The notes under the pieces were generated by a model that was not told where the DNA came from, did not search any database, and saw only the letters and a program-made list of their open reading frames with translations. This document shows positions 1 through 64,000 of a DNA stretch of 64,000 nucleotides, piece after piece. The DNA is taken from the NCBI GenBank assembly GCA_012511175.1, contig JAAZGO010000021.1, positions 1-64,000 of the forward strand, read 5' to 3'. The DNA is from Fastidiosipila sp. (GTDB taxonomy: Bacteria; Bacillota; Clostridia; Saccharofermentanales; DTU023). The position numbers were made by a program, and so were the translations under genes. Position 1 is the first letter of the stretch; every line of letters begins with the position of its first letter.

Positions 1-1013
1 ACCTCATGGCCATGTATGCCTCAAATGCGGGGAAATCAGGTGGCGAATACTTCACGCCTCAAGAGGTCTCAGAGCTATTGACTCGAATAGCTCTGGTAGG
101 CAAGACAGAAATCAATAAAGTCTATGACCCGGCATGTGGGTCAGGATCTTTGCTCTTACAATCCGCCAAGATCTTGGGAAGAGATAATGTGAGGCAAGGT
201 TTCTTTGGTCAGGAAATCAATCTCACGACCTACAACCTCTGCCGTATCAATATGTTTCTCCACGATGTGGATTTCGATAAATTCGATATTGCCCACGCCG
301 ACACGTTGACAGACCCGATCCACTGGGATGAGGAACCCTTTGAAGTCATCGTTTCCAATCCTCCTTATTCGATCAAGTGGGCAGGAGATGGGGACCCCCT
401 TCTCATCAACGATCCAAGATTTTCCCCTGCCGGCGTCTTAGCTCCTAAATCGAAAGCAGATTTTGCTTTCATCATGCACTCTCTTGCGTGGCTTGCCACC
501 AATGGTACAGCGTCCATCGTATGTTTTCCAGGGGTTCTCTATCGTGGGGGAGCCGAGCAAAAGATCAGGAAGTATCTCATCGACAACGATTACGTGGATA
601 CCATCATCCAGCTTCCAGATAACCTCTTTTACGGTACTTCCATCGCCACCTGCATCATGGTTTTGAGGAAAGCTAAATCGGAGAATTCGACTCTCTTTAT
701 CGATGCTTCCAAAGAATTTGTCAAGATTACCAATAACAACAAGTTAACTGATGAAAATATTCAAAACATCCTGTCCATCTATGAGAAAAAAGATGAGATT
801 CAGTACGTCTCCAAGTTAGTTCCCAACGGTGATATTGCTAAGGAAGATTACAACTTGTCGGTTTCCACTTATGTGGAGATTGAAGACACGAGGGAGAAAG
901 TTGATATCAAGGTCCTTAATAAGGAAATTGAGGAGATTGTAAAGAGGCAGGAATCACTGAGAAACACCATTGACCAGATCGTGATGGAAATTGAGGGTGA
1001 ATCTCATGAGTAG
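1..1013 (+). CDS. hsdM: Type I restriction-modification DNA methyltransferase subunit HsdM (5' end outside window)
   Basis: This is the modification subunit, which with HsdS transfers a methyl group from S-adenosylmethionine to adenine. The reading frame is open to the left edge, so the N-terminal helical domain (commonly 150 or more residues) lies outside. Counting from the first in-window ATG at 6, motif I (DPACGSGSLL) is at about residues 41-50 and the adenine-methylase motif IV NPPY at 118-121. The phrase SNAGKSGGEYFTPQE just before them is typical of HsdM. The stop overlaps the start of hsdS by 8 bases, which indicates translational coupling in an M-S-R operon. The ATG at 6 is almost certainly internal. 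Confidence 0.95.
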   Translation, partial: LMAMYASNAGKSGGEYFTPQEVSELLTRIALVGKTEINKVYDPACGSGSLLLQSAKILGRDNVRQGFFGQEINLTTYNLCRINMFLHDVDFDKFDIAHADTLTDPIHWDEEPFEVIVSNPPYSIKWAGDGDPLLINDPRFSPAGVLAPKSKADFAFIMHSLAWLATNGTASIVCFPGVLYRGGAEQKIRKYLIDNDYVDTIIQLPDNLFYGTSIATCIMVLRKAKSENSTLFIDASKEFVKITNNNKLTDENIQNILSIYEKKDEIQYVSKLVPNGDIAKEDYNLSVSTYVEIEDTREKVDIKVLNKEIEEIVKRQESLRNTIDQIVMEIEGESHE

Positions 1014-2190
1014 GTTAGATCGGCTAATAAAAGAGCTTTGTCCTGATGGTGTGAATCACGAGAGGCTGGGAAACGTATTAGAGTATGAACAACCTGGGAA
1101 ATATCTCGTTAATACCACAAATTATGACGATCACTTTGAAACGCCTGTCTTGACAGCAGGTGATTCATTTATTTTGGGATATACAGATGAAAGTAGTGGA
1201 GTATATAAAGCCAGCACTGAAAACCCCGTCATAATATTTGATGATTTCACAGCAGCTTTTCATTGGGTAGATTTCCCTTTCAAAGTGAAGTCATCTGCAA
1301 TAAAAATGCTAAAACCAAGATCGGAAGCGGCTTTGTTTCGATACATATATCACTGGATGAAAAATATCCATTTTGTACCTTCAGGTCATAGACGAAGATG
1401 GATAAAAGAATACTCGCAACTATTAATCCCCCTTCCACCTCTCCCTGTCCAAGAGGAAATCGTCCGGATCCTGGATACTTTCACAGAGCTTACAGCAGAG
1501 CTTACAGCAGAGCTTACAGCGGAGCTTACAGCACGAAAAAAACAGTTTCACTACTATAGACAAAAACTATTTGTTATGAAGTCAGATGAAGTAACGTGGA
1601 AAACAATAGGCGAAATATGTGAAGAGATTACCTCTGGCGGTACACCCTCATCTGCGATTACTTCCTATTACGGTGGCACGATCCCGTGGCTAAGAACACA
1701 AGAAGTTGATTTTGCAGATGTGTACGATACCAGAGTAAAAATTACCGAAGAGGGTTTAGCAAATTCGTCAGCAAGTTGGGTCGAAAAAAATAATGTAATC
1801 GTGGCTCTCTACGGTGCGACAGCAGCCAAGGTTGCGATTAACAAAATTCCATTAACCACTAACCAGGCGTGTTGCAACCTAAAAATAAATCCCGAGCTCG
1901 CACACTATAGATATGTATTTCACTGGCTCGCCAGTCAATATTTTAAACTGAAGTCACAGGGTCGTGGCTCTCAGTCAAATATTAACGCCAAAATTGTCAA
2001 ATCTTTTCAGATTCCCATACCTTCTTTAGGTAAACAAGAACGCATCGTCTCCATCCTCGACAAATTCGATACCTTGGTGAACGATATCTCCATCGGATTG
2101 CCTGCCGAAATCGAAGCCCGACAAAAACAATACGAGTACTACCGGGAGAAACTTTTAACCTTCAAACCATTAGAAGAAGAGGTAAGCTGA
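1006..2190 (+). CDS. hsdS: Type I restriction-modification specificity subunit HsdS
   Basis: This subunit recognises the split target sequence and holds the M and R subunits together. The protein has two target recognition domains (about residues 1-160 and 205-370). Each is followed by a conserved helix with similar wording (PVQEEIVRILDTF and GKQERIVSILDKF, then a RKKQFHYYR/RQKQYEYYR segment). The ATG at 1006 is chosen because it overlaps the hsdM stop; a TTG at 991 would add five residues. Between the two halves lies a run of ELTA repeats, described as a separate repeat feature. Such repeats set the spacer length in the EcoR124 family. The target sequence cannot be predicted from this reading. 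Confidence 0.93.
   Translation: MSRLDRLIKELCPDGVNHERLGNVLEYEQPGKYLVNTTNYDDHFETPVLTAGDSFILGYTDESSGVYKASTENPVIIFDDFTAAFHWVDFPFKVKSSAIKMLKPRSEAALFRYIYHWMKNIHFVPSGHRRRWIKEYSQLLIPLPPLPVQEEIVRILDTFTELTAELTAELTAELTARKKQFHYYRQKLFVMKSDEVTWKTIGEICEEITSGGTPSSAITSYYGGTIPWLRTQEVDFADVYDTRVKITEEGLANSSASWVEKNNVIVALYGATAAKVAINKIPLTTNQACCNLKINPELAHYRYVFHWLASQYFKLKSQGRGSQSNINAKIVKSFQIPIPSLGKQERIVSILDKFDTLVNDISIGLPAEIEARQKQYEYYREKLLTFKPLEEEVS
1486..1533 (+). repeat. Four 12-bp tandem repeats coding for ELTA in the hsdS linker
   Basis: Four head-to-tail copies of GAGCTTACAGCA run at 1486-1497, 1498-1509, 1510-1521 and 1522-1533. The third copy differs only in its last base. They encode Glu-Leu-Thr-Ala repeats in the helical linker between the two target recognition domains. 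The unit is a multiple of three, so gain or loss keeps the reading frame. In EcoR124-type enzymes the number of such TAEL repeats sets the number of bases between the two half-sites. Confidence 0.95.
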
Positions 2191-2191
2191 C

Positions 2192-5100
2192 ATGACTTCA
2201 TATAACCTGGTCGCAACCACCGATGAGGTCACCGTGGTCGCTGAATACAAACCGGATTACCGGGTCAGGGGTCAAGGCTACCAGTCGGAAGAAGCACTTG
2301 AAAACGAATTCATCCGGCTCTTGGTGGAGCAAGGCTATGAGTATCTTCCCATTCGGTCAGAAGATGATCTGATTCGTAATTTGAGAATTCAACTTGAGAA
2401 GCTCAATCAGTTTGAATTCACCGATAACGAATGGTCCAGGTTCTTTCAAGCATCGCTCGCATCGTCCAATGAAGGCATTGTTGAAAAAACCCGAAAGATC
2501 CAAGAAGATCATACCCAGGTCCTGAAGCGGGATGATGGGACCTCAAAAAATGTCTATTTAATCGATAAGAAGAATATCCATAACAACCGGCTCCAGGTGA
2601 TCAACCAGTATGAAGCTGAGGGCAACTACAAGAATCGCTATGATGTGACCATCTTGGTCAATGGTTTCCCTCTCATCCATGTCGAGTTAAAAAGACGGGG
2701 AGTCGCCATCCGGGAAGCCTTCAACCAAATCAACCGCTACCAAAGAGATTCTTTTTGGGCCTCCCATGGACTCTTTGAATACGTCCAGCTCTTTGTCATC
2801 TCCAATGGAACCCATACCAAGTATTATTCCAACACGACCCGGGAATCTCATATCAAAGAGCTTGTCGCCTCCAAAAGGCGACAAAGTAAAAGGGCCTCTA
2901 ATAGTTTTGAATTTACCAGTTACTGGGCCGATGCCAACAATCGAGCCATTCCTGATTTAATTGATTTCACCAAGACCTTTTTTGCCAAACATACCATCTT
3001 GAATGTGTTGACTAAATACTGTGTTTTCACCAGTGAAGACATGCTCTTGGTTATGAGGCCTTACCAGATCGCTGCCACCGAGCGAATCTTGAATCGGATC
3101 ATCGTGTCCAGCAATCATAAGCAAACAGGCACCATTGACGCAGGAGGTTATATCTGGCATACGACAGGGTCGGGCAAGACCTTAACATCATTCAAAACGG
3201 CAGTATTGGCGACCGAAATTCCTGGTATTGACAAGGTCATCTTCGTGGTTGACCGGAAAGATCTGGACTACCAGACCATGAAGGAGTACGACCGCTTTGA
3301 AAAAGGCGCGGCCAATGGCAATACCTCGACGGCGGTCTTGCAAAGGCAGCTGGAAAACAGGAACCACCGTGGGGGTTATGAGGACTACAAGATCATCGTC
3401 ACGACCATTCAGAAGCTGGATGTTTTCATCAAGAAAAATCGGAAACACGATATCTACAACCAGCATGTAGTCCTTATTTTCGATGAGTGTCATCGCTCTC
3501 AGTTTGGCCAGATGCATCGCGCCATCACCAAGCACTTCAAGCGCTATCACATTTTTGGTTTTACAGGCACCCCCATTTTCTCCTCCAATGCACCCTTAGG
3601 AGGAAATCCAGCTTTCTCTACCACAGAACAGGTCTTTGGCGAAGAGCTTCACACCTATACCATTGTTGACGCCATCAATGACGGCAATGTCTTGCCCTTT
3701 CGGATTGATTTCATCAACACCATGAAATTGCCAGATCATATTGTAGATGAAAAAGTCTATGCCATTGATCGGGAGCGGGCCTTAGCTGCACCTAAACGAA
3801 TTGGCGAGGTGGTGACATACATCTTGGATCATTTCGATCAGAAGACCAAACGTCAAAGCTCCTATACCATGACCGCCAAATGGGACGAGAAGTTAAAGGG
3901 GAGCCGTGAATGGATTGAAAGACGAGAAAAACGAATTGTTTTAGGCTTCAACTCTATTTTTGCAGTCGCCTCCATCCCTATGGCTATGAAATACTACCAA
4001 GCCCTTAAAGAAAGAATTCAGGAAAGGAATATTGATCTGAAGATCGCGACCATCTATTCTTTCGCCCCCAATGAAGAAGAGATCGAGGGTCTCCCGGTGG
4101 ATGAAACATTAGATACCAATTTCTTAGACAAACCCTCGCGCGATTTTTTAGAAGATGCCATCCAAGATTACAACCAGCTGTTTGCAACCAATTTTGATAC
4201 CAGTTCAGACAAATTCCAAAATTATTACAAAGATCTCTCTCAGCGAGTCAGGAACAGAGAGATTGACATTCTCATTGTCGTCAATATGTTTCTTACGGGT
4301 TTTGATGCCACCACCTTGAATACCTTGTGGGTGGACAAGAATCTCAGGCAGCACGGTTTGCTCCAGGCATTTTCAAGGACCAACCGGATTTTAAATTCAG
4401 TGAAAACTTTTGGTAATATTGTCTGTTTTCGGGATTTAAAAGAAGAAATGGATCGGGCCATCGCTCTTTTTGGTGACAAGGATGCCGGTGGGATCGTCCT
4501 TCTTCGAACCTACCGAGAATATTATGAGGGATACGAACAGGAGGGGCGTTGGCAGCCTGGCTACCGGGATCTTGTCGGGCAGCTGGAGAACGGCTATCCC
4601 CTGGGTCAGGTTATTCTTGGCGAATCGAAGCAAAAGGACTTCATTAAACTGTTTGGCAAGATCCTGAAAGTTAGAAACATTTTGACGTCCTTTGATGAAT
4701 TTGAAAGCGATCAGTTGCTTTCAGACAGGGATCTGCAAGATTACCAGAGCATTTACCTTGATCTTTACCAGGATATCCGTGGCAAACAGGCGGTGGACAA
4801 AGAAGATATCAATGACGATATCATTTTTGAGCTGGAGCTCGTCCGCCAGATTGAAGTCAATATTGATTACATCCTCATCCTGGTCGCCAAATACAAAGAC
4901 TCAAATTGCCAAGACAAGGACATTCTGACGGCCATTGACAAAGCCATCAATTCATCGCTTGAACTCAGGAGCAAAAAGGATCTCATCGAGAATTTCATTG
5001 CACAAGTGAACGTCGACACAAATGTTGATGAAGACTGGAAGGCCTATCTTGAGGAAAGCAAAGAAAGAGAAATTAAAGCGCTCATTAGCGAGGAAAATCT

Positions 5101-5290
5101 GAAAGAAGAAGAGACAAGGCGATTTGTGGATAACGCTTTCCGTGACGGCATCATGAGGACGACTGGTACGGACATCGATCGCTTGATGCCACCCGTTTCA
5201 AGATTTGCTTCTAACCAGCGAGCGATCAAAAAGCAAACCATCATCGATAAGCTTCTAGCTTTCTTTGAGAGGTATTTTGGATTGGGATAG
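2192..5290 (+). CDS. hsdR: Type I restriction endonuclease subunit HsdR
   Basis: This is the ATP-dependent translocase and nuclease of the type I complex; it reels in DNA from an unmethylated site and cuts at a distance. The nuclease motif is seen as Asp151 and Glu165-Leu-Lys167, followed by the Q-x3-Y element at 179-183 that is typical of HsdR nucleases. Helicase motifs follow: Walker A (TTGSGKT) near 325-331, DECH at 430-433, FTGTP near 455, and the arginine-finger motif (AFSRTNR) near 725. The length of 1,032 residues is normal. The ATG lies one base after the hsdS stop with a GAAGAAGAGG ribosome binding site inside the end of hsdS. All key residues are present, so it looks functional. Confidence 0.96.
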   Translation: MTSYNLVATTDEVTVVAEYKPDYRVRGQGYQSEEALENEFIRLLVEQGYEYLPIRSEDDLIRNLRIQLEKLNQFEFTDNEWSRFFQASLASSNEGIVEKTRKIQEDHTQVLKRDDGTSKNVYLIDKKNIHNNRLQVINQYEAEGNYKNRYDVTILVNGFPLIHVELKRRGVAIREAFNQINRYQRDSFWASHGLFEYVQLFVISNGTHTKYYSNTTRESHIKELVASKRRQSKRASNSFEFTSYWADANNRAIPDLIDFTKTFFAKHTILNVLTKYCVFTSEDMLLVMRPYQIAATERILNRIIVSSNHKQTGTIDAGGYIWHTTGSGKTLTSFKTAVLATEIPGIDKVIFVVDRKDLDYQTMKEYDRFEKGAANGNTSTAVLQRQLENRNHRGGYEDYKIIVTTIQKLDVFIKKNRKHDIYNQHVVLIFDECHRSQFGQMHRAITKHFKRYHIFGFTGTPIFSSNAPLGGNPAFSTTEQVFGEELHTYTIVDAINDGNVLPFRIDFINTMKLPDHIVDEKVYAIDRERALAAPKRIGEVVTYILDHFDQKTKRQSSYTMTAKWDEKLKGSREWIERREKRIVLGFNSIFAVASIPMAMKYYQALKERIQERNIDLKIATIYSFAPNEEEIEGLPVDETLDTNFLDKPSRDFLEDAIQDYNQLFATNFDTSSDKFQNYYKDLSQRVRNREIDILIVVNMFLTGFDATTLNTLWVDKNLRQHGLLQAFSRTNRILNSVKTFGNIVCFRDLKEEMDRAIALFGDKDAGGIVLLRTYREYYEGYEQEGRWQPGYRDLVGQLENGYPLGQVILGESKQKDFIKLFGKILKVRNILTSFDEFESDQLLSDRDLQDYQSIYLDLYQDIRGKQAVDKEDINDDIIFELELVRQIEVNIDYILILVAKYKDSNCQDKDILTAIDKAINSSLELRSKKDLIENFIAQVNVDTNVDEDWKAYLEESKEREIKALISEENLKEEETRRFVDNAFRDGIMRTTGTDIDRLMPPVSRFASNQRAIKKQTIIDKLLAFFERYFGLG

Positions 5291-5477
5291 TTGAGTGCGG
5301 CGGAATAGAAACCAATCGTCAGCGGAAGTTAAGGCCCAGCCCGTACGCAAGGTGGGCGCGAGCTGCCTAGCAAATAACCACTTTTTTGCGGAAATGGCAA
5401 GGTGGAGCTTTGATGCCACTTCAAAGTGATTGTTATCTATTCTGCTGAACATACTGCTACCATAATGGGTGCTTGAT
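5291..5477. other. Convergent intergenic gap between hsdR and the druE-like gene
   Basis: These 187 bases separate the ends of two convergent defense genes. I see no open frame, no clear hairpin with a T run and no repeat in it. Confidence 0.6.
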
Positions 5478-8400
5478 TCACACCGGATCCTGGATCACAA
5501 TATATGTCGCTCTCGTCGACCCATCCGGTCGAATGAAATCAAATCCTCGCCCTATATAGATCCTTGCACGTTCACCACTTACTCTGACTACCCCCAAAAA
5601 GCGATCGTGGTCAGCCGTATGCTTGAAGTCCAGTAAATCTGGGAACCTCTGTTTAAGTTCCTGCTCGGCAGCATCCTGCCTATGCCTATCATCTGCCCGC
5701 TTTGTATGGATAATCACCTTCTCAAGTGTTTGGTGTCGAGAAGCCATTTGAATGTAGGGGCTCAGACGATTGACCAAGCGCTCACGGTCAAAAAGGTAGG
5801 GATCATGGATGGTCATCCGTTGAACAGGTTGAGTGAAGAAATCATCGAGTGTTGCTTCCAAATCAAACTGCCTGGTAGCTGACGCGTCCACATTGATGAC
5901 TTTGACATGCTGCGGTGGATTCAGCTGATCCCAGGTTATCTCACGCGCCCTCATTTGCTCCCATTGCGTCAACACAGCATGGACCGCTTCTTTGTTGGTG
6001 GAAGTCAAAAGGCTTTTGACGCCAATGGTCTGATCAAGTCCGATCACCCCATTCTGACTTTTAATGATCCTCCTTTGCTCATGATGGGGATCCATAAGGA
6101 ATGGCCAGTCCGGTATAGTTGAACGTTGATAGAGCTTCAATCCTTTGCCCATGAGAACTTGAAGATGAGACGCAATACTCATGTCCTCCGGCCTATCTCC
6201 TGGGAGTTCTTGTAAATACAGATGGATTTCACAACCTCGATTCAACAAATCGTTCAGAGTATCCATCCAGGTGTAATTTTCTCCCTTTGGATGTCCCAAA
6301 GTCATCTTAGGAATGGCCATAAAAAGCGCATGTGCTGCGTAACGGATCTTTTCATACAACCAGTTGGTTGGGTCGGACGCCACAACACGAACAGCTCCCA
6401 GTACTCCTATATCAAGAGGTTCCAGGCTGGCAATGAGTAAATCCAGAAATGCCAGGGCATCCTTCCGTTTGAGTTCATGGTGAAAATACTGATTTCCATA
6501 ATCCCGCAAACAATGGTAGCAGCTGGTATCAGGCGCGCAATCATTACAGTTGAGGATATTTCGCGCTTCTTCCAAGACAAGATCCATGTGCTCCTGAATA
6601 TTCTTCACATGTCCCGCGCCACCCGGCACATTATCGTAAAGAACAAGAGTCTGTTCCCAGTTACCTCCTATACCTCTGGGAAACAGAACACCATCGATAT
6701 CCTGTCGTTCAATCTGAAGGGCATGGCTGGCTCCGTGCAAGATGGCGTAAAGCAGGGACAGCCAAAAGGAATGATTATCCGGTGAAGGGATGGGCATATC
6801 CCGGCTTCCCTCGAATCGGATGTGCAAGGTATTGGTGTTTTGGATATGGCCGAGGGAGTATCTATCTCTAGTCCCCTTGATTCCCTCGGTCAAAGCAAAA
6901 CCTTTCAATGGAAATTCAAAACCGCTTCCGTATTTCCCCTCATTCACGAAGAGGAGCCTGCCTTTCGGATTGTAAGCCAGATAGACGAATTGATTATGTG
7001 CTTCCTCGTTCAGGCTATGCTCTGGTATCAAGGCAGACCGCATTTGTCTTGGTTCCACTTTCACATACTGTTTCGCAGGTTTTCCACTGTTTGGATCTGC
7101 TTGAAAACCTTCCGGTTCAACAAAAACCCGAACCTTAGACTTGTTGCCATAAGGTTCCGAACAGACAGAGCAAACCATCTGTGAGCGAGGTAGTGGAACG
7201 CCCGCTCCTTCGCTGATCTCAAGATATTGGCAATGTTCACATATCCTATACTCGTTTTTGGGAGGAGTGTCCCTCCAGAAAAGAGGTCGTTGGCTTGCCC
7301 ATAACCGCTTATCTGCGACCACTTCAGAGCCAGGGGCATATTCCGTTATCGCCTGGCGAAGATCCCTGGTTAAACGCAAATCTGCCCGGTCACTGACCTT
7401 CCTTGGTAACATGAGCTCAACTGTGTGGAGAGGGAAAGAATAACTTGGCAAAACGCCATTTTCACTCAAATAATTGATCAGGTAGCCTGACGTATTTCCT
7501 CGCGACCCTCTAATACGACGCAATAGATTTTCAAAGTAGGTCCTTTCTTCACCCGCTCTGTCTCGTTCTGTTGAATCAAGGCTCATATCGGCGCTTGTTT
7601 TCGCAAGCTCTTCGATCTTCTTGTAATAGTAATCTGTGATCGGCCTATAATGACCGTCATTCACCTTCTGGAGCATATTGAAAAAACCATCCAAGCCGCT
7701 CTTAATGAAGGGTCTTAAGGTCGGTGGAAAATGTATGGCATAGGTCTCAAGCTGCTGATGGATGGATCGAGTGTTTGCCTCCGCCCACTCTTTTAGATGA
7801 TGGAAATGGGGCGGCTCTGCTTGCCAGGTATCAAAAAAACCTCCACTTAAAGTAAGGCTTTCAATTGATGCTCCCTTTGCCCTGCGGTATCTCAAAAATT
7901 CACTTAAAAGAAGAGCATTGACATGCCTTTGAGCAATCAGCTCATTCTCGAGCGTGACCATGGGAACCCTGACATTTCCACTAATAATCTCAGCCGGGTT
8001 ATGATAATAGGCCTGGTCATGGGGACGATCTGATGACCAGGTCATGATGTAGGCAGTTCCACTGGTCCGCCTGCCGGCTCGTCCTGATCGCTGGCGATAA
8101 TTGGCGACCGTTGGTGGCACATTGCTCATCACGACTGTCTGTAGATCACCAAGATCGATCCCCATTTCGAAGGTTGTTGAGCAACTTAACATGTTGATAT
8201 AGCCTTCTCTAAAACGCTTCTGGTAGTCTTCCCCTTTTTTGGGGCTCAGTTGAGCGGTGTGTTCTTCAACCCGAATCGGGATGAGAGCTTGTTGGAACAA
8301 ATGGAAATAGTAATTCTCTTTCTGCTCCGTCTCGATATCGATGGCCTCCAGATCACCTCCACAATGTGGGAATGGGCAAGGTAGCGAATCCCCCCGATAG

Positions 8401-11321
8401 GAGAGGCGTTGACATTTTTGACACTTGTACCAGGTTTGGCGATTATCAAAAAAAAGCTTCCTGTGGCTTAACCGGTATCCGTCTGAGGAAGATCCCTCGA
8501 GCAAACCATTTGACTGCGTGATAAGCCAATCCCAAATAGCATTCATAACGTATATAACCGCTTCTTCCGAAGCGTCCATTCCCATTTTTTCTAATACACA
8601 TTGGACATACCGTCGCCGGCCTTGTTTGGCAGTGACTCCGATCCAGCGCCTTTCCCATTTCCTTGGACTGCCCTGTCGAATAAAGCAAGGATGACCAATG
8701 TGCGAACCAAATTCAGGTTCATCCGCCATGATGCTGTTTGGCAGGGTAATGGCTTTGTCTCCTCGAAGTCCATCGAGTAAATAATTGACGAGAATCTCGG
8801 TATCTTGGTCTGAAAACCCGATCTGTCGCGCCAAGGCTGCAAAATCAGGTCGGTTGTCCTCTTGGTAATAGAAGACGCCGGCGAGTCCAAGCGATTCGAG
8901 AGAGAGACGTCTTTTGCGGCCCACCGTGAACTCTGCTAGAATTCGCTTCGCCATCCATATAGCCGCCTCACGGCTAACTGCTTGCGAATACCTCTCTTCA
9001 TACATTTGCCAGTAATGCGAGTCTGAGTCATTTTGGAGGATTCGCTCCTCCCAGGCAATTTTTCCGCTCACTTGGCTCAGGGTAAAGAGATCCGGCGTTA
9101 ATATCTCCCCACTCCATTCGTCCGGCACCAATGATTGCTTAATGGCCTCAGGGATGATGTGGCGGTAGTTGTGGCTGTTAGCCACATCCTGCAAAAAAGC
9201 AGCGAAACGGGCTGCACCCTGACGGCTGTCATAAAATGTCAGGAGTTTTCGCCCCTCTCCAGGAAGCATGCGTTTTAACTCGTCCCCAGATGCCGGTAAC
9301 TGTCTATAAAGCTCGAAGGTTAAGTTTGCCAAAGGTCCCGTTCCTGACATAGAAATTGATGTTGCGATCTCCTCTTTGGCATGTGGTGCTTTGCTGCGAC
9401 AACGGGGGCACTCCTCGAGAGATAAGATGGGGGCCCTTCTAACCCGTATAACACCTTTACGTTCTTCTGTTTTGACATGATAGATTTGGTATATGGGGAT
9501 CGAGGGTTTAGGATCATCACAGGAACAATATCGGATTGCACGCCTACAGTTCAAACAAATTTGGATTTCCTCCGGCTCAAACGCATAAGCCACGTCGTCA
9601 GATTGCTCGTCGTCAGTGTCGATAGCTAAATCCCTTCTTTCTTCGAAGGGTTTCCAAATGAAATAATACGCCACATATCCTTCCCTTGTATGATCCTGGG
9701 CCGGAAGATACTCATTCGTGGCTTTTCGAAAATGGCTTACGAGAAATGCTTGACCGCATTCTCTGCATAAGTAAATGGGATAGACAGACGCCCCGCAACT
9801 TTCACAGCGATTAATCGGATTGCTGTAGATGCGAGACCACGGCACATCCAGGGCAGGATCCTTGCCGCTGCATTCCGGATTAATACAGGCCCACATTCCT
9901 TGAGGAGGCCGAGCAAAAATATGGTATTTGGCAGGCAAAAGGGCCAGTTGATTGGGACCTGATCTGGCGAGTGCACCAAGTTCAATGAGATGGAATAGCG
10001 CTTTCGCCTGATCCTGGTCGTCAAATTCCGGAAACAAGTAGGCTGCGGCTTCTTCAAACAAAACAGGAGCTTTTTTTTCGACTAGCCAGTTTCTCAGTTG
10101 GTTGATTTGTGCGTTGTCTGAAAGACAGGCATACAGGAAACTTGGCAGGCCCCCTTGATGTCGTTCCGCGATTTCAAGATCGTTGTCATTGATCAAGCCA
10201 ATTTCAGCCAACCACAGAGCCACTTTTTCAATATCAGCGGTTTGAGCGGCATGGTTTCCGCTACCCGGCGATTCTTTTCTTATTTCCTCCAGCATGTCTT
10301 CGAACTGAGAGTTGAGATAAGACGACGGCTCTACCCTTCGAAGAGGGGCAGAGGAGTTGTCGAAGTGCTGAATCTCTTCTTCACCAAAAATTACATCATC
10401 GGGGGAAAATTTCTCACCAAAGAGCTTACTTGCAAACTCAACAGCTTGGTTCGGGTCATCATTGGCCAAGGTCGCACTTGTCGCGACACATAGAACATCT
10501 CCCTGTTTTTTGGCCAGTCTTTGTTTGAGCCTGCGGATCAGCATAGCCACTTCAATTCCCTGGGCACCGTTGTAGGTATGGGCTTCATCTAAAACGATGT
10601 ACTTCCATAAGCCTGAATTAAAGATTAGGGCATCTTCTGGACGAATAAGCAAGTATTCCAGCATGGCGTAGTTGGTAATTAGTATCTGGGGGATTCGTCC
10701 CTGATCTCTTATCTCTTCTCTGCTGATGATCTCGTTGGGTAGTGTTTCTTCGCTTCGCTCTGCCCGATCGAGCAGTTCACCTGTGAATCTACCAAAAGTG
10801 ATGTCGGTTCCTTTCAGCAGGACCCGCAAACGTTCCATCTGATCGTTCACCAATGCATTGAGTGGATAAATCAGGATCGCACGGACACCCGGTGTTTCGT
10901 CCTCCAGTAGATCATTCAGGATTGGAATGGTAAAACATTCGGTTTTTCCACTTCCAGTCCCTGAAGACACCACGATACTCGTATTCTCATCGCAGAGTTT
11001 TCGAATCGCCTTTTCCTGGTGCGAATAAAGCGGGGCACCAAGTGGAAGCGGCTCTGGCTTGAGCAGATTGAAGCAGGAAAGGGATTTAATTTGATCCGTT
11101 AAAATTCCCTCATCAATGAGGTCATTCAGACAAGCTCCCTTGATATATGGATAGATTAATTCCAGATAGGGACCCGTGAACAGGGCACGCGGCTCCTCGA
11201 AACTCTCTCTGATCTTCCTTGCCAGTTCAGGTTCTTTTCCATCCTTGTTGGCATCAAAAGTGGTCGTCAGATAATTAACGAGAGCCTGCTTTAATGTTTG
11301 CGTAATTTTGACGGCATTCAT
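5478..11321 (-). CDS. druE: Giant DEAH helicase with DUF1998, DruE-like (Druantia type III candidate)
   Basis: This is a 1,947-residue superfamily 2 helicase. Near the N-terminus are the Q-like motif (SHQEKA) at 100, Walker A GTGSGKT at 121-127, DEAH at 245-248 and SAT at about 282. The second helicase half carries the arginine motif RQRSGRAGRR near 1075-1085, and several CxxC pairs between the halves suggest zinc binding. A DUF1998 module follows around 1500-1615, with a Cys cluster (CNDCAPDTSCYHC) like that of MrfA-type helicases. The last 170 residues look like a MIT_C/phospholipase-D-like domain (IHDPYLF, HDR, IGRGFDF). The size and DUF1998 fit DruE, reported as about 1,800-2,100 residues. 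It starts 15 bases after its partner gene, with a GGAAAGAGAG site. DISARM or a stand-alone MrfA-like repair helicase are alternatives, but they fit the size and the giant partner less well. Confidence 0.75.
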   Translation of the reverse strand: MNAVKITQTLKQALVNYLTTTFDANKDGKEPELARKIRESFEEPRALFTGPYLELIYPYIKGACLNDLIDEGILTDQIKSLSCFNLLKPEPLPLGAPLYSHQEKAIRKLCDENTSIVVSSGTGSGKTECFTIPILNDLLEDETPGVRAILIYPLNALVNDQMERLRVLLKGTDITFGRFTGELLDRAERSEETLPNEIISREEIRDQGRIPQILITNYAMLEYLLIRPEDALIFNSGLWKYIVLDEAHTYNGAQGIEVAMLIRRLKQRLAKKQGDVLCVATSATLANDDPNQAVEFASKLFGEKFSPDDVIFGEEEIQHFDNSSAPLRRVEPSSYLNSQFEDMLEEIRKESPGSGNHAAQTADIEKVALWLAEIGLINDNDLEIAERHQGGLPSFLYACLSDNAQINQLRNWLVEKKAPVLFEEAAAYLFPEFDDQDQAKALFHLIELGALARSGPNQLALLPAKYHIFARPPQGMWACINPECSGKDPALDVPWSRIYSNPINRCESCGASVYPIYLCRECGQAFLVSHFRKATNEYLPAQDHTREGYVAYYFIWKPFEERRDLAIDTDDEQSDDVAYAFEPEEIQICLNCRRAIRYCSCDDPKPSIPIYQIYHVKTEERKGVIRVRRAPILSLEECPRCRSKAPHAKEEIATSISMSGTGPLANLTFELYRQLPASGDELKRMLPGEGRKLLTFYDSRQGAARFAAFLQDVANSHNYRHIIPEAIKQSLVPDEWSGEILTPDLFTLSQVSGKIAWEERILQNDSDSHYWQMYEERYSQAVSREAAIWMAKRILAEFTVGRKRRLSLESLGLAGVFYYQEDNRPDFAALARQIGFSDQDTEILVNYLLDGLRGDKAITLPNSIMADEPEFGSHIGHPCFIRQGSPRKWERRWIGVTAKQGRRRYVQCVLEKMGMDASEEAVIYVMNAIWDWLITQSNGLLEGSSSDGYRLSHRKLFFDNRQTWYKCQKCQRLSYRGDSLPCPFPHCGGDLEAIDIETEQKENYYFHLFQQALIPIRVEEHTAQLSPKKGEDYQKRFREGYINMLSCSTTFEMGIDLGDLQTVVMSNVPPTVANYRQRSGRAGRRTSGTAYIMTWSSDRPHDQAYYHNPAEIISGNVRVPMVTLENELIAQRHVNALLLSEFLRYRRAKGASIESLTLSGGFFDTWQAEPPHFHHLKEWAEANTRSIHQQLETYAIHFPPTLRPFIKSGLDGFFNMLQKVNDGHYRPITDYYYKKIEELAKTSADMSLDSTERDRAGEERTYFENLLRRIRGSRGNTSGYLINYLSENGVLPSYSFPLHTVELMLPRKVSDRADLRLTRDLRQAITEYAPGSEVVADKRLWASQRPLFWRDTPPKNEYRICEHCQYLEISEGAGVPLPRSQMVCSVCSEPYGNKSKVRVFVEPEGFQADPNSGKPAKQYVKVEPRQMRSALIPEHSLNEEAHNQFVYLAYNPKGRLLFVNEGKYGSGFEFPLKGFALTEGIKGTRDRYSLGHIQNTNTLHIRFEGSRDMPIPSPDNHSFWLSLLYAILHGASHALQIERQDIDGVLFPRGIGGNWEQTLVLYDNVPGGAGHVKNIQEHMDLVLEEARNILNCNDCAPDTSCYHCLRDYGNQYFHHELKRKDALAFLDLLIASLEPLDIGVLGAVRVVASDPTNWLYEKIRYAAHALFMAIPKMTLGHPKGENYTWMDTLNDLLNRGCEIHLYLQELPGDRPEDMSIASHLQVLMGKGLKLYQRSTIPDWPFLMDPHHEQRRIIKSQNGVIGLDQTIGVKSLLTSTNKEAVHAVLTQWEQMRAREITWDQLNPPQHVKVINVDASATRQFDLEATLDDFFTQPVQRMTIHDPYLFDRERLVNRLSPYIQMASRHQTLEKVIIHTKRADDRHRQDAAEQELKQRFPDLLDFKHTADHDRFLGVVRVSGERARIYIGRGFDFIRPDGSTRATYIVIQDPV

Positions 11322-11336
11322 AAATTTCTCTCTTTC

Positions 11337-14300
11337 CTAAGAGGCCGCATGGATGAACAAGAGTTCCGCCCATGCGACGGCCCATTCCAACAGCTTAGGA
11401 CAACCTTTTAGAGCTGCATCAATCAAAACCATCAGGTCATTGTCGGTAAGTTCTGTTTGTCCCAGTAGCCTAGTAAAACGAATCGGTTTATAGGCTTTGG
11501 TTCGAAGGATCATAGCCAGCAATAAGACATAGCGTGGAATACTTAGAGGAAGCTCCCTTTCTCTCAAAACCTCGAGCATCCGCGAAGCTGCGGCGTAGGG
11601 GGGTACCAGATCCCCCATTTCTTCCAGATAAGAGGAAGCTTGCTCAAGACCCTGGGAACAGGTGTAAAATCTCTTGCAGTCTAATTCATCTAATTGGCGA
11701 TAAAGCTCACTGACCGCCACTTGGAAATCAAGGGTATCTTGCCAATAGACCGGCACACTCAGTTCCATGTCATCATCTTCAGGCCGAACGATCCTCTCCA
11801 TTAAGGATTGAAGATAACCGGGTTGTACGGTCTCTTCGACTCTATAGGCATGGAAAAGACGCGCCATTTTTGATTGTGAAATGGTTGCTTCGAGCGGGTC
11901 CTCATTTTGAGGGTAAACAGTATCGAGAAACTGCTCCCGAACAGAAATGTCACGACCATGCTGATGGGCTTGGACAACACTCGGAGAAAGCGCCAGGTAA
12001 GTTCCATTTCTTGATGCAACTACTTCCCCGCAACCTCTGCATTGGTATGCCGGCCAAAGATCCATAGGATCCAGTTCTCCATACTTTCCATCAACCAAGG
12101 TTTGAGGAATTCTCATCCACAGTTGTACGTAATCATTTCGATTTGATGGTTTCCAGTACGCGGCAACCCGTATTTTTTCCTCGTGTATTTTGAGATCCAC
12201 GTAACCTTTGCCGATTTGTCCCCCATACAAAGCTTGTTCAGGAAACACGTGCAATACCCTTTGGTGTGTTTTCGTTGTGAAGCGTAAGGGACACCCCAGT
12301 ATGGCCCAGGCGGGCAAGAGCTTTCTTTTTGGATCTTCCAGCTCTGGTACATCCAGCCTGTTCACTTTCTTTTGGATCCATTCAATCTGTTCCAATACAT
12401 TTTTAAGTCCGTAGCTGTCGTCAATCCACGTGAGCAGGTATGGTTGGGGAGAGGTGAGCGCCTGGAAAAGTGTTCGCGAACGATCCGCAGTCAGTTCAAC
12501 AACCATAGGATCAGCTTTTTCGGATGGATGGACGGTTTGCTCGAACGCGCGGAACGCTTGCGATACCGCCAAAATTTCTCCGCTTGCTACAATCTCCAAT
12601 AGGTAGAGGCCCGGCACCAACGTAACAGGCAGGGTCATCTCATCAACCAAGGAATGAGCCTTATAGATTGTCTCTACGGAGGTAGAAAATTCTTTGTTAC
12701 GCACTTGAATGATATATTCTCCCTCAAGATCACGGTCACGCGCTGTGGTAAACTGCAGCAATGAATTTTGATAGGAGATATTCGTGATCCTGATGGATGG
12801 TCTTTTGATGTAGCTAAATAGTTTCCACTCATCGTTTCGGATCCTAATCACAGCCGAAGGTTGAAGCAGCCTGCTTTCTTGTAGCATATCTCTTAGAACA
12901 GTTTCAGATAGGCTCACTTCGAGTTCCCCTTGAGCATTCAAGTATTCGTCCCGAGGACTTAGCCCTTCCACAAACCATGTGTATTTTTCCCGAGGCTTCC
13001 CTCGAACATGCATCTGAATGTTCTCTTCCTGGTCTGAAAAGATATGATTTTCGTCGCCTCCGCCCACGATCCAGGCTGCGACTCGATCGACCTCCCAGCA
13101 AAAATGGATAGGGTGGTTGTCCCAGTAGATATCAAAACGGCACTGCCGGCCCCGAACCATAGGCCATAAAATTTCTACCCGGTCTTCAAAATGAAATTTT
13201 TTAGTTTCTTCATTGTCATAAGGCTGGATGTCTTCAGAAGGCACCCCCTGGATCGCGATTTTTAGCGGGTGTTGACGTGAATAGCATGTAGCCGGATCAG
13301 GTTCAAATATTTCGACTGTGTCGGGCAACCAGGCAAACTGGACAGGTTCATCCAGGATTGATTTGAGATCGAGCATCAAATCAAATAAATACGCGCCGGG
13401 GTCAGCAATTATTGGGGTCAAATCAAGAATACAACCAAGATCCGTTCTTTTCAGCCAGCCACGTTGTTTTAGGTCCGTGAGGTACCATGAATCAAGAGCT
13501 TTTCCATTTCTTCGCGCCCGAAGGATGTATTTCCTAAAGGATCGGCTATCAGGGTTGCAATTCATCTCCAACAAAATTGTGGGTGAAGAGAAGATCGGAG
13601 GCAGGCCTTTTGACATATTCTTCAACTTATGATCGCCCTTGAGAAGCGGGTTAACAGAAACCAATTCAGCTGTTTTGTCAAACCTTTGCTGGCCATGCGA
13701 CACCAGGATGGCAGGAAGTTCAAGCCTGAAAAGTGCCCCATGCGTAAAACCCGCACTGTGAAGGGCTTCGGGTAAAGCTTTCAAGGCCACCTCGCAAGGC
13801 TGTCCTGACAAGTCTTCGAAGCGGGCTTCTCCTTTTGAAAAGACAATCCAAGAACCGTCTGCATCGATTACGTCACGTAACACAGCGACATTTCGGTCAT
13901 GATTCATCCGAAAATACATAATTTCATCGGGCAAGGCTGGAACCGGTCGCTCCAGGATAATATCTTCCTCCTGTTCTCGACGTGATTTGTCCAAGTTGTA
14001 GTTGTCGGATAAAAGAATGATGCGCCCGTCTAAAAGCTCCCTACCCCGAATATCTTCCGGTTCCAATTCCCAAGTATTAGCCATTCTATTATTCCAAGGG
14101 TATACGATCTTAACTAGATCCCGGTTCCGGATTTCTTTTTCTTCGGGATGGGCCCATACAAGCATATCGGGTTTTGCCGCTCCCGCTGAACGAACATTGG
14201 CTAGATGCAGATAGAGGCCTTTTTCTTCGCTCCAGCGCCAGGTTAATTGAGGTGATATCTTGCGGAGCACCGATACTTTCGAGGGGTCCATTGTTAGCTT

Positions 14301-16067
14301 GCGGTAGATCACACGCCAAAGGGATCGCTCGAGTGTCGAGTTGAGAACTTTTGCAACCAGCTCGCTTGATTCTACTTCATTGAACAAGGAAATCGCGCTC
14401 GTCATCCGAGCGATCAGCCTGGCAGCAGCCTCTCGCGTTTCGGGTTTTCGGATAAAATCTTTGAGCCTTGGATAAAAGTAATTTAAAGATTTTTCTGTTT
14501 CCAGGATCTTTTGCAGCTGCTCTGGCGGATAGTGCATCAGGGATTTGAAATGGTCAACCAACCAATCGACGAAGGGCTCGTGAAGATAACGCGGAATAAT
14601 TGCGTGCTGGTAAACGGGGCGCACAACATCGCCTTGGCTGTCGATATCGAAGGATAATCCCACTATCTCCATCAGGTAGTTGCGTGCGAATCGAAAGAGT
14701 TTTCGACTCACAATCTCAAAGTATTGCTGATCATCTCGATCCCACACTTGTTTGGCATAGGGCCCCCAGAAGGCTCTGGAATCCGTCTCTGAATATCTGG
14801 CAAAGAAAACCATACTGATCACGAATAGAGCTGGAAGGGAGTGCCTTGGATCAGGTTTTCCCTTGGATTCAGTTTTTTCTTTCAGATAAGTGACAAATCT
14901 TTCGAAAAATTGCCTCGAAATTGGCAACTCTCCTATGTAATCAAAGCGCTCAAGAGACTTTAGAAATAGTGCTTCCAGTTTGGGAATTTGTAGGAGCAAG
15001 AATTCTCCAAAATCGTCTGTTTCTAGCTTCACCAAAAACGTCTCTATTTCCTGATCGCCCAAATTAATCATTTCTGGCCGGAGAACCAGCCGTTCAAAAG
15101 GGCAAGGTTCGCGAGCTCTCAAAGCTCCGAGAGCAGGATCTCCAACATCTGAAATATCTCCCGTAAGATCGTGATCGAATGTGACGGTCGATTCAGAAGG
15201 TAGAGTATCAGCGCTCGGCTCTCGGGTTTTCCAGGAAACTGATAAATCAGTTGTGGTGGCAGCTTCTACAACCGTCCCTGGATCGTCAAACAGAGTACCT
15301 TCGAGGAAAGTGTTTTGTCTTCCCAAGTCTCCGGGATCCCGTAGAATGCTGATTTGCTCGAGGTTGTACCTTCTTTCAATTAAAGAGTTATGGGCAGTTT
15401 TAATGACCTCACTAAAGGTTGTGCTAGTCGATAAGGTATCCTCCATATCACTGTGCTCATACGCAGATTCCATGCCCGCAACTCTTAGGTCATGAAGCTG
15501 AGAATCATCTTCCACTATTGGATCAGAGTTGTCGGCTTCTGAATTATCTTTGTCCAGCGGCTCAGACGCCTTTTCGGGAAACGGTTTTTCCGTAAGAGTG
15601 GCGAGGTCGCCATCCGCTGGATCGTGTGCCCGCTCTTCTGTTTGATCAGTCTCAAGCGTAGATTCAACGGCTTCCTGGTTGACTGCGTCGTGGCGTACGT
15701 CTTCACACACAACTTCCTCTCTTATGGTGCCATCTGCCTTAGAAAAAAGGATGGTAGTAGGCAGATCCCTATGTTGCTTCTTTGTCTCTCCTCCAGAGAA
15801 TAGTTCTATGGTGCTCAGCTGTTCCTCCGAATTTTGCCTCAGCCTCTCTTGTAGAAAATCTTCTTCTACATGCAAACGCTGGGCTGCTCTTCCAAAATTT
15901 GGTATCGATATTTGCTTTGATTGTTCCCTGAATGTGGAAAGATGCGTTCGAGTTCGTAAGTTGGGCGACTTCTTAATGGGATCCGAGGGAGGATCTTTCG
16001 GAGTCATCTTTCTAGAAAATGTGATTAATACAGACAGAAGTTTTCTTAGATAGGTCAAGAGTCTCAT
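11337..16067 (-). CDS. druH: Giant protein of unknown fold upstream of the helicase, DruH-like candidate
   Basis: This 1,576-residue protein has no domain I recognise. A basic, weakly hydrophobic N-terminus (about 1-35) is followed by a long acidic, low-complexity stretch (about 70-300, rich in D, E, S and T) that is likely disordered. The rest is folded-looking, with many aromatic and beta-type segments. A CxxC pair (YQCRGCGEV) lies at about residue 1352. The C-terminal 150 residues look helical. The ATG at 16067 has an AGGGTGG site just upstream. The helicase gene follows after 15 bases, so the two are surely co-transcribed. The assignment to DruH rests on the two-giant-gene layout and on the partner's identity, not on recognised motifs; it could be another helicase-partner family. 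Confidence 0.5.
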   Translation of the reverse strand: MRLLTYLRKLLSVLITFSRKMTPKDPPSDPIKKSPNLRTRTHLSTFREQSKQISIPNFGRAAQRLHVEEDFLQERLRQNSEEQLSTIELFSGGETKKQHRDLPTTILFSKADGTIREEVVCEDVRHDAVNQEAVESTLETDQTEERAHDPADGDLATLTEKPFPEKASEPLDKDNSEADNSDPIVEDDSQLHDLRVAGMESAYEHSDMEDTLSTSTTFSEVIKTAHNSLIERRYNLEQISILRDPGDLGRQNTFLEGTLFDDPGTVVEAATTTDLSVSWKTREPSADTLPSESTVTFDHDLTGDISDVGDPALGALRAREPCPFERLVLRPEMINLGDQEIETFLVKLETDDFGEFLLLQIPKLEALFLKSLERFDYIGELPISRQFFERFVTYLKEKTESKGKPDPRHSLPALFVISMVFFARYSETDSRAFWGPYAKQVWDRDDQQYFEIVSRKLFRFARNYLMEIVGLSFDIDSQGDVVRPVYQHAIIPRYLHEPFVDWLVDHFKSLMHYPPEQLQKILETEKSLNYFYPRLKDFIRKPETREAAARLIARMTSAISLFNEVESSELVAKVLNSTLERSLWRVIYRKLTMDPSKVSVLRKISPQLTWRWSEEKGLYLHLANVRSAGAAKPDMLVWAHPEEKEIRNRDLVKIVYPWNNRMANTWELEPEDIRGRELLDGRIILLSDNYNLDKSRREQEEDIILERPVPALPDEIMYFRMNHDRNVAVLRDVIDADGSWIVFSKGEARFEDLSGQPCEVALKALPEALHSAGFTHGALFRLELPAILVSHGQQRFDKTAELVSVNPLLKGDHKLKNMSKGLPPIFSSPTILLEMNCNPDSRSFRKYILRARRNGKALDSWYLTDLKQRGWLKRTDLGCILDLTPIIADPGAYLFDLMLDLKSILDEPVQFAWLPDTVEIFEPDPATCYSRQHPLKIAIQGVPSEDIQPYDNEETKKFHFEDRVEILWPMVRGRQCRFDIYWDNHPIHFCWEVDRVAAWIVGGGDENHIFSDQEENIQMHVRGKPREKYTWFVEGLSPRDEYLNAQGELEVSLSETVLRDMLQESRLLQPSAVIRIRNDEWKLFSYIKRPSIRITNISYQNSLLQFTTARDRDLEGEYIIQVRNKEFSTSVETIYKAHSLVDEMTLPVTLVPGLYLLEIVASGEILAVSQAFRAFEQTVHPSEKADPMVVELTADRSRTLFQALTSPQPYLLTWIDDSYGLKNVLEQIEWIQKKVNRLDVPELEDPKRKLLPAWAILGCPLRFTTKTHQRVLHVFPEQALYGGQIGKGYVDLKIHEEKIRVAAYWKPSNRNDYVQLWMRIPQTLVDGKYGELDPMDLWPAYQCRGCGEVVASRNGTYLALSPSVVQAHQHGRDISVREQFLDTVYPQNEDPLEATISQSKMARLFHAYRVEETVQPGYLQSLMERIVRPEDDDMELSVPVYWQDTLDFQVAVSELYRQLDELDCKRFYTCSQGLEQASSYLEEMGDLVPPYAAASRMLEVLRERELPLSIPRYVLLLAMILRTKAYKPIRFTRLLGQTELTDNDLMVLIDAALKGCPKLLEWAVAWAELLFIHAAS

Positions 16068-16598
16068 ACGTCCACCCTACACATTGGTTATTTCATCGAT
16101 CGATGACATGGAATTACTGAAACCTCAATCCCCTTGGTTAAGTCAAGCACCAAGCTTGCGAGGTAGTTGTTGATCGATGAGCGCCAAACCCTGCCTCTGT
16201 TTATACTATCACTTGAACATTTTCCTCACCCCTGCCAATTGTGTGCATCTAGGAGAATCCCAAAATCGCTGGGCCGGGCTCATGATAATGAAAATTACCC
16301 GCCAAATGTTAATTCACATCACTTTCGCGCCAAGCAGAACATGTGATGATGGTCGATGGTATCATTCTCTGCCCTGTAGCGACTGGGCAATTACCCCGTT
16401 ATCCGTGGCAAAGGTGCTGGCCGTCCGTTGCCAGAAGTAATACAGAGGGACTTGGTTACAGGCAAAAGAGCACCATATCGAGTAAACGCATCTCCAGAAG
16501 CAAGGAATCCCGGGCAAAATTGAAAACCGGTCGGGTCAGCTTACCCATCTCCACAACTCTTTTCAGGGTTTCTTCCACATTTTGCCTTTTTCGCCTGC
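16068..16598. other. 531-bp stretch without an intact gene at the right border of the defense island
   Basis: This gap holds the upstream region of the druH-like gene on its left and nothing I can name on its right. Short open frames exist on both strands, but none has a convincing start or resembles a known family. At about 16,283-16,340 there is a run with TAATGAAAATTACCCGCCAA and a second CGCCAA copy about 25 bases on. This resembles the repeated ends of IS21-type insertion sequences, but I could not confirm it. The stretch may be a decayed mobile-element end. Confidence 0.4.
16093..16106. promoter_or_regulatory. 14-bp perfect palindrome upstream of the druH-like gene, possible operator
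   Basis: TCATCGATCGATGA is a perfect inverted repeat about 26 bases upstream of the - strand start codon at 16067. Its place between the expected promoter and the ribosome binding site would suit a repressor site. No repressor gene is adjacent, so this is inference only. Confidence 0.35.
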
Positions 16599-18599
16599 CT
16601 ACTCCACCAGGCCCACTGTCTCGAGCACCTTCACATAAGCCACAACAAACTCCAGATCCCCCCCACCTGCCTCAATGATGACCTCTTTTGCAATCTCAAA
16701 AAGGCTCCTTTTCCCATCCATGTAGTACTGAATCAGAAGCTCTATGGTATAGGCATGCTTCACCCGGTCATGCTGCTCCTTCTTGTAGACTTTACAGGCC
16801 TTCAATAGCTCCTGGTCATGGGAGGCAAACTCCTCCAGACGAAGGATGGGAGACCAGAACTTGCGGATTGGAACCACCCGGTACTCTTCGGGAATCTCTT
16901 CAGGCTGGTATTTGTAATCCTCCTGGTCTGTCACCTTGAGATAAGACTTGAAAGCCAGCTCCATTTGCTGATCAATCAGTGAGCAGCTGTCCTCGACCAT
17001 TGCTTCCAGCTCTTTTTGGTACTCATCCTGGTCAAAGAATCGCTTCAGGTCCCGGCAGGTCTCTTTGTGGAATCGTGCGTAATGCTCCAGTTCTTCGAAG
17101 GAATTCCCTGCCTCTCGCTTCTTTTCTGTTGCTTCAGCGCCTATCCTGGCCATATCCCTGCTTGCAAGCTCCAGGGCCTTGCCCAGGATGGATGGAACAT
17201 CTTTCGGTTCCAGATTGGCCAGGCTGTATGCAAAAGACGCTGCCAGCGAAGCCGACTTGTGAAGGAGAAAGGGGTCCACCCTTTCCACCGTATCGGCCGA
17301 TGTATGGTAATGCCTGTCCGGCCACTGGCCCAACATGGGGGCCGGGATATTGATGGTGGGATCCGACAGGATCTGGTGGTCGGAACCGGCTGAAAAGTCG
17401 CTGACGAAATAATTGAACATGGGCACCTGCCCCGTCATGTAGACGGCGGGGGTGTTCAGGGCAATTTCGTCCAGGCAGAAGGCTGCCAGAGACGTCACCG
17501 GGGACGGCATCGCATGCGGCTGGGCGCAGATGGTAATTGGGCCATAACCTTCAGTCTGCCTGCCTCCCACCATGTCCAGGTTGAGGCCGGCCAGGATCTT
17601 TTTGTTTTGATTCTTCTCATCCGCCAACCAGGCATAGGTGCCGGCAAACTCCGGTACCAGGAGAATCCGGATGGTACGTTTTAATGGATCAAGGATCTTG
17701 TTGTCCAACAGATATTTCAGGCTTCTTGCCACTTCCATGGCCGAAGCGGCACCGCTGGCATTGTCATTGGCCGAGGGGCGGGGATGGCAAAGGTGGGAAA
17801 CGATCAGGATCTCTTCCTCTGATTGGCCTTCCAGGAGAACTTCGACAACTTCGATATTTCCCGGATAAAGCCTGGAATCAATCTTGCATTGGGCTTGGGG
17901 ATACCTGGGTTTGTTTGTATCTTTTTGGTGTTCCTCCTCCATCTTTTTGCAGAGCTTGGCCAGTTCATCCCCCTGCCTTGGTGTTAAGACAAAACCGAAA
18001 ATGTTAGGCTCCGCCCTGCTGTCACGCCACCAGAAAGAAGAATAGTTCCTGGCATCGTAAAGGTCGGCCCGGACCCGGGATCCCGGAGCCTCCCGCATGT
18101 AATCCGAAATGAAACCCACAGCCCCTCTTTCTTCAAAAGCCCAGTCCATGTAGGGAGAAAAATCGTCCCGGATGAAAATCAGTTTGCCTTGAAGGTCCAG
18201 GTCCTTGTAATGTTCTTCCTCAGATCCTTTGTCCAGAAGGACGATGTCCAGGGAATCTTTGGAATAATCGCAGGGGAAGCTCTTTTGAATAATGGAAATG
18301 TTGTTGGCTTGAAAATCCGCCAGACGTTTCTTCTCCGGTTCAACCAGATCCAGGAAGGCTCCCTGGCAATCCCACTCGAGGAAGGACTTGATGGCTAGGT
18401 ACCAGCGTTCCTCGTCAAAGGGGTAGGAGAGAAGCCTGCAGTCAAGGCCCTCCTTTTGGAGCTGCTCAGTTACCGCCTGTGCCGCTTCACGGTAGCCTGC
18501 AGAGGCCTGGATGCGGTGAAAGGTGGTAATCTTGCGGACATCGTTCAGGATCCGGTCACCGTCGATCTGGTCACTGATCAGGCGAATTTGCTTTTTCAT
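16599..18599 (-). CDS. M28-type aminopeptidase with DUF4910/PA-like insert
   Basis: The 666-residue protein is a zinc-peptidase-like hydrolase. An N-terminal segment (1-60) leads into a protease-associated insert (about 80-230), then the M28 core with SHLCHPRPSANDN, a PEFAGTY acid segment, LNLDMVGG, SAGSDHQI and DRHYHTSADT. These supply the expected His, Asp, Glu and His metal ligands. A C-terminal extension of about 190 residues ends in a winged-helix-like region (YYMDGKRSLFEIAKEV). It probably trims N-terminal residues from peptides. There is no signal peptide, so it should act in the cytoplasm. Its ATG overlaps the dinB stop (ATGA), and a GAGGAG site lies just upstream, so it is translated with dinB. 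The exact substrate is unknown. Confidence 0.8.
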   Translation of the reverse strand: MKKQIRLISDQIDGDRILNDVRKITTFHRIQASAGYREAAQAVTEQLQKEGLDCRLLSYPFDEERWYLAIKSFLEWDCQGAFLDLVEPEKKRLADFQANNISIIQKSFPCDYSKDSLDIVLLDKGSEEEHYKDLDLQGKLIFIRDDFSPYMDWAFEERGAVGFISDYMREAPGSRVRADLYDARNYSSFWWRDSRAEPNIFGFVLTPRQGDELAKLCKKMEEEHQKDTNKPRYPQAQCKIDSRLYPGNIEVVEVLLEGQSEEEILIVSHLCHPRPSANDNASGAASAMEVARSLKYLLDNKILDPLKRTIRILLVPEFAGTYAWLADEKNQNKKILAGLNLDMVGGRQTEGYGPITICAQPHAMPSPVTSLAAFCLDEIALNTPAVYMTGQVPMFNYFVSDFSAGSDHQILSDPTINIPAPMLGQWPDRHYHTSADTVERVDPFLLHKSASLAASFAYSLANLEPKDVPSILGKALELASRDMARIGAEATEKKREAGNSFEELEHYARFHKETCRDLKRFFDQDEYQKELEAMVEDSCSLIDQQMELAFKSYLKVTDQEDYKYQPEEIPEEYRVVPIRKFWSPILRLEEFASHDQELLKACKVYKKEQHDRVKHAYTIELLIQYYMDGKRSLFEIAKEVIIEAGGGDLEFVVAYVKVLETVGLVE

Positions 18600-19789
18600 G
18601 GCTTCTCCTCACTCTTTATGCTGCCGCCCAGGCCAATGGCTCCTTTGCCAAAACGCTGGCGGATCTCATCCACAGTCTTGTCCAGTTTCTCATACTTTTG
18701 CCGGTCCAGCTCATCAAAAAAAGACAGCTGCTCCACCGCATCCTCCTGGGTCACCAGGTTAGAGCCGGTGATGGTCATGCTCCTCACCGGTTTTCGTTCA
18801 TCCCAAAAGCTTCGGATCAGTTCCATGGCCGTATCGGCGATCTCCCGGGTCAGATGGGTGGGGGAAGACAGGGTCTTTTGCCTGGAAAAGGTTTTGAATT
18901 GTGGGTCTTTCAGGGTCACGGCGATGACTTGGCACTTAAGGTTGTGTTTGCGCAGTCGGGCGGCCACCTGGTCGCAAAGGGGCAGGAGGCCCGCAAGAAT
19001 CTCGGGGTAACCCACCAGGTCATGATCGAAAGTGGTCCCGTTGCCGACGGATTTCAAATCTTCACCGGCATAGGCCGACCGGACCGGACTGTCATCCCTG
19101 CCATTGGCATAGTCGTGCAGCATGCCGCCCGTCTTGCCCAGAAGGCTGATGAGGCTCTTCCTGTCCATGGCAGCCAGCTGGCCGATGGTGGAGACCCCGA
19201 TCCGGGTCAGGGATTTTGCAGTCACCTTGCCCACGAAAAGGAGGCGGGAGACGGGCAGGGGCCAGAGGAGTGTTTTGTAGTTGTCCCTTGTGATCACCGT
19301 GGTGGCGTCCGGTTTTTGATAGTCACTGCCCAGTTTGGCGAAGATCTTGTTGAAGGAAACTCCCACTGAAAGAGTAAGGTCCAGCCGTTCCCTGACCGTT
19401 TTCCTGATCAGGTCCGCAATGGTTTGACCTTGGCCAAACAGGTGGAGGACACCCGTCACGTCCAACCAGCTCTCATCGATGCCGAAGGGTTCCACCAGGT
19501 CGGTGAACTCTTCATAGATGTCGTTGACCAGGCGGGAGTATTTTGCGTATTCATCGTGTCGGGGCGGAACCAAAACCAGGTTGGGGCATTTCCTTTTGGC
19601 CTGCCAGATGGTTTCCGCTGTTTTGACGCCAGTCTGTTTGGCCAGCTCATTTTTGGCCAGGATGATACCGTGCCGATGATCCGGGTTACCTGCCACCGCC
19701 ATGGGAAGGTCCTTCAAATGCGGTTGAAAGACGCATTCCACTGACGCGTAAAAAGCATTCAGGTCACAGTGCAAAATGACAGGGTCCAA
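18596..19789 (-). CDS. dinB: DNA polymerase IV (Y-family, DinB)
   Basis: This is a translesion DNA polymerase. The 397-residue protein opens with the catalytic HCDLNAFYASVE motif at residues 7-18, has the second acidic motif GIDESWLDV near 102-110, and then the thumb with helix-hairpin-helix (IGVSTIGQLAAMD) and the little-finger domain. The start codon is TTG, supported by GGAG about eight bases upstream and by homology beginning right there. No ATG is in frame before an upstream stop. It sits in a - strand run after the selenium/sulfur genes and overlaps the peptidase gene. No LexA box was seen. Confidence 0.92.
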   Translation of the reverse strand: MDPVILHCDLNAFYASVECVFQPHLKDLPMAVAGNPDHRHGIILAKNELAKQTGVKTAETIWQAKRKCPNLVLVPPRHDEYAKYSRLVNDIYEEFTDLVEPFGIDESWLDVTGVLHLFGQGQTIADLIRKTVRERLDLTLSVGVSFNKIFAKLGSDYQKPDATTVITRDNYKTLLWPLPVSRLLFVGKVTAKSLTRIGVSTIGQLAAMDRKSLISLLGKTGGMLHDYANGRDDSPVRSAYAGEDLKSVGNGTTFDHDLVGYPEILAGLLPLCDQVAARLRKHNLKCQVIAVTLKDPQFKTFSRQKTLSSPTHLTREIADTAMELIRSFWDERKPVRSMTITGSNLVTQEDAVEQLSFFDELDRQKYEKLDKTVDEIRQRFGKGAIGLGGSIKSEEKP

Positions 19790-19886
19790 GGGTCCGGCTC
19801 CAAAGGTAAACTGAAAAGTGGTTTCTTTTCCATCTTCTCACAGAAAAGAGGCCGGAGCCATCCGTCATTGTTTTTACCTGATCAGC

Positions 19887-20231
19887 TTAAAGGCAGATCA
19901 AGCGCTTTGCCGAGGCCATGACCTCCGACAGGGTCTGCATGTTGGAAACAGAACCCACCTCCGGTTCTCCCAGCTCAAAGTAGTTGAGACAGGTGCCGCA
20001 GGACAGAAGCCGTGTTCCCTTGCATTCCAAGGTTCTCAGATCCTCCAGGACCGTGGAGTCTTTGGTCGTCAGCCGGACCCCCGCATTGATAAAGAGCAGG
20101 CAGTCGGGTGTGCGGGGCAGGTCGTCCAGGGTGGCCAGATAGCTTTTGATCAGAATCTGGCCCAGCTCCGGGGATCCCTGTCCCATGGTGTCACTGCTTA
20201 TCAAAATGACCAGCTCAGTTTCTTTTTTCAT
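19887..20231 (-). CDS. YedF-like DsrE family protein lacking the TusA domain
   Basis: This 114-residue protein matches the C-terminal half of YedF (sulfurtransferase-like, selenium metabolism). The DsrE-type fold is suggested by LVILISSDTMGQGSPELG at the start, the FINAGV strand, and the Cys pair in LLSCGTCLNYF. Full YedF proteins begin with a TusA/SirA domain carrying a CPxP motif; here the gene starts directly with the DsrE part, and the upstream gene does not supply a TusA domain. The ATG overlaps the stop of the DUF3343 gene by four bases, with GGAGGATGAAT upstream. It is likely a carrier or regulator of reactive sulfur or selenium; the precise role is unknown. Confidence 0.8.
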   Translation of the reverse strand: MKKETELVILISSDTMGQGSPELGQILIKSYLATLDDLPRTPDCLLFINAGVRLTTKDSTVLEDLRTLECKGTRLLSCGTCLNYFELGEPEVGSVSNMQTLSEVMASAKRLICL

Positions 20232-20512
20232 CCTGTCGATTCATCCTCCTGGGTGGTAATGGGGTGTGGCAGATAGATGATCCGTTTGCCCTCCAAAGTC
20301 TTCTGATAGACCTCGATCCCGCCGATCAGACGGCTTTGGAGGATCCGTAGGGCCTCTTCAAGTTCTTCGGCCTCGACCCTCAGACAAATCCCGCAACCCA
20401 CATTGATCTGACCGGGCAGGGGCATGACCCGGATCTTCAGTTTGGCGTCCATGAGCAGGCGTTCGGCCCGGATGGCCTGACTGGTGCTGGTGAAGGCAAT
20501 GAGGTACTCCAT
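20228..20512 (-). CDS. DUF3343 small protein (putative Se/S carrier)
   Basis: This small protein of about 94 residues belongs to DUF3343. It has an N-terminal strand with STSQAIRAERLL, a PGQINVGCGICLRV segment with the conserved Cys pair, then a helix. Members occur beside YedF and cysteine desulfurase genes in selenium-linked loci and are thought to carry Se or S. The ATG at 20512 starts one base after the desulfurase stop. A TTG at 20524 would sit too close to the GGAGG site. The protein is likely cytoplasmic. The function is inferred from context and not proven. Confidence 0.82.
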   Translation of the reverse strand: MEYLIAFTSTSQAIRAERLLMDAKLKIRVMPLPGQINVGCGICLRVEAEELEEALRILQSRLIGGIEVYQKTLEGKRIIYLPHPITTQEDESTG

Positions 20513-20513
20513 C

Positions 20514-21629
20514 TTAACCGGCAATCCTCCTTAAGGCCTTGATGCCCTGGTCAATCTCCTCTTCCGTATTGAACCGGGAGAAGGAAAAGCGGACCATGCC
20601 CTGTTCTTCAGTCTTAAAATGCTGATGGATCAGGGGGGCGCAGTGGGCACCTGCCCGGGTGGCGATTTGGTCCTCTTCCCACAGCCGGAGGGCCAGATCG
20701 GATGAATCCATGCCTTCCAGGGTCAGGGATACGACGGCCAGCCGGGCTTTGGAAAAGTCGCCATAGACGGTGATCTTTTCCAGATCCCGGATACCTTCCT
20801 GGAACCTTTCGGTTAACCGGCTTTCTCTTTCCTGGATGCTGGCAAGCCCGGTTCGGTTGATGAACTCCACCCCTTTGAGAAGCCCGAAGAGGCCGTGACT
20901 GTTCTGGGTGCCCGCCTCAAAGACATCCGGCATGCGGGTGGCCTGATGCCGCTCAAAACTGTCGGTACCGGCGCCCCCCGTCTTGACCAGGGGGAAGGGC
21001 CGGTCTTCTGCGGCGATGATGCCGCCTGTCCCCTGGGGGCCAAAAAGGCCTTTGTGTCCGGTAAAACAGAAGATGTCGGCCATGTCGGCGGTCACGGGAA
21101 TGGAACCCAATGTCTGGGCAATATCCAGGATCAAGGTGATGCCGTGCGCACGGCACCAGCTGTAGATGGCTCTTGCGTCATTGATATTGCCGGTCACATT
21201 GGAGCCGTGGTTGCAGACCATGAAGCGGGTATTGGGCCGGACCAGGCGGTCCAGGTCGTCCAAGAGCAGATTGCCCTTGTCGTCACAGCCCAGGATCCGG
21301 AGGTCACAGCCGGTAAGGTAAAGCGGCCGGAGGACCGAATTGTGATCCGTAACCGTGCTAATGACTGAATCCTGTGATTTGATCAAACTGCGGATGACCA
21401 GGTTGAGGCCCTCGGTGGCCGAAGAGGTAAAGGCTACCTGAAGGGGATTGTCCAGGCCGATCAGTTGAGCGATGCCTGCCCGGGCATCGAAGACGGCCCG
21501 GCCGGACTCCATGGCGGCGTCGTAAAAGGACCGCCCCGAATTGCCAAAATGATCAATGGCGTACCGGACGGCCTGTCCCACCTCCGGGGGCCGGGTCAGG
21601 CTGGTCGCCGCGTTGTCAAAGTAGATCAT
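20514..21629 (-). CDS. Cysteine desulfurase-like class V aminotransferase
   Basis: This is a PLP-dependent enzyme of 371 residues. PLP lysine motif: FTGHKGLFGPQG, about residues 192-203. Active-site cysteine: AGAHCAPLIH, near residue 332. It should release sulfur, or selenium from selenocysteine, as a protein-bound persulfide. An N-terminal SSATEGLNLVI cofactor loop and VCNHGSNVTG are typical of the family. The ATG has a CCGGAG site. Together with the DUF3343 and YedF-like genes downstream in the same operon, this suggests a selenium/sulfur transfer set rather than iron-sulfur cluster assembly, since no iscU or sufU is near. No selD or selA is in the window. Confidence 0.85.
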   Translation of the reverse strand: MIYFDNAATSLTRPPEVGQAVRYAIDHFGNSGRSFYDAAMESGRAVFDARAGIAQLIGLDNPLQVAFTSSATEGLNLVIRSLIKSQDSVISTVTDHNSVLRPLYLTGCDLRILGCDDKGNLLLDDLDRLVRPNTRFMVCNHGSNVTGNINDARAIYSWCRAHGITLILDIAQTLGSIPVTADMADIFCFTGHKGLFGPQGTGGIIAAEDRPFPLVKTGGAGTDSFERHQATRMPDVFEAGTQNSHGLFGLLKGVEFINRTGLASIQERESRLTERFQEGIRDLEKITVYGDFSKARLAVVSLTLEGMDSSDLALRLWEEDQIATRAGAHCAPLIHQHFKTEEQGMVRFSFSRFNTEEEIDQGIKALRRIAG

Positions 21630-21746
21630 GGTTCACTCCGGAGTCATTATCGCACGAAACCAATTCTCAGTCCTGTCCTTGACAGCACGGCATAAGGTCG
21701 TGTCACGACAGACAGAAACGGGATTGCGTGGATCAGCCTTGAGGTT

Positions 21747-22937
21747 TTAAGTCCCGCCGAGCAGATTGGCCCCCGTATCTTTATCGAAAAGATGAATGAC
21801 CTCCGTATCAAAGGTAAAAAAGACCGGTGAACCGTATTGAAAACTGGCCCGGTGCGACCAGCCCTGGTCGGGAATGATTGCCACCAGCGATTTTTCTCCC
21901 TTTTTTGCATGAAGGTGAATGGAGCTGCCCATCATTTCGGAGACGTCGACGGTTGCGCTCATGTGCGCCAGGGATTCCTCCGACAAAGCAATGTGTTCGG
22001 GGCGGATGCCGAGAATTACTTCGCCTCCCCGTACCTTGCCTTCTTTAAACGCCGCTTGCATTTCATCGCAAAGCGCGATCTCATTGCCGTCGACCGCAAT
22101 AAAGTATCGACCCTCTTTCTCTTTAAGTGTGACCTCAAAGAAATTCATCTGCGGAGAGCCGATAAAGCCCGCCACAAACAGGTTGGCGGGGTGGTCGAAG
22201 ACTTCCTGCGGGGTGCCGGTCTGTTGGATCAGACCGTCTTTCATGATCACAATGCGGTCGCCAAGCGTCATGGCCTCAACTTGGTCATGGGTTACGTAGA
22301 TAAAGGTTGTGTCGACTTTCTGGCGCAGTTTGATGATTTCGGCCCTCATCTGATTTCTGAGTTTGGCATCCAGGTTCGACAAGGGTTCATCCATCAAAAA
22401 GACCTGCGGTCTGCGGACAATCGCCCGGCCGATGGCAACCCGCTGGCGTTGGCCGCCTGAAAGAGCTTTCGGTTTCCGTTTCAGATATTCCGCAATGTCC
22501 AAGATATCCGCCGCTTCCCGAACAGCCCTGTCGATCTCGTCTTTTGGCAGCCTGCGCAATTTCAGCGCAAAGGCCATGTTGTCATAGACGGTCATGTGGG
22601 GATAGAGCGCATAACTCTGGAACACCATGGCGATGTCCCGGTCTTTGGCCGCCACCTCATTGACCAGCCTGTCTCCAATGTACAATTCTCCCGCGGTGAT
22701 TTCCTCCAGGCCGGCGATCATCCGCAGGGTCGTCGACTTGCCACAACCTGAGGGGCCGACCAGGACAATGAACTCACGGTCTTCGATATCAAGGTTAAAA
22801 TCCTGGACTGCAATGAAGCCCTTTTCTGTGTATTGAGAATTTTTTTCTCTCCCCTCCGCTGGATCGGCCTTTCGTGCCTTGCGGCCCTCGTCCAGGGGAT
22901 AAATTTTTTGCACTCCCTTCAAGGTCACTTGCGCCAT
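21747..22937 (-). CDS. ugpC: Sugar ABC transporter ATP-binding protein (UgpC/MsmK/MalK type)
   Basis: This ATPase energises a sugar importer. The 396-residue protein has Walker A GPSGCGKST at 61-69, LSGGQ at 159-163, Walker B VFLMDEP at 179-185, and a C-terminal regulatory OB-fold domain (about 240-390) with the GIRPEHI motif. About 25 charged residues (17-40) sit between the first strand and the ABC core, longer than usual. It is the only ATPase near the solute-binding and permease genes at 27-30 kb, which lack their own, so it probably serves them; it may also serve other sugar transporters. Its promoter region (22,991-23,019) carries a palindrome. Confidence 0.9.
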   Translation of the reverse strand: MAQVTLKGVQKIYPLDEGRKARKADPAEGREKNSQYTEKGFIAVQDFNLDIEDREFIVLVGPSGCGKSTTLRMIAGLEEITAGELYIGDRLVNEVAAKDRDIAMVFQSYALYPHMTVYDNMAFALKLRRLPKDEIDRAVREAADILDIAEYLKRKPKALSGGQRQRVAIGRAIVRRPQVFLMDEPLSNLDAKLRNQMRAEIIKLRQKVDTTFIYVTHDQVEAMTLGDRIVIMKDGLIQQTGTPQEVFDHPANLFVAGFIGSPQMNFFEVTLKEKEGRYFIAVDGNEIALCDEMQAAFKEGKVRGGEVILGIRPEHIALSEESLAHMSATVDVSEMMGSSIHLHAKKGEKSLVAIIPDQGWSHRASFQYGSPVFFTFDTEVIHLFDKDTGANLLGGT

Positions 22938-22990
22938 CTCAACACCCCCTGCCTTTGTCAGTTATTTGATGAAAATCTCTTCTTTTTTTT

Positions 22991-23019
22991 ATTATACGCA
23001 ATACGGATCCGTAAAGCCG
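22991..23019 (-). promoter_or_regulatory. Likely ugpC promoter with 12-bp palindrome in the spacer
   Basis: On the - strand a perfect -10 box TATAAT lies at 22996-22991. The perfect palindrome TACGGATCCGTA (23,002-23,013) fills most of the space where the -35 to -10 spacer would be. The -35 box is weak (CGGCTT). A palindrome there would suit a repressor site, perhaps for the nearby ROK protein or a LacI-type regulator. Confidence 0.45.
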
Positions 23020-23047
23020 TGATCCAACAGTTTCGTAAGCACAGTCC

Positions 23048-24529
23048 TTAAAACAGGTGCCGGTTAGCCTGATAAATCTTCTTGAAGGTGACATGATTTT
23101 CTTTGTATATTTCCACATTTTCCCAAACAGGGATCACCGGGTCGCCGCTTATCCCGACGATCTCTCCGCAAGCAGTTGCCAGATCGGTGTAGTCGCCATT
23201 GGCAATCATGGCGCAAATAGCTGCTCCCAGGCAGGCGGCTTCTGTACTATCTGTCGTGAACACGGGGACATCCAACATATCAGCCAGTATCTGCTTCCAC
23301 AGACTGCTCTTGGCGCCGCCTCCGCTGACAATCAGGGAATGAGGTTTTCCGCTGACAAAAGGCAGGCACTCGTACGCATCCCAAAGCGAATAGGAAATCC
23401 CCTCCAAGACGGCCCGGATCAGATCCTCCCGTGTATGGCCAAGACCCATGCCCCAGAAGATGCCTCTGGCGTCAGGGTTCATGTAAGGGGTCCGCTCACC
23501 GCTGATATAGGGCAGAAAAAATAAACCTCTGCTGCCAGCAGGTGACTTGCCGGCCAGTTCATCCGCCTCCTGGAAAACAGTGAGATCGAAACAGTTCCTG
23601 AGAGCCCAGTTGAGGGCGAGGCCGGCGTTGAGAACAGCACCCAGATAATACCAACTGCCCGCCTGGGCGTGACAGAAAGTATGGAAGCGGAGTTCCGGAT
23701 CCGGAGTGGGTGTGGAGGTCGGCACCAGGACTTGTCCTCCTGTTCCCAGAGTCAGAAGGGGCTGATCGTCTTTCAGGACGCCGTTTCCTACAGCCTGCAT
23801 TGGCTGGTCGCCTCCTCCAAAAACAACAAACGTTTGTTTTTTAAGGCCCAGCTCCCCGGCAGCCGCCGCCGTCAACGTGCCTGCGATGTCACAGGGCCGG
23901 TGGCCGGGATCAGGGAGCAATCTGCGGTCAATATCGAATTGCCGGAGCATTTCCTGGCTCCATTCCTCCCTGATCACGTCGTAAAGCAATGTACCGCAGG
24001 CATCTGTAGGCTCTGTTCCAATAGCTCCTGTCAGGCGGAAACGCAAATAGTCTTTGGGCAGCAGGACCTGGCGGATCCGCCGGTAGGCTGCCGGATCATT
24101 GGCCTGCAGCCAAAGCAGGGAACTCAATTGAAACCCTGCGGCAACCGGGTTTTGCACCAGGTCAGCCAGTTCCAGGGGAGAAAACTGACGGTATACCTGT
24201 GCCACCTCCGCTTTGGATCGCTGATCGCACCATATGATTGCCGGACCCAGGAGCCTTAACTTGTCATCCAGAAGCACTGTTCCATGCATCTGGCCCGATA
24301 AGCCGATGCCGGCAATGTCATGGCCATCGATACCCGCACCTTTCAGCGCCAGCCTGACGGTCTGGATTAAGGCCCGGTACCAGTCCTCCGGATCCTGTTC
24401 AGCGTGCGACGGCAGAGGAGTGTAGATGGGATAGCCTTGGTAGGCACTCTCCCAAATCGCACCCTGCCCGTCTGTCACAATGGTCTTGAGACCCGTTGTG
24501 CCCAAGTCGATGCCCAGATAAAAAGGCAT
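23048..24529 (-). CDS. xylB: FGGY carbohydrate kinase, xylulokinase type
   Basis: This 493-residue kinase phosphorylates a ketopentose, most likely D-xylulose, for entry into the pentose phosphate pathway. It starts with the phosphate-binding loop YLGIDLGTTGLK. GLSGQMHG near residue 78 is the hallmark of xylulokinases. The likely catalytic Asp is in FGGGDQPMQAVGNG near 240, and SGGGAKSSLWKQ near 400 is the adenosine motif. The ATG has an AAAGGGG site and follows the ROK regulator gene by 12 bases, so they form an operon. No xylose isomerase is present in the window, and other FGGY substrates cannot be ruled out. Confidence 0.87.
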   Translation of the reverse strand: MPFYLGIDLGTTGLKTIVTDGQGAIWESAYQGYPIYTPLPSHAEQDPEDWYRALIQTVRLALKGAGIDGHDIAGIGLSGQMHGTVLLDDKLRLLGPAIIWCDQRSKAEVAQVYRQFSPLELADLVQNPVAAGFQLSSLLWLQANDPAAYRRIRQVLLPKDYLRFRLTGAIGTEPTDACGTLLYDVIREEWSQEMLRQFDIDRRLLPDPGHRPCDIAGTLTAAAAGELGLKKQTFVVFGGGDQPMQAVGNGVLKDDQPLLTLGTGGQVLVPTSTPTPDPELRFHTFCHAQAGSWYYLGAVLNAGLALNWALRNCFDLTVFQEADELAGKSPAGSRGLFFLPYISGERTPYMNPDARGIFWGMGLGHTREDLIRAVLEGISYSLWDAYECLPFVSGKPHSLIVSGGGAKSSLWKQILADMLDVPVFTTDSTEAACLGAAICAMIANGDYTDLATACGEIVGISGDPVIPVWENVEIYKENHVTFKKIYQANRHLF

Positions 24530-24541
24530 GACACCCCTTTC

Positions 24542-25774
24542 TCAGCCCACAGTAAAACTGGCCGAAGGATTCTGCAGCAACCTGTCGAAAGCAATAACGC
24601 TCGCGCCTGCCAGGATGGAATCCATATCGGGCGATGCTGCACGGATCTCCAGCCCGCGGAAAATCTCATCCACCAAATAACGCTTGAGGACCTGAGTAAC
24701 TGTGTCGAGGAAGAGATCCCTTTCGAAGATGATTTTATCGCCAAAAACCACCGCGTCGGGGCTCATGGTGTTGACCAGGCCGACAACGCCAAAACCCAGG
24801 TAGCTGACGGTTTTTTTATAGACATCAAGCGCTGTCGGATCCTTTCCCTTCACTTTCTCGATGAAGTACTCCTCCGTGATCTCTTCCGGTTCCAGCCCTG
24901 AGTTCAACGGGTTTCCAATCACATCCCTGTAGTCATTGAGCATGGCTTTCAGGGTGCCATACAGTTCCAGGCAGCCCAAATTGCCGCACTCGCATTTGGG
25001 ACCGAACACATTGATGCTGGAGTGACCGAATTCCCCAGCGAATCCATCACGGCCCTCGTAGATACTTCCGTTGATTACCATGCCCGCGCCAATGCCCTTG
25101 TCAGCTGCAATAAAGATCAGGTTGTCGTGAAACCCTGAACTGCCAAACCAGGTTTCCGCCATGGCGCCGCAAACCGCATCATGTTCGACGAAGGTATCAA
25201 TGGAGAAGGCCTGCTCAAGTTCCGCCTTCAAGTCCACCTTTTCCCATCCGGGGAACCCGCTCATGAGAACAATCCTGCCTGTCCGCTTGTTATAAGGTCC
25301 CGCTACCGCCACCCCGATGCAGATCGGCTTGACGTCACTGGCATGGATCATCCCGTTGACGGTGTCGAGCATTCGGGCCATGGCGGCATCCACCCCCTCG
25401 ACCGCCTTGACGGGAATCCATCTGTAGTCATACTGTCTGCCGGACATATCAAAGAGCGCGCAGGCGATGTAGTCGCGGTTGACCCGGATGGAAATGCTAC
25501 GGTATTTCGCACCCTGGAGCTCAAGCCGGCGCGGCCTGCGGCCTTTTTCCGTCGCGATCCCTTCTTCTTCGGAGACCATTCCCCATTCAAGGAGCTGTGC
25601 GATATGTTTGCCCACGGACGCCTGGGTCAGTCCCGTTTTTTTTGCCAGCCAGACTCTTGTGCAGGAGCGGTTCCTGACAAGGTAATGCAGGATTAACGAT
25701 AAGTTATTCTGCTTCTGCACAAATTGATTGACGCCGTGTTTCAGTTTAATTTGCCTTTCTCTCGCATGTGACAT
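24542..25774 (-). CDS. ROK family transcriptional regulator (NagC/XylR type)
   Basis: This is a sugar-responsive repressor of 410 residues. A winged helix-turn-helix occupies about residues 20-75 (SCTRVWLAKKTGLTQASVGKH). The ROK kinase-like domain follows, with FAGEFGHSSIN and the zinc-binding cluster CECGNLGCLE around 250-262. It is read away from the NagB-like gene and lies upstream of the xylulokinase gene, so it probably controls both directions in response to a sugar or sugar phosphate. The ATG has no strong ribosome binding site, and the start could be slightly off. A weak - strand promoter is visible upstream (TTGACT near 25,841). Confidence 0.88.
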   Translation of the reverse strand: MSHARERQIKLKHGVNQFVQKQNNLSLILHYLVRNRSCTRVWLAKKTGLTQASVGKHIAQLLEWGMVSEEEGIATEKGRRPRRLELQGAKYRSISIRVNRDYIACALFDMSGRQYDYRWIPVKAVEGVDAAMARMLDTVNGMIHASDVKPICIGVAVAGPYNKRTGRIVLMSGFPGWEKVDLKAELEQAFSIDTFVEHDAVCGAMAETWFGSSGFHDNLIFIAADKGIGAGMVINGSIYEGRDGFAGEFGHSSINVFGPKCECGNLGCLELYGTLKAMLNDYRDVIGNPLNSGLEPEEITEEYFIEKVKGKDPTALDVYKKTVSYLGFGVVGLVNTMSPDAVVFGDKIIFERDLFLDTVTQVLKRYLVDEIFRGLEIRAASPDMDSILAGASVIAFDRLLQNPSASFTVG

Positions 25775-25778
25775 TATT

Positions 25779-25842
25779 AAAAGCTTTTGAATATAACTCG
25801 TCTGTTTAGGATATTATCATGCCATTGGGCCACAAAGTCAAT
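25779..25842 (-). promoter_or_regulatory. Possible promoter and operator of the ROK gene
   Basis: On the - strand TTGACT (25,841-25,836) is followed after 16 bases by GATAAT (25,819-25,814). Closer to the start codon is the palindrome AAAAGCTTTT (25,779-25,788), which could be an autoregulatory site. The spacing is acceptable but not ideal. Confidence 0.35.
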
Positions 25843-25903
25843 CGTGCAGCGCTCTGGCTTCTCTTTTATCTCCTTGATATCGGTCATTCTGCACAAAATT
25901 CTG

Positions 25904-25932
25904 TTGACATTTCCCCTGTCCGGTTCTATAAT
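25904..25932 (+). promoter_or_regulatory. Consensus sigma-70-type promoter for the NagB-like/ABC operon
   Basis: Both boxes match consensus exactly: TTGACA at 25,904-25,909 and TATAAT at 25,927-25,932, with a 17-base spacer. The leader to the first gene is about 75 bases. So strong a core promoter fits a locus held off by a repressor, such as the divergent ROK protein. Confidence 0.9.
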
Positions 25933-26012
25933 CCTTGCAGACTTATGGCTGAAGGTGGAGGCAAAACCCTGCTTTAGTAAACGAAGTTTATTTTCTAGGA
26001 GACGATTAGCGA

Positions 26013-26969
26013 ATGAAGTTCAACATGCTCAACACCATCAAAGGTTCTTTGATGGAGAATTTTTATCCATCAGGCTGGGATCTGCAGAAGATCCGTGCCT
26101 GCCTTGGGACATCACCCGAGGAAGCCATGCTGAGACAACCCTTCTGGCATCCGGACTTTCAGGTGGATTCTTGCGAAGACAGACCTGAATTTTACGTGAA
26201 GCTCGGATTTGAAATCGCCTCACAGATCAAAAGGGCCAGGGAGGAGAAGACCAAACTGGCTTTAGTTTTGCCTGTGGGGCCCATGGAACAGTACAACTGG
26301 GTGGTGTATTTCCTCAAATACTGGAATGTGTGCTGCGACCATCTTTATTGCTTCAGCATGGATGAATGGACCGATGATCAGGGCAACTCGACTCCCGGTG
26401 ATGAGATCGGATCTTTTCAATTCGCCATGGAACGCGGTTTTTTTGGCAAGCTCGGCCAGCTGACGGTCCCCCGCGATCAAAGATTTTTCGCGACCAGGGA
26501 ACTCTTGCCCTTCTACCGGGATAAGATTGATGCCATCAAAGCGGACGGCGGCAAGTTGATCACCGTGTACGGAGTCGGACGCGATTTTCATGTTGCTTTT
26601 TGGGAACCGCATTTCGGCGATGATTATGATTCCGATGAAGAGTGGCGCCAGGCTACTCATCGAATCGCAGCCCAGCTTCATCCCTTATCCATCGAGCAGA
26701 ATGCCATTTTGAGTTATAAAAGTGACTTTACCAGCGTACCCTGCCGGGCAAACACCATTGGTCCGGGGATTTTTTTGGAAAGTGATTACTGCATTGGGGG
26801 TGTGGACGCTATCTTCGACTACGGAGCCGCCACCGCCGGTGTGTCTTTGTGGTGCACGTTGCGCCATGGGCCTTCCAGGTGGATTCCTTCGTCCTACATG
26901 CCCACTTTGCCGGGCAAGTTCTTTTTTGTCGAGCAGCTGGCCGAGAAGATTGTCGTCAGCGAGCACTGA
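26013..26969 (+). CDS. NagB-like glucosamine-6-phosphate deaminase family protein
   Basis: This 318-residue protein belongs to the sugar-phosphate isomerase/deaminase family. FSMDEWTDDQGN (near 115) matches the DEY region of NagB, and GVGRDFHVAFWEP (near 190) matches GxGxDGHIAFNEP with the catalytic His kept and the neighbouring Gly changed to Phe. IGPGIFLESDYC matches the later VGIGTIL strand. It is longer than typical NagB (about 240-270) because of N-terminal and internal additions. It likely converts an amino-sugar phosphate, or isomerises a related sugar phosphate, after uptake by the ABC system downstream. The ATG has a GGAG site 11 bases upstream. The altered motif means a substrate other than glucosamine-6-phosphate is possible. 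Confidence 0.75.
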   Translation: MKFNMLNTIKGSLMENFYPSGWDLQKIRACLGTSPEEAMLRQPFWHPDFQVDSCEDRPEFYVKLGFEIASQIKRAREEKTKLALVLPVGPMEQYNWVVYFLKYWNVCCDHLYCFSMDEWTDDQGNSTPGDEIGSFQFAMERGFFGKLGQLTVPRDQRFFATRELLPFYRDKIDAIKADGGKLITVYGVGRDFHVAFWEPHFGDDYDSDEEWRQATHRIAAQLHPLSIEQNAILSYKSDFTSVPCRANTIGPGIFLESDYCIGGVDAIFDYGAATAGVSLWCTLRHGPSRWIPSSYMPTLPGKFFFVEQLAEKIVVSEH

Positions 26970-27033
26970 ATGGTTGGAACGGCGATAAACGCGCCGATGG
27001 AAATGAGAGAAAAAACCTAAGGAGGAAAGAAGA

Positions 27034-28302
27034 ATGAAAAGAATACGGATCGTGATGAGCTTCATCCTGGTGATGGTCATGCTCTTCACTTTTACCGCAT
27101 GTGCCAAACCCGGGCCTGCAGGTGGTGAGATCACTCTGAACGCCCTGTTCATGAAACAGGCAGGTTACAGTGAAGATGAAGTTACAGCGATGACAGATGA
27201 ATTCATGGCTGCCAATTCTAATATCAAGATCAACCTGACTTTCGTCGCCTATGAAGAATTGGAACCCAAAATTCTTGCGTCTGCTGAAAGCGGTGGCTAC
27301 GACGTGGTCCTGGGCGATTGTATCTGGCCTCCCGCCTTTGCCGAAGCCAAGCTGGTCCTCGACGTGACTGACAAGGTCGAGAAACTCGACCTGGACGACA
27401 TCTATGAGGGCGCTCTGGACTCCTGCAAGTATGAAGGCAAGTACTACGGTCTTCCCTGGCTGAACGATGTTCAGTACCTCTTCTACAACGAAGCCATGCT
27501 CGAGCAGGTTGGAATCAGCAAGCCGCCCGCCTCCTGGTCGGAGATGTTTGAGTTTGCGCAAAAGATCAAGGATGCCGGCATCGTGGAGTACCCGGTTGTT
27601 TCCAGCTGGGCGCAGGCAGAATGCATGATCACAGCCTTCACCGTTATCGCGGGTGTTCATGGAGGAGCCTTCGTTGACGCCAGCAACAACCCGACCATCA
27701 ACAGCGCTGAAAATCTGACCGCTCTCGAATTCTGGGTTGAGAGCTTGAACAATGGACTTATCAACCCCACATCGATTGAAATGATTGAAGACGACGTGCT
27801 TAACACCTTCTGTGCGGGGAATGCCGCTTTCGCAGTCAACTGGACCTACATGAACAGCGTGATGAACGACCCCGAACAGTCGGCGGTTGCCGGCCAGTGC
27901 AAGATTGCCATCATTCCCGGCGAGGGAGATATCGTCAGCGCAACGGTCAATGGCGGGATGCCCCTCATGATCACAACGGGCTGTAAACATCCTGACGAAG
28001 CCTGGGAATACATGCTCTATCTGTCGTCAAAGGATGTTCAGGCCAAATACTGCGCCAATGCCCTGCCTATCTGGAAATCCCTGTATACTGACAGCAGGGT
28101 CATTGAAACGGCTGGCGCGGATCTGGTTGAGGCTTCGGGAACCCAGTTCCAGTATATCGAGAACCGTCCCATGGTACCCTATTACAGTGAACTGTCTACC
28201 TTCATGCAGGCAGAACTGCAAAGGGCGCTGCTGGGCAACGTCAGCGCCAAGGACGCACTTGACAACATGCAGCAAAAGGCACTTGATCTTGCTGCCAAAT
28301 AG
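27034..28302 (+). CDS. Sugar ABC transporter substrate-binding lipoprotein
   Basis: This is an extracellular family 1 solute-binding protein of 422 residues. A signal peptide with a lipobox (TFTAC, lipidated Cys at 23) anchors it to the outer face of the membrane. The body shows DVVLGDCIWPPAFAEAKLVLDVTD and GKYYGLPWLNDVQYLFYNEAMLE, which are typical of sugar-binding proteins. An ideal AGGAGG site precedes the ATG. It lies 64 bases after the NagB-like gene and is followed by a strong hairpin before the permeases. The ligand is probably a mono- or oligosaccharide, which cannot be named from sequence. Confidence 0.93.
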   Translation: MKRIRIVMSFILVMVMLFTFTACAKPGPAGGEITLNALFMKQAGYSEDEVTAMTDEFMAANSNIKINLTFVAYEELEPKILASAESGGYDVVLGDCIWPPAFAEAKLVLDVTDKVEKLDLDDIYEGALDSCKYEGKYYGLPWLNDVQYLFYNEAMLEQVGISKPPASWSEMFEFAQKIKDAGIVEYPVVSSWAQAECMITAFTVIAGVHGGAFVDASNNPTINSAENLTALEFWVESLNNGLINPTSIEMIEDDVLNTFCAGNAAFAVNWTYMNSVMNDPEQSAVAGQCKIAIIPGEGDIVSATVNGGMPLMITTGCKHPDEAWEYMLYLSSKDVQAKYCANALPIWKSLYTDSRVIETAGADLVEASGTQFQYIENRPMVPYYSELSTFMQAELQRALLGNVSAKDALDNMQQKALDLAAK

Positions 28303-28322
28303 GGTTTGCTTGTAACCGACTT

Positions 28323-28352
28323 GCCGGGGCAAGCCTTCGAACTTGCCCCGGC
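28323..28352 (+). promoter_or_regulatory. Strong intercistronic hairpin after the binding-protein gene
   Basis: GCCGGGGCAAG (28,323-28,333) pairs perfectly with CTTGCCCCGGC (28,342-28,352) around an 8-base loop. No T run follows, so it is unlikely to be a full terminator. It more likely shields the binding-protein mRNA from 3' decay or causes partial stopping, which would give more binding protein than permease. Confidence 0.8.
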
Positions 28353-28384
28353 TGCTTCGCGTTTCATGATTGACGGAGGCTGGA

Positions 28385-29272
28385 TTGAAACGAAGACGGG
28401 AAGAACAACGATACGCCTGGACTCTTATCTCTCCCGCCATGGTTGTGGTTTTCGGGGTTATCATTGCGCCTCTCTTCGCCACCCTGGTGTACAGTCTGGT
28501 ACACTCCGACCTCATGAGTTCTCAGTACGGAGAGTTTGCCGGACTGCACTTCTATCTAAGTGCCTTGTCTTCCAGGGAGTTCTGGGCTGATCTTTGGCGC
28601 ACCCTTGACTTTACCGTCGTTTCCATCGTCCTGGAGATAACCTTTGGACTGCTTATCGCCTTACTCCTCAACGAGCGTTTCCCCGGTGTCAGATTCCTTC
28701 GATCCATCATCATTATCCCCTGGGCTCTGCCAACGGTGGTCAGCGGCAGCCTGTGGAAACTGATTTTCCACGGTGAATACGGGGTGCTGAACGAAATTTT
28801 GCTGCGCCTGAAGCTTATCCCGAATTTTCGCAGCTGGCTCGGAAACCCGGTTACCGCCATGCGCACCATCATCATTGCGGATGTGTGGAAGATGGCACCA
28901 CTCTCCGTGATTTTTTTTCTTGCCGCCCTGCAGAGCTCCAACAAGGATATTCACGAGGCTGCCATGGTGGACGGGGCCAATGTATTTCAGCGGTTCTTCA
29001 AGCTGACGCTCCCCGACTTGATGCCGACCATTATCATTGTGGCTGTGATGCGCACGGTCGATAAGTTCAAATCTTTCGACCTCTTCTATCTGATGACCCG
29101 GGGAGGCCCGTCCAACGCAACCCGCACGCTTATGTACGACGCTTATTTGAAAGCTTTCAAGCATCTGAATTTCTCGCAGGCAGCTACCTACTCCTACCTG
29201 ATTGCTCTTTTTGTTGCCCTGATGACACTTGCCTACGTAAAAATGATGAGAAGGGGCCGTGAAACCATATGA
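28385..29272 (+). CDS. Sugar ABC transporter permease (MalF/UgpA type)
   Basis: This is an inner-membrane channel subunit of about 295 residues with six predicted membrane segments, the first at about residues 12-35. The ATPase-contacting EAA loop is seen as EAAMVDGANVFQRFFKLTLP near residue 195. The TTG at 28,385 is preferred because GGAGG lies five bases upstream; a TTG at 28,370 in the same frame has no good site. It pairs with the second permease that follows after 16 bases. No ATPase gene is in this operon, so it probably uses the ATPase encoded at 21,747-22,937. Confidence 0.92.
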   Translation: MKRRREEQRYAWTLISPAMVVVFGVIIAPLFATLVYSLVHSDLMSSQYGEFAGLHFYLSALSSREFWADLWRTLDFTVVSIVLEITFGLLIALLLNERFPGVRFLRSIIIIPWALPTVVSGSLWKLIFHGEYGVLNEILLRLKLIPNFRSWLGNPVTAMRTIIIADVWKMAPLSVIFFLAALQSSNKDIHEAAMVDGANVFQRFFKLTLPDLMPTIIIVAVMRTVDKFKSFDLFYLMTRGGPSNATRTLMYDAYLKAFKHLNFSQAATYSYLIALFVALMTLAYVKMMRRGRETI

Positions 29273-29288
29273 GTGAGGATCTTCCATA

Positions 29289-30143
29289 ATGTCCAAGAGG
29301 AAAACCCGTCATAAGATCATGTGTTTCATGTTCGGCGTCCTGGTCGCTGCTTTGGTTTTGGCTCCCATTATCTGGATGTTTTTCACCAGCATTATGTACC
29401 TGAAGGATTTGACCGCGCACCCGATTCGTCTGATACCAAGAGATATCACCTTCTACCGCTACCAGCAGATCTTTCAGAGCAAAAGAACCAGCGACGCGGC
29501 TTATGTGTTCAGGCGGGCCTTGTATAACAGCACCATCGTCGCCGCCTTTGTCACCGTTCTCTCGCTGATCATCGGCACCTTGTCGGCGTACTCATTTGCC
29601 CGCCTCAATTTCAAGGGTCGGAGCAGTCTCATGCTTCTGGCCCTGTTTACCTACATGCTACCGCCAGTCGCCCTGGTTATCCCCATGTACAAGATGTTCA
29701 ATAACTGGGGGATTCTGGACTCCCGGTTCGGCCTGATCATCCTCTACCTCTCCTTCACGATCCCTTTCATCATCTGGGTCATGCAGGGGTTCTTCGGGAG
29801 TATCCCCAAGACTTACGAGGAAGCAGCCGAGATCGATGGTGCGTCCCGGTTGCAGACCCTGCTTTATGTCTTCGCGCCCATGGCAAGGCCGGGCGCCATC
29901 GCGACAGGCATCCTGGCTTTTCTCATGAGTTGGGACGAATTCTTTTATGCGCTCGTCTTCACTTCCAGCCTTTCTTCAAAGACAATCACCGTCGCAATCG
30001 CCGAATTCAACGGCAAGTTCACAATCGACTACGGGATGATCTCCGCGGCCGGCATCATCGGCGCCTTGATCCCAGTCGTCATCACTTTGGCCTTCCAAAA
30101 ATACATTGTCATGGGAATGACCACAGGCGGGATCAAGGGCTAG
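29289..30143 (+). CDS. Sugar ABC transporter permease (MalG/UgpE type)
   Basis: This is the second channel subunit, 284 residues with six membrane segments. The EAA loop appears as YEEAAEIDGASRLQTLLYVFAP near residue 180. The N-terminus is short and basic, then a membrane helix with GVLVAALVLAPIIWMFFTS. It ends the operon; the next gene is on the opposite strand, 80 bases away, and no clear terminator is visible in the gap. Confidence 0.92.
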   Translation: MSKRKTRHKIMCFMFGVLVAALVLAPIIWMFFTSIMYLKDLTAHPIRLIPRDITFYRYQQIFQSKRTSDAAYVFRRALYNSTIVAAFVTVLSLIIGTLSAYSFARLNFKGRSSLMLLALFTYMLPPVALVIPMYKMFNNWGILDSRFGLIILYLSFTIPFIIWVMQGFFGSIPKTYEEAAEIDGASRLQTLLYVFAPMARPGAIATGILAFLMSWDEFFYALVFTSSLSSKTITVAIAEFNGKFTIDYGMISAAGIIGALIPVVITLAFQKYIVMGMTTGGIKG

Positions 30144-30223
30144 ATCACGCGATCTTATGGACCCTTGAACAGGAGTCTTCCAGGTTCAGCGAATCAATCT
30201 TCCCGGATTTCTCTACGGGCTTT

Positions 30224-31615
30224 CTAGCCAAAACTCTCGTTGGAAATCTCCACCTTTACGCCGTCAAAACAGGTCAGTGAAGGTACCAGGATGGCGTAGG
30301 GCTCCCGCCCGTAATAATGGGAGGAGCTGCCGTAGGGCACCGTGTGTTTTGACATCCACTGGAGCTTGTCGCCAAAAAGTTCCTTCATCTTTTCTGTGAA
30401 ACGGACATTGTAGGGCAGCTGGATGGAGCCGTCCTTTTTCAAAAGGAGGGCGCCGAAGCGGGATATCGCTGTCAGCTGCCCCTCGCTGGGATTGACCGCG
30501 TTCATGTAGTGCATGAAAGGCACGTAAAGGATATCCTCTTCACGGGGCATTTGAGCCAGCTCCTGAATGGTTTTGACTTCTTCCGTCCCTCCCTGGACCA
30601 GAATCGACAGGTTATTGACATCGTGGCCGGTCGCTTCCTCTTGGAATTCGTCTGCTGACTGCTGATCCCAGATGAAGCCCGTCAGTTTTCCCTGGTCAAT
30701 GATTTTGCGTCTGTCTCTTGTCCTGCCATAAAAATCGACCGGCATGGCAAAGGTTTCCTTGAGCGAAGGATCCTCCGTCAGGGTAAAAAGGGAGGACATG
30801 ACCCTTTTCCCCACATCGGTTTCCCTGAACATGGAAAAACCGCGCTTCATCATGCCGCCCTGGTAACCCAGATAGCCCAGGTAGCCAAGGTATTCGGCAA
30901 CAGCGGCGGGACCCATGACCACCTTGCAGGGGCCTTCGGGGATCCGGGTCTCCTCTTGAGTCTGGTAAAGCTTTGAAAGCCATGAGAGCCGGTCATGGAG
31001 GGCCCGAGCGTCCAGGTCGTTCTTTTTATAGACGAACTGCTCGGCATTGATTTCCCATTTTCTTTTTTCCGAGGCCAGAACCAGGGTGATGCCGATATCG
31101 CTGGCCCGCCAGTAGACCACCTCCGGCGTGGCCGTCGAGATGGCGGCCGTTACGGCAGAACCGGATGAGAAATTGCCTGACAGGAGGATGTCATCGCTTT
31201 CCAGGCCCTGGGTCGCCTGATTGACAAAATCCACGACCTCACGGCTGGTCAGCTGTTCGACGGCCGGGTCATAGCTGGCCTCGGAGATGGAGGTCTTCTG
31301 GATATTTGGCAGGCTGGGCTGGTAGGACAGTTTCGAGGCAAAGGGCAGCATGCGGATGGCTTTGTCCACGGTGGCCCGCATGGCCTCAAGGTCCTCCTCG
31401 TCAGCCGTCAGGCTGGCGGAGGCCTGTTGGTGGTCTCCGATGGCCATGACCTCCAGTCGGGTAATGGCTTCGTGGGAATTGAGCGAGACGGCCGAGTTGG
31501 CATAGCGGACCATGCGGCTGTCTTCCGAGCTCCACCTGATCTGGACCCGGGCGCCCTGCTTGAGTGCGTGTTCTCTTAATTCTCTCAGTTTTTCTATGAC
31601 AGCTTCAGGTCTCAT
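30224..31615 (-). CDS. tldE: TldE/PmbA-like metalloprotease subunit
   Basis: This is the non-catalytic partner of TldD. TldD/TldE complexes form a barrel that degrades unfolded peptides and matures some modified peptides such as microcin B17. The protein of about 463 residues shows the family's N-terminal domain (RYANSAVSLN) and the C-terminal beta-domain (GKLTGFIWDQQSADEFQEEATG) but lacks the HExxxH motif. The ATG at 31,615 is chosen because an AAGGTAGG site sits at good spacing, one base after the tldD stop; a GTG at 31,624 is the alternative. The glycine-rich stretch YLGYLGYLGYQGG near 250 is unusual. Confidence 0.88.
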   Translation of the reverse strand: MRPEAVIEKLRELREHALKQGARVQIRWSSEDSRMVRYANSAVSLNSHEAITRLEVMAIGDHQQASASLTADEEDLEAMRATVDKAIRMLPFASKLSYQPSLPNIQKTSISEASYDPAVEQLTSREVVDFVNQATQGLESDDILLSGNFSSGSAVTAAISTATPEVVYWRASDIGITLVLASEKRKWEINAEQFVYKKNDLDARALHDRLSWLSKLYQTQEETRIPEGPCKVVMGPAAVAEYLGYLGYLGYQGGMMKRGFSMFRETDVGKRVMSSLFTLTEDPSLKETFAMPVDFYGRTRDRRKIIDQGKLTGFIWDQQSADEFQEEATGHDVNNLSILVQGGTEEVKTIQELAQMPREEDILYVPFMHYMNAVNPSEGQLTAISRFGALLLKKDGSIQLPYNVRFTEKMKELFGDKLQWMSKHTVPYGSSSHYYGREPYAILVPSLTCFDGVKVEISNESFG

Positions 31616-31616
31616 C

Positions 31617-33071
31617 CTAGTCACCTACCTTCACATGGTCAAAACGGCAGACGGGGACGCCGTGCCCCAGCTGCATGACCTGGCCGGGAACCCCTTTGCC
31701 GCAGTTGTCCACGTACTGGACCTGCCAGGTCGACTCATCGCCAACGGCGGAGAGCGAGCGGTAAAATTCAAGGGTCATGCCGCTGTAGGAGCAGTTTTTC
31801 AAAACATGCTTCTGCTCCCCGTCCTCAATCAGCCAGCCGATGTCGGTGGCAAAATGGAACTGCTCGCGGTTGGAGCCGATGGACCAGCTCTTGTCACCGG
31901 AAAGGAGCAGGCCTTTTTCCGTTCCCTTGATAATGTCTTCCAGGCTGCCGTCCTCTCCCGGATCGATGTTGATGTTGGTCATGCGCTCCAGAGGCACCCG
32001 GTTGAAGTCGCAGGCCCGGCAAGCACCGCCGGAGCTGTCAAATAGCTGCCGGCCGGCCTTGTCATTGGCCTCGGTCACCATCTGCCTGGAGGTCAGGGCC
32101 CCCACCAGGATGCCCTGATCAATCAGCATGCGGTTCTGGGCCGGAACGCCGTCATCGTCATAGCCAAAGCTGCCGGGCGAGTTGATCAGGGTGGCGTCGG
32201 CCCGGGCGTTGAGTTTCTTGGAACCGTACTGCAGCTTTCCAAAATCTTCCAGCCTGACAAAAGATCCTCCGGCGTAGGAGAGCTCATAGCCCAGAATCCG
32301 GTCCAGCTCCAGGGGGTGCCCGATGGTCTCGTGAACCTGCAGGTACATCATGTCGGGCAAGAGGATGACTGACAGGCGGTCTTTGGGGCAAGCCGGCGCT
32401 GTCAGGAGTTGATTCATCTCCCTGACGATCCGCTCCGCTTCACCCTGCCAGTGGTCACGGTCCATGGTCTCCCAGCCCCGGCTGGGGCCGAGTCTTGGCG
32501 GCAGGTATTTTCGCTCCTGCTGGACCCCGTCCGCGTCCATGGCGGCCACCTGGATGCTGGGAAAGATGTCGATAATCCGCTTTTCGATCTCAGCCCCTTC
32601 AGAGTCATAATAGTGAACTGTCCTTTTTGAAGTGCTGATCATGACCCGCCGCTGCTGGACGCCCGGCTGGTCAATGAAACCATCCAGTTCTTTCATCAGG
32701 GCCAGTTTGTCTTCCAGCGGGATCTCAAAGGGATCGGTCTGGCAGGGGCTGTCAAAGCAGCCCTTAACCGCCTCCTTGTCGGCCAGGCGGATGGGCCGTT
32801 TAAGGCGGCCGGCGGCCGCCCGGGCATTTTCCAGTGCCCGGTCAAAAGTGGCCTGGATGTCGTTCAGGCTGGACGAGGCGGCAAAGCCCCAGGCACCGTC
32901 TGCCAGCACACGGACGCCAAATCCGCTTGTTTCGGAACGGTTAAACGCCAAAAGGTTGCCGTTCCACATGAGGAGGAAGTCCTCCTCTTCCTTGGGGTAA
33001 TAGCGGACATCGGCGTAGGAGGCGCCTTGGTCCGTCAACCGTCTGATCTGGTTTTTCCAGTCAAGAGTCAT
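31617..33071 (-). CDS. tldD: TldD-like zinc metalloprotease subunit
   Basis: This is the catalytic subunit, 484 residues. The zinc site HETIGHPLE lies near residue 250, and the family phrases SETSGFGVRVLADGAWGFAA (about 50) and GKGVPGQVMQLGHGVP near the end are present. It has an AAAGGAG site seven bases before the ATG. It is the first gene of a two-gene operon with its partner immediately downstream. No precursor peptide or RiPP synthetase is nearby, so general peptide turnover is likely. Confidence 0.92.
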   Translation of the reverse strand: MTLDWKNQIRRLTDQGASYADVRYYPKEEEDFLLMWNGNLLAFNRSETSGFGVRVLADGAWGFAASSSLNDIQATFDRALENARAAAGRLKRPIRLADKEAVKGCFDSPCQTDPFEIPLEDKLALMKELDGFIDQPGVQQRRVMISTSKRTVHYYDSEGAEIEKRIIDIFPSIQVAAMDADGVQQERKYLPPRLGPSRGWETMDRDHWQGEAERIVREMNQLLTAPACPKDRLSVILLPDMMYLQVHETIGHPLELDRILGYELSYAGGSFVRLEDFGKLQYGSKKLNARADATLINSPGSFGYDDDGVPAQNRMLIDQGILVGALTSRQMVTEANDKAGRQLFDSSGGACRACDFNRVPLERMTNINIDPGEDGSLEDIIKGTEKGLLLSGDKSWSIGSNREQFHFATDIGWLIEDGEQKHVLKNCSYSGMTLEFYRSLSAVGDESTWQVQYVDNCGKGVPGQVMQLGHGVPVCRFDHVKVGD

Positions 33072-33179
33072 CGGTTTGCTCCTTTGTTTGCGTGTCTTGT
33101 TGACAAACGCGAGGCCTGTTTCATCCTGTCAAGTGTAACAAAACCGACCCCGGCTCTCAATGGAAGCACAAGGGCTTCG

Positions 33180-33188
33180 TGCTATACT
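33180..33188 (+). promoter_or_regulatory. Extended -10 promoter element of the MFS gene
   Basis: TGCTATACT is an extended -10 box. The same octamer stands before enolase. No -35 consensus is visible. A start of transcription about seven bases downstream would fall at or next to the ATG at 33,196, so the message may be leaderless if that ATG is used. Confidence 0.45.
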
Positions 33189-33195
33189 TTTGCCT

Positions 33196-34542
33196 ATGCA
33201 GGGGTGTGCCGAAAAGCAGCCGCAGCGGTGGAAGGGAATCAGCGCGGCATTTTTGAGCGGCCAGGCCGTTTCCATCCTGGGTTCTGGCCTGGTTCAGTTC
33301 GCCATCATCTGGTTTGTCACCATGCGGGCCAACTCCGGCACCGCCCTCATGATCATCACCTTGACCTCTTTCATCCCCCAGCTGGTCATCGCCCCTTTCG
33401 CAGGCGTCTGGGCCGACCGGCACGACCGGCGCTGGCTGATCATCCTTTCGGATTCGGGCATCGCCCTGGTGACCCTGGCCACCGCTATCTTTTTCCTTCT
33501 GGGCTACGATCGGGTCTGGATGATTTACATCGCGGCCGCCATCCGGTCCCTGGGCGGCGGCATCCAGAGCCCCGCCATTAAAGCCCTGATTCCACAGATC
33601 ACGCCGCACAAGGAACTGGTACGGATCAACGGGCTTTACAGTACCCTGGACAATGTCGTTTTACTGCTGTCGCCTGTCCTGGGCGGCGCGCTCATCACCC
33701 TCTTTCCCGTCTGGATCGTCTTCATGGTCGACGTGGCGACCGCCGCCATCGCTGTCTCCATCATGCTGGGTCTGCCCGTCCCCCATCAGCGGACCGGCAT
33801 TATCACGACGGCGACCGGCCGCCGGCCCCGCCTGAAGCCGGGAACCACCTGGGGTTTCCCGACACCGGAGGAACTGGAAATTGCGGCCGCCGGGGAGGAC
33901 CTGGAAGACGTCTCTTTGCCGCATGAACCGGTCACCCGCCAATTCCGCAGGGGTTTCGCCTATGTCGGGACCAACCCGGTCATCCGCAACCTCATGATCA
34001 TTTATGCCCTCTTCATGGTGCTGCTGTCCCCCATCGCCACCCTCTTCCCCCTCTTCATCAGGCGCCACTTCGACGCCCAGGTCTGGCGGGTCTCTGCTGC
34101 CCAGACGGCTGTCTTCACCGGCATGGCCGCTGGGGGCCTGGCCGTATCGCTCAAGGGCCAGTTTAAAAGCAAACTCAACACCATCCGCATGTCGGGCTTG
34201 CTGGTAGCGGCGGGAACCCTGGGCCTGGCCTGCTTCGGCCTGGTCGACTCCCCTCTCTTTGTTCTCTTCATCGCCCTGGCCTTCTTGTTGGGCATCATCG
34301 TGCCCTTCTACACGACAGCTGTCACCACTTTTTTCCAGGAGCAGGTGGAGCGGGCCTACCACGGCCGCGTCTTTTCACTGCTTTACATGGTCGGCTCCGC
34401 AGCCATCCCCCTGGGCGCCGCCATTTTCGGCCCCCTGGCCGACCTCTTCCCCATCGCCTATCTGCTTTTGTTCACCTCAGCCGCCCAGCTTCTGATCCTG
34501 ATCTTCTCCTGGAAAGCAGTTCCCAAGGGCTTCCGGGAGTAG
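33196..34542 (+). CDS. MFS transporter (EntS-like exporter family)
   Basis: This is a 12-helix major facilitator of about 448 residues, resembling the enterobactin exporter/macrolide-efflux branch. The first helix contains FLSGQAVSILGSGLVQFAIIW; the loop-2/3 motif is seen as GVWADRHDRRWLII. A cytoplasmic insert of about 50 polar residues lies between helices 6 and 7 (near 190-250). Two starts are possible: ATG at 33,160 and ATG at 33,196. Neither has a Shine-Dalgarno sequence; the second fits homologues and the extended -10 box better. It is transcribed away from tldD. The substrate is unknown. Confidence 0.85.
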   Translation: MQGCAEKQPQRWKGISAAFLSGQAVSILGSGLVQFAIIWFVTMRANSGTALMIITLTSFIPQLVIAPFAGVWADRHDRRWLIILSDSGIALVTLATAIFFLLGYDRVWMIYIAAAIRSLGGGIQSPAIKALIPQITPHKELVRINGLYSTLDNVVLLLSPVLGGALITLFPVWIVFMVDVATAAIAVSIMLGLPVPHQRTGIITTATGRRPRLKPGTTWGFPTPEELEIAAAGEDLEDVSLPHEPVTRQFRRGFAYVGTNPVIRNLMIIYALFMVLLSPIATLFPLFIRRHFDAQVWRVSAAQTAVFTGMAAGGLAVSLKGQFKSKLNTIRMSGLLVAAGTLGLACFGLVDSPLFVLFIALAFLLGIIVPFYTTAVTTFFQEQVERAYHGRVFSLLYMVGSAAIPLGAAIFGPLADLFPIAYLLLFTSAAQLLILIFSWKAVPKGFRE

Positions 34543-34574
34543 TTTTGGGTTCGGGCGTTTTTTCCGGCGTAATT

Positions 34575-34583
34575 TGCTATACT
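34575..34583 (+). promoter_or_regulatory. Extended -10 promoter element of enolase
   Basis: TGCTATACT (34,575-34,583, within TTTGCTATACTATCG) matches an extended -10 box, as before the MFS gene. The leader to the start codon is about 50 bases. No -35 consensus is visible. Confidence 0.55.
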
Positions 34584-34633
34584 ATCGCCTGGATCGACAA
34601 ATTTCAATTTGTGATTTTGAATCAGGAGGATAA

Positions 34634-35947
<1,314 letters not shown>

Positions 35948-35969
35948 ACAAAATTGTTTTCGCGCCTCT

Positions 35970-36000
35970 GAGCCGCTCTCCCGGGAGCGGCTCTTTTTTT
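35970..36000 (+). terminator. Rho-independent terminator after enolase
   Basis: GAGCCGCTC (35,970-35,978) and GAGCGGCTC (35,985-35,993) form a perfect nine-pair GC-rich stem with a six-base loop, followed by seven Ts. It begins about 22 bases after the eno stop. The end of its T run overlaps the stop codon of the convergent flavin-binding gene. Confidence 0.96.
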
Positions 36001-36379
36001 ACAGGGTCTGCGTTGCCCGGGTCACCGTGATGATAAGAACGGCCCGTGCCCAGGGAAAGGAATCCTTGATTTTCTCGTAATCTGGGCCTTCCGCGCGAAC
36101 CTCCCCGTTTCCGGTAAGCAGGAATCCAGTGCCCCTGTAGGTCAGGCCCTGAACCTCCCGGTTGGAGATGGAGAGCTTGACTGTGCTGTCCACGGCCAGG
36201 TTTCGCTCGGTTTCCCGCATCCCTCCCACAGGGAGCAGGAGCCGGTTTCCTTCGATGCGGGCATAGCTGTTCCAGGAGTTGGCCAGATGAGCGCCATCCT
36301 CGCCCTGGGTGACCAGAGTCAAGGCGGCGTCAGGCGGGGAACTTAGCACTTCAATCAATTTTTCACTTATCACTTCCAT
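35999..36379 (-). CDS. Pyridoxamine 5'-phosphate oxidase-like FMN-binding protein
   Basis: This small split-barrel protein of 126 residues belongs to the PNPOx-like superfamily. Typical features are HLANSWNSYARIEGNRLLLPVGG in the first third and TYRGTGFLLTGNGEVRAEGPDYEKIK in the second. Members bind FMN or F420/heme and catalyse redox reactions. The full PNPOx active-site arginines are not obvious, so vitamin B6 synthesis should not be assumed. The start codon sits very close to an AGAGG, so the exact start is slightly uncertain. It converges on enolase. Confidence 0.72.
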   Translation of the reverse strand: MEVISEKLIEVLSSPPDAALTLVTQGEDGAHLANSWNSYARIEGNRLLLPVGGMRETERNLAVDSTVKLSISNREVQGLTYRGTGFLLTGNGEVRAEGPDYEKIKDSFPWARAVLIITVTRATQTL

Positions 36380-36456
36380 GCCTCTTTCATAAGCCCGTTA
36401 TGTTTTTTCGATCAGTTCTTCCTGCCTGTAGTCTAACGCTTTCTGCCGGTTTTGTA

Positions 36457-36483
36457 TTGACGAAAAACCCTTCCTTGTATAGT
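36457..36483 (+). promoter_or_regulatory. Promoter of the first proline-rich membrane protein
   Basis: TTGACG (36,457-36,462) and TATAGT (36,478-36,483) are 15 bases apart, with a leader of about 70 bases. The block including CCCTTCCTT and TATAGTGTG recurs almost unchanged before the second paralogue. Confidence 0.65.
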
Positions 36484-36553
36484 GTGAAGCCATCAGCAAA
36501 ACTGCTGTCACAACCCATTTTCAAGATTGACGCCTCGCGTCGGGAGGATCGCC

Positions 36554-38365
36554 ATGGCCAGCAGCAACTCTTACCAGGAAGACGGCCGGAACGCCCCGGA
36601 AACACCGCCTCCGGGCTACCCCCCGCCACCTCCGGCTTACCCGCCCCCACCGCCCCAGGCTTATCCTCCCCCACCCCCTGGCTGGCAGGGCTACCCCGGC
36701 GGTTACTATCCGCCGCCGCAAGCGCCCAAAAAAAAGCTCAGCAGCGCCGCCATTACCGCTATTATTCTGGCCGGCGTCATCGTCTTGGGGGCTGCGGCGG
36801 CTGCCGTCTACTATTTTGTGCTGAAAAAAGACAAGGGACCTGAACCCACCTGGCCCACGACAGAGACCCGGCCGCCCAGAACCACGGCGCCCACCGAGAC
36901 CGAGCCTGTGGAAACCGAGCCGCAGGAGACAGAGCCGGAAGCGGAGTTGTCGGTTTACGCTGAACGGACACGAACCCTTGATCCCTATGAAATCCAGCAC
37001 CTGGGGGCCAACCCCGTGTATTATTACCAGCACCCGACGCTGGACATTGCCATTGATCTGCGGGGAGAAGAAGAAGCAGCCCGCATGATGTATGTCTTCC
37101 CCACGGAAACCGGTTTTACGGTGACCCACCGCCAGGCCATCTCCTATGCGATTGGCTCGCTGAGAGACTATCCGGGAGGCATGGACGTGGAATCCATCAC
37201 GGTCCAAATTGATCTCCTGTCGCCTGAGGAAGAGCAGGCGGAGATTGCCGCCATCAGCACCCGCCGCCTCGAGGGGGAGGAGGTCCTGGTCGAATGGGTC
37301 CGCGTCAAGGACGGCGCGCTTTACGTCCGTGACAATATGGCCGGCGGCCCGGACTCCGCCTGGTACGCCAAAGAACTCTACAATAGCTCCGTCTTTTTTG
37401 ATCATGTCTATTTAAGTCATCATCTGGTGGAAAGTGCCCAGCCGGGGGTTCAGGTGGAAGAGACTCCGGGTGACGCCAACGCCGAATGGGCGGAGATCGT
37501 CAGCCTGCTCCACACCAACCCCGCGGAATTTGAGTGGCGCTACAGCATGCCGCCTTATTCAAGGGATCCCCGGCCGGCCGTTGGCCTGCCCAACTGGGCC
37601 TTCCTGGAGGATCTGTCCACCGTGCCTATCTATGAATACGGCGCCCTGGACCTGAATGGAGACGGCTTCTACGAGTATCTGGTTCACTGTTGCTGTGATT
37701 CTTATGAGTATGGTCCCGAGCGTTACGGCTATTGGGTTGTCTTCACCGAGACGCCCTACGGTTTGCGGCTGATCGGTTTTTGCGGTTCAGGCGAGGCCAA
37801 TCTCGTGTACAGTGACGACCACTTCTATTTTCTGGGGGCCCGCGGTCAGTACGGTGACAACAGCTTCTTTGCGGAAGAGCACAGCATCCCCGTGCCCGCC
37901 ACCTATTTGCGGCCGCTCGAATACACCTACTTCACCAATCTGAACGAACTGATTATCATGGAAAGCGAGGGCGACAGCCTGGATCCGTGGGCAAGCTGGG
38001 TGATCGTCCCTAAACATTTCACCAGCGATGAAGGCTACGAGTATTTTGACTACTACGTGATCAACTCCTTCGAATTCTGGGGCGTGGTCGGAACGCTGGA
38101 CGGGGCTCTGTCAGACAGGGCGACTGTGGTGCCCATCCGGACCCCCTATACAGTGCCGCCCGGGGAGACCGTCGTTCAGCTGCAGGATCCATATCGCATG
38201 CGGAATTTTGTGGACTATCTGGACAGTGAGTTCCACTACTTTCCCTTCGCTGAACAAGACTGGGACAATGCGGTTTCCGTGTCCTCGGTTCTGGCTCTGG
38301 GACCGCCGTTGACCGAAGACAAAGTTATGTCCCTTTTGCCCCACCCGGAACTGCTCGATTATTAG
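36554..38365 (+). CDS. Proline-rich single-pass membrane protein with large external domain, copy 1
   Basis: I do not recognise a named family. The 603-residue protein has a cytoplasmic N-terminus (1-61) packed with PPPPPAYPP/GYP repeats, a KKK stop, one membrane helix (about 65-90), a Thr/Glu/Pro-rich stalk (about 95-135, with TETEPVETEPQETEP) and a folded outer domain of about 460 residues. That domain includes ALDLNGDGFYEYLVH, a DxNxDG calcium-loop-like motif, and a CCCD cluster just after it. There is no signal peptidase site, so it should stay anchored N-in/C-out. The ATG at 36,554 has a GGGAGG site. A closely similar gene follows; each has its own promoter and terminator. The role is unknown; sensing or envelope attachment is possible. 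Confidence 0.85.
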   Translation: MASSNSYQEDGRNAPETPPPGYPPPPPAYPPPPPQAYPPPPPGWQGYPGGYYPPPQAPKKKLSSAAITAIILAGVIVLGAAAAAVYYFVLKKDKGPEPTWPTTETRPPRTTAPTETEPVETEPQETEPEAELSVYAERTRTLDPYEIQHLGANPVYYYQHPTLDIAIDLRGEEEAARMMYVFPTETGFTVTHRQAISYAIGSLRDYPGGMDVESITVQIDLLSPEEEQAEIAAISTRRLEGEEVLVEWVRVKDGALYVRDNMAGGPDSAWYAKELYNSSVFFDHVYLSHHLVESAQPGVQVEETPGDANAEWAEIVSLLHTNPAEFEWRYSMPPYSRDPRPAVGLPNWAFLEDLSTVPIYEYGALDLNGDGFYEYLVHCCCDSYEYGPERYGYWVVFTETPYGLRLIGFCGSGEANLVYSDDHFYFLGARGQYGDNSFFAEEHSIPVPATYLRPLEYTYFTNLNELIIMESEGDSLDPWASWVIVPKHFTSDEGYEYFDYYVINSFEFWGVVGTLDGALSDRATVVPIRTPYTVPPGETVVQLQDPYRMRNFVDYLDSEFHYFPFAEQDWDNAVSVSSVLALGPPLTEDKVMSLLPHPELLDY

Positions 38366-38388
38366 TCTCAGACTTTTGTTCTTGTCAG

Positions 38389-38414
38389 GGAGCCGCCCCG
38401 CGCGGCTCCTTCTT
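38389..38414 (+). terminator. Probable terminator after copy 1
   Basis: GGAGCCGC (38,389-38,396) pairs with GCGGCTCC (38,402-38,409) over a five-base loop, followed by TTCTTTG. The T run is broken, so the strength is uncertain. It separates the two paralogue transcription units. Confidence 0.65.
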
Positions 38415-38460
38415 TGCCCTTTTATAGCTCCGGGCCTTGATAAGAGCCGCTCATCAACAG

Positions 38461-38487
38461 TTGACGGGAAGCCCTTCCTTATATAGT
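38461..38487 (+). promoter_or_regulatory. Promoter of the second proline-rich membrane protein
   Basis: TTGACG (38,461-38,466) and TATAGT (38,482-38,487) again lie 15 bases apart, with the same CCCTTCCTT spacer core and TATAGTGTG as the first copy. The distance to the start codon is also the same within one base. Confidence 0.65.
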
Positions 38488-38556
38488 GTGTAGGCACAGC
38501 AGTACTGCAGTTTCCACCCTTTCGCCCAAAAGACGCCCGGCGCCGGGAGGTTCCCC

Positions 38557-40356
38557 ATGGTCAGCAACCACTCCTACCAGGAAAACGGCCGAAGCCCCAC
38601 GGAAATGCCGCCAGGTTACCCTCCGGCCTATTCGTCTCCACCTTACCCGCCGCCTTATCCGCCGCCTCCCGGCTGGGAGGGCTACCCCGGCGGCTACTAT
38701 CCGCCGCCTCCGCCGCCCAAGAAGAAACTTGGCGCCGGCGCCATCACCGCCATCATCCTGGCAGCCATTGTCTTCCTTGGAGCTGCGGCGGCTGCCGTCT
38801 ACCTGCTGCTTCTGAAAAAAGACAAGCGTCCTGAACCCACTCACTTTCCCACCACAGAAACCCGGCGGCCCCGGACCACGGCACCCGCCGAGACGGAGCC
38901 CGGGGAGACCGAGCCTCAGGAAACCGAGCCGGAAACGGAGTTGTCGGTTTACGCTGAATGGGCGCTGACCCTTGATCCCTATGAAATCCAGCACCTGGGG
39001 GCCAACCCTGTCTATTACTACCAGCATCCGACCCTGGACATCGCCATCGACCTCAGGGGAGAGGAAGAAGCCGCCCGCATGATGTTTGTCTTCCCCACGG
39101 AAAACGGTTTCACCGTAACCCACCGCCAGACCATCTCCTATCAGTTCAATTCTCTGAGGGATTATGAGGCCGGCCATGAAGCAGAAGGCATCACCGTCTG
39201 GATTGACCTCCTGTCAGAGGAACAAAAGCAGAAGGAGCTTGCCCACATTGAAGAGATCGAAAGCCAGGGCACAACGGTCAGGGCCGCCTGGGTTCCGGTA
39301 CAAGGGGGTGAGCTGCTGGTCCGGGATAATTTTACGGCGGGCCCCGGCCCGGCCTGGACTGCCAAAGAACTCTATCAAAGCCCGGTCTTTTTCGATTACG
39401 TCTACCTGAGCCAGCATCTGCTGGACAGCCCTCAACCGGGGATTTCCATCAATGAAACCCCCTTTGATTCAGACGCCGAATGGGAGCGGATTGTCGGCCT
39501 GCTTCACTTCAACCCGGCCGAGTTTGAATGGCGTTACTGCATGCCGCCTTATGCCACGGACATCATGCCGGGAGCCGCCCTGCCCAACGCGGACTTCCTG
39601 ACCATCCTGTTGACCAAGCCGATTTATGAGTACGGCGCTTTGGATCTGAACGGGGACGGTTTTATGGAGTATCTGGTCCACTGTTCCTGTTACGCAACCG
39701 GGGATTTCCCTTATTATGGCTACTGGGTCGTCTTTACGGAGACGCCTTATGGGCTCCGGCTGATTGACTTTTCTGTTGCCGGCGAATCCTCTCTTATCTA
39801 CTGTGAGGATCACTTTTATTTCCTGGATATGGATGCCAGAGAAAACTTCTCCCAGCTCGGGGTCGAAGTGCACAGCATCCCTGTGCGGGCCGCTGACCAG
39901 CGTTCATTCGAATACATCCGCCTCACCGACCTGGGCAGCCTGATGGATGCTGAAGCGGCGGGGGAAGATATGGATTGGTGGAATCCGTGGGTGGTCGTAC
40001 CCCAACTCTTCGTCTTCGAAGACGGCTATGAAAGTCTCTGCTTCCATGTGATCCAACCCCAGAAATTCCGGGGATTTATCGAGTCTTTCGATGACGTTCT
40101 GGCTGGCAAGGCTATCGTGATCCCCTTCCGGACACTCGATACCATGCCGTCCGGTGAAACTGTCATCCCCTTGCAGGATCCCTATCTCATGGGAGCCTTT
40201 GCGGACTTCCTGGCCGGCGCCTACCCCTACTTTCCCTTCACCGAAGAGGTCTGGATCAATGCGGTGCTGATTGAGGACATCCGGGCCCTGGGGCCGCCCC
40301 TGGACCTTGACAAGATGATGCCCCTCTTCCCCCGCCCTGAACTGTTCGGCTACTAG
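38557..40356 (+). CDS. Proline-rich single-pass membrane protein with large external domain, copy 2
   Basis: This is a 599-residue paralogue of the preceding gene with the same plan: proline/tyrosine-rich cytoplasmic segment (1-60), one membrane helix near 64-88, a TETEPGETEPQETEPETE stalk and a long outer domain. The segment after the stalk (DPYEIQHLGANPVYYYQHPTL) is identical over many residues, and ALDLNGDGFMEYLVH repeats the calcium-loop-like motif. The two differ more in the middle of the outer domain. Copy 1 has CCCD where copy 2 has CSCY. The GGGAGG site and ATG match copy 1. Tandem duplication with divergence is clear; the function is unknown. Confidence 0.85.
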   Translation: MVSNHSYQENGRSPTEMPPGYPPAYSSPPYPPPYPPPPGWEGYPGGYYPPPPPPKKKLGAGAITAIILAAIVFLGAAAAAVYLLLLKKDKRPEPTHFPTTETRRPRTTAPAETEPGETEPQETEPETELSVYAEWALTLDPYEIQHLGANPVYYYQHPTLDIAIDLRGEEEAARMMFVFPTENGFTVTHRQTISYQFNSLRDYEAGHEAEGITVWIDLLSEEQKQKELAHIEEIESQGTTVRAAWVPVQGGELLVRDNFTAGPGPAWTAKELYQSPVFFDYVYLSQHLLDSPQPGISINETPFDSDAEWERIVGLLHFNPAEFEWRYCMPPYATDIMPGAALPNADFLTILLTKPIYEYGALDLNGDGFMEYLVHCSCYATGDFPYYGYWVVFTETPYGLRLIDFSVAGESSLIYCEDHFYFLDMDARENFSQLGVEVHSIPVRAADQRSFEYIRLTDLGSLMDAEAAGEDMDWWNPWVVVPQLFVFEDGYESLCFHVIQPQKFRGFIESFDDVLAGKAIVIPFRTLDTMPSGETVIPLQDPYLMGAFADFLAGAYPYFPFTEEVWINAVLIEDIRALGPPLDLDKMMPLFPRPELFGY

Positions 40357-40379
40357 GCCCGCATCGTGGATCCCATTGA

Positions 40380-40405
40380 GGAGCTGCCCGGCGCAGCTCC
40401 TTTTT
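40380..40405 (+). terminator. Rho-independent terminator after copy 2
   Basis: GGAGCTGC (40,380-40,387) pairs with GCAGCTCC (40,393-40,400) over a five-base loop, then TTTTTATT. The T run overlaps the stop codon of the convergent SDR gene. Confidence 0.9.
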
Positions 40406-41147
40406 ATTGGCAGGTAAAACCGCCGTCGACCCCCAGGACCTGGCCTGTGATGAAAGAAGCTTTGTCGGACACGAGAAAGGCCACGGCCTCAGCCACCTCC
40501 TGGGCCGTTCCGATTCGGTGAAGGGGTGTCCTGTCGATCAGGGCGGAAAGCTCTTCTTCCTTGAAGCCCCGGATCATATCGGTCTGGATAACCCCCGGTG
40601 ACACGGCGTTGACCCGGATGCCCGCGGGCGCAACCTCCTGGGCCAGAGAACGGGTCAGCCCGATCAGGCCAGCCTTGCTGGCCGCGTAGGCCGCCTCACA
40701 GGAAGCGCCCAGCACCCCCCACATGGATGACACATTGACGATGCTGCCCGCCTTGTTCTGGATCATGTTGGGCAGGACGGCATGCGACAGCAGGTAGCCC
40801 GATTTCAGATTGGTTGCCAGGACCCGGTCCCAGGTCTCCTCGGGTGTTTCTGTCAAAAGGCCCCAGGAAGCCAGTCCGGCATTGTTGACCAGGACATCGA
40901 TCCGGCCGGTTTCCAGAAGGGCGGCAGCCACCATTTCCCGGACGTCCCTGGGATTGGCCACATCAGCCCGGAGCAGGGTCGCCGCACATCCTGTCTCACG
41001 GAGCCTTGCCAGCAGGTCTTTGGCTTCCTCTTCCGATCGGAAATAATTGACCAGGACATGATAGCCGTCGCGGGCCAGGGTTTCGGAGATGGCAAGTCCG
41101 ATCCCGCGCGCGCCGCCTGTTACCAATGCCGTTTTCTGCCTGCTCAT
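40404..41147 (-). CDS. Short-chain dehydrogenase/reductase (FabG-like)
   Basis: This NAD(P)-dependent oxidoreductase has about 247 residues. The cofactor motif TGGARGIG is at 10-17, NNAG near 88, the catalytic Ser in VNVSSMWG near 140, and YAASK near 153. VNAVSPGVIQTDM follows. It resembles 3-oxoacyl-ACP reductase, but no other fatty acid synthesis gene is near, so the substrate is uncertain. The ATG at 41,147 has an AAGGCGG site; an upstream in-frame start at 41,225 would add 26 residues not found in the family. Confidence 0.9.
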   Translation of the reverse strand: MSRQKTALVTGGARGIGLAISETLARDGYHVLVNYFRSEEEAKDLLARLRETGCAATLLRADVANPRDVREMVAAALLETGRIDVLVNNAGLASWGLLTETPEETWDRVLATNLKSGYLLSHAVLPNMIQNKAGSIVNVSSMWGVLGASCEAAYAASKAGLIGLTRSLAQEVAPAGIRVNAVSPGVIQTDMIRGFKEEELSALIDRTPLHRIGTAQEVAEAVAFLVSDKASFITGQVLGVDGGFTCQ

Positions 41148-41286
41148 GGATGGCCGCCTTTCAACTTCTGGACCCCTGCCCGGGAAGGCTTGTCCTCTTG
41201 TGACTGTCCCGTTATTGTACAACACTCTCAGGCCGGCCTTGCGGGTGTTACAATGAAAGGAAGAAACCTCGGAGGAGAAACTTTCG

Positions 41287-43128
41287 ATGACGGTTCATGA
41301 CAAAGTTGGCCGGCTTCGCGCCTGGATGAAAAAGGAGGGGCTTGATGCCTGCCTGATTGGCACAGCTGACCCTCATAACTCGGAATACGTTGCCCCCTAT
41401 TACCAGGCCAGGGCCTGGCTGACCGGTTTCACAGGGTCGGCAGGCACGGCAGTTGTAACTGCCGGCAGGGCCCTGCTATGGGCCGATGGACGCTACTTCA
41501 TCCAGGCAGAAAAGCAATTGGAAGGATCACCCTTCGAGCTCATGAAGCAGGGCTCCCCCGGCACGCCGGGCCCCTGGGACTGGCTGGCGGAATCGCTGGG
41601 TCCGGGCCAGTGTGTTGCGGTTGACGGCCGCCTGCTCCCCCAAAAAGAAGCGGAGGAGCAGGAGGAAAAACTTGCGGCCCGCAGAATTTCTCTCGTTACT
41701 GACCTGGATCCGGTCGGTCACCTGTGGGAAGACCGGCCGGCTCTGCCTTCCGGCCCTGTTTTTCATCATGACCTTCAATACACCGGCTGGGAAGCGGCGG
41801 ACAAGCTTGCCGCTGTCAGGGAGAAGATGAAGGAGGATGGCGCAGCTTACGCCCTCTACGTGGGTCTGGATGATGTCGCCTGGCTCATGAATTTCCGCGG
41901 AAGTGATGTTCCCCATAGTGCGGTTGCCATGGCCTTTGCCCTGATCGCGGAAGAGGAGGCCTTTCTTTTTATCGATCCGGTGAAAGTCAACCGTGAAATG
42001 GCGGGCATTTTCTCAAAACAGGGGATCACCCTTTTGCCCTATCAGGAAATCGGGGAAAAGCTGCAGGGGCTTTCCCCGGGCCTGCTGGTCACCGACACCG
42101 GGCGGACAGGCCGGTCCCTGATCGAGGCCCTGCCCGGCCATGTCAAGGTCCTGGCCAGGAAAGATTATCCCTACCTGATGAAGGCCGAGCTGAACGAGGT
42201 TGAGCTCATGTGCCAGCTCCGGGCCGGCATCCGGGACAGCGTGGCAGTCACGCGCTACCTACACTTCGTGAAGACCCGGGCAGCCCGGGAGGGCTTGAGC
42301 GAGATTGAGACCGCAGAAAAGCTGGCCTCCATCCGCCGTGAATCCGGGAACTTCATCATCGAAAGTTTCCCGACCATCTCAGCTTACGGGGCCAACGCTG
42401 CCATGATGCATTACCAGGCAAGCCCCGAAGCGCATAGTCTCCTGGCAGAGAAAGGCTTCTACCTTGTCGACTGCGGGGCCCAAAGCCTGGATGGCACCAC
42501 CGACATCACCCGGACCGTCTCCCTGGGTCATCTGACCGAACAGGAAAAACGCGACTACACCATGACCCTGAAATCCCATATCGCCCTGGCTTCGCAACCC
42601 TTTTTGCGGGAGACCAGCGGTGTGGCCCTGGATGCCATTGCCCGGTCGGTCATGTGGCGTTACGGGCTGGACTACAAGTGCGGAACCGGTCACGGATTCG
42701 GCTACCTCTCGGGTGTCCACGAAGGCCCTCAGCGGCTGACACATAATCCCCGGGCTGGCAGCTATGGTTTCCGCGAACATATGGTCATCACCATCGAACC
42801 CGGCGTTTACCGCCAGGGCAAACATGGGATACGGCTGGAAAACGACTACCTGGTGCTCAAGGCCAATCAGGCGGTTGCATTCCGGGATGGCATGCCATCG
42901 CTCGTCGAGTCCGAAGAGCTCCTGAACGAAGACGGCGATGTCTTCCTTCGTTTCCAGACCATGACCTATGTCCCCTTTGATCGCCCGGCCATTGATCCGG
43001 CCCTCCTCACGCTGGAGGAAACAGCCTGGCTGAACGATTACCACCAGTCGGTACGAGAGGCGGTCATTCCCTCTCTTGCGGATGAGGACCTGGTCCGTTT
43101 TGTCCTGGACCAGACAGAACCCTTGTGA
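41287..43128 (+). CDS. pepP: Aminopeptidase P family protein (Xaa-Pro aminopeptidase, M24B)
   Basis: This metallopeptidase removes an N-terminal residue that precedes proline. The 613-residue, three-domain form has two creatinase-like N domains (about 1-300) and a pita-bread catalytic domain. Metal ligands are seen as Asp in VDCGAQSLDGTTDITR (two Asp), His in GTGHGFGYLSGVHEGP, Glu in ITIEPGVYR and Glu in GIRLEN. It has a GGAGGAG site. It is cytoplasmic and followed after 13 bases by the NAD synthetase gene, so the two probably share an mRNA. Confidence 0.93.
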   Translation: MTVHDKVGRLRAWMKKEGLDACLIGTADPHNSEYVAPYYQARAWLTGFTGSAGTAVVTAGRALLWADGRYFIQAEKQLEGSPFELMKQGSPGTPGPWDWLAESLGPGQCVAVDGRLLPQKEAEEQEEKLAARRISLVTDLDPVGHLWEDRPALPSGPVFHHDLQYTGWEAADKLAAVREKMKEDGAAYALYVGLDDVAWLMNFRGSDVPHSAVAMAFALIAEEEAFLFIDPVKVNREMAGIFSKQGITLLPYQEIGEKLQGLSPGLLVTDTGRTGRSLIEALPGHVKVLARKDYPYLMKAELNEVELMCQLRAGIRDSVAVTRYLHFVKTRAAREGLSEIETAEKLASIRRESGNFIIESFPTISAYGANAAMMHYQASPEAHSLLAEKGFYLVDCGAQSLDGTTDITRTVSLGHLTEQEKRDYTMTLKSHIALASQPFLRETSGVALDAIARSVMWRYGLDYKCGTGHGFGYLSGVHEGPQRLTHNPRAGSYGFREHMVITIEPGVYRQGKHGIRLENDYLVLKANQAVAFRDGMPSLVESEELLNEDGDVFLRFQTMTYVPFDRPAIDPALLTLEETAWLNDYHQSVREAVIPSLADEDLVRFVLDQTEPL

Positions 43129-43141
43129 AGGAAGGCGGGCC

Positions 43142-45409
43142 ATGCCAGCAAAAGCGGACACTTCCAAGATGGCCGGTGCGCCAACCCAAAGCCCCGTCAA
43201 GCCGGCGACCATCACGCTGACTCAGGATGAAACGCTGACGCTGGAGCTGGCGGCAAGCGGGCATCTTGACCACTTCCGCGACATCCGCATGGCCGTCGCG
43301 ACCCCGCAAGTGCGGCTGGGAGACGTTGAGGCCAACGAACAAGAGATCCTGGCCCTGATCGGCGAGGCGGCTCAAGCCGGGGCCGATCTTCTGCTTTTTT
43401 CCGACCATGCCCTGACCGGCATGACCGCCGGGGATCTTTTCTTCCAGCGCATCCTCCAGGACACCTGCCTGGAGAGTCTGGCCCGCATCACGCGCGCGAC
43501 AGCCGACTCCCACCTCCTGGTCCTTTTGTCCCTGCCCCTGCGCCTCGAACAGCGCCTCTTCAAAGCGACGGCCATCCTGTACCATGGTGAAATTGTAGGC
43601 ATGACACCCGCCTCTTACCTTTCCCATGAAGAAAGACGCTGGTTTTCCGACCCTCTCTCCCCCGACCTGGAAGATCACCAGGCATTCTCCTGTGAACTGA
43701 TCGCCGAAGCCGGCAAGGGTGAGACCGGAGACATCATGGAGGTCAGCCTTCCGCCGGCCGAGTGCCCCACCATCCTGCGTCATGCCATCGACGAACCTCT
43801 TGTGCCCCCGAAAAAAGGTGAATGGGACGGCTTGTCGGGCTTTGACTTTTCCCTTTGTGATATCAATGCGGAGAATCTGCTGTCTTTTACCTTTCAGTTT
43901 GTCAACCTTTGCACCGTTATTCCCTGTCTGGCCGTCCGCCCTTCGCTCCTGCCGGGCCAGCTCCATGACTGCCGGGATGTCAGGCTCTTCAATTTCGAGC
44001 CGGCTCACGCTCTTGACGCTCTGGCACACGGTTCCATCCCGGTAGCAGCCATCGCCGACGGCCGGCCTGAGTGGACCGGCGATTATCGAAGGCTCAAGCG
44101 GGAATTGATCCGACGCTCACTGCGCGACCACAGCATCATCCTTTACGCCGGGGCCGGCCAGGGGGAATCGGTCAGCAACGGTGTTTACGCGGGTCACAGG
44201 CTGATCATCTCCGACGGCCGCGTCCTGGCTGAAAGTGATCCCTACACAAGCGGCATAACCCTGGCTGACCTGGCAGCAGGAGACCTGTTCCGCCTGAGAA
44301 GCCAGGCCGGCACCCGCTGGGATATCCTGAAAAACGGCAAGGAAAAAACCGAAAAGGACGAGCCGGACAAGCTTCCCTTTTTGATGCGCAGTCAACTTGA
44401 GGCCGCCAGCCTCTATGAAGAAACGTTGGCCATCCAGGGCCGCGGGCTATCAGGCCGGCTCGGGCTCCTGGGCGCCAGGCCCGTCCTGGGGCTCTCCGGC
44501 GGCCTTGACTCCGCCGCCGCCCTCCTGGCCTGCCTGGAAGCCATGCGGCTGTCGGGGCGGCCTCCTTCGGACATCCTGGCTCTTTCCATGCCGGGGCCCG
44601 GAACCTCGGAAAGATCGATCAAACTGGCCCGCCAACTGGCAGAGGCAGCGGACCTCGATTTCCGCGAAATCTCCATCCATGAGGCCCTTGACCTTCATCT
44701 GAAGGCCATCGGATACAAGGGGAACCGCACGGATGTGACCTTCGAGAATGCCCAGGCCCGGGAACGGACCCAAATTCTCATGGACCTTTCCAACCTGGAG
44801 GGCGGGCTGGTTGTAGGGACGGGTGATCTGTCCGAACTGGCGCTGGGCTGGTGCACCTATAATGGTGACCAGATGTCCATGTATGCCATCAACGCCTCCA
44901 TCCCCAAAACGGTCATCCGGGAGATGGTGCGCCAGGCTGCGGATTTTCTGGAAAAGGGCAAATCCCCCCTGATCAGCGACCGGGAACGGGCGCTCGCCGC
45001 AGCTGAAGCCCTGCGTGCCATCCTGTCGCGGCCGGTATCACCTGAACTCCTGCCGCCTGACAAGGACGGCGCCCCCTCCCAGCTGACGGAAGAGGTGGTA
45101 GGTCCCTATGAAGTCATCGATTTTTTCCTTTGGCATCTGGTTTTCGGCGCCAAAAAACCCTCTGCTGTGCTCAATCTCGCTTGGAAAGCTTTCGAAAAGG
45201 ACTTTGGAAAGGAAGAATTGGCCAGTTGGATGGAAATTTTCATCCAAAGATTTTTCCGCAATCAATTCAAGCGCACGGCGTCTCCGGAGGGGATCCAGGT
45301 CTTTCCCAGACGCCTTGTCCCGCTCACAGCCTGGCAGATGCCGGGTGATGCCATGGCTGATCTTTGGATTGATGAGGCCAAAAACCATTTTGAGGCTCAA
45401 AGAGAATAG
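43142..45409 (+). CDS. nadE: NAD+ synthetase with degenerate N-terminal glutaminase domain
   Basis: This enzyme makes NAD+ from nicotinate adenine dinucleotide, ATP and ammonia or glutamine. The 755-residue length is that of two-domain NadE. The C-terminal synthetase is intact: VLGLSGGLDSAAALLACLE (PP-loop) near 455, ENAQARERTQILM near 540 and VGTGDLSELALGWCTYNGD near 560. The N-terminal nitrilase-like half is recognisable (AGQGESVSNGVYAGH), but the usual Glu of FPELxLTGY is Asp (FSDHALTGM), the usual Lys of VPKxYLP is Ala (TPASYLS), and no clear GVEICEDLW Cys motif is seen. The ATG at 43,142 has an AAGGAAGG site. It may rely on free ammonia. Confidence 0.88.
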   Translation: MPAKADTSKMAGAPTQSPVKPATITLTQDETLTLELAASGHLDHFRDIRMAVATPQVRLGDVEANEQEILALIGEAAQAGADLLLFSDHALTGMTAGDLFFQRILQDTCLESLARITRATADSHLLVLLSLPLRLEQRLFKATAILYHGEIVGMTPASYLSHEERRWFSDPLSPDLEDHQAFSCELIAEAGKGETGDIMEVSLPPAECPTILRHAIDEPLVPPKKGEWDGLSGFDFSLCDINAENLLSFTFQFVNLCTVIPCLAVRPSLLPGQLHDCRDVRLFNFEPAHALDALAHGSIPVAAIADGRPEWTGDYRRLKRELIRRSLRDHSIILYAGAGQGESVSNGVYAGHRLIISDGRVLAESDPYTSGITLADLAAGDLFRLRSQAGTRWDILKNGKEKTEKDEPDKLPFLMRSQLEAASLYEETLAIQGRGLSGRLGLLGARPVLGLSGGLDSAAALLACLEAMRLSGRPPSDILALSMPGPGTSERSIKLARQLAEAADLDFREISIHEALDLHLKAIGYKGNRTDVTFENAQARERTQILMDLSNLEGGLVVGTGDLSELALGWCTYNGDQMSMYAINASIPKTVIREMVRQAADFLEKGKSPLISDRERALAAAEALRAILSRPVSPELLPPDKDGAPSQLTEEVVGPYEVIDFFLWHLVFGAKKPSAVLNLAWKAFEKDFGKEELASWMEIFIQRFFRNQFKRTASPEGIQVFPRRLVPLTAWQMPGDAMADLWIDEAKNHFEAQRE

Positions 45410-45735
45410 GTGAAAATGATTTTTCAACATGCATTCTCTGAATAATCAACAAGTTATCAACAGCATTTCGCAGGTTTCCTTCTTCCTTTTGCAGAAAATA
45501 ACCGCCCGGTTCACAACTGTGCGGGAGCGATTGACTTATCCACAAAGTTATTAACAATTCACAAGCTGCATCTCACAAATTGTTAGCCGAATTTTCTTCG
45601 GACAATCCTGAAAATGCCCGAAAAATCAGACATTTTAGCCTTTCACGGCTTGCTTTTTTCTGGTAGCATGTAGAACACGATCATTTCGTAAAAGAAGAGG
45701 CATCAGCATAGCGGAAGGGGACGTATTTTTCCAAG
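45410..45735. other. Putative replication origin region upstream of dnaA
   Basis: This 326-bp gap holds a perfect DnaA box TTATCCACA (45,536-45,544) and near matches TTATCAACA (45,454-45,462), TTATTAACA (45,548-45,556) and TAATCAACA (45,443-45,451). The stretch is AT-rich compared with its flanks. No gene is present. A possible dnaA promoter (TTGCTT near 45,650) is weak. Together with the dnaA-dnaN gap it is the best origin candidate in the window. Confidence 0.75.
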
Positions 45736-47082
45736 ATGGCAAGAAAAAGCGCTGATTCGATCTGGAGTTCTGTCTGCCAGCAAACCTTGAGCAAAGAGAT
45801 TAACCCCCTGACCTTCAACACCTGGTTTACCAATGCGAAACCCTACTTGTCCAGCGAGCGCACCTTCGGCCTTTCCGTCCCCAACGAGATTGCCATGGAA
45901 TACATCGGCCAGCACCGCGAGCAGATCGAATTTGCCTTGAGAAACGCAACCCGGGTCCATTACGACCTGGAAATCGCCGTTCGGCCGGACGGCAGCATCC
46001 CCAGCAGAGAAGAACTGGAACGGCGTCAGGACACTGCTTTCGGTCACAATGGCTCTTTCCAGATCGGCCGGCTTAATCCCGGTTACACTTTTTCGACCTT
46101 CATCGTGGGCTCCAGCAATAGTTTTGCCCATGCCGCCTCTGTGGCTGTGGCTTCCATGGAATCCCCGGGCAATTACAATCCGCTTTTTCTTTATGGCGGG
46201 TCAGGTCTCGGGAAAACACACCTGATGCACGCGATCGGCAATCAGGTACGCCGGGACTTCCCCGACAAACGCGTCGTTTACGTACAATCTGAGCAATTCG
46301 TCAATGAATTTATTACCTGCATTCAGAAAAATGACTTCGAGGCCTTTCGCAGCCATTACAGGCTGGCCGACATGCTCCTGATCGATGACATCCAGTTCAT
46401 TGAGTCCAAGGAACGCATGCAGGTCGAGTTCTTTTACACCTTCAATGCCCTTTACGAGTCGGGCAAGAACATCATTCTCACCTGCGACAAGCCGCCCCAA
46501 AGCCTGGCGTCCCTGACGGACCGCCTGCGCACCCGCTTTATCAGCGGGCTGACCATCGACATCCAGCCGCCCGACTACGAAACACGGATCGCAATTTTGA
46601 AGAACCTCTGCCGCACGCAGGGCGTAGACATCGCTTCCGATATCATCGAATACATCGCAGGGAATATCACTTCCAACGTCCGCGAAATAGAAGGCGCATT
46701 CAAGACGGTCAGCGCCTTGCAGATGATGGGTACTGACGTCACAGCCGAGGTGGCAAGGCAAGCCCTGCAAAGTGTCATTCAACCCGGCGCGGTCAAGGCC
46801 CTCGATTTCCCCTTGATCATGGAAATCGTGGCCCATTATTATGGCATTTCAGTCGACGACCTGAAATCACGCCAAAGGAGTCAGGACATCGTGGAACCCC
46901 GGCAGATTGCCATGTATCTCTGCCGCAAAAAATTGAACAGAACCCTCAAGGAAATCGGGACAGCCTTCGGCGGCAAGAACCACGCAACCGTCCTTCACGC
47001 CTGTGATAAAATTGCAGAAGGTATTGTGATGGATCCCGCGCTCTCCGAAACCATCAACAACATCGAAATGCGGTTGCAGTAA
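45736..47082 (+). CDS. dnaA: Chromosomal replication initiator protein DnaA
   Basis: This AAA+ ATPase binds DnaA boxes and opens the origin. Domain I (about 1-85) begins IWSSVCQQTLSKEINPLTFNTWF; the linker is short. Walker A is GGSGLGKTHLMHA near 155-167 and Walker B is LLIDDIQF near 217. Sensor and box VII regions follow (LRTRFISGL). The domain IV DNA-binding signature is GGKNHATVLHACDKI, close to the usual GGRDHTTV. The 448-residue length is typical. The ATG has a GAAGGGGACG stretch rather far upstream (about 14 bases). It is flanked by DnaA-box-bearing gaps. Confidence 0.97.
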   Translation: MARKSADSIWSSVCQQTLSKEINPLTFNTWFTNAKPYLSSERTFGLSVPNEIAMEYIGQHREQIEFALRNATRVHYDLEIAVRPDGSIPSREELERRQDTAFGHNGSFQIGRLNPGYTFSTFIVGSSNSFAHAASVAVASMESPGNYNPLFLYGGSGLGKTHLMHAIGNQVRRDFPDKRVVYVQSEQFVNEFITCIQKNDFEAFRSHYRLADMLLIDDIQFIESKERMQVEFFYTFNALYESGKNIILTCDKPPQSLASLTDRLRTRFISGLTIDIQPPDYETRIAILKNLCRTQGVDIASDIIEYIAGNITSNVREIEGAFKTVSALQMMGTDVTAEVARQALQSVIQPGAVKALDFPLIMEIVAHYYGISVDDLKSRQRSQDIVEPRQIAMYLCRKKLNRTLKEIGTAFGGKNHATVLHACDKIAEGIVMDPALSETINNIEMRLQ

Positions 47083-47326
47083 TGAACAAGTTATGATCAT
47101 TTGTTGATAATTCGTTGTCAATACCGTGTTGATCTTTTGTGGACAGGTGCGGGATTGTTGACAAGACGATTTCTCAACAAAAGATGCACAGATAATCAAC
47201 GGTTTAGCAACAAGGCCAAAGGCCCTGCATGCTTCGGTAAAGGCGGATTTTTCACACAACTGACACCTAGAATAAGAAGAGGGTGAATTATCCAGGAAGG
47301 CAACAGGCAAAACGGGAGACTTGAAA
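47083..47326. other. dnaA-dnaN intergenic region with DnaA-box-like sites
   Basis: This 244-bp AT-rich gap contains a reverse TTATCAACA (TGTTGATAA at 47,102-47,110), a weaker TGTGGACAG (47,138-47,146) and TTATCCAGG (47,288-47,296). In many Bacillota the unwinding region lies here, so this may be the second half of a bipartite origin. It also carries the dnaN leader. Confidence 0.6.
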
Positions 47327-48427
47327 ATGAAACTGACATGCTCTAGAAATCTTTTAATGGAAGCCATCACGACTGTCCAGCGGGCCGTTTCAACCCGGTC
47401 AACCAATCCTGTTCTGGACGGCATCCTGCTCAAAGCCAATCAGGAACTGGTTTTGACCGGCTACGACAGCGAAACCGGCATCGAGTACCGGATGGAGGCC
47501 GATATTTCGCAAGCGGGAAGTCTTGTGGTGCCAGCCAGGGTCTTGTCCGAGATTGTCAAAAAACTTTCCGACAATCTGGTCTATCTTGCGATCAAGGACG
47601 GGACAGTTCTTGTGGTCGAAAGCGGCAAGAGTGTGTTCAATATCCGTGGCTATGCCGCAGAACAATATCCCGAGATTGAGTTCTTCGAAGAAGAAACGAA
47701 AATCGTACTCAATCAAAAAACCTTGCGGCAGATGATCAACCAGACAAGTTTCGCTGTCAGCACCGACCAAAGCCGGCCCATACTGATGGGGATCAACCTG
47801 ATCGTCGAGGACGAAACCCTGACCCTGGTCGCCCTGGATGGTTTCAGGCTGGCTGTGCGCAGGGAAGCCATCCCGGGAGTGACGGCCAATATCAATATTA
47901 TTGTCCCCGCAAAAGCCATGGGGGAAATCGCCAGAATTTTGTCTGAGACAGATGAGGAAGTGGTGGTCTCTCCTTCGCACAACTACATTATTTTCAGCAA
48001 GGAAAAGGTCAGGGTTGTGACGCGGCTAATCCGGGGGGAATTCCTGAATTACCGCAGCATCATCCCCCGTGACGCCGATACCAGCTTGACCATTGCTCCC
48101 GATGTGCTGCTTGCTGCAGTCATCCGGGCCTCCATCATGATTGACACCGAAGACCGCAAGTTCCCGGTTATCTTCAGTTCGCCCGACCACGAAACCCTGA
48201 CTATTGAGTCAAAAACAGACATCGGGACCGCGAGGGAGGAGATCCCTGTGGCCTTGTCCGGCGACAAGATCGAAATCGATTTCAACCCGCGCTTTTTTAT
48301 CGAGGCCCTGCGCGAGATCGAGGACGAACAAATCCTGATGACCTTCAGCGGCAGCCTCGGGCCCTGTTCGCTCAAGCCGGAAAAAGGCGATGAATTTTAT
48401 TACATGATTCTCCCGCTTCGCCGCTAG
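47327..48427 (+). CDS. dnaN: DNA polymerase III beta subunit (sliding clamp)
   Basis: This is the ring-shaped processivity clamp for replication. The 366-residue protein shows MKLTCSRNLLMEAITTVQRAVSTRSTNPVLDGILLKA at the start, the middle domain with FAVSTDQSRPILMGINL, and ends MILPLRR, as usual for the family. The ATG at 47,327 has GGGAG upstream; a TTG six bases earlier is in frame but less likely. It lies between dnaA and recF in the conserved order. Confidence 0.97.
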   Translation: MKLTCSRNLLMEAITTVQRAVSTRSTNPVLDGILLKANQELVLTGYDSETGIEYRMEADISQAGSLVVPARVLSEIVKKLSDNLVYLAIKDGTVLVVESGKSVFNIRGYAAEQYPEIEFFEEETKIVLNQKTLRQMINQTSFAVSTDQSRPILMGINLIVEDETLTLVALDGFRLAVRREAIPGVTANINIIVPAKAMGEIARILSETDEEVVVSPSHNYIIFSKEKVRVVTRLIRGEFLNYRSIIPRDADTSLTIAPDVLLAAVIRASIMIDTEDRKFPVIFSSPDHETLTIESKTDIGTAREEIPVALSGDKIEIDFNPRFFIEALREIEDEQILMTFSGSLGPCSLKPEKGDEFYYMILPLRR

Positions 48428-48434
48428 GCCATCC

Positions 48435-49646
48435 ATGCGCCTTTGTTCTGTCGAACTGATCAACTTCAGGAACTACGGGCACCTCCGGCTTTCTTTTCCC
48501 GGCGGAACGCACATTTTCCATGGCTCTAACGCGCAGGGAAAAACCAATCTGCTTGAAGCCATTTACCTTTGCACCTGCGCCCGTTCACACCGGACCGGCC
48601 GTGATGATGAACTGGTTCGCCAGGGAGAGGACTTTTACCGGGCATCGGTCGGCTTTGTAACAGACCGGGGGCTTTCAGAATCGGTTTCCATCGAATATCG
48701 GAGGCCACCTGAAAAAAACGGCGCCCCCTCGCGGATCATCCTGTATAACGAGATGGAGATAGGCCGGTTGGCCGACATGATGGGCCTGTTTCATGCCATT
48801 CTTTTCGCACCGGAAGATCTCCAGATCGTAAAGGGAGGTCCCGCAGAGCGCCGGAGATTTCTTGATATCTTGATTTCGCGGACAGACCGCACCTATTTTC
48901 TCGACCTGCAGGCGTATTGGAGGATTCTGGCTCATCGCAACCGCTTGCTTAAATCCCTTAGAGCCCGCGAACAAACAGAAGATGCGCCAGCCGGAAAGGC
49001 CAGCGGCCTCCCCGTCGATTCAGGCACCCAGCTGGATGTCTGGGACGAGACCCTGGCAGGGCACGCGGCAGCCATTTTGGAAAAAAGAATCCGGTGTGTC
49101 AGTCTTCTTTCCCAGTACGCCTCCTTGTCACTGCAACATCTGACCGGGTCAAAAGAGAGCCTCGAGCTGCATTACAAAGGGCTTGCAGGTCTGGTTACCG
49201 GCATGGACCGCCGGGCCATCGCCTCCCTCTATCTCGAACGGCTGATCCGGGCGCGGGAGGATGATCTGTCCCGAGGAAGCACTTCGCAGGGCCCCCACCG
49301 CGATGACATGCTGATCCTGCTCAACGGATCAGATGCCCGGGTCTATGCTTCCCAGGGGCAGCAACGATCCGCGGTTCTGGCCCTGAAAATCGCTGAGCTG
49401 ACCATCCTGACTGAGATGACCGGTGAAAAACCGATTCTTCTCCTGGATGATGTCATGTCAGAGCTTGATGACGCCAGACGTTCCCGGCTGATGGAGGTGA
49501 TCCGCGATCACCAGGTTTTTATTACCTGCACCGATCCGGATCCGACCGGCTCCGGCAGCGATCCTGACGTCTGGTCGGGGCCGGTCCACTTTTACCGGGT
49601 CAAAGAGGGAAAGGTTGAACCGGCGAAAAGGCCTGAAACGGCTTGA
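48435..49646 (+). CDS. recF: DNA replication and repair protein RecF
   Basis: This SMC-like ATPase loads RecA at gaps. The 403-residue protein has Walker A HGSNAQGKTNLLEAIY near 33-48, the signature STSQGPHRDDM near 280 and Walker B PILLLDDVMSELD near 335. It starts seven bases after dnaN. The yaaA-type S4 gene often found between dnaN and recF in Bacillota is absent here. Confidence 0.95.
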   Translation: MRLCSVELINFRNYGHLRLSFPGGTHIFHGSNAQGKTNLLEAIYLCTCARSHRTGRDDELVRQGEDFYRASVGFVTDRGLSESVSIEYRRPPEKNGAPSRIILYNEMEIGRLADMMGLFHAILFAPEDLQIVKGGPAERRRFLDILISRTDRTYFLDLQAYWRILAHRNRLLKSLRAREQTEDAPAGKASGLPVDSGTQLDVWDETLAGHAAAILEKRIRCVSLLSQYASLSLQHLTGSKESLELHYKGLAGLVTGMDRRAIASLYLERLIRAREDDLSRGSTSQGPHRDDMLILLNGSDARVYASQGQQRSAVLALKIAELTILTEMTGEKPILLLDDVMSELDDARRSRLMEVIRDHQVFITCTDPDPTGSGSDPDVWSGPVHFYRVKEGKVEPAKRPETA

Positions 49647-49748
49647 TTTCAACTCTCCAACCAGGGGCAGCTGCGAGCCGTTTCAGCCGGAATATGATAT
49701 AATTTCAAGTGAGCAAGCATAAGGGATTTCACCCTGAACCGGAGAAAT

Positions 49749-52104
<2,356 letters not shown>

Positions 52105-52113
52105 ATCATGCAT

Positions 52114-52129
52114 TGTTTCACGTGAAACA
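52114..52129. promoter_or_regulatory. parS centromere site
   Basis: TGTTTCACGTGAAACA is a perfect 16-bp palindrome identical to the consensus ParB-binding parS. It lies ten bases after the gyrB stop and 1.7 kb from parA. ParB loads here and spreads, which marks this as the origin-proximal segregation region. Confidence 0.97.
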
Positions 52130-52151
52130 TTTCTGCCGGCTTTGGTAAATC

Positions 52152-53744
52152 ATGGATTTTGAATTTTCAATCAAAGGCATTACCCTCGAAACAGACCGCC
52201 TGCAGCTTAGACCCTGGGAGCTTTCCGACCTGGATGACTTTCACGCCTATGCCCGGGTGCCCGGTGTCGGGGAGATGGCCGGCTGGCCCCATCACCGGTC
52301 GATAGAAGAAACCAGGACCATTCTCAGGCAGTTTATGGAAGCCGGGGAGGTCCTGGCCGTCTATCACAAAAAGGATCGCAAGGTCATCGGCTCGATGGGA
52401 GTCCATCCAGTCCCCCAGACCCTTCCCGAAGCTTTTCAAAACCGCCATGCCAAGGAAATTGGCTATGCCTTGTCCAAAACTTACTGGGGGCAAGGGCTGA
52501 CAGCGGAGGCGCTTGCGGTTCTGGTCGGCTATCTTTTTCGCTTTACCCCGGCGACCCTGCTGGTTGGCTGTTGTTCCCGGTCCAATCATCAAAGCCGCCG
52601 GGTGCTGGAGAAAACAGGTTTTGCTTTTTCCCGCACCTTTGAAAGAAAGCGCGATGTTCCCTCCTCGGAGGCATCGTTAGAATTCCTGTTGACGGAGGAG
52701 GCTTACCGGGCCATGAAACGCGACCGTATCTCTTTTGAAAATGATTACAATGCCGGCTGCCATCCGGCCCTGCTCGAAGAATTAATTAAAACCAACCAGG
52801 TAAAAACGAGCGGCTACGGCCTGGACGCCTTCTGCGAAGAGGCAGCCCGCCTGATAAAAGAGGCCTGCCGCGCCCCCGGGGCAGACGTCCATTTCCTTGT
52901 CGGCGGAACACAAGTCAACCTGATCGTGGCAGCCGGCGCCCTCAAGCCCTGGCAGGGAATTATCTCGGCAGGCACAGGCCACATCAACGTCCATGAAGCC
53001 GGTGCCATTGAGGCGACCGGACACAAAGTGCTGGTGGTTCCGTCCCGGGACGGCCTGCTCGATGCCGCAGAAATTGACCGTTTCTGCCAGGCCTATCAGG
53101 ACGATCCGACAGCGGAACACATGGTGCAACCCGGTATGATCTATCTGTCACAGCCGACAGAACTTGGAACTGTTTACAAAAAGGAGGACCTGGAGGCCAT
53201 CCGAAAAGTTGCCGATCAACGGGGACTGATTCTCTATGTAGACGGAGCCAGGCTGGCCGCCGCGCTGGCAGTTCCTGAAACAGGGCTTGGCCTCGCCGAT
53301 ATGGCGCGTCTTTGTGACCTGTTCACCATCGGAGGAACCAAGTGCGGTGCACTGTTTGGCGAGGCTCTGGTCATCAGCCGGGAATCCCTGAAACAGGATT
53401 TCCGTTCCCTGATGAAACAGCGGGGGGGACTTTTAGCCAAGGGGCGCCTTTTGGGCATCCAGTTTGCCGCCCTCTTCCGCCATGATCTCTATTGCGAGAT
53501 CGGCCGTTACGGAAATCAAAGGGCGAGTGAACTGGCCGCCCTTTTCCGGTCGCGGGGGATCGACTTCATGGTACCTCCGCAGACCAATCAGCTCTTCGTC
53601 ATGCTGGATCCGGGAGAGGAGGCCTTCTTTGCCGAGCGTGCCGTCTTTGAGCGCATCATGACGACCGATGACGGTCGTCAGGTGTGTCGTTTTGTGACCT
53701 CCTATACGACGCGCCCCGAGGATATCGAACGGTTGCTGTCATAA
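52152..53744 (+). CDS. Fusion of GNAT acetyltransferase and threonine aldolase-like PLP enzyme
   Basis: One 530-residue frame joins two enzymes. Residues 1-180 are a RimJ/RimL-type N-acetyltransferase (LETDRLQLRPWELSD, then EIGYALSKTYWGQGLTAEAL for acetyl-CoA binding and SNHQSRRVLEKTGF). Residues 188-530 are a low-specificity L-threonine aldolase/beta-eliminating lyase (SFENDYNAGCHP, HINVHEAGAIEATGHK, LYVDGARLAAAL, and the PLP lysine in TIGGTKCGALFGE near 397). An internal ATG at 52,713 starts the second domain exactly and is preceded by GGAGGAGG, so the aldolase may also be made alone. The acetyl target is unknown. Confidence 0.88.
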   Translation: MDFEFSIKGITLETDRLQLRPWELSDLDDFHAYARVPGVGEMAGWPHHRSIEETRTILRQFMEAGEVLAVYHKKDRKVIGSMGVHPVPQTLPEAFQNRHAKEIGYALSKTYWGQGLTAEALAVLVGYLFRFTPATLLVGCCSRSNHQSRRVLEKTGFAFSRTFERKRDVPSSEASLEFLLTEEAYRAMKRDRISFENDYNAGCHPALLEELIKTNQVKTSGYGLDAFCEEAARLIKEACRAPGADVHFLVGGTQVNLIVAAGALKPWQGIISAGTGHINVHEAGAIEATGHKVLVVPSRDGLLDAAEIDRFCQAYQDDPTAEHMVQPGMIYLSQPTELGTVYKKEDLEAIRKVADQRGLILYVDGARLAAALAVPETGLGLADMARLCDLFTIGGTKCGALFGEALVISRESLKQDFRSLMKQRGGLLAKGRLLGIQFAALFRHDLYCEIGRYGNQRASELAALFRSRGIDFMVPPQTNQLFVMLDPGEEAFFAERAVFERIMTTDDGRQVCRFVTSYTTRPEDIERLLS

Positions 53745-53836
53745 AATCACGCCTTGTCCGGAGGGTGTCACCGGTCATGATACAATTGACGCGTTGACGG
53801 TTTGACGAAAAGATCGACAAGGATAGTGGGAAAATC

Positions 53837-54637
53837 ATGGGAATTGTGATCGCTGTTGCCAATCAAAAGGGTGGCGTAGGGAAGACCACCTCCTGCGTCA
53901 ATCTGGCAGCCGCCCTGGCCGGTCAAGGCAGAAAAGTATTGCTGGTGGACGCCGATCCACAGGGCAATTCGACCTCCGGAATGGGGGTCGACAAAAAAAT
54001 GCTCCGGGGCTCGACCTACGACCTGATCGTGGGCAATTCCAGCGATGTCAGAGGTTCCCTTGTGGAAGCCCGGCCCCATCTCCATCTCTTGCCTTCCAAC
54101 ATTAATCTGGCGGGTGCCGAAATTGAACTGGTTGCCCTGAGCGAACGGGAAAGAAGGCTGGCTCAGATCGTGTCCCAGCTGAGGGATCTTTACGACTACA
54201 TCCTGATCGACTGTCCGCCCTCTCTGGGCCTCCTGACGGTCAACGCCCTGACGGCCTCCGATGCCGTGCTCATCCCGGTGCAGGCAGAATACTATGCCCT
54301 GGAAGGACTGATGCAGCTGATGACCACGCTCAGCCTGGTCAAAAAGGCCTACAATCCCAAACTCCGCCTGGCGGGAGTCTTCATTACCATGTTTGACGCG
54401 CGGACACAACTTTCCAAGCAGGTTCGTGACGAAGTTTCCTGGTATTTTCGCCAGGACTTTCTCGAAACCTGTATTCCCCGCAATGTGCGGTTGAGCGAGG
54501 CGCCAAGCTTCGGGAATACCATTTTCGAATATGACAGGCGGTCACGGGGAGCCCAGGGCTACAAGACGCTGGCGCGAGAACTTTCCCGCCGCCTGGCAGG
54601 CAAGGCCTGGCAGGATGGCAGCCTTGGACAAATTTAG
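53837..54637 (+). CDS. parA: Chromosome partitioning ATPase ParA (Soj)
   Basis: This deviant Walker-type ATPase works with ParB to segregate or position the origin and to tune DnaA. The 266-residue protein begins with AVANQKGGVGKTTSCVNLAAAL (Walker A lysines at 11-18), then LVDADPQGNSTSGMG, LIDCPPSLGLLTVNAL and VRLSEAPSFG, all typical of Soj. The ATG follows a short AGTGGGA site. It forms an operon with parB, 31 bases downstream. Confidence 0.96.
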   Translation: MGIVIAVANQKGGVGKTTSCVNLAAALAGQGRKVLLVDADPQGNSTSGMGVDKKMLRGSTYDLIVGNSSDVRGSLVEARPHLHLLPSNINLAGAEIELVALSERERRLAQIVSQLRDLYDYILIDCPPSLGLLTVNALTASDAVLIPVQAEYYALEGLMQLMTTLSLVKKAYNPKLRLAGVFITMFDARTQLSKQVRDEVSWYFRQDFLETCIPRNVRLSEAPSFGNTIFEYDRRSRGAQGYKTLARELSRRLAGKAWQDGSLGQI

Positions 54638-54668
54638 CCGGACAGGCTGATAGAGCAGGAGATCAAGC

Positions 54669-55574
54669 ATGGCCGAAGAAAGAAGAGAGATGCCTCCGAA
54701 ATCGAAGCGCGGCCTGGGCCGCGGTTTGGGCGCCCTGTTTGAATCGGAGGCGGATCCCGGGCGCCGGGACGGGGGCCAGGCGGCTGACCTGGACATCAAC
54801 CGGCTGGAGCCCAACCGGGACCAGCCCCGCCGAAGTTTTGACCCGGAGTCCCTGAAAGACCTGGCGGATTCCATCCGCGATCAGGGGGTCATCACCCCGC
54901 TGATCGTCACCCCTTCCGAAAGGCCGGATCACTACACCATCGTTGCCGGTGAACGCCGATGGCGCGCCGCCCGGATGGCCGGTTTGCGCAGCGTTCCCGC
55001 CATCGTGCGGGAGCTGACCAGGGAGGATGTCCAGCGCCAGGCCCTGATCGACAATGTAGTCCGCCAGGACCTGAATGCCCTGGAAGAAGCTCAAGCCTAC
55101 GATCGGCTGATTAAGGAATTCGGGATGACGCAGGAAACTCTGGCTTCAGCACTGGGGCGAAGCAGGCCTGCCATCGCCAATACGCTCCGGCTGCTCAACC
55201 TGCCCGACAGCCTCCAGGATCTGATCCGTACAGGCGGTCTGTCGCCCGGCCACGCGAGAGCCATCCTGGCCTTGACGGATGCAGACCAGCAAAACAAGGC
55301 AGCGGCCGAGGTGCTGGCCAGACAGCTCAGCGTCCGCGACACGGAAAGACTTGTCCAGGGCCTCAAGGAGCCGCCGCCCAGGAAAAAGCCTTCAGCAAGG
55401 GCCGACACCCAGGAAAGGCTTCACATCCGCACGGTCGAAGAAAATCTGCGGCGGGCGCTTGCCGCCCGTGTCACCCTGGAAGGCGGAACCGAACAAGGGA
55501 AAATTGTCATCCGTTTTCACAACGCCGACGAGCGCGAACGGTTAATTGACCAGCTCCTGCGCTCGGGGGCGTGA
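54669..55574 (+). CDS. parB: Chromosome partitioning protein ParB (Spo0J)
   Basis: This CTP-dependent clamp binds parS and spreads. The 301-residue protein has the usual N-terminal KRGLGRGLGALF, the CTP-binding motif GERRWRAARMAGL near 95, LIDNVVRQDLNALEEA, and a helix-turn-helix (TQETLASALGRSRPAIANTLRLL) near 155-178. SPGHARAIL follows. The C-terminal dimer domain is present. The matching parS is at 52,114-52,129. A GGAG site precedes the ATG. Confidence 0.96.
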   Translation: MAEERREMPPKSKRGLGRGLGALFESEADPGRRDGGQAADLDINRLEPNRDQPRRSFDPESLKDLADSIRDQGVITPLIVTPSERPDHYTIVAGERRWRAARMAGLRSVPAIVRELTREDVQRQALIDNVVRQDLNALEEAQAYDRLIKEFGMTQETLASALGRSRPAIANTLRLLNLPDSLQDLIRTGGLSPGHARAILALTDADQQNKAAAEVLARQLSVRDTERLVQGLKEPPPRKKPSARADTQERLHIRTVEENLRRALAARVTLEGGTEQGKIVIRFHNADERERLIDQLLRSGA

Positions 55575-58393
55575 TTGCCCGCGAAAGGTTCCGGCCCATG
55601 ACGACCCTGCTCGAGAAGAAAGAGCGCCAGGAAGAGCTGTATCAGCGGCTGATTGCCTTTCTGCTCCCGGTCATCGCCTTTTATTTCGGTTTTGTGGCAC
55701 ACGGTTTGTGGCCTTTTGGCAACAAGCATTTGCTGGCTTACGACCTTTACCACCAATATGCCCCCTTCCTCCTGGAACTGAAAAGAAAAATCCTGTCCGG
55801 TGACGGCTTGTTCTTTTCCTGGAGCGGCGGGCTGGGCGTCAATTTCTACAGCTTCTTCACCTATTACACGGCAAGTCCCTTCAACATTGTGACCCTCCTC
55901 TTCCCTGACACCTTCATCACGGAGGCCGTCACTTTGCTGACGTTGCTGAAGCTCGGTTTTTCGAGCCTCTTTTTTCGGGAATTCCTGACGCGTTCTTTCC
56001 GCAAAGATCCGTCAGCCTCAGTCCTTTCGGGTTTCTACGCTCTCTCTGCCTGGGTTTACGCCTACAGCTGGAACATCATGTGGCTGGATACCCTGGTCTT
56101 TTTCCCGCTGGCCTGTCTGGGCCTGGTCGAACTGGTCCGCGATCGAAGACCCCGGCGCTTTGTCCTGGCCCTGACCCTGATGCTCCTGACCAACTACTAC
56201 ACCGCTTTTTTCGCTTGCGTTTTTTTGTTCTTTTATTATTTCGTCCTGCGGTGCCAGTTCGCGCCGAAAAAACGAAGCCTGCTGGCCTCCCTGGCTGCCT
56301 TTGCCCGGTTCGCCGGTTACGCGTGTCTGTCGGCCCTCCTTGCCGCCATCACGCTTTGGCCGACAATTAAAGCCCTGGCCATCACATCAGCGGCCGGTGA
56401 TGCCTTCCCCCGTGGCTTCGCCTTCGGGCAGTCAGCCCTTGACATGCTGGCTCGCATGACACCGCTGAGGGCTCCGCAGATCATGAGCGGCCTGCCCAAT
56501 ATCTTCGCGGGCCTTTTTGTCCTCCTGCTCATTCCCGCCTTTTTTGCAAACCGCAGGCGCCCTTTGCGTGTCCGCGTGGCCTACGGCCTCTTGCTGGGGT
56601 TTCTTCTCTTTTCATTCCAGTCGAAAACCCTGAGTTTCCTCTGGCACGGGGGCCATTATCCCAACTCCCTTGACTACCGCTACGCCTTTGTTTTTATCCT
56701 GCTGACCCTGGCCATGGCCTACCAGGCGATGGGGGACGATCTCACCCTTTCACGCGGAGCGGCTGTCACGTCGGCGGTGTCCGTATTTGTTCTCCTGCTT
56801 GCGGAGCAGCAATTCAAACAAAATGACACCCTGTCTCACTGGCGGCTCTGGGCCACCTCGCTCTTCCTGATCCTCTATCTGACGGTTTTTGCCCGGATGC
56901 GCCCCGTCCCAGGCGGCAGAGAGCGGGTGCCCGGACGGGGGGTTTTCTATATCATGTCGGGGCGCCATCAGCTCAGTCCCCGCCACAGGCTGGCCTCGCT
57001 GGCAGCATTGAAGCGAAAAAGAATTCCTGCTCCAGAACCAGCGACACGGACCGGCCTGCTCCGCTACCGCCGCGCGCAGTCCCTCCTCTTTCTTTTCCTG
57101 GTCGCCGAGCTGCTCTTTCAGGCTTTCACCGCCGCAGTGCTCTATCAGCAGGTCGCACCGCTCGGGGACCGGTCTTACTACCTTGACAATCATTACGCCA
57201 GAGAGGTGCTTCAGATGACTGCCGACCTGAAAGAAGCACACCGCGGCCAGCCCTGGCGTGCGGAAATACTGCCCGATACCTGTGTCAATGATCCTTTTCT
57301 CTTTGCTTCCAACGGCATGTCTCTTTTTGCTTCGCCTTTTCCACAGGCCTCAATCGATTTTTTTTCCGACCTGGGCTATCCGACCAATGGAGTCAACAGT
57401 TTCCAATACAAGGAATCAACCATCGTCATGGACAGCCTGCTGGGAATTGAGTACCTGATCGTCCGCCAGGACCGCATCTTCGATGACCGCACCAGGACCG
57501 AAATCAGCCGGGGCGAGGAAACGCGGCTTCTCCGGAATCACCATGTCCTGCCCTTCGGTTTTTTTGCGACACAGGAGGCGGCTTATCTGGATGAAGAATG
57601 GATGCCCGAAGAAGCGCCGGATGTCCAGAACCGATTGCTCTCCGCCTTGAGCGGATCCCCCGGTGCCCTGGCCATAGACTACTTCCGCCCCTGGGAAATG
57701 GAAGGCTGTTACGTCGAACAGGCGTATGAGCCTTCCACTTTCCGGGTCATACGGGAGGCAGGAGACGGTGACTGGGCCTTCCTGGTCTACGACGTGCCCC
57801 GGGACGGAATCTACTACATCTTCTGGGCCGATGAATCAGTCGGGATCAACTACAGCAACGGCTTCATCGGAGATCATGAGTTCTTCCAGCTGGGGGGCAG
57901 CAAAAAGGGGATTGGGGATGTCGGTTTCCTGGAAGCGGGAAGCGAGCTGCATTTTCGTGTCAGCATGCCCCTTGACAAAGCGATTGACGGCACCTTCCGC
58001 GCCTGTGTCGCCCGCCTGGATCAGGAAGCCTGGCGCGCAGCGCGCGACAGGCTGGCCTCTCACCCGCTGATCCTGGATCATTTCTCGACCAATTCCTTTT
58101 CGGGGGAAATAACAGCTCCCTCCAAGGGCTACCTCTTTCTGCCTACTACCGGCAATCCCGGCTGGACCTTCAGGGTTGACGGTTTGAAGACCCCTGGCCA
58201 AACCCTGCGGGGCAGTTTCATCCTCATTCCGCTGGAAGCGGGACCCCACACCATCAGTGCGCGGTTTGCCCCGCAAGGGTTTTTCGCGGGTTTGTCCGTA
58301 TCCCTTGCCAGCCTTGCGGCCCTGGCCGGCACTGCCTTCTATCGGCGTTTGAGGAGGAGGGGCCGTCAAGGGCCAGGGCTGCGCCTTCGATGA
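55571..58393 (+). CDS. YfhO family multi-pass membrane protein
   Basis: This large membrane protein of 940 residues is of the YfhO type, with a GT-C-like layout and about a dozen predicted helices in the first 560 residues, then a large outer domain and a final helix. YfhO proteins take part in glycosylation of wall teichoic/lipoteichoic acids in Bacillota. The opening FGNKHLLAYDLYHQYAPFLLELKRK is characteristic. A GTG at 55,571 overlaps the parB stop (GTGA); an ATG at 55,598 with AAAGG upstream is an equally plausible start. The sugar and acceptor are unknown. Confidence 0.88.
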   Translation: MIARERFRPMTTLLEKKERQEELYQRLIAFLLPVIAFYFGFVAHGLWPFGNKHLLAYDLYHQYAPFLLELKRKILSGDGLFFSWSGGLGVNFYSFFTYYTASPFNIVTLLFPDTFITEAVTLLTLLKLGFSSLFFREFLTRSFRKDPSASVLSGFYALSAWVYAYSWNIMWLDTLVFFPLACLGLVELVRDRRPRRFVLALTLMLLTNYYTAFFACVFLFFYYFVLRCQFAPKKRSLLASLAAFARFAGYACLSALLAAITLWPTIKALAITSAAGDAFPRGFAFGQSALDMLARMTPLRAPQIMSGLPNIFAGLFVLLLIPAFFANRRRPLRVRVAYGLLLGFLLFSFQSKTLSFLWHGGHYPNSLDYRYAFVFILLTLAMAYQAMGDDLTLSRGAAVTSAVSVFVLLLAEQQFKQNDTLSHWRLWATSLFLILYLTVFARMRPVPGGRERVPGRGVFYIMSGRHQLSPRHRLASLAALKRKRIPAPEPATRTGLLRYRRAQSLLFLFLVAELLFQAFTAAVLYQQVAPLGDRSYYLDNHYAREVLQMTADLKEAHRGQPWRAEILPDTCVNDPFLFASNGMSLFASPFPQASIDFFSDLGYPTNGVNSFQYKESTIVMDSLLGIEYLIVRQDRIFDDRTRTEISRGEETRLLRNHHVLPFGFFATQEAAYLDEEWMPEEAPDVQNRLLSALSGSPGALAIDYFRPWEMEGCYVEQAYEPSTFRVIREAGDGDWAFLVYDVPRDGIYYIFWADESVGINYSNGFIGDHEFFQLGGSKKGIGDVGFLEAGSELHFRVSMPLDKAIDGTFRACVARLDQEAWRAARDRLASHPLILDHFSTNSFSGEITAPSKGYLFLPTTGNPGWTFRVDGLKTPGQTLRGSFILIPLEAGPHTISARFAPQGFFAGLSVSLASLAALAGTAFYRRLRRRGRQGPGLRLR

Positions 58394-58473
58394 TGCTGGC
58401 CTGCCGTACAGACGCGCATCTCGTGTTATGATAAATCCAAATCTGCCATGATCGTGTGATACAGGAGTCAGCC

Positions 58474-59466
58474 ATGGATACAATTGTCAAATATCGCTTC
58501 GACAGAGAAATGGTTACTTTCGTCAAAACCCTGGAAATCAAAACAGCCATGTTCGGTTACGACAAAAGTGACGTCTACGACAAGATCAAGGATCTGCTGG
58601 TCAAGGCTCGCGACGTCTGCGAAGATCTGGTCCGCGAGGCCTACCAGGAAGTCGACGCCCTGAAGGCAGAGCTGAGAGGGGCGGACACCGCTCCGGTCCT
58701 TCTGCAGGTTCATCATGCGGAAGAAGCCGGTCAGCCAAATGGCGAAGCGCCCGAAACGGAGATGTCGCCCGGGCCGGAACTAGCTGAAGGGCAAATTGAA
58801 TTTGACAGCGGGGAAGAGATGGCGGAGGTTGTCGCACCGGAACCGGAAGGGGAAACGGCAGAGGAGGAATTGATCCGGCTGCGCAGGGTCAACCGCGAAC
58901 TTCTTGAGCGCCTTGAAACCTTTTCGGAACGCGAGGAGCTGCTTAAGCGGGCACACGACATTGTGGCAGAAGCACGGCTTGAGCGCGCAGCCATCATCCA
59001 CAACGCCCAATCGGAAGCCGAAGAAGAGCTGTTTTTATTCCGTGCCAAACAGCGCGAGGAGGAAAGCCTGTCCCGCAAGGAACTGGCGGATCTCAGCAAA
59101 AAAAAGGAAGCAATCGAGGCGACCTGCGACGCTTATCAGGCCTATGCCAAAGAGGGGCAAGATCTGTTTGAACAGCTGCAGGCCTACGTATTCCAGTTTA
59201 ATCAGATTGAGGGACGGCTGAAAGAAGACGCTCCCGCCGACCTGCCCGAAACCATCGGGGACAAGCTGGACCCGCCCGTGCTGTCTGCCGACGGGAGTCT
59301 GTCCTGTACCGAAGAATCCATGCCCCTTTGTGAGATCGTTGATGAGGATCCCGAAGGGATATTCCGGGGACAGGACCTGACTGACGATCCGGCAGCCTAT
59401 GAGAACGAGCCAGAAAAGCCGGATCTGGCAGCCGGATGCTCTGAACAAGACTCATCCGGTTTATGA
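58474..59466 (+). CDS. DivIVA-like coiled-coil protein
   Basis: This 330-residue protein has an N-terminal stretch (MFGYDKSDVYDKIKDLLVKA, about 24-43) like the membrane-binding and polarity motif of DivIVA/GpsB proteins, an acidic linker (about 75-135) and a long charged coiled coil (about 135-255, ELIRLRRVNRELLERLE and LFRAKQREEESLSRKELADL). The tail is acidic. It may mark cell poles or curved membrane or scaffold wall synthesis. The ATG at 58,474 has an AGGAG site. It is upstream of an ABC exporter operon, with which it may be co-transcribed. Confidence 0.6.
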   Translation: MDTIVKYRFDREMVTFVKTLEIKTAMFGYDKSDVYDKIKDLLVKARDVCEDLVREAYQEVDALKAELRGADTAPVLLQVHHAEEAGQPNGEAPETEMSPGPELAEGQIEFDSGEEMAEVVAPEPEGETAEEELIRLRRVNRELLERLETFSEREELLKRAHDIVAEARLERAAIIHNAQSEAEEELFLFRAKQREEESLSRKELADLSKKKEAIEATCDAYQAYAKEGQDLFEQLQAYVFQFNQIEGRLKEDAPADLPETIGDKLDPPVLSADGSLSCTEESMPLCEIVDEDPEGIFRGQDLTDDPAAYENEPEKPDLAAGCSEQDSSGL

Positions 59467-59485
59467 TGAAAGGCGGCTGCCAGCC

Positions 59486-60427
59486 ATGGCCATTTGTGAG
59501 ATGCGGGGGGTTGTCAAGCATTACAAACAAGTCACGGCTCTCAACAAGTTTGACATGGAGGTGAGGGAAGGCGAAATACTGGGTCTTCTCGGCCCCAACG
59601 GGTCAGGCAAGACCACGGCCATCAACTGCCTTCTGGGTCTGCTCAAGTACGACGGAGGGGAAATCACCGTTTTGGACCAGGCTCCCGCCAGCCGTGACCC
59701 CGGTCTCAAACGGAGGATTGGTCTTGTTCCAAGTGACCTGGCCTATTTCGAAGAGCTTTCTGTCATCGACAATATCTCATACTTTGCCGGCCTTTACGAG
59801 ACGAACAAGCGTGAACAAAAGCGGATGACCGGCTATGCGGTCGATTTTGCGGGGCTTGGCAAGTACCGGAAGTTTCCAGCCAAAAAGCTTTCGGGCGGCT
59901 TGAAGCGGCGCCTCAATATTGCCTGTGGCATCGTCCACAGCCCCGAATTCCTTGTCCTGGACGAGCCGACTCTGGCTTTAGACGCACAAAGCCGAAAATA
60001 CGTTCTGAATGGAGTCCGCGAGCTTAACCGCCAGGGGACGACAGTACTTTACACCACCCACTACCTGGAGGAGGCCCAGGAGCTATGCGACCGTATTGTC
60101 ATCATAGATGAAGGCCACAATATGGCAACCGGCACCCTGCCGGAGCTGATCGGCCTGATTGACGCGGAGGAATCAGTTCACATCGAACTGCCTTGCGGGG
60201 AAAAGGAAGCAGAACTCCTCGAACGGGTCCGCTCACTTGACGGAGTTGTTGACCTTTTCGCACACAACGGAAGAGTCACCGTCAAACTGGCGCCTCCCGG
60301 CCATCACCTGGCGGCTCTGATTGAATCGTTGCGGCTATGGGATATCGCTTATTCCACCATTTCCAGCGAACTGCCGACGCTCAACGAGGTCTTTTTGTCA
60401 CTGACCGGCAAGGCATTGCGTGAATAA
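59486..60427 (+). CDS. ABC transporter ATP-binding protein (exporter type)
   Basis: This ATPase of about 313 residues has Walker A GPNGSGKTT near 38-46, KLSGGLKRRL signature near 135-144 (LSGG form) and Walker B EFLVLDEPTLALD near 155, with the H-loop in LYTTHYLEE. It resembles the drug or polymer efflux ATPases (CcmA/YadG type) rather than sugar importers. A C-terminal domain (about 220-313) follows. The ATG at 59,486 has an AAAGGCGG site. Two ABC-2 permeases follow in the same operon, so the three form one exporter. The substrate is unknown. Confidence 0.9.
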   Translation: MAICEMRGVVKHYKQVTALNKFDMEVREGEILGLLGPNGSGKTTAINCLLGLLKYDGGEITVLDQAPASRDPGLKRRIGLVPSDLAYFEELSVIDNISYFAGLYETNKREQKRMTGYAVDFAGLGKYRKFPAKKLSGGLKRRLNIACGIVHSPEFLVLDEPTLALDAQSRKYVLNGVRELNRQGTTVLYTTHYLEEAQELCDRIVIIDEGHNMATGTLPELIGLIDAEESVHIELPCGEKEAELLERVRSLDGVVDLFAHNGRVTVKLAPPGHHLAALIESLRLWDIAYSTISSELPTLNEVFLSLTGKALRE

Positions 60428-60440
60428 AATTTAGAAGCCA

Positions 60441-61493
60441 ATGGGACAGTTTGGATCGCACCTTAAACTCCTGGGGAAAATGACCCTGAAAAACAAAAGT
60501 TCGCTTTTTTGGGTCTTTGTCTATCCGCTTCTCCTGGTCACCATGATGTCCATCGCCTTCCGCGGTGCCGGCATGAAACTCCAACCCATCCCCGTGGCCG
60601 CTGAACAGGGCTTTTACTACACGGTATTTCTCGAGAACATTGATATGCTGGACTTGACGGTCATGGATTCCCATGAAGCAGAAAAAGCCTTGCGCGAAGG
60701 GAAGGTGGCCGGGTATTTTCGTGCGGACGGTGTGCTCATCATCCGGGAAGACAGCTCCGAATCCAGGATTCTGGGCGAAATCGGGGATGAACTGAAGCGG
60801 GCCGCTGCCGCCGGCCGGCAGGGCATCAACCCCGACTTCTCGACACAGTATGTCAGTATCGCTGAACAGGAAGCCGATCTTCTTTTTGACATCCTCTCCA
60901 TGACAGTCGCCATGTTTACGCTCTACGCCTATTTTTCAGGCATCGGCATGATTGACCTGCTGCAGGCCAATCTGTCTCCTCTGGCCGCCCGCCTGTCCAC
61001 CACGCCGCTCTCCCGGCTGTCTTTTCTGACAGCCGGCACCCTGATCAACACCTGTCTGTCTTTTCTGGAGATGATCCTTGTGGCCCTCTATCTGAAATTC
61101 ATCTGGGGAATCAACTTTCTGTCGGACCTGCCAAGAACCCTCCTCCTCTTTCTTGCTGCCTGTTTCTTTGGAGTTGCCGTCGGTCTTTTCGTGGGTTCGT
61201 CCAATAAGTTGTCGACCAAGGCCAAAATTCCGCTGGGTATTTCCATCATGTTGGTTCTCGGAGCTTTCGGAGGCATGATGGGCGCCGAACTCAGGCTCTA
61301 TTTGGACCGCCACCTGCCCTGGCTGAATCGCGGCAACCCCGTCAATTTGATCGGCAGGCTGCTCTACCGGCTGAACGCCCTTTCTTCGACCAGGGAATAC
61401 ACGGCGGGCATTCTGATCCTTGTTTTTGGAGCCCTGGTGCTCTCCCTCTCTTCACTGCTCTTTTTGCAAAGAAGGCAGTTTAAGAGTCTGTGA
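60441..61493 (+). CDS. ABC-2 type permease, first
   Basis: This is a 350-residue membrane subunit. An N-terminal anchor helix (SLFWVFVYPLLLVTMMSIAFRG) is followed by an outer loop of about 110 residues and five more helices, matching the ABC-2 exporter fold. It starts 13 bases after the ATPase gene; the ribosome binding site is weak. It pairs with the next gene as a heterodimeric channel. Confidence 0.85.
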   Translation: MGQFGSHLKLLGKMTLKNKSSLFWVFVYPLLLVTMMSIAFRGAGMKLQPIPVAAEQGFYYTVFLENIDMLDLTVMDSHEAEKALREGKVAGYFRADGVLIIREDSSESRILGEIGDELKRAAAAGRQGINPDFSTQYVSIAEQEADLLFDILSMTVAMFTLYAYFSGIGMIDLLQANLSPLAARLSTTPLSRLSFLTAGTLINTCLSFLEMILVALYLKFIWGINFLSDLPRTLLLFLAACFFGVAVGLFVGSSNKLSTKAKIPLGISIMLVLGAFGGMMGAELRLYLDRHLPWLNRGNPVNLIGRLLYRLNALSSTREYTAGILILVFGALVLSLSSLLFLQRRQFKSL

Positions 61494-61500
61494 GGCCGGG

Positions 61501-62625
61501 ATGAGTACTTTTCGAGCCTATCTCGCCCTGCTGCGTAAATACTGGCTGATCATCCTTGCCTTCACCTCGATCTTTTTGATCCTGGTCTTCGCACAGGGAG
61601 GCCGGGCGGCGGACGAAGACAAAAGCTTCAGCCGCGGACATATGAATGCCGCGGTTTCGATCCCGGCCGGCGGGCACGGGGCGGGGGAAGCGTTCGCCCT
61701 GTGGCTTGAACAGGCGGGCCACGCGGTCAAAATCCTCGCATTTTCACAGGAAGAAGCACAGGAGGCCGTCTTTCTTCATCAGTACGATGCGGTTTTTCTT
61801 TTTGAGCCCGGGCTGACAGCTCCACAGGCGGTAAGCGACCGGACCTCCGGACAGGGCTATTTCGCCCTGTCGGTTGCTGAAACCTATTTCCGCTATCTTG
61901 ACGCTTTTCAGGGCCAGGGCAGACCCTATGATCCCCAGGCATTTCACAGTGTCCTGGCAGAGAAAGCCGAGGTCCTGTTTCAGGAAAGCGGGCGCGGCCG
62001 GACCGTGGATGGCGTGCGGGTGGCCTTTTTCTCGGCCCTGGGTTATGTGCTGCTCCTAATGTCATTGACCCTGGTTCCCCTGGTCAATCAGGCTTTTTTT
62101 GAAGCGGGCGTCCGCTCCCGGTCAAACCTCTCGCCCTATCCCCCGCGCTTGCGGGCCGTCGCCATACTCCTGGGATCCGGCCTGATCGTTTTTGGCACGG
62201 CAGCCGTACTATTTCTTGCCACTCTGCCGATTTCGATGACGCTTTTCAGCCCCGGTCAGGCGGGAGGAATCCTGCTTAATCTTTCCATCTTTTCCCTGGC
62301 CGTTCTGGCCTTAAGCTACCTGGTCTCCAGCCTGATCCGCAATAAGGTGGCCATTACCGCGGTGAGTACAGTCCTGTCTCTGGGCATGGCTTTTTTATCG
62401 GGCGCTTTTGTCCCTCAGTCCATGCTGGGGCAAACCGCGCTTGGCATCGGCAGGTGCTTTCCTCTCTATTATTTTATTCACGCCAATTACCGGGTCAATA
62501 CCGTGGGCGCCATGGCAGGGGACCTGCTCATTCAGCTCGGTTTTGCTGCGGGGTATTTTCTGGCGGCGCTCCTGGCTGCCCGGCTGGCCAGACGGGCCCG
62601 CCGGCAGTTTCTGTGGGGGAACTAG
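61501..62625 (+). CDS. ABC-2 type permease, second
   Basis: This membrane subunit has 374 residues and the same plan as its neighbour: an N-terminal helix (YWLIILAFTSIFLILVFAQGG), an outer loop and a C-terminal bundle of helices. The ATG at 61,501 has GAGG just upstream. Its stop codon overlaps that of the convergent carboxypeptidase in a shared CTAG. Confidence 0.85.
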   Translation: MSTFRAYLALLRKYWLIILAFTSIFLILVFAQGGRAADEDKSFSRGHMNAAVSIPAGGHGAGEAFALWLEQAGHAVKILAFSQEEAQEAVFLHQYDAVFLFEPGLTAPQAVSDRTSGQGYFALSVAETYFRYLDAFQGQGRPYDPQAFHSVLAEKAEVLFQESGRGRTVDGVRVAFFSALGYVLLLMSLTLVPLVNQAFFEAGVRSRSNLSPYPPRLRAVAILLGSGLIVFGTAAVLFLATLPISMTLFSPGQAGGILLNLSIFSLAVLALSYLVSSLIRNKVAITAVSTVLSLGMAFLSGAFVPQSMLGQTALGIGRCFPLYYFIHANYRVNTVGAMAGDLLIQLGFAAGYFLAALLAARLARRARRQFLWGN

Positions 62626-63776
62626 ATTTCTTTTCCAATTCTCCTTTTAAGCAAGAGGGATAAGAAGAGGAGCAGGGCCAGCAGGGCCAGGATCCCAAGG
62701 AAAACAAGGGTGATTGTCTGAACAGCTCCACCCGGCTTTGGTTCTCCGGGCACTTTCTCGTTTTTTCCGGTTTCGCCTTCTTTGCTTTCATCGGGAGGGC
62801 GGGGGTCCTCGCCGATTCCCGTGATAACAAAGTCTCCCTCAGGCAGCTGGTCTGACAAGGCGCTGTAGAGAGCGGCATGATCAGCCAGATGCCCTCCCGG
62901 GAGATCAGCACCCGTCGTACAAAGGATAAAAGTAAGACCCCGGATCTCCTTGAAGGAGGCCAGGCAGTACCCTGACTCTTTTAGCTGGCCCGTCTTGCCG
63001 CCATCAATGGGAGAGCTGTCGATGCCCGAGATCTCACTGTAGTAGGAGAGATAATGGCGCAAGGTGATGCCCTGGGGATGCTGGCGGGTCGGTTGCGTTG
63101 TATAGCGCCGCGCCATCAGAACCTCGTGCAAAAAAGGGTTTTCCAGGGTCCTGGCAAGCAGGACGGCCACATCTTCCGCTGTTCCGTAATTGCCTGCATC
63201 AAAGAGGCCGGTCGGGTTGGCATAAGAGCTGTCCGAAAGACCAAGCGTTTTTGCCTTTTCATTCATGAGAAGGAGAAATTCATCTGCGCTGCCCGCAGCC
63301 ACCCGGGCCAGTGTATTGGCTGCATCGCAGCCGGAACCGATCAGAAGGCCATAAAACAGGTCGCGGAAGGAGACGGATTCTCCGTCCTGAAAGCCGGCAA
63401 CCGAAGCATTGAGTGTCTGGAGGCCATCCAGATCCACGGCCCGGACAGGGACCCGGTCATCCAGGGTCCGGCCTTTGGCCTCCATAAGCTCATAAGCCAG
63501 ATAAGCGGTCATGATCTTGGTCAGCGATGCTGTATAGACTTTTTCTCTGTGCCGGAATTGAAGGAGATCGGATCGCTTGCCGTCTTGGTAAACAAGCAGG
63601 CAGGCCGTGCGCGATTGGAGCGCATCGAGGCTGAAACGGAAGGCTTTGCCGTCGATGAGCCCCGTCAGCAACTCATCATGTGCCGCCCTGGCCTCTGCAG
63701 GCTGGAAAAGAAGAGGAAGGAGCAAGAGCACCAGCGCCCAAATCAGAAGTTTTCGCCGTGTGTCTTGATGTTTCAT
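62622..63776 (-). CDS. dacF: D-alanyl-D-alanine carboxypeptidase (penicillin-binding protein, DacF/PBP5 type)
   Basis: This enzyme trims the terminal D-alanine of peptidoglycan stems outside the cell. The protein of about 384 residues has an N-terminal signal helix (KLLIWALVLLLLPLLF), the catalytic SLTK motif (ASLTKIMTAYLAYELME) near 80, an SxN-position motif that reads SGC (GSGCDAAN), and KTG (GGKTGQLKESGYC) near 235. The C-terminal tail has a membrane helix (LVFLGILALLALLLFLSLLL) after a Pro/Gly-rich linker. The usual Asn of SxN is Cys here, which occurs in some relatives. The ATG at 63,776 has a GGAG site; an ATG at 63,857 lies inside the next gene. Confidence 0.9.
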   Translation of the reverse strand: MKHQDTRRKLLIWALVLLLLPLLFQPAEARAAHDELLTGLIDGKAFRFSLDALQSRTACLLVYQDGKRSDLLQFRHREKVYTASLTKIMTAYLAYELMEAKGRTLDDRVPVRAVDLDGLQTLNASVAGFQDGESVSFRDLFYGLLIGSGCDAANTLARVAAGSADEFLLLMNEKAKTLGLSDSSYANPTGLFDAGNYGTAEDVAVLLARTLENPFLHEVLMARRYTTQPTRQHPQGITLRHYLSYYSEISGIDSSPIDGGKTGQLKESGYCLASFKEIRGLTFILCTTGADLPGGHLADHAALYSALSDQLPEGDFVITGIGEDPRPPDESKEGETGKNEKVPGEPKPGGAVQTITLVFLGILALLALLLFLSLLLKRRIGKEI

Positions 63777-63780
63777 GAAG

Positions 63781-64000
63781 TCAATCGCTCCAGAAAACGC
63801 ACAGCCACAGGCAGCGCGGGGAGGTGTAGGTGACGCGGTGGCGCCGGTGCGCTTCAATCAGCAGATAGTCGCCCCCCTTCAACCGTACCTGTTCATGATC
63901 ATCGACAAAAAGGATCTCTGCTTCACCTTCAAGCAAAAGAACCCATTCGTGTTCATCCTGATCGCAGAGATCTCCTGCCTGGCCTGACGAGCAGATCCGT
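63781..64000 (-). CDS. Cupin domain protein (5' end outside window)
   Basis: The frame runs in from the right edge and ends in TGA four bases before the carboxypeptidase ATG. The visible part contains DQDEHEWVLLLEGEAEI, then LKGGDYLLIEAHRRHRVTYTSP, the two halves of a small cupin barrel of the phosphomannose-isomerase-like family. Metal ligands His and Glu are visible in EHEW and AHRRHR. Its function is unknown. It likely shares an operon with the carboxypeptidase. Confidence 0.85.
   Translation of the reverse strand, partial: RICSSGQAGDLCDQDEHEWVLLLEGEAEILFVDDHEQVRLKGGDYLLIEAHRRHRVTYTSPRCLWLCVFWSD

Follow-up and report, generated by a model that had tools for sequence, protein, structure and literature searches.

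The stretch of Fastidiosipila sp. DNA analysed here (the window; 64,000 nucleotides of contig JAAZGO010000021.1) carries two adjacent giant genes which we read, with a probability of about 0.85, as a divergent two-gene Druantia type III system composed of a DruH-like sensor (11337–16067) and a DruE helicase (5478–11321). The reading is based on the identity of the helicase, on a chain of profile matches that leads from its partner to DruH through a family of DruE-adjacent proteins, and on the DruH-like predicted fold of the partner. We consider the pair most likely to provide immunity against viruses in the manner of Druantia type III.

Both genes lie on the minus strand, the partner gene (P0002; 11337–16067, 1,576 aa) upstream of the druE-like gene (P0001; 5478–11321, 1,947 aa), which is the druH–druE order of Druantia III, and both frames are uninterrupted and intact over 10.6 kb. 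The 15-nt spacer between them (11322–11336, minus strand) holds the ribosome-binding-like GAAAGAGAG, which suggests that P0002 and P0001 form one operon. On the plus strand, hsdM (6–1013) and hsdS (991–2190), both recognised by PADLOC/Pfam, and hsdR (2192–5290) converge on the 3′ end of the helicase gene, with hsdR as its immediate neighbour, and represent a separate type I R-M system; hsdM lacks its 5′ end because the window begins at a contig end. An earlier, sequence-only reading of this DNA had described two giant genes 15 bases apart that converge on hsdMSR, and its coordinates, strands and frames were all as claimed. An M28 peptidase and a DNA polymerase IV are further neighbours in the window by the PADLOC/Pfam scan, and the GC content of the island that holds the pair is 0.43–0.49, compared with 0.52–0.60 in the flank. 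Within hsdS (around 1480–1545), the run ELTAELTAELTAELTA between the two HsdS halves resembles the TAEL repeats that determine how long the recognition spacer is in EcoR124-type enzymes. Beyond the pair, at 19887–21629, a YedF-like selenium-metabolism protein (NCBIfam above cut-off) adjoins what its sequence indicates to be a cysteine desulfurase-like protein, suggesting that the host uses selenium.

P0001 is a YprA-family SF2 helicase with a PLD-like tail, and its profile ranking identifies it as a DruE. The top PADLOC profile is DruE3 (2.2e-221), with DruE1 second (4.5e-201) and other DruE models next, whereas the DpdJ, DrmA and MrfA-type families lie far below in the PADLOC, Pfam and NCBIfam searches. 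Pfam DEAD, Helicase_C and MZB all score far above their cut-offs, MZB being the MrfA Zn-binding domain, alias DUF1998 or HAR. The DEAD/DEAH RecA1 domain (aa 100–288; 10458–11024, minus strand) contains SGTGSGKT (Walker A) at 120, DEAH at 245 and SAT at 282; the Helicase_C RecA2 domain (aa 1008–1085; 8067–8300, minus strand) contains QRSGRAGR at aa 1077; and the Pfam MZB/DUF1998 zinc-binding domain follows at aa 1525–1605 (6507–6749, minus strand). The protein has nine CxxC pairs. Its closest PDB entry is 9tu7 (2.2e-97), deposited as a DEAD/DEAH box helicase, which we read as the E. coli Druantia III DruE because it shares a deposition series with DruH 9tud; the match to YprA (6znp) is weaker (2e-30). 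Identity to the E. coli DruE is 26%. The sequence-only reading had described a DEAH/DUF1998 helicase of 1,947 residues and had named a best match outside DruE, such as DrmA or MrfA, as evidence against it. The motifs, domains and length stand and the DruE profiles lead, but the C-terminal PLD-like tail (~1632–1947) was absent from that description.

This tandem PLD-like tail (aa 1632–1947; 5481–6428, minus strand) is assigned from hhalign, a predicted model, Foldseek and conservation. By hhalign it matches the tails of E. coli-type III-A DruEs (91.8%, 7e-7) and of cyanobacterial DruEs (98.7%, 2e-16). In Foldseek its model (pLDDT 85.8) matches PLD3/PLD4, and the last domain matches the PLD-like domain of MITD1 (TM 0.75, 2.6 Å). 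Residues D1840, Y1842, H1905, R1907 and G1926 are identical in all 18 DruE tails compared, that of E. coli among them. The histidine signature of the tail is HxR, and that of the textbook PLD is HxK. The accessible text of PMC13192584 reports in vitro cleavage of long DNA by the E. coli DruE and names no PLD-domain point mutant, so it is by analogy that we infer a catalytic role in DNA cleavage for the PLD-like tail of P0001. The P0001 clade helps to date the PLD tail, which III-A DruEs, cyanobacterial DruEs and the P0001 lineage carry and which most members of the large branch sister to that lineage lack. Within the P0001 clade, the DruE of locus L060 (8932–13872; 46% identical) ends at 1,646 aa without a PLD tail although the contig continues, and the tail can therefore be lost.

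In agreement with the sequence-only reading, which had recognised no motif in the partner, P0002 gave no match in the PADLOC, Pfam, NCBIfam or PDB searches (threshold E ≤ 1). Plasmids, GTDB contigs and 390 other genomes of the class likewise yielded no match when scanned with the single protein, suggesting an orphan, an interpretation that was overturned by searching the neighbours of related DruEs. The DruEs nearest to P0001 belong to Anaerolineae (Chloroflexota), and the six with upstream DNA are 41–61% identical to it (L058, 61%; L060, 46%; L064, 46%; L059, 44%; L124, 42%; L061, 41%). A P0002 homologue lies immediately upstream of each of the six (phmmer, E 0 to 8e-48). Since collinear homologues of both genes occur in other phyla, chance is excluded. 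Scans of IMG/VR with DruE and with DruH as queries returned nothing.

In Bacillota, DruEs of about 1,600 aa have a directly upstream ORF of about 1,300–1,900 aa, and all of these ORFs belong to one family, named GUP here. Profile–profile comparison links the P0002 clade to the GUP family (99.7%, 2.1e-26 over 757 columns) and to actinobacterial GUP (9e-13 over 1,039 columns), and a GUP profile built without the P0002 clade matches P0002 at 1.1e-12. GUP is a large family of DruE-adjacent proteins that spans Bacillota, Chloroflexota, Actinomycetota and archaea. Scanning GTDB with an alignment of DruEs yielded 80 loci. Upstream sequence is available for 72 of the DruEs in these loci, and in 62 of the 72 a GUP overlaps the DruE or lies at most 200 bp away; the profile behind this count was partly built from the same partners, most of which a Bacillota-only profile already detects. 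GUP matches occur in 35 of 399 Bacillota genomes, and a comparison of positions places DruE alongside in 29 of these 35. The matches without an adjacent DruE lie at contig ends (L156, L158 and L160, where L158 represents a genome, G745, whose pieces are scattered over several short contigs), are remnants (L155 and L157) or, in L159, a clear solo. Partner homologues that routinely occur without the helicase would have spoken against the sequence-only reading; with 29 of 35 next to DruE and one clear solo, they do not occur in this way.

PADLOC 2.0.0 called none of the 12 GUP-branch partners scanned (from Bacillota, Chloroflexota, Actinomycetota and an archaeon, P0002 included) a DruH; in a control, the PADLOC DruH models recovered the E. 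coli protein (E = 0). No match emerged when P0002 was compared with the E. coli protein as single sequences by BLAST/phmmer. Profile–profile comparison of GUP with eight E. coli-type DruHs gave a match of 94.8% (5.2e-8, collinear over 332 columns), for which two reversed and ten column-shuffled decoys all remained at or below 0.1%, and the actinobacterial GUP subset matched DruH at 93.2% (3.1e-7). Compared directly with DruH by hhalign, the P0002 clade scores an insignificant 0.0099, and the link runs only through intermediates. The N-terminal domains alone of the GUP family and E. coli DruH aligned at 5e-4, with E. coli W88 and G136-G137-L-P139 falling on the conserved W and HGGIP of the family. 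According to the accessible text of PMC13192584, defence is lost in the E. coli DruH mutants W88A and G136A/G137A, and the residue identities and numbers given there fit the E. coli DruH sequence used here exactly. P0002 retains W434, H488 and P492, with A-I in place of the E. coli G-G. By transitive profile homology, the direct comparison being not significant, we identify P0002 as a very divergent DruH. The sequence-only reading had proposed that a DruE match without a DruH match would point to a new partner family. The PADLOC search of the helicase came out in favour of DruE and that of the partner returned no DruH, which would point to such a family, but the profile–profile comparison argues for a divergent DruH; the overall proposal of a Druantia type III-like, possibly divergent pair is upheld by the DruE3 best profile, the remote homology of the partner to DruH and the druH–druE order.

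The homology of P0002 to its relatives starts at about aa 360. The N-terminal extension before it (aa 1–360; 14988–16067, minus strand) is weakly conserved and acidic-rich and is not found in most relatives. It is followed by an N-terminal helical domain (aa 360–593; 14289–14990, minus strand) with W434 and H488-A-I-I-P492, and by tandem Ig-like beta-sandwich domains (about aa 606–1176; 12540–14252, minus strand) assigned from the AF2 model, Foldseek and a profile match, via GUP, to the central region of DruH. Clade alignment indicates a putative zinc site, C1343-x-x-C1346...H1368-x-H1370 (11958–12041, minus strand), whose CxxC occurs in six of seven clade members, the paired histidines being less regular. 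The AF2 model of residues 377–1576 (mean pLDDT 78.8, pTM 0.55) shows the order N-terminal helical domain, Ig-like sandwiches, further beta region and C-terminal helices, the last at aa 1446–1573 (11349–11732, minus strand). The published layout of DruH is a helical domain, tandem Ig-like domains and C-terminal helices, and the predicted fold of P0002 corresponds to it; DruH is also described with ATP-site residues R1064/K1067 and nuclease residues. Foldseek matched the P0002 model only to generic Ig/FN3 arrays at low TM, and the DruH structure 9tud was absent among the matches from a library whose entries stop at April 2026.

The partner might be an unrelated large Ig-domain protein which replaces DruH beside DruE and acts as a different sensor. 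The missing DruH profile match in P0002, the insignificant direct comparison with DruH and the commonness of Ig-like arrays, which could align by fold type, are all consistent with such a replacement. However, the GUP–DruH match is collinear at 95% probability where decoys fail, the N-terminal helical domain, which is not Ig-like, also aligns with its functional residues matched, and the gene order, adjacency and three-part layout are those of DruH–DruE. We thus regard an unrelated sensor as unlikely and retain the divergent DruH.

A role outside immunity, as an MrfA/YprA-type genome-maintenance (repair) operon, would be in line with the presence of repair helicases in the YprA family (accessible text of PMC12458937). 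However, P0001 scores as a DruE rather than as MrfA, and its size, PLD-like tail and giant partner are features of the defence branch by the same text. MrfA/YprA repair helicases are about 750 aa with only the helicase and DUF1998 and have no giant partner, whereas P0001, at 1,947 aa, has defence-branch insertions and a tail. The distribution is patchy, P0002 being unmatched in the 390 other class genomes with its nearest kin in another phylum, and the kin lie in defence islands: L058 has a type I methylase and BrxC, L061 has pPIWI-RE genes, and L064 has HEC-05 and a type III R-M system. A repair operon is therefore very improbable. That the pair is a decayed, non-functional copy, as the remnants known at L155 and L157 might suggest, is scarcely credible, since both frames and every helicase motif are intact, the invariant PLD-tail residues are retained, and the nearest kin is about 60% identical over the full length. 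DISARM/DrmA, DpdJ, MrfA and ARMADA were rejected by profile rank and gene content; for DISARM, there is no separate DrmB among the type I R-M, M28 peptidase and DNA polymerase IV neighbours, and DUF1998 is fused within P0001. Nor did PADLOC find DruABCD, DruM/F/G or DruL among the neighbouring ORFs P0002–P0008, as Druantia I, II and IV would have.

In a FastTree phylogeny of 105 DruEs (midpoint root, simple model), P0001 groups with the six Anaerolineae DruEs in a seven-member clade (support 100). Next to this clade is an 82-row branch (support 99) of mostly tail-less DruEs from Bacillota, Chloroflexota, Actinomycetota, archaea and others, while the III-A DruEs of E. coli type, together with type I and cyanobacterial DruEs, are found on the opposite side. 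The P0001 clade is thus placed between III-A and the III-B-like branch, to which P0001 is sister (SH 97–100). Because the closest relatives of the pair belong to Chloroflexota and the island GC is below that of the flank, recent transfer of the pair into its Bacillota host is likely.

We note several likenesses and differences between the pair and known type III systems. With E. coli Druantia III-A (DruH of the YjiT family, 9tud; DruE, 9tu7–9tuc) it shares two touching genes in the same order, a DruE with SF2 core, zinc modules, DUF1998 and a tandem PLD tail with invariant D-Y, H-x-R and G, and a DruH of helical, tandem Ig-like and helical layout. However, P0001 is only 26% identical and sits in another clade, and P0002 is invisible to DruH profiles, with a 360-aa N-terminal extension, the clade-specific CxxC...HxH and AIIP for GGLP. 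The III-B or "Druantia type III-like" branch, reported in 2025 (PMC12458937), has a partner in the same family and is sister to P0001, whereas its DruEs (about 1,540–1,690 aa) mostly lack the C-terminal nuclease domain which the P0001 clade retains; the branch found here is equated with the published III-B by description alone, on the accessible text of that paper. The M. smegmatis DruH–DruE (PMC13316683) is likewise a pair of giant genes (1,132 and 1,667 aa), called type III and active against phages, whereas its published residue positions disagree with the mycobacterial members found here, for which the residue fingerprint is no better than shuffles and the conserved-residue offsets do not fit. 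It may thus be another lineage.

We see about an even chance that the pair and its Anaerolineae kin constitute a third Druantia III lineage, combining a III-A-like PLD-tailed DruE with a zinc-binding sensor from a DruH branch that otherwise accompanies tail-less DruEs and that, across several phyla and archaea, is unseen by current catalogues. What is new, judged from the profile chain and alignments, is that the partner family of the III-B-like branch, not described in the accessible main text of PMC12458937, is assigned as a DruH missed by PADLOC, and that the window clade mixes III-A and III-B features with its own putative CxxC...HxH site (C1343, C1346, H1368, H1370). Surveys of type III rely on PADLOC calls requiring DruE and DruH and place the system mainly in Proteobacteria (accessible text of PMC13192584). 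With none of the 12 GUP-branch partners called DruH, the two-gene system is therefore probably far more widespread than counted, and Druantia III-type immunity is probably under-counted. Divergent sensors with the same neighbour and overall fold offer material for asking what DruH targets and which of its surface residues are key.

The most likely mechanism for the pair is carried over by homology from E. coli Druantia III, whose DruE is described in the accessible text of PMC13192584 as a helicase that forms dimers, loads onto 3′ single strands and cuts long DNA. The DruH-like protein would recognise a phage component, probably a virion protein, via its Ig-like domains and N-terminal helical surface, and would change its assembly state. 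DruE would then load where phage replication intermediates expose 3′ single strands, its YprA-type SF2 motor moving under the OB/DUF1998 canopy and unwinding the DNA. Finally, the tandem PLD-like module would cut DNA while DruE assembles on long single strands, and a DruH dimer may nick DNA as well. Work on M. smegmatis indicates a tail protein as the trigger, and abortive infection (PMC13316683).

Several related loci depart from the two-gene arrangement. At L155 (7273–10353) and L157 (7770–8171), the opening part of a DruH-like gene is joined to DruE helicase or DUF1998 parts, fusions such as would be left by internal deletions. In the Anaerolineae locus L059 (JANTGY010000001.1, 110–8803), a single open frame of 2,897 aa adjoins DruE; it encodes a type ISP restriction enzyme (N6_Mtase and Type_ISP_C), two RNA-polymerase-alpha-CTD-like repeats and a sigma-70 region 4 domain, and after these a full DruH-like protein, an apparent R-M/Druantia fusion. 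In cyanobacteria, PLD-tailed DruEs of about 2,100 aa (L002, 4122–14318; L003, 4364–14240; L004, 3513–14351; also L114, L126 and L130) stand directly after a gene of about 310 aa, which is itself preceded by one of about 900 aa, possibly a three-gene variant. The annotation of the gene of about 900 aa is chromosome segregation ATPase-like (in L003, hypothetical), and in L114, L126 and L130 the first gene matches the GUP/DruH profile at 2e-15 to 3e-26.
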